In this document: positions 1-9,529 of the stretch, piece after piece
Position numbering within the stretch: the first letter of the stretch is position 1
Layout of the letters: each line of letters starts with the position of its first letter
DNA from: Nitrospinae bacterium RIFCSPLOWO2_12_FULL_45_22
GTDB lineage: Bacteria; 2-12-FULL-45-22
Reading direction: 5' to 3'
NCBI GenBank assembly: GCA_001803565.1
Contig: MHDQ01000211.1
Span: forward strand, 1-9,529
Length of the DNA: 9,529 bases
Made by a program: the position numbers and the translations under genes
Notes under the pieces: generated by a model
What the model saw: only the letters and a program-made list of their open reading frames with translations
Database searches by the model: none
What the model was told of the DNA's origin: nothing

Positions 1-19
1 TTCCGGGTCAAGCCCGGAA
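1..19. repeat. Short palindromic intergenic repeat at window edge
   Basis: Perfect 7-bp stem (TTCCGGG / CCCGGAA) around a 5-base loop, followed by TGACA. This resembles the 'TTCCGGG...CCCGGAATGAC' palindromes scattered between genes in many bacterial genomes. It may extend left of the window. There is no T-run after either arm, so it is not a convincing Rho-independent terminator. Bases 20-101 hold nothing else I can recognise. Confidence 0.6.
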
Positions 20-101
20 TGACAGGCAATGTTGGTATGCGCAAATAATTATGTCGCTCTGTATAAATTGATTCGAAAAAGTGATAAAAAAATATGAAAA
101 C

Positions 102-235
102 GTTCACCGCAGAGGCACAGAGGCGCGGAGACCGTGGGGCATGTCCGTAACTCGTGTCCGTCCATCAATGGACCCAGAAGACGGACACAGATCATGAAAT
201 TGCTCCGCGTCTCTGCGGTAAATAGCCCAGTGAAC
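102..235. repeat. MITE-like intergenic element with imperfect inverted ends
   Basis: The left end (102-131) carries GTTCACCGCAGAGGCACAGA and continues into a GCGCGGAG motif. The right end (203-235) carries the complement as CTCCGCGTCTCTGCGGT followed by GTGAAC, with about 11 unmatched bases between those two blocks. Inside is a strong hairpin, GTGTCCGTC (154-162) against GACGGACAC (180-188), with TCC/GGA pairs further in. The element begins 2 bases beyond the slt stop codon, so it lies directly in that gene's 3' untranslated region and could affect transcript ends or stability. The terminal motif resembles that of the element at 4818-4998. No coding function is evident. Confidence 0.6.
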
Positions 236-237
236 AT

Positions 238-2457
238 TTACTGTATCCTCTTTGCGCCATAGATTTTCTGGTAAAAGATTTGATTCCGGAGAATATTTTT
301 TATATAATCGCGCGTCTCGTTATAAGGGATATTTTCAATGAATTCTTCCGGATCGTTAACCGCATAGCTTTTCAGCCATTCTTTGACCTTTTCTGGCCCC
401 GCATTATAACCTGCTAGAGCCAGGATTAGATTCCGATCAAATCTCTTCTGCAAGTAATTAAAATACCATATCCCTAGCGATATGTTAGAGTCAGGATCGA
501 AAAGGTAGTGTTGTTTAAAACCATCTTTACTCAATGATTGGGAAATGAACTCTCCGGTAGAAGGCAAGATCTGCATCAGCCCACAAGCGCCAGCAGAAGA
601 GATTGCCCCGGATTGGAAGGCGCTCTCCTGCCGGATAATAGCCATGATCAAGTAAGGGTCCTGGCGGTACTGCCTGGCCTGGGAATTTACCTGCTCCCAA
701 TATGGTAAGGGATAAAATAGCTGCCATAACTCTGCCGGGAACTGGTTCCTGTCCTTTACTGGCTTAGTAAGCAGAATCCGGCTCAAAATCTTTATTGCGT
801 CATGATAAAATCCAGTTTGGCAAGAAAATTTAGCCAGGGGATATAGACAGTTAGTATCCGGGGAGACGAGTTTCATTAAATATTTTAATTCCTGCTGACC
901 CTCTACATAAAAGGCCAGCACAGCTAATTCTCTAATCCTTTCCAGATAGTAGTTCTGTTCGGCGCTCCATGACATATCCTTAGGGGGCGGGGGTCGGGGA
1001 ATCAGTGACACTTCTGACCCCTGATCTCTGACCCCTGACCCCTGACCCTTTGGTTCCTGACTTTTCCGCCATCGTTCTTCTCCTTTAATGCCGTAATAGC
1101 TATAAGGGTAGTTCCGGGCTAATTCTTCATAATATTCTTGAGCCTTTTCTTCCTGGCCGGCCTTTTCCAGTGCCCTGGCATACCAGTAAAGGGCTTTGTC
1201 TCTCAGTTTGTCAGCCTTAGAAAGGAGGGTTAAATCCTTAAACACCTGAGCAGCTCTAGCATATTCGCCTGTTGCATACTCTGTCCAACCCCATCGCCAA
1301 TAAACCTCCGGGAGCAATTCTCCTTTCGGAAACTGCCTTGCCATGTCCTGATATACCCTGCGGGCCTGGGGCCATCTCCCTTCCTCTTCCTTCATTAACC
1401 CCAAGACCAACATCCCTTTCTCGGTCCACGCATCAGCAGGAAAAGTCTTTATCAGTCTCTTTATCGCTCCTTCACCTCTATAATAGTCTTTTGTCGTCCA
1501 ATATAACCTTGCGAGGTAATATAGCCCTTCCGGTAAATAATGGCTGCCAGGATATTTAGCTATAAATTGTTCAAGTAAAGATTTAGCTTCAGTCCTTTCT
1601 CTGAGCATGCTTTGACAGAAGGCCTTTTTTAATACAGCATTCTCACGAAATTCTTGAGAAGGTTGTACAGATATAATATTCTCATAATCCTTTAAGGCCA
1701 AGGCATAACGCCCCAGTTCCCTCAATTTTTCTGCCCTTTTTAGATAGAGCACCAGCGAGCTTTTGGCCAGGTTCAATACTTTATGTTTATCTAAAATATT
1801 CATCTCTCGCCAACTGGCATCTGCAAGGGTCTGTTCTGGATAATCAAAGTAGAGCCTACTGTATAGCTCCCAGGCCGGGGATGACTGACCGGTTTTTGCC
1901 AGAGACTCTGCCCAGCCAAATATTGCTTCGGCCTCTTTTTTCCTATTAGCCAGCCCCTCCCCTTCTATAACTCCCTGGTATTTAGCGATGGCCTGAGCAT
2001 AATCTCCCATCTCCTTCAAGGCATGAGCTTCCAGGAGTTGGGCATCATAGACTAAGAGGCTCTTAGGATACTTCTCGCCAAATGATTTTATTAACTCATA
2101 GGCTCTATGGGGCTTACCCTGTGCCAGCCATATTTTGCCCAGTTCTAGCTCAATATAATCCCGCAACTTGTCATAGTCTTTCCTGGCCCGGATAAAATAG
2201 TCTTCCGCCTCCGGGAGCTTACCAAGCTGTTTATAGGTATAAGCTAGAAGGAACAGGGCTCTTTTCTGCCAAATAGGTTCTGGATTGGAATCTAACAGTT
2301 TCTTAAGGTTGGGTATGGTGTTTTGGTAATCCTGGGCTTGTGTCTGTGCTAAGATAACCTTCCAATCCTTTGGTGGATCAGGGTCTGCCATTACTGGCCA
2401 GACAAAAATAACCAGGCAAACAAAAAGGATTATTATTAAATTTTTTCCTCTACCCAT
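238..2457 (-). CDS. slt: Soluble lytic murein transglycosylase with N-terminal TPR domain
   Basis: 739 residues. Residues 1-24 look like a Sec signal peptide: basic MGRGK, a hydrophobic core, then VMA before DPDPP, so the enzyme should act in the periplasm. Residues about 30-460 form a long TPR-like superhelix. Residues about 590-730 form the SLT domain: RQES with the probable catalytic glutamate E611, GLMQILPSTG (626-635), LAGYNAGPEK (681-690) and IPYNETRDYIKNIL (710-723). This enzyme class cleaves the MurNAc-GlcNAc bond without water and leaves 1,6-anhydro-MurNAc ends. The length is somewhat above that of E. coli Slt70. The start overlaps the anmK end by 8 bases (ATG inside GATGGGTAG), implying translational coupling. 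The TPR-to-SLT linker contains an unusual low-complexity insert encoded by a GGGGTCA-type repeat. The family call is firm; the gene symbol is by family analogy. Confidence 0.93.
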   Translation of the reverse strand: MGRGKNLIIILFVCLVIFVWPVMADPDPPKDWKVILAQTQAQDYQNTIPNLKKLLDSNPEPIWQKRALFLLAYTYKQLGKLPEAEDYFIRARKDYDKLRDYIELELGKIWLAQGKPHRAYELIKSFGEKYPKSLLVYDAQLLEAHALKEMGDYAQAIAKYQGVIEGEGLANRKKEAEAIFGWAESLAKTGQSSPAWELYSRLYFDYPEQTLADASWREMNILDKHKVLNLAKSSLVLYLKRAEKLRELGRYALALKDYENIISVQPSQEFRENAVLKKAFCQSMLRERTEAKSLLEQFIAKYPGSHYLPEGLYYLARLYWTTKDYYRGEGAIKRLIKTFPADAWTEKGMLVLGLMKEEEGRWPQARRVYQDMARQFPKGELLPEVYWRWGWTEYATGEYARAAQVFKDLTLLSKADKLRDKALYWYARALEKAGQEEKAQEYYEELARNYPYSYYGIKGEERWRKSQEPKGQGSGVRDQGSEVSLIPRPPPPKDMSWSAEQNYYLERIRELAVLAFYVEGQQELKYLMKLVSPDTNCLYPLAKFSCQTGFYHDAIKILSRILLTKPVKDRNQFPAELWQLFYPLPYWEQVNSQARQYRQDPYLIMAIIRQESAFQSGAISSAGACGLMQILPSTGEFISQSLSKDGFKQHYLFDPDSNISLGIWYFNYLQKRFDRNLILALAGYNAGPEKVKEWLKSYAVNDPEEFIENIPYNETRDYIKNILRNQIFYQKIYGAKRIQ
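1013..1050 (-). repeat. GGGGTCA-type microsatellite inside slt
   Basis: On the minus strand several imperfect copies of a GGGGTCA unit follow one another, with one AGATCA variant. They encode the stretch GQGSGVRDQGSEV (residues 471-483) between the TPR region and the SLT domain. The following PRPPPPK is also low-complexity. The repeat keeps the reading frame, so it looks like a tolerated linker expansion rather than a disruption. GGGGTCA arrays like this are usually intergenic. Confidence 0.65.
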
Positions 2458-3646
2458 CTACCCTCCATCTACCCTCCCGATCCCCTGGCACTATCTTCCC
2501 TAATATCACCTTTTTGCTAGCACCGGTCACATTACCGAGATTGGCCGGCACACCCGATGCCGCCTCATTAGCGAGAATAGCAAAGGCAATAGCTTCTAAT
2601 GCCTTTGCTGGGATGCCATACTCATCTGTAGACACTAAAGGAATGGGGTAAATTCGTTCCCGGAGCTTGTTTACCAGGAAAGGATTCTGAGCACCACCAC
2701 CACAAACAATAAACTCCTCGACGGAAAAATGGGGGAGGATAAAATCCTTAAAGCCCTGATAAATGGAATCTACGGTAAAATTAGCTACCGTAGCTATCAG
2801 GTCATTCCCTTTCACCCTGATTTGTTTTGCCCACCCCATTATCTCTTCTAAATAGAAAGGACCAAAATCCTCCCGGCCAGTAGATTTGGGTGGGTTTTTT
2901 TTGAGGTAAGGATGGGAGAGGAGTTGTTGGCTCAAGGGCTCACTAATTATCCCTTGAAAAGCCCCTTCTCCATCTATATCAAAAGTCTTTTCTCCCTGGG
3001 TTAAATGGCTAATAACCGCATCCAGGAGCATATTGCCTGGTCCGGTATCGAAGGCAATAACCTTGTCGGGATTGCTACCAGAAGGCAACAGAGTAATGTT
3101 AGCGATACCCCCGATATTCAGCACTACTCGCGTCTTATGGGGATGTTTAAATAGTAGGTAATGGATATATGGAGTCAGAGGGGCACCCATACCACCGGCC
3201 GCAATATCTCGGGTACGAAAATCTGCTACGGTGGTTACCCCGGTCCTTTCGGCAATCACTGCGGGTTCTCCTATTTGTAAGGTGGAGCGGACTTCAAAAC
3301 CATGATCTAACCGGGATTGAGGTAAGTGATGAATGGTCTGACCATGCGAGCCTATTAGGTCTATCTCCTCGATCCGGGTGTTGCTCTTACGGCAGAGCTC
3401 GTGCACTGCCTGGGCGAACAGCTCACCCAGAAGGAAATTCAGATGGCAAATTAAATCCACTGTGCCGTTAAGAGATGAGGAGGCCCGGAGTATATCTTCT
3501 TTTACCTTAGGTGGGTAAGGTGTTGTCTGGAAGGCTAACAGGTTGATGCGGGTATCCAGGCCATAGTGGTTAATCTCTACCAGGGCAGCATCTATCCCAT
3601 CTGCCGACGTACCAGACATCAATCCTATTACTTTCCTCTGGCTCAT
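2450..3646 (-). CDS. anmK: Anhydro-N-acetylmuramic acid kinase
   Basis: 398 residues, close to the usual family length of about 370-390. AnmK uses ATP to open the 1,6-anhydro ring of anhydro-MurNAc and phosphorylate it, giving MurNAc-6-phosphate in cytosolic cell-wall recycling. Visible family motifs are MSGTSADGID (10-19, nucleotide and sugar binding), GSHGQTIHH (99-107), GEPAVIAERTG (126-136), the RDIAAGGMGAPL segment (146-157), LNIGGIAN (176-183), FDTGPGN (199-205, with D200 matching the catalytic aspartate position), and CGGGAQN (315-321). No strong ribosome-binding site precedes the ATG, but the motif next to the start fixes the N-terminus. It lies 67 bases downstream of the radical SAM gene and overlaps slt, so the two murein-recycling steps are very likely co-expressed. 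Confidence 0.95.
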   Translation of the reverse strand: MSQRKVIGLMSGTSADGIDAALVEINHYGLDTRINLLAFQTTPYPPKVKEDILRASSSLNGTVDLICHLNFLLGELFAQAVHELCRKSNTRIEEIDLIGSHGQTIHHLPQSRLDHGFEVRSTLQIGEPAVIAERTGVTTVADFRTRDIAAGGMGAPLTPYIHYLLFKHPHKTRVVLNIGGIANITLLPSGSNPDKVIAFDTGPGNMLLDAVISHLTQGEKTFDIDGEGAFQGIISEPLSQQLLSHPYLKKNPPKSTGREDFGPFYLEEIMGWAKQIRVKGNDLIATVANFTVDSIYQGFKDFILPHFSVEEFIVCGGGAQNPFLVNKLRERIYPIPLVSTDEYGIPAKALEAIAFAILANEAASGVPANLGNVTGASKKVILGKIVPGDREGRWRVDG

Positions 3647-3713
3647 AGCAGGCGCTATAATACCAGCCCACCCAACAAAAGTAAAGGATAACAGGCATCG
3701 TTCAAATTTTCTC

Positions 3714-4793
3714 TCAAGCTAGTGCTGGTTCATACCAGCATAGGGGGTCTTCGGCCATAGGGTCGCCAGTCAGGGCATGGGTCCGCCGCCTGTCTCCTCC
3801 ACAGACATATCTATATTCGCAACGGCCACACTTGCCTTTTAATCTCGCCCGGTCTCTCAAAGTAATAAGAATCTCGGCACTACCCCAAATATCTTGCAGC
3901 TCCTGGCTCCTCAAATCACCTGCTTCGATCTCTATAGTGGGCACGACTTTACCATCAACTGTTAGGTTAAAGCCATATATCCCAAAAGGGTCCCCGACAT
4001 TAAAATCCTTCTTATCAGGGGCCGCATATCTTTTTTTGGCCTTTTGATTTTCTGCTACAATATAGTAACCATCAAACTTTATCTGTTGCCTGCCAAAAAG
4101 CCCCTGCTGTTCCAGTAGATAGCGCTGCATATCTCTTCGTTGTTCGTTGGTCAACTGCAAATCCACTCTGCCTTGTGCCCGGCCAAAAGGGATAAATTCA
4201 TTTATTACGATATTTACCTCCAGATCCAGGGCCAACCGGATTATTAGGGGTAGTTCCTTATAATTTCCTTGAGAGATAGTGGTCTGGATATCTATTACCG
4301 GGATACCGGCTTTTTTGCAATTCCCTATAGCTCGGATTCCTTTATCATAACTGCCTTCACCTCTAAGGGGGTCATTGGTTGCTGCGCTGGGACCATCCAG
4401 ACTAATATCTACTACAGAAAGCCCGGCATACTTTAGCCCACAGGCATACTCTTCATCAATTAGGATACCATTAGTAACCATCCCTACCCCCAGAATAGGG
4501 GAGGTATAGGCAATGATTTCGAGCAGGTCTTTCCGTAGGGTTGGTTCGCCACCACCCAGAGAGAGATAGGTGGTGCCGGCCCTTTTGAGGTTCCGAACGA
4601 GGGCGTAAATCTCTTCGGTAGTCAATTCATCTTCCGCTGGTTCAGTAGAATCGGCCCCGCAGTATTTGCAGCGTAAATTGCAGCCCGCAGTAATCTGGAA
4701 GATGGCGAAGGATGGTTTGAGGCATTCTAGTTCTCGCTGGAACTTAGCCCGAGTAACCTGCAAAAAATCCTGGGTCGAAAACCCCTCTTTCAT
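3714..4793 (-). CDS. Radical SAM/SPASM-type protein, NirJ/AhbD-like
   Basis: 359 residues. The radical SAM core holds the 4Fe-4S motif C38-x3-C42-x2-C45, a GGGEPTLR segment (80-87, SAM contact) and DISLDGP (129-135). The C-terminal part reads LKGKCGRCEYRYVCGG (318-333) followed by a TGDPMAEDPLC segment ending at C352, giving four cysteines (322, 325, 331, 352) that could hold one auxiliary cluster. This tail closely resembles the one in heme-related NirJ/AhbD proteins and their uncharacterised relatives. The upstream cysteines of a full two-cluster SPASM domain are absent: the segment around 281-290 reads GKVVPTIEIE, with no cysteine. No heme d1 or siroheme genes are nearby, so I do not assign heme chemistry. 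It precedes anmK on the same strand and may share its transcript. The substrate is unknown. Confidence 0.85.
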   Translation of the reverse strand: MKEGFSTQDFLQVTRAKFQRELECLKPSFAIFQITAGCNLRCKYCGADSTEPAEDELTTEEIYALVRNLKRAGTTYLSLGGGEPTLRKDLLEIIAYTSPILGVGMVTNGILIDEEYACGLKYAGLSVVDISLDGPSAATNDPLRGEGSYDKGIRAIGNCKKAGIPVIDIQTTISQGNYKELPLIIRLALDLEVNIVINEFIPFGRAQGRVDLQLTNEQRRDMQRYLLEQQGLFGRQQIKFDGYYIVAENQKAKKRYAAPDKKDFNVGDPFGIYGFNLTVDGKVVPTIEIEAGDLRSQELQDIWGSAEILITLRDRARLKGKCGRCEYRYVCGGDRRRTHALTGDPMAEDPLCWYEPALA

Positions 4794-4817
4794 GGCAATC
4801 TTTTATTGTAATAATTC

Positions 4818-4998
4818 AGCCACCAAGGCACAAAGTCACTAAGGAATGGCAAAGGACCTGGATAGAGGCGAGCAAGCCTTCGGCCTAGAGGGCCTCAGCC
4901 CGAAGGCTCGATCACTACAAATTATTTTTTGGTTGTAATGGCAGAGCTTGCTCTGCATCATACATTTGACCCTTGGTGTCTTGGTGCCTTAGTGGCTA
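4818..4998. repeat. MITE-like intergenic element with 27-bp terminal inverted repeats
   Basis: The left end (4818-4844) starts AGCCACCAAGGCACAAAGTC and the right end (4972-4998) is its reverse complement at 23 of 27 positions. Inside are two more hairpins: AGCCTTCGG (4874-4882) against CCGAAGGCT further right, and the near-perfect palindrome GCAGAGCTTGCTCTGC at 4941-4956. No open frame in it looks real. It lies between the radical SAM start and the damaged VapC remnant, and its right end is about 20 bases from where the toxin sequence is lost. The 'CACCAAGGCACAAAGNCAC' terminal motif is common between genes in many environmental bacterial genomes, but I cannot name the mobilising enzyme. Confidence 0.7.
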
Positions 4999-5021
4999 AT
5001 AAAACTTCCCTGGGTGAACGA

Positions 5022-5051
5022 TTACTTGGCGTCGATGCAACGTTTGGGCAC
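5022..5051 (-). pseudogene. Remnant of a VapC-type PIN toxin gene (first codons only)
   Basis: Three bases after the antitoxin stop, a GTG codon preceded by GAGGGG starts a frame reading MPKRCIDAK and then stop. VapC/PIN toxins typically open with a short strand leading into I-D-A/T-N-V-I, where the aspartate is catalytic. Adding one base after GCCAA here would restore IDANVIV, after which all similarity ends within a few bases. The natural reading is that the 3' portion of the toxin was deleted, with a frameshift at the break, leaving the antitoxin orphaned. The segment is too short for certainty; the call rests on position, the ribosome-binding site and the IDA signature together. Confidence 0.5.
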
Positions 5052-5054
5052 AGA

Positions 5055-5321
5055 TTACCCCTCGTCACGGATGCGGCGTAAGTCTGCGGCAGAGTCAAAC
5101 TCTCCTTCCCATAGTTCAGCCACCTTATCACACTCGGCTAACCAAGCATCTACCTTCGCCAACCGTGACTTCGCCCCTTCCTTATTGTTTTCTTGTGTTG
5201 TAGCAACAAGAGCCAGATTAATCAACTGCTCGGAGATATGTGCCACTAGTTTGAGTTGTTCGTGCGGTGGCAGTTGAGCCACCTGTTGTTCCAGTTGCTC
5301 TAAAGTCATCTTGTTGCTCAT
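5055..5321 (-). CDS. VapB-like antitoxin (orphan)
   Basis: 88 residues. The N-terminal helix MTLEQLEQQVAQLPPHEQLK has the 'LPPEEQLKLVE' pattern of a common antitoxin family paired with PIN-domain toxins, and the C-terminus GEFDSAADLRRIRDEG carries the acidic/arginine tail expected to enter the toxin active site. A GAGGAG ribosome-binding site lies 7 bases before the ATG. It normally neutralises the VapC ribonuclease and represses its own operon. Here only the first codons of a toxin follow, so it may be a relic or a free antitoxin able to neutralise a related VapC elsewhere. It starts shortly after the attC-like site at 5361-5432, so it looks like the first gene of a truncated cassette. Confidence 0.75.
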   Translation of the reverse strand: MSNKMTLEQLEQQVAQLPPHEQLKLVAHISEQLINLALVATTQENNKEGAKSRLAKVDAWLAECDKVAELWEGEFDSAADLRRIRDEG

Positions 5322-5360
5322 CTTTGTTCTCCTCTATTTCTTTCTTAGGCTTGGCATTGC

Positions 5361-5432
5361 GCCTAACGGGCTGGCTAAACGAAGTTGCGAAGCATTTCCT
5401 ATAATTTTTTATCTTTTAGCCTGTTGTTAGCT
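5361..5432 (-). other. attC-like recombination site C
   Basis: Reading the minus strand, an R''-type box AGCTAAC (5432-5426) leads into arm GGCTAAA (5421-5415). A variable loop follows, then arm TTTAGCC (5379-5373), a 5-base spacer and R' box GTTAGGC (5367-5361), which fits GTTRRRY. The arms are perfect complements over 7 bases and the boxes pair over GCTAAC with mismatches. The stop codon of the 185-residue gene lies inside the R'' box, as is frequent in integron cassettes. The expected cut is between G (5367) and TT (5366). Confidence 0.68.
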
Positions 5433-6028
5433 GAAGTCAGATATATATTTCTTCTGTCCATAGCGTTCTAACATATCTTGCAAAATCTTATCATCTATTA
5501 CGGCTTTTACATAATTGTATAATCTTTTGTATTCAGATTTTAGCTCAGGGCAACTTTCCCAGACTTCATGATTGTTGATAATCGTTTGTATTTTACCATT
5601 TAAAATATCTACACCTGCCCAATCTTTAAGAATTTTAGGGCTGAGTAGCACCCAGGCAAAAAATCCTTCCCAGTATTTCCTATCCGGATCCGAAAGGGCA
5701 TCCCATGTTTTATCAATATAATCATGATCAATCCATACCATTTGCTCCTCAGCTTTGTCTGCCCCTTCTTCATTTCCTAATATTCGAATAGATTCTTTTA
5801 TCCAAGAAGGAAAAGGCTCGCAGAAATTCCAAGCTCTCCCATAGGCTTGGTACCAATCATGGTTTACAATCCTATGATTTGAACCCAAGAGTTCATGGGG
5901 TTTATCCTTTTCTTTATGAAGATCGAAATAAGGTCTTCCATAAGCGATTAAATCTATTACTGCATGTACCCATGCACTTGGCATTTTACAAATCCCCTTT
6001 TTCTTCCGTTAATCTGATTTTCAGCTAA
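5367..6028 (-). mobile_element. Integron-type gene cassette carrying one unknown gene
   Basis: The boundaries are set by the G|TT cut points of two attC-like sites. The cassette begins TTAGCTGAA at 6028 and its own R'' region near 5426-5435 reads TTCAGCTAAC, the exact reverse complement of GTTAGCTGAA. In the excised circle these two ends would form one matched attC, which is what cassette biology predicts and what chance would rarely give. About 660 bases, one gene, and a short leader (5985-6028) with an AGGGG ribosome-binding site. Confidence 0.7.
5427..5984 (-). CDS. Conserved-looking cassette protein of unknown function
   Basis: 185 residues; I do not recognise the family with confidence. 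There is no signal peptide and no clear membrane segment, so it is probably cytosolic. It is rich in W, Y and acidic residues and histidines cluster in the N-terminal third: H7 in PSAWVH, then H23, H30, H37 and H42 in NHDWYQAYG, and later IDHDYID (85-91). The spacing of H/D pairs could suit a metal-binding, mostly helical hydrolase, but that is only an inference. The ATG at 5984 follows an AGGGG site about 10 bases upstream, and the stop falls in the R'' box of attC site C. The coding region is visibly more AT-rich than slt or anmK, consistent with acquisition as a cassette. It stands alone without an antitoxin-like partner. Confidence 0.75.
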   Translation of the reverse strand: MPSAWVHAVIDLIAYGRPYFDLHKEKDKPHELLGSNHRIVNHDWYQAYGRAWNFCEPFPSWIKESIRILGNEEGADKAEEQMVWIDHDYIDKTWDALSDPDRKYWEGFFAWVLLSPKILKDWAGVDILNGKIQTIINNHEVWESCPELKSEYKRLYNYVKAVIDDKILQDMLERYGQKKYISDFS

Positions 6029-6089
6029 CGGTTTTGGCACAAAAGAAGCCTGAAGGGTTTGGATGGTAATCTTTTGCACCATGTTATCT
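6023..6089 (-). other. attC-like recombination site B
   Basis: Minus-strand order: R''-like AGATAAC (6089-6083), one spacer base, arm TGGTGCAAAAG (6081-6071), 25-base loop, arm CTTTTGTGCCA (6045-6035), 5-base spacer, R' box GTTAGCT (6029-6023). The arms pair over 11 positions with two G-T wobbles in the folded single strand. The spacer layout (1 base on one side, 5 on the other) matches attC site A. The R' box departs from GTTRRRY at one base. The site directly follows the hicA stop. Confidence 0.65.
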
Positions 6090-6094
6090 GCCTG
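6082..6094 (+). repeat. 13-bp direct repeat, copy 1 (TGTTATCTGCCTG)
   Basis: An exact second copy is at 6627-6639 in the same orientation. The two copies bracket the hicBA unit. On the minus strand this copy contains the R'' box of attC site B (CAGGCAGATAAC). Confidence 0.75.
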
Positions 6095-6108
6095 TTGCGG
6101 GCAGGGAT

Positions 6109-6321
6109 TTATAAAAGTTTTTTGAATTCTTCAATAGTTAGTCCAGCATCTTTTACCATACCGGCCATTGTGAAAGCATCCACGGGATTAACCCTGGGGA
6201 TGGTAATAATCCTTTCGCCGTTTGTCATTGTGATATGTTTACCTTTTCTTGCTATTCGGAAACCTGCTTTTTGAAATGCCCTCACTGCTCGCTGGTGGTT
6301 TATCCCTGATAATTTAGGCAT
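6109..6321 (-). CDS. hicA: HicA-type mRNA interferase toxin
   Basis: 70 residues, typical for HicA. The protein is basic with a double-stranded-RNA-binding-like fold, and the family's catalytic histidine fits H29 in the segment RKGKHITM (25-32); the conserved AFQKAGF (15-21) and GMVKDAGLT (53-61) segments are present. HicA cleaves mRNA and tmRNA and is blocked by HicB. Its ATG overlaps the hicB end by 8 bases (ATGCCTAA), giving coupled translation in the hicB-hicA order. The stop at 6109-6111 is 14 bases before the direct repeat and attC site B. No truncation or frameshift is visible, so the toxin appears intact. Confidence 0.9.
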   Translation of the reverse strand: MPKLSGINHQRAVRAFQKAGFRIARKGKHITMTNGERIITIPRVNPVDAFTMAGMVKDAGLTIEEFKKLL

Positions 6322-6514
6322 AAGATACTTCTACATAACGATACTCTTTGTCTTTGGTTAGCTCCTCAACGGTTTCTAAATATGATTGTATGGCATCTTT
6401 AATGTTTTCCAATGCTTCTTCTTCTGTTTTTCCTTGAGACCAGCAACCAGGCAGGCCAGGAACCCAGACAGAATAACCTTCTTCTGTTTTTTTGAGATTT
6501 ACTTTATATTTCAT
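6314..6514 (-). CDS. hicB: HicB-type antitoxin
   Basis: 66 residues from the ATG at 6514, which is 5 bases after a very strong AGGAGG site; a GTG two codons upstream would overlap that site and is less likely. The segment around GYSVWVPGLPGCWSQGKTEEEALENI is the classic HicB pattern (partial RNase-H-like fold: V-P-x-L-P-G-C...G-x-T-x-E-E-A). The protein ends soon after the fold, lacking a C-terminal helix-turn-helix or ribbon-helix-helix domain, so autoregulation may be weak or rely on the complex. It is the partner of the overlapping hicA. HicBA pairs are frequent cargo of chromosomal integron cassettes, which fits this context. Confidence 0.9.
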   Translation of the reverse strand: MKYKVNLKKTEEGYSVWVPGLPGCWSQGKTEEEALENIKDAIQSYLETVEELTKDKEYRYVEVSYA

Positions 6515-6626
6515 AGGCACCTCCTTAGTCTTTTTAATCTTTTAACCTATTTTACCCCAAAATGCTGATTTTGTTTACCAATAAATAGAAGGGCAAAGCC
6601 TTTGGGATAATTAATCTCAAACTCTC

Positions 6627-6639
6627 TGTTATCTGCCTG
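6627..6639 (+). repeat. 13-bp direct repeat, copy 2 (TGTTATCTGCCTG)
   Basis: Identical to 6082-6094 and located about 110 bases upstream of hicB. The rest of the interval 6515-6815 holds the hicB leader, this repeat, the dispersed repeat at 6708-6735 and the tail downstream of the DUF2442 gene. I see no gene in it, and no strong sigma-70 promoter apart from an isolated TAAAAT at about 6549-6554 on the minus strand. Confidence 0.7.
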
Positions 6640-6707
6640 AATTCTGTCCTTTTTCCCTATATGCCATAAGCCACGTTGATAAATGAACTGAGAATTTGTA
6701 ATAATGC

Positions 6708-6735
6708 AAGACCTGACCCCATTTTGTACTCACCC
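6708..6735 (-). repeat. Dispersed repeat copy 1 (GTGAGTA...AAATGGGGTCAGGTCTT)
   Basis: On the minus strand this segment reads GGGTGAGTAC, then AAAATGGGGTCAGGTCTT. A related copy at 7679-7705 reads GAGTGAGT, then AAATGGTGTCAGGCCT; the two align with a 3-base gap. 'TGGGGTCAGGTCTTG' sequences are often seen near REP-associated tyrosine transposases (IS200-like family), but no such transposase is in the window. Confidence 0.55.
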
Positions 6736-6814
6736 ACTGGGTAACAATATCGAATTTCATGGGCTTTCACCCAATCCCAACGACCTGGATTTTGCTTGGC
6801 ACGAGCAGCGACTG

Positions 6815-6821
6815 GTTAGGC
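6815..6821 (-). other. Isolated attC R''-like box GCCTAAC
   Basis: GCCTAAC matches RYYYAAC exactly and contains the DUF2442 gene stop codon, the same arrangement as at attC site C. I cannot find a matching L'/R' half downstream on the minus strand. It may be the remaining half of an attC site cut by the repeat at 6708-6735, or a chance match. Confidence 0.35.
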
Positions 6822-7082
6822 TATTGGCTGCATTCCTAATAAGTGGCGTACTTCAATGCCATCGTCTAAATCTTCCCAATAGATGGCAAAACCTCCTGGT
6901 TCAAGAGACCATTTGGCTCGTTGCTCTGGAGTGGCTTTTGCCAACCAATCTAACCACTCAACTTGGTCTATTGCTACACTGATTTCTCTGCCATCACTAA
7001 GGAAAATACAGAGTGTGTTGCCAACAAAATGGAGATTGGTTGCTCCAACCTCTTCTATCATTTTACGTGGTAAAGTAGCCAT
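6816..7082 (-). CDS. DUF2442 domain protein
   Basis: 88 residues. The pattern FLSDGREISVAIDQVEWL, ATPEQRAKWSLEPGGFAIYW and DLDDGIEVRHLL is the DUF2442 signature (L-x-D-G-R-x-I-x-V ... T-P-E-Q-R-A-x-W ... G-x-x-I-x-W-x-x-L-D-E-D-I). A GGAGGTG site just before the ATG supports this start, which lies inside the end of the DUF4160 gene (20-base overlap). DUF4160-DUF2442 pairs recur in bacterial genomes and mobile regions and are suspected toxin-antitoxin-like modules, but I know of no settled activity. The stop codon falls inside an attC-like R'' box. Confidence 0.85.
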   Translation of the reverse strand: MATLPRKMIEEVGATNLHFVGNTLCIFLSDGREISVAIDQVEWLDWLAKATPEQRAKWSLEPGGFAIYWEDLDDGIEVRHLLGMQPIA

Positions 7083-7296
7083 TCCACACCTCCAATAATC
7101 TATCCTGATTCTGCCGTGTTAACTTCAAAATACGGTTCAGTTCGGCTGGATTATAGCCATGATTGTATTCTACCACCACAGGCTGAAGCCAAATTTTAGC
7201 TTCATTTTCACCATATAAAACATGAACATGTGGCGGTTCGTTTATATCAGAAGAATAGAACCGAAATTTATAACCGTCAATTACACTTGTTGGCAT
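7063..7296 (-). CDS. DUF4160 domain protein
   Basis: 77 residues from the ATG at 7296. The family N-terminus (MPT...G-x-x-F-x-F-Y-S), the hallmark NEPPHVHV (24-31), EAKIWL (37-42) and the LTRQNQDRLLEVWNGYF tail identify DUF4160. The upstream alternative start (TTG at 7311) lies within the AAAGGTG ribosome-binding site and is rejected. The gene overlaps the DUF2442 gene by 20 bases, so the pair is translated together. The conserved histidine pair in HVH may bind metal or act catalytically, but function is not established. It is one of several two-gene small-protein modules in this array. Confidence 0.85.
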   Translation of the reverse strand: MPTSVIDGYKFRFYSSDINEPPHVHVLYGENEAKIWLQPVVVEYNHGYNPAELNRILKLTRQNQDRLLEVWNGYFTT

Positions 7297-7302
7297 GTAA
7301 AC

Positions 7303-7397
7303 ACCTTTCAATTTTGGCTGAACCCTTTTGTTTATATTGTGTCAGGACTTTCGCCGTTTGCCTACCGGGTTTATGGGCCGTACCCTCACGTCAAAGC
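7303..7397 (-). other. Unexplained possibly structured stretch before DUF4160
   Basis: Between the broken DUF433 gene and DUF4160 I see no convincing gene. Reading the minus strand, CCGCTA and TAGCGG (just to the right, about 7409-7436) can pair around a TGG/CCA stem. Further on, CAGG (about 7401-7404) and CCTG (7342-7345) bracket a G-rich segment with CCCGGTAGGCAAACGGCG and GAAAGTCC. Fragmentary resemblance to group II intron text is too weak to call. It could be a leader RNA, an eroded attC or element debris. Confidence 0.25.
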
Positions 7398-7533
7398 TCA
7401 CCTGCCGCTATGGAGCACCAGCGGAGTAGCGGTCAGAATGAGGCTAACCGGAATTCTGGTTCCTTTGATCCGTGGTTTACCTCGGAGCACATCCCGGCGT
7501 GCTCACAATATAATCTCTCCAATTTGCTTGCAT
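7398..7533 (-). pseudogene. DUF433 gene, frameshifted and 3'-truncated
   Basis: An AGGAGG site 6 bases before the ATG at 7533 starts MQANWRDYIVSTPG, then hits a stop at 7477. From 7493 another frame continues the same protein as DVLRGKPRIKGTRIPVSLIL before running into unrelated residues and a stop at 7398. W-R-D-x-I followed by G-K-P-x-I-x-G-T-R-I-P-V is the DUF433 core. Removing one G from the GGG at 7494-7496 restores STPDVLRGKP. The last half of the domain is missing. DUF433 proteins are commonly the antitoxin-like partner of DUF5615 PIN-like proteins, and no such partner remains here. It is the first gene after attC site A. A sequencing error could explain the frameshift but not the missing C-terminus. 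Confidence 0.72.
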
Positions 7534-7552
7534 ATTACCCTCCTGCGATGGC

Positions 7553-7637
7553 GCTTAACGTTCCCAGCATAAAAGAAGCTCGGCGAGGCAAAAATTTGGG
7601 TGAGCCCGAAGGGCAAACCTTTTATGCTGTGTTATAC
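7553..7637 (-). other. attC-like recombination site A (best example)
   Basis: Minus-strand order: R'' box GTATAAC (7637-7631), one spacer base, arm CAGCATAAAAG (7629-7619), loop with a GCCCTTCGGGC hairpin, arm CTTTTATGCTG (7575-7565), 5-base spacer, R' box GTTAAGC (7559-7553), which fits GTTRRRY exactly. The arms are perfect 11-bp complements, and outside the boxes GGCG pairs with CGCC. A TAA stop of a short upstream open frame falls in the R'' box, suggesting a lost cassette gene ended here. The recombination point would be at 7559/7558. Confidence 0.8.
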
Positions 7638-7678
7638 GCCGTGCCGTGCCCCTTTTTTGGGCTGTAGCCAAAGTGAAA

Positions 7679-7705
7679 CTCAGGCCTGACACCATTTACT
7701 CACTC
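7679..7705 (-). repeat. Dispersed repeat copy 2 (GTGAGTAAATGGTGTCAGGCCT)-like
   Basis: Same orientation as the copy at 6708-6735; compare GTGAGT, AAATGG, GTCAGG in the same order. It lies between the STAND gene end and attC site A. The interval 7640-7734 contains nothing else I can name. Confidence 0.55.
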
Positions 7706-7734
7706 TTCTCCAGCCCCATACCAATCCCTTCTCT

Positions 7735-9529
7735 TCAGGCATGGGTTTGATGTAATCTCTGCAATGAGCTGCGAACCACGGACAACGAGTATTCGTCACC
7801 GTATTTCTTAAAGAGCCCTTCTGCCTGCAAGTACAGCCTTTCTGCTTCATCAAATTGCCGTCTCTCCTGGGCGATCGTTCCCAACTGGTGTAAAGTGCTT
7901 GCCTGGCCGTATTCGTTTTTCAACTTCTCCTCTATTGCCAAACTCTTGCAATACCATTGCTCTGCTTCATCAAATTGCCGTCTCTCCTCGGCGATCATTC
8001 CCAACTGGTGTAAAGTGCTTGCCTGGCCGTATTCGTCTTTCAACTTCTCCTCTATTGCCAGACTCTTGCGATACCATTTCTCTGCTTCATCAAATTGCCG
8101 TCTCTCCCCGGCGATCATTCCCAGATTGTGCCACAATGAGGCACACAGATCTTCTGCCCCGGCAAGAGGCACCCCTTGACCGTCTGTTGCCTTCCTTTCA
8201 ATCTCCAGATTCAGCAGCTCAGATTCCGACCACCGACTTTGCCTGACTAACATCTCTGCCATCCCCAGTGATATGCGGTTGAGCGCATCCCACATCCGGC
8301 GCCGCAAGCCAAGACGGATTGCATACCGAAGATTCTGTTCTTCCAGCCGCACAACTGGCATCGCTGCTTCTGCATTTGTCCTAAGTTGTTGTTGCAGTAA
8401 CTGACTTAAATCGCCACACACATCCACAAATTTCTGCTCCAGCCATTCCATATCTTCAGCGTATGTTGTCTGCAATATCTCGTGAAAGAACCACGGAAGC
8501 GCCGGATGGATTTTATACAGACCAGGGCCTAGCTTGTGCAACAAGCCAATCTCTGCAGATTGGTCAAGCATTCGCCCCCAGGCATTTGAATCTAATCCCT
8601 CCAGTAATTCAGGAGCTGAATCATCATCGCAGATATAAGCCAGCACATCTGCATTTACAAATCCCTGAAACATTCCCAGCACACCCAGACGACCACGCAG
8701 TGATTCATCCAGGCTGTCCAGACGATATTCAAGCGAGGCGGTGAGTGAGTGTTCTCTGCCTTGCTCCCTGTCATCCCTGGGGAGCTTAGCTGCTCCTGTC
8801 TGTAAGGCAGATAACAGGTCATCAGGCTCAATTCGTGCCAGCTCCGGCAGGATCGCCTGTATGGCCAATGGATTCCCCTGAAGATAATTTAGTAGTTTGT
8901 CATATGGTTTGAGCCTCTGGCGGTCTATACCTGCTCGATAGAGAACTTTTCCTGCCAGCTCCGTTGCATCCCTTTGATTCAGTCCGCGCAATGTTATAAG
9001 TTGATAGCATCTACCAAGCCATCCTTCCTCTCTCCTGCTGGTGAGGATAACCTTTGTTGCTCCACCGCTCAAGGCTCGCAAGAAATCCTTAAGCTCCTGC
9101 TGTTCCTCTTTCTTCCACACCGATGGTGTTCCTTTCGGAAATCCTGCTACTGGCTCGAAATTGTCCCAGATCATCAGACATGGTATCTTCCGCAGGATAT
9201 CCTTTGTCAGTTGACGGCGTTGGATTGGATCCAAAAGATGCCATTCAGTGCCAGTTTGAGCTTTGATCACCTCTCTAAATACATCACCGATTTGGTTACA
9301 AACATGGTCCAGAGTGATGTAAGATTCAAAGGAGAAGAAGAATATCGGACCGTCCAGAGCACCTGTCTCCGCCCACCACCTGGCAAATCCCACAGCAGTT
9401 GTTGTCTTACCAACCCCGGCCATTGCCTGTAGAAGGACTATTGTCTCCCGCTCAAATGCCTTTTCCAATCCCCAGATATCCGCGTCCCTGCCAATAAAGC
9501 CGTAATCCGGCTGCTCTGGCAGGTCAATC
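7735..9529 (-). CDS. STAND (NB-ARC-like) NTPase with C-terminal TPR repeats, partial
   Basis: The frame stays open to the right edge, so the N-terminus is missing. The TTG at 9468 is not taken as the start because coding continues upstream through YGFIGRDADIWGLEKAF, the usual lead-in to this NTPase class. Counting from that TTG: P-loop AGVGKTT (17-23), Walker B CLMIWDNFE (97-105), sensor-like VILTSRRE (140-147), GNPLA (198-202), a winged-helix-like region to about 330 with YKIHP (318-322), then TPRs (about 440-577) in 40-residue units. STAND proteins are switch NTPases: ligand binding by the repeats triggers ATP-dependent oligomerisation and turns on an N-terminal effector. Related proteins often carry a CHAT, TIR or nuclease effector in the part outside this window. 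Roles include phage defence and signalling; nothing visible decides between them. Confidence 0.88.
   Translation of the reverse strand, partial: IDLPEQPDYGFIGRDADIWGLEKAFERETIVLLQAMAGVGKTTTAVGFARWWAETGALDGPIFFFSFESYITLDHVCNQIGDVFREVIKAQTGTEWHLLDPIQRRQLTKDILRKIPCLMIWDNFEPVAGFPKGTPSVWKKEEQQELKDFLRALSGGATKVILTSRREEGWLGRCYQLITLRGLNQRDATELAGKVLYRAGIDRQRLKPYDKLLNYLQGNPLAIQAILPELARIEPDDLLSALQTGAAKLPRDDREQGREHSLTASLEYRLDSLDESLRGRLGVLGMFQGFVNADVLAYICDDDSAPELLEGLDSNAWGRMLDQSAEIGLLHKLGPGLYKIHPALPWFFHEILQTTYAEDMEWLEQKFVDVCGDLSQLLQQQLRTNAEAAMPVVRLEEQNLRYAIRLGLRRRMWDALNRISLGMAEMLVRQSRWSESELLNLEIERKATDGQGVPLAGAEDLCASLWHNLGMIAGERRQFDEAEKWYRKSLAIEEKLKDEYGQASTLHQLGMIAEERRQFDEAEQWYCKSLAIEEKLKNEYGQASTLHQLGTIAQERRQFDEAERLYLQAEGLFKKYGDEYSLSVVRSSLQRLHQTHA
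7841..8120 (-). repeat. 120-bp tandem repeats encoding TPR units
   Basis: Units 7841-7960 and 7961-8080 differ at about 6 of 120 bases. A third copy begins at 8081 and matches for about 40 bases before diverging. Each encodes one 40-residue TPR-type unit (ERRQFDEAE...KSLAIEEKL...EYGQASTLHQLG). Such near-identity points to recent duplication or gene conversion in the sensor part of the STAND protein. Confidence 0.85.

Follow-up and report, generated by a model that had tools for sequence, protein, structure and literature searches.

Recombination sites of the window

The question raised by this locus is which recombination system has assembled a group of small genes and inverted-repeat sites in a stretch of DNA that carries no recombinase. 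The window (the whole stretch of DNA analysed, 9,529 nucleotides) corresponds to a 9.5 kb contig whose ends are assembly ends, and it contains three sites of a new family together with two remnants of canonical attC sites. The original prediction of a cassette cluster that lacks an integrase and carries many small toxin-antitoxin-type modules has been upheld; no integrase is found in the window, and several are present elsewhere in the genome.

A scan for R'' box, stem and R' box carried out on both strands has revealed that the three predicted sites, 7637-7553, 6089-6023 and 5432-5361, all on the minus strand, are the top three of the window. Their scores were 34.0, 34.0 and 26.5; in 60 one-strand Markov shuffles the maximum was 32.9, and just two values lay above 26. 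The sites were also matched by R3, a covariance model built from 13 sites that adjoin one recombinase type in eight contigs other than that of the window; no window site was included, and four of the training sites come from the window's own genome (three from contig C55 and one from C202). The three sites, all attC-like members of the new family, are the following:

7553..7637, minus strand: site 1 (R3, 66.3 bits, E 2e-14)
6023..6089, minus strand: site 2, at the end of the HicBA cassette (R3, 58.5 bits, E 2e-12)
5361..5432, minus strand: site 3, with a left spacer of 4 and a right spacer of 5 (R3, 22.2 bits, E 1e-3)

Site 1 is composed of the R'' box GTATAAC, an A, a stem of 11-12 bp, a loop with CCCAAAT, the returning stem, GGAAC and the R' box GTTAAGC. 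The right spacer is 5 nt in all three sites; the R' box of site 2 is GTTAGCT, which lies outside strict GTTRRRY. Spacers of sites 1 and 2 are asymmetric (1 nt left versus 5 nt right) and the stem is a perfect 11-12 bp helix without extrahelical bases, so these two sites are not canonical attC sites. Extrahelical bases are equally absent from the 13 training sites, all of which have a gapless stem of 12 bp (98% paired). Compensatory changes were found in 9 of the 12 stem pairs of the training sites, and slid controls paired in 28-42% of the cells. This comparative covariation is a far stronger stem signal than the folding of single sites, which as single strands did not differ significantly from shuffles in most cases (z about 0 to -2). 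A search of Rfam, both at gathering thresholds and at E <= 1, gave no match, and a group II intron or a known RNA at the sites is therefore not supported. The sequence evidence identifies the three inverted repeats as sites of cassette recombination that differ from ordinary attC.

Related sites were found at other loci. Site 1 has one counterpart in the same genome, C313:5788-5876 (86% identity over 85 bp), and another in the Acetothermia locus L085, namely its third site (78% over 102 bp); site 2 resembles the site behind a HicBA-like gene pair in L089 (82% over 85 bp) and in G261 (75% over 124 bp).

Cassette genes

The genes associated with these sites are the following:

7398..7533, minus strand: DUF433 antitoxin-like remnant, frameshifted and with its 3' part lost (joined peptide, PF04255, E 4e-7)
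7063..7311, minus strand: DUF4160 gene (PF13711, E 1e-19)
6816..7082, minus strand: DUF2442 gene (PF10387, E 2e-11)
6314..6520, minus strand: HicB antitoxin gene (PF15919, E 6e-11)
6109..6321, minus strand: HicA toxin gene (PF07927, E 7e-7)
5427..5984, minus strand: gene of a 185-aa protein, between sites 2 and 3 (no Pfam, NCBIfam or PADLOC match)
5055..5321, minus strand: gene of an 88-aa antitoxin-like protein, in a last cassette that is truncated and has no attC (Unstab_antitox, E 0.04, below cut-off)

The predicted HicA, HicB, DUF4160 and DUF2442 genes were thus recovered with Pfam, whereas the DUF433 gene turned out to be a truncated remnant whose joined peptide covers profile positions 4-26 of 56 only. 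Assignment of the 88-aa protein to VapB is weak, its Unstab_antitox match being sub-threshold, but the protein is 41% identical over 87 aa to the product of an antitoxin-like gene located behind a site in the L084 array, and this homologue is followed by a PIN-like gene. The start of the last cassette of the window also shares 78% DNA identity over 94 bp with this L084 relative. HicBA-like pairs with a site of the site 2 type occur in L089 and G261 as well, in arrays located behind the recombinase of the new family. No relative of the 185-aa protein was found among viral contigs, and the genome encodes it only once. One genome of the same order gave no usable counterpart for an empty-site comparison, as its radical-SAM locus lacks AnmK, transglycosylase and NACHT neighbours.

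The sites of the window and some of its cassettes are, by homology, common to new-recombinase arrays in other phyla. Since both the attI-like element and the recombinase are absent from the window, its link to the family rests on this site and cassette homology.

The recombinase and its attI-like element

The recombinase that adjoins the sites of the new family is a XerA/IntI-like tyrosine recombinase lacking the IntI-specific insertion (I2), as revealed by alignment and by comparison with the solved IntI 2a3v. The window's genome encodes an intact copy in C55 and a truncated one in C202. The C55 protein passes the cut-off of NF040815 (234 bits versus 220), which two further genes of this genome, C65 and C77, also exceed, and the site-family recombinase remains under that of TIGR02249 (225.6 bits versus 265). 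At the N-terminus a HARP-like domain was matched below cut-off. In the phylogenetic tree the new recombinases are grouped with IntI and apart from the two Xer proteins of the window's genome (100/99), their separation from IntI being weak (75/48). An AlphaFold model obtained from five sequences was poor (mean pLDDT 60, with XerA as best fold match), and structural claims are for this reason not based on it.

The recombinase shows 54-73% identity across MAGs labelled Thermoanaerobaculaceae, WOR-3/Stahlbacteria, Deltaproteobacteria, Acetothermia and Firmicutes, and more distant relatives occur in plasmids of cultured Bacteroidota; most relatives belong to MAGs. Among viral contigs the recombinase was not found, with just two weak phage matches.

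Directly 3' of the recombinase gene lies an attI-like element formed by two palindromes followed by GAACnAGTTA, which was identified in C55, C202, L081, L082, L084, L085, L086, L089, L092, G261, G162 and G169. An attI-like site beside a tyrosine recombinase, a feature of integrons in the broad sense, is thus present in the family, including C55 and C202 of this genome, and is absent from the window itself. All cassettes of an array share one orientation, with the sites downstream of the recombinase and on its strand. The R'' box matches the preceding R' box, with which its own cassette begins, exactly in 22 of 31 junctions and is at most one base off in all 31, while it matches the R' box of its own site in only 3 of 29 (permutation test of the cassette rule, 0/50,000). 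In the window, the cassette from site 2 to site 3 obeys this rule exactly, as its start GTTAGCT is the reverse complement of the R'' box AGCTAAC. The start of the HicBA cassette does not match its own R'', which points to a mutated or rearranged junction, and the junctions of the window other than that of sites 2 and 3 are unreadable or mismatching. The copying of the GTTNNNN of the cassette start into R'' is, from these comparisons, the mark left by circular cassettes that were joined at G^TT.

Canonical attC sites and alternative explanations

The window probably carries an orphan group of cassettes from an integron family whose driving enzyme is an I2-less XerA/IntI-like tyrosine recombinase; this family, present in several unrelated bacterial phyla, has apparently not been described previously. 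An unlikely alternative is that the window holds an ordinary CALIN left by the decay of a classical integron, with cassettes captured by IntI and odd sites that are simply divergent attC. The genome indeed encodes two IntI above the TIGR02249 cut-off (C304 and C243), and R1, a surrogate canonical attC model trained on class 1 attC sites and on the IntI-type arrays of this genome, detected 45 canonical attC at E < 0.01 elsewhere in it. R boxes and cassette rule are identical in both systems, and two canonical-type sites overlooked in the earlier reading are present in the window itself:

6775..6821, minus strand: short canonical-type attC after DUF4160-DUF2442 (R'' GCCTAAC, R' GTTGGGA)
7389..7450, minus strand: 3' part of a decayed canonical attC, with R' degenerated to GTGAGGG (R1, 11.1 bits)

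The first of them, 6821-6775, is the top R1 match of the window (17.4 bits, E 0.013) and forms part of a segment (6729-6821) with an 88% copy on C17 (L077:581-673); the second, 7450-7389, is 90% identical over 52 bp to a strong canonical attC, C17:12536-12607. Against this reading, R1 gave no match to site 1 and only weak ones to site 2 (6 bits, E 5.6) and site 3 (14.1 bits, E 0.075). The expectation that at least two of the three sites would score as attC, examined with these surrogate models, consequently failed with canonical R1 and was borne out with R3. The separation holds elsewhere: R1 had no match at E <= 1 in 18 loci carrying the new recombinase, and R3 none at E <= 0.05 in class 1 arrays and the IntI-type arrays of this genome. 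Sites of this family occur immediately downstream of a different recombinase that has an attI-like element of its own, no IntI above cut-off was found in 16 other genomes carrying that recombinase or such sites, and the stems have no extrahelical bases, the docking points of the I2 helix of IntI. The classical integron implied by the original prediction was not supported, and the canonical remnants among new-family sites suggest instead a cluster built by both integron types of the genome.

It is very unlikely that the XerA-like gene is a bystander, either for chromosome resolution or as an IS91-type accessory recombinase, captured beside arrays mobilised in trans by IntI. G087 and G209, both of the wider family, do adjoin genes that encode an IS91-type zinc-binding motif and lack an attI-like element, and TnpF-like genes occur among the plasmid relatives. 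Nevertheless, in the array-bearing loci a conserved attI-like element follows the gene directly on its 3' side, and the R' of this element is the same as the R'' of the first cassette (exact in 10 of 12); the attI palindromes differ in sequence among loci and remain palindromic, and the other genomes tested with the XerA-like gene have no IntI above cut-off, G261 being one that consists of a single contig.

Dispersed palindromic repeats (MITE or REP-like) or terminators were also considered and, like the ordinary CALIN, rejected: site 1-like copies on several contigs and the position of sites immediately 3' of genes would fit them, but R'' corresponds to the first bases of its cassette rather than to the R' of the same site, the sites lie downstream of a recombinase on its strand, the stem arms covary and a T-run is absent, which makes this explanation scarcely credible.

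Proposed mechanism and significance

For the orphan cluster of the I2-less family, the C55 recombinase acting in trans, or a lost neighbour, would integrate and excise the cassettes. Compensatory changes that preserve the stem suggest recognition of the site in the form of a folded strand, and the choice of strand could be set by the 1 versus 5 nt spacer asymmetry in place of extrahelical bases. The HARP-like N-terminal domain may help to bind the folded site, replacing I2, and the cargo, mostly small toxin-antitoxin-type modules, would stabilise the cluster without an adjoining recombinase. A broader proposal has about an even chance of being correct: that of an I2-less second integron lineage, either the sister group of IntI or its ancestor, in candidate phyla and Bacteroidota plasmids, capturing cassettes via structured attC-like sites with a compact recombinase whose HARP-like domain binds DNA structures, and exchanging them with classical integrons of the same genome.

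The IntI-specific domain defines integrons in surveys and is required by IntegronFinder (PMC9668308), and the I2 helix has been described as necessary for cassette capture and present in no other protein (PMC7790495). An I2-less recombinase with attI, attC-like sites and arrays would escape surveys based on the IntI domain, and integrons of this kind would make the origin of integron integrases directly testable. The HicBA-like and VapB-like modules common to unrelated MAGs suggest a separate cassette pool moving among phyla. At least one such array is carried by a plasmid of the cultured Rufibacter tibetensis, which makes experiments possible.

Comparison with known systems

The new family shares with classical integrons (IntI with attI and attC, CALIN as the orphan form) an attI next to the tyrosine recombinase gene, small cassettes arrayed in a single direction, R''/R' boxes, G^TT-type junctions, the insertion rule, toxin-antitoxin cargo and orphan clusters. 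It differs from them in a recombinase without the IntI-specific insertion, which may carry a HARP-like N-terminal domain and whose gene is co-directional with the cassettes and has attI at its 3' end, and in sites with a perfect stem of 11-12 bp, 1/5 spacers and conserved loop motifs, free of extrahelical bases and not recognised by the canonical attC model. With XerA/NF040815 proteins it has in common the compact catalytic domain, C55 being above the cut-off; unlike Xer, which acts at dif, the new recombinases adjoin attI and cassette arrays. In Vibrio-type sedentary chromosomal integrons canonical attC sites are served by IntI, and the sites described here resemble those repeats as a homogeneous family scattered after many small genes.

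Cassette-type sites and cargo of the window

A scan of both strands of the window with a pattern made of an R'' box (NNNYAAC), an inner stem and an R' box (GTTRRNY) gave its three top scores, above almost all shuffles, at the three sites for which an attC-like nature and a common orientation had been predicted, all on the minus strand. The sites of this region are the following:

7637-7553, minus strand: site 1
7450-7389: decayed canonical-type attC site between new-type sites, with a copy of 88-90% DNA identity on another contig of this genome, C17
6821-6775: canonical-type attC site between new-type sites, likewise with a copy on C17 (88-90% DNA identity)
6089-6023, minus strand: site 2
5432-5361, minus strand: site 3

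A canonical attC covariance model, trained with nine attC sites of class 1 plasmid arrays and with eleven sites that the genome itself carries in its IntI-type arrays, missed site 1 and was weak on sites 2 and 3. The integron reading stands for cassette-type sites but not for canonical attC, and sites 1-3 are a different family. Of the cargo originally proposed, the HicA, HicB, DUF4160 and DUF2442 genes were borne out by Pfam, but the VapB assignment was reduced to a weak antitoxin candidate (88 aa) and the DUF433 gene to a frameshifted fragment that spans just positions 4-26 of the 56-position profile. The 185-aa protein gave no family match in profile searches.

A 176-bp element at 4850-5025, with arms like ctaaggcaccaagacaccaag, is a dispersed repeat at the border of the cassette array and matches the terminal part of contig C117 (L068:9809-9984) with 98.9% identity. 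An inverted repeat at 103-222 (ttcaccgcagaggcacagag / ctccgcgtctctgcggtaaa) resembles dispersed repeats of other bacterial genomes. A NACHT/AAA-type gene with C-terminal TPRs (7735-9528), open at the contig end, contains two 120-bp tandem repeats (95% identical) at 7841-8080.

A distinct site family

The six odd sites first noticed (three in the window, others on C55, C202 and C117) have a common layout and loop motifs, and a model built from them found more copies on C313, C55, C48 and C101, that of C313 with 67 bits despite its absence from the training set. Another model was trained with 13 sites located behind the new recombinase described below; other genomes supplied nine of these and C55 and C202 the remaining four, with none taken from the window. 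With filters off, it recovered sites 1, 2 and 3 with 66, 58 and 22 bits (E 2e-14, 2e-12 and 1e-3), all on the minus strand, whereas neither class 1 arrays nor the IntI-type arrays of the window's MAG gave it a match at E <= 0.05. In the new-recombinase loci its matches are downstream of the recombinase and on the same strand, and the canonical model found no match at E <= 1 in any of 18 such loci. Each of these downstream sites opens with R'', mostly followed by a single A, and continues with a 12-bp stem, a loop and some five bases to R'. The stem of the 13 training sites is 98% paired, with compensatory changes in 9/12 pairs; only 28-42% of cells pair in a control with partners slid by 1-3 columns.

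In integrons, each cassette begins with a TTNNNN that belongs to the R' of the preceding site, and the R'' of the cassette's own site matches it. This rule holds exactly in 22 of 31 junctions (13 loci), and none of the 31 has more than one mismatch among the four positions counted, with those of the first sites of C55, C202, L084, L085 (Acetothermia) and G261 favoured because these sites were located or re-located via the expected R''; all five except G261's are also strong by structure scan or models. The observed matching was reached in 0 of 50,000 permutations, and a site's own R' matches its R'' in only 3/29. The canonical array of C304 also follows this rule (4/5). In the window, R' of site 2 (GTTAGCT) exactly matches R'' of site 3 (AGCTAAC), and the start of the HicBA cassette does not match its own R''.

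Recombinase and attI-like element

A XerA/IntI-like tyrosine recombinase is encoded on C55 (intact) and C202 (N-terminus truncated), directly 5' of a common element, ...GTCGTCTGTGAACnAGTTA... The final seven bases of this element, when reverse-complemented, give exactly the R'' that ends the first cassette, 589 bp (C55) or 2155 bp (C202) away. Relatives with 54-73% identity were found in MAGs labelled Thermoanaerobaculaceae, Stahlbacteria/WOR-3, Deltaproteobacteria, Acetothermia and Firmicutes, with more in other genomes. In most closer relatives with enough downstream sequence the recombinase gene is followed by this same attI-like element, formed by two palindromes of variable sequence between loci followed by GAACnAGTTA.

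Alignment with IntI1 and the IntI of the window's MAG revealed that the whole IntI insertion is absent, and against the solved integron integrase 2a3v the new recombinase has 24 residues where IntI has 66. In the tree it groups with IntI, apart from the two Xer proteins of the window's MAG (100/99); its split from IntI is weak (75/48), and it may therefore be either sister to IntI or its stem. Foldseek, queried with a poor predicted model, ranked XerA and IntI first, and the N-terminus gave a sub-threshold HARP match (18.5 bits, cut-off 25).

Host genome and spread of the cassettes

The window is contig C211 of a 3.67-Mb, 321-contig MAG of an isolated lineage; only one of the compared genomes falls in its order, and the rest of the "relatives" have no more than the domain in common with it. 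Two bona fide integron integrases are present, on C304 and C243 (TIGR02249 453 and 468 bits, cut-off 265), together with a truncated IntI (C136) and several fragments, and the canonical model detected 45 sites genome-wide at E < 0.01. C304 and C243 represent two classical integrons in one MAG; one IntI has a long N-terminal extension (454 aa), and one integron has a HigBA-like pair as a cassette. At its N-terminus the truncated C136 IntI (L013 9794-10552) resembles the corresponding domain of the C55 recombinase (TFPYSPDHIAKIKTIKDHRWHPEEKYWSF), which the two integrase types would then have in common.

Sites detected by the model trained behind the new recombinase occur in 34 of the 386 genomes searched, from many different families, and an IntI over the TIGR02249 cut-off was found in 1/17 genomes checked, the window's own MAG. 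Sites similar to site 1 were found in L085, G262, G002 and G162. In the L089 array the second position behind the recombinase is taken by a HicB-HicA-like pair whose terminal site has 82% identity to site 2, and G261 carries a similar pair. A cassette start in the L084 array (94 bp) is 78% identical to that of the window's last cassette, and is followed by genes for an antitoxin-like protein, 41% identical to the window's, and a PIN-like protein (assigned by eye).

In plasmids of cultured Bacteroidota, comparable rows of genes begin with a more distant recombinase (36-38% identity). Plasmid 1 of Rufibacter tibetensis 1351 has eight successive cassettes, whose R'' boxes follow the rule exactly at five junctions and to within one base at the other three; the sites of this plasmid have diverged too far to be recovered by the model trained behind the new recombinase. 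A plasmid of Chryseobacterium sp. SNU WT5 (L152) shows what may be a composite site type after the recombinase, with two long (about 165 nt) palindromic sites, 97% identical (8107-8294 and 10202-10389), each preceded by a GTTGGGA-bounded second hairpin.

Proposed mechanism and comparison with known integrons

No description of such an integron family was found in the open full-text PMC literature, and the claim of novelty is confined to that literature. Integron surveys use the IntI-specific domain to pick out integrases (PMC9668308; PMC2426708; PMC9024848), and cassette capture is stated to need the I2 domain, which is said to occur in no other proteins (PMC7790495). In one classification the insertion is "not fully conserved" in an integron-like subgroup (PMC8138268), and related proteins may therefore have been placed in that subgroup and their arrays overlooked.

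Given the observed anatomy, covariation, junction footprints and shared cassettes of the site family, the recombinase would integrate circular cassettes at attI and excise them, with the attC-like site probably acting in folded form and strand choice presumably resting on the 1/5 spacer asymmetry. A role of the HARP-like domain in reading structure is conjectural. As for the window cluster, it would either depend on the C55 recombinase acting in trans or be a relic. The absence of extrahelical bases in these sites fits the absence of I2 in the recombinase, because in IntI it is I2 that docks such bases (PMC7790495).

Follow-up and report, generated by a model that had tools for sequence, protein, structure and literature searches.

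The contig MHDQ01000211.1 of Nitrospinae bacterium RIFCSPLOWO2_12_FULL_45_22, whose whole length of 9,529 nucleotides is the window analysed here (contig C211), carries on its minus strand a segment with one gene for a 185-residue protein, and the two ends of this segment are exact reverse complements over 10 bases. This raises the question of whether the gene belongs to a single integron cassette, as a sequence-only reading had proposed from those ends, and of which evidence defines the limits of such a cassette. We conclude, with a probability of roughly 0.93, that the segment is an integron gene cassette in a CALIN-type array, one whose attC sites share their contig with no integrase. The cassette conforms to normal integron biology; its host belongs to a little-known bacterial lineage with two genomes in the searched set, and the exact limits of the cassette could be confirmed from the sequence alone.

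Limits and matching ends of the cassette

The cassette is 662 bp long (5367-6028, minus strand), starts with TTAGCTGAA at 6028 and has as its last base the G at 5367, within its own attC. These limits, already proposed in the sequence-only reading, are correct by the G^TT rule, applied to the attC on either side, and relatives become similar to the cassette from the GTT of its start onward; the start limit is thus given additionally by the break of similarity in two relatives, and the end limit by the attC only. The start box GTTAGCTGAA (6020-6029, minus strand) is the R' of the upstream attC and forms the start of the cassette, and the end box TTCAGCTAAC (5426-5435, minus strand) is the R'' of the cassette's own attC. 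On the plus strand, 6020-6029 reads TTCAGCTAAC and 5426-5435 reads GTTAGCTGAA, which directly confirms that the boxes are 10-base reverse complements; the end-to-end match is 10/10 and is broken at the 11th base.

The window contains seven perfect 10-base inverted pairs at spacings of 300-900 bp, and 100 shuffles had 6.8 on average. The inverted repeat alone is at chance level and is therefore not "the cleanest evidence" that it had been taken to be; the boundary break in the relatives and the attC model are stronger. What goes beyond chance is placement, as the two copies of the box fall on R boxes, in two different attC sites. Additionally, GTTAGCT at the start and AGCTAAC at the end are each one base off the GTTRRRY/RYYYAAC consensus, and the departures are complementary, as is expected if both came from one attC. 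Within each flanking attC in situ, the boxes agree at 8 of 13 compared bases, whereas the two ends of the cassette agree at 10; the difference arises because two different cassettes are joined in each of these sites. When the cassette ends were joined in silico, they gave a single attC with a complete 10-bp outer stem, as would be predicted for an excised circle; the predicted bottom-strand energy of this joined attC is -14.0 kcal/mol, compared with -7.3 kcal/mol for the in-situ attC. The start box and the cassette's own end box are therefore those of one attC.

The same rule was examined in 20 spans between neighbouring attC sites from five genomes, with 10 bases compared in each. Cassette starts matched their own ends at a mean of 7.00 of 10 positions and other ends at 6.03, and the observed sum was reached in 1 of 20000 permutations in which the ends were shuffled. 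The four spans of 500-740 bp matched their own ends at 10, 9, 9 and 9 of 10 bases (two cassettes of contig C55 at 9/10 each), and longer spans matched poorly, presumably owing to undetected attC sites within them.

The attC sites of the window

Structures with the box order R''/L''/L'/R' were initially detected with a simple stem finder, and a covariance model (R1) was built from nine training attC sites, which came from the window itself, from further contigs of the same genome and from a relative in a Thermoplasmatota metagenome-assembled genome (MAG; L030). In the nine-site alignment both stems covary: 87.7% of the cells are paired, compared with 72.1% in shuffles, and 12 of the 18 pairs have changed on both sides. 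R1 recovered three minus-strand attC sites in the window, every other match scoring at most 9.4 bits. The site at the 3' end of the cassette (5361-5432; 48.7 bits) has the boxes R'' AGCTAAC, L'' GGCTAAA, L' TTTAGCC and R' GTTAGGC, the last belonging to the next cassette, and these R''/R' and L''/L' boxes are able to fold, both strands having been folded. The attC of the upstream cassette, whose R' is the start of the studied one, lies at 6023-6089 (57.8 bits; stem finder 16.6), and the third site of the array at 7553-7637 (80.4 bits; stem finder 16.3) has near-copies in contig C313 and in other genomes.

The scores of the window sites, as well as that of the site in L030, are high by construction because these sites are in the R1 training set; independent support comes from the stem finder for two of the three window sites, from covariation and from hits at non-training sites. 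With the stem finder, 6089-6023 and 7637-7553 on the minus strand scored above every shuffle of the window, and 5432-5361, the weakest of the three, fell below its first cut (12.5). Elsewhere in the genome R1 found seven further attC sites, two of which had not been used for the model. Sites outside the training set, C55:998-1086 and C101:9879-9970 in this genome and several in other genomes, reached at least 50 bits. An Rfam search of the window found nothing.

Two further places in the window may be remains of attC sites. A 12-base direct repeat, CAGGCAGATAAC (minus strand, by eye), stands at approximately 6081-6092 and 6626-6637; the R'' box of the attC at 6089-6023 is part of it, and it is possibly the remnant of another attC. 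Over its 52 bases, the stretch 7385-7436 has approximately 90% identity with an attC of canonical appearance in contig C17 (12538-12588) and with a place in genome G028; its boxes are degenerate, and it is probably a decayed attC.

Relatives in another phylum and in an archaeon

The sequence-only reading had called for a search of related genomes for the same cassette at other positions. No second copy was found in the genome itself, neither the DNA nor the protein of the cassette was found in plasmids, and the protein was not found in viral contigs. An exact-DNA search of the viral contigs for the empty-site junction and for the attC left half was likewise negative, and no circle was found, such that the suggested comparison with empty sites yielded no instance. 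Relatives, by contrast with copies, do exist behind attC sites. Five relatives of the 185-residue protein show 45-79% identity over the alignment, and the family is rare and very sporadic, occurring in 1 of 395, 1 of 132 and 2 of 386 genomes. In two of them, in a Thermodesulfovibrionales MAG (L029) and in the archaeal Thermoplasmatota MAG (L030), the gene lies behind an attC-like site, which scores 70.4 bits with R1 in L030, where it is a training sequence.

These two loci also permitted the check that conserved flanks extending through the boundaries would contradict a cassette. The leader from the GTT to the ATG aligns with that of the window at 34 of 45 columns in L029 and 32 of 45 in L030, and none of 1000 shuffles was as good; over the 60 nucleotides upstream of the GTT, 840 of 1000 shuffles were as good for L029 and 80 of 1000 for L030. 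The leader is alike and the 60 upstream nucleotides are not, and the similarity therefore starts at the predicted cut. Neither locus shows an attC on the far (3') side of the gene, and the relatives therefore confirm the start boundary only.

With R1, nine attC sites were found in the genome of L029 and eight in that of L030, and none in the genomes of the three relatives whose gene has no neighbouring attC; an integron integrase passed the family cut-off in the genome of L029 but not in that of L030. The gene is thus a link between this cassette and cassettes of a different bacterial phylum and of an archaeal genome. Integrons of Archaea, and attC sites that are near-identical between domains, have been reported (PMC9668308). 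Our case resembles those archaeal integrons in that a relative of the gene starts at an attC in a Thermoplasmatota MAG, the contigs of which carry eight attC sites but no integron integrase that passes the family cut-off; whereas near-identical attC sites were the shared element in that report, here the gene of a cassette is shared together with its leader. With the relatives 63% identical, the sharing is not a recent exchange.

The array and its cargo

The array is of the CALIN type, i.e., at least two attC sites less than 4 kb apart with no integrase gene nearby (PMC9668308, PMC9024848): three attC sites lie within 2.3 kb, the studied cassette being placed between those at 6023-6089 and 5361-5432, and the integron-integrase model TIGR02249 had no match on the 9.5-kb contig. 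Neither intI nor attI is present on this contig, beyond which the array extends on its 5' side; the contig ends at 9529, and an integrase farther out is therefore possible. The upstream cassette carries a HicB/HicA toxin-antitoxin pair (6109-6520, minus strand; HicB 6314-6520, PF15919, 6e-11; HicA 6109-6321, PF07927, 7e-7; both above cut-off). Farther upstream, a DUF4160 gene (7063-7311; PF13711, 1e-19) and a DUF2442 gene (6816-7082; PF10387, 2e-11) form a pair on the minus strand (6816-7311) that is likely a toxin-antitoxin cassette; the DUF4160 protein is DhiT-like by a match to NF048015 (toxin_DhiT, 4e-8) that is below that model's own cut-off. A NACHT-like/TPR gene (7735-9528, minus strand; TPR_12, 1e-18; NACHT, 5e-4, below cut-off) runs off the contig and ends approximately 100 bp before the 7553-7637 attC, and it is probably the cargo of the cassette that ends with this site. 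On the other side, the next and last cassette contains an 88-residue open reading frame (5055-5321, minus strand), whose leader recurs behind another attC in contig C117, and no attC was found after it. Between this last cassette and a radical SAM gene lies a dispersed repeat (4850-5025) that recurs with 96-99% identity at the ends of contigs C117, C246 and C71 and is probably a place of assembly breaks.

The array is similar to the CALIN arrays described with IntegronFinder 2.0 (PMC9024848) in its tandem cassettes of one orientation with single genes or toxin-antitoxin pairs, its R''/L''/L'/R' attC sites and the lack of a nearby integrase. It differs from them in its rare, little-sampled host lineage, in a cargo gene without a known family and in having three attC sites and one decayed site.

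The stretch 6729-6821 was considered as an intact attC and rejected, as it consists of an attC left half (6803-6821) directly ahead of a 5' fragment of a group II intron (6729-6802, minus strand), which is 87-88% identical to stretches of contigs C17 and C151 that run into RF02005 introns. The three intron copies or fragments (window 6729-6821; C17, approximately 581-673, minus strand, locus L013; C151, 1501-1593, locus L014) share a similar upstream flank, those of C17 and C151 being of the RF02005 type. In the window and in C17 this flank reads as an attC left half (GCCTAAC...GCTC/GTGCC) in the orientation of the cassettes, and in the window and in C151 the intron follows a gene pair of the DUF4160/DUF2442 type (identified by eye in C151). 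A truncated group II intron in a CALIN amid toxin-antitoxin cassettes, HicA included, is already known (PMC7923331), and the present array is alike in all of these respects; however, typical IIC-attC introns are oriented opposite to the cassettes (PMC7923331), whereas the fragment in the window is of the RF02005 type and lies in the same orientation, behind an attC left half.

Origin of the cassette and alternative explanations

Cutting and insertion at the bottom strand of attC is known integron biology (PMC8946536). In the scheme that we propose, an integron-type tyrosine recombinase would have cut bottom-strand attC hairpins at G^TT, and a cassette circle carrying one attC would have been inserted between two other cassettes, with the R' half of its attC placed at the left end (6029) and the R'' half kept at the right end (5435-5426). 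Such a split of the circle's single attC on insertion would explain why the ends are still exact reverse complements and why the boxes of the hybrid attC sites are mismatched. The recombination itself, the enzyme and an event recent enough to have left the ends unmutated are what we infer from this pattern.

The same ends could, in principle, be a chance inverted repeat beside ordinary hairpins or terminators. Their frequency in the window is indeed that of chance, but their position at attC boxes, the covariation, the boundary break in the relatives and the recurrence of attC in the genome, together with the lack of any terminator-like site in the region, make this highly improbable. Equally remote is a small transposon, or a MITE, bounded by terminal inverted repeats of 10 bases (5426-6029): the perfect inverted ends of this 604-bp segment would suit such an element, but there is neither a transposase nor a clear target-site duplication in the flanks, the repeats sit inside larger attC structures, the relatives share the start side only and lack the other repeat, and the genome holds no second copy.

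A different matter is how a real cassette reached this place. It may have come within a ready-made block of cassettes, through segmental transfer or duplication, instead of being inserted singly here, a history that we consider possible although unlikely. Several toxin-antitoxin cassettes stand side by side, very similar attC sites exist on further contigs as well as in other genomes, and the many integrase fragments in the genome are a sign of old decayed arrays, all of which would suit a block. The hybrid flanking attC sites, on the other hand, indicate that the cassette was joined at some point to neighbours of different origin, and its GC content of 0.367, compared with 0.420 and 0.498 in the rest of the array, points in the same direction; neither observation gives the place of joining. 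Consequently, of the claim that the 185-residue gene moved as a single cassette, the cassette itself is supported, and the data do not show whether it arrived alone or with its neighbours.

The 185-residue protein

The cassette gene (5427-5984, minus strand) has its stop codon inside the end box, and its product matched no family in searches of Pfam, NCBIfam, PADLOC and solved structures. The first predicted model had a mean pLDDT of 64.5, and a second one made with six sequences reached 71.3; the predicted fold is mostly helical at middling confidence. At an E value of 0.001, Foldseek found no match for the first model in the PDB or for the second in BFVD, and the best VIA match had a Z of 3.6 over 85 residues at 3.5 Å rmsd. 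We therefore claim no function from the fold. The family conserves H7, D11, H23, H37, H42, H87, D88 and D91, a set of histidines and aspartates that suggests a metal site. One relative's gene has an IrrE-like (M78) gene on one side and a DUF1016/YhcG nuclease gene on the other.

Recombinases in the genome and an attI-like site

The genome (G000) encodes two full-length integron integrases, on contigs C243 and C304, and no attC was found on either contig. Many partial integrase matches, some with stops, also occur in it, suggesting repeated decay of integron integrases. On C55 and C202, each array follows immediately after the gene of a XerA_Arch-type tyrosine recombinase. The recombinase of C55 scores 233.7 bits with XerA_Arch (cut-off 220) and 225.6 bits with the integron-integrase model (cut-off 265), and an alignment with the two integron integrases indicates that the XerA-type recombinase lacks the additional domain of approximately 40 residues, which has been described as necessary for integron recombination (PMC9668308).

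The end-match rule proved general enough to predict the start of the first cassette on these two contigs from its own end box, at C55:3287 and C202:4106 with 9/10 matches, and it therefore pointed to an attI-like site beside the recombinase. The motif GACGACAnnGTCGTCTGTGAACnA/GTT lies directly ahead of both predicted starts, and the two loci (L057 on C55, 3250-4563; L058 on C202, 4054-4929; both minus strand) align from the recombinase gene to the GTT, with 664 of 849 columns matching in all, and then differ. The GACGACAnnGTCGTCTGTGAACnA/GTT site looks like an attI. The XerA-type recombinase might, without the integron-integrase domain, handle the attC cassettes of this genome, perhaps including the studied one, a proposal that we regard as doubtful. 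The open frame of the C202 recombinase is shorter at its N-terminus, which counts against a firm claim for attI or XerA; R1 found no attC in the genomes of more distant XerA-type relatives (G045, G054, G030 and G087), which weakens the XerA reading, and a scan of viral contigs gave no hit to the attI-like motif. That such a site stands next to a recombinase lacking the integron-integrase domain is a testable claim on what an integron system needs. The first cassette behind this site on C202 (L058, 1968-4002, minus strand) encodes a D12 DNA methyltransferase together with a SacI-like restriction enzyme, so that its cargo is a restriction-modification pair.
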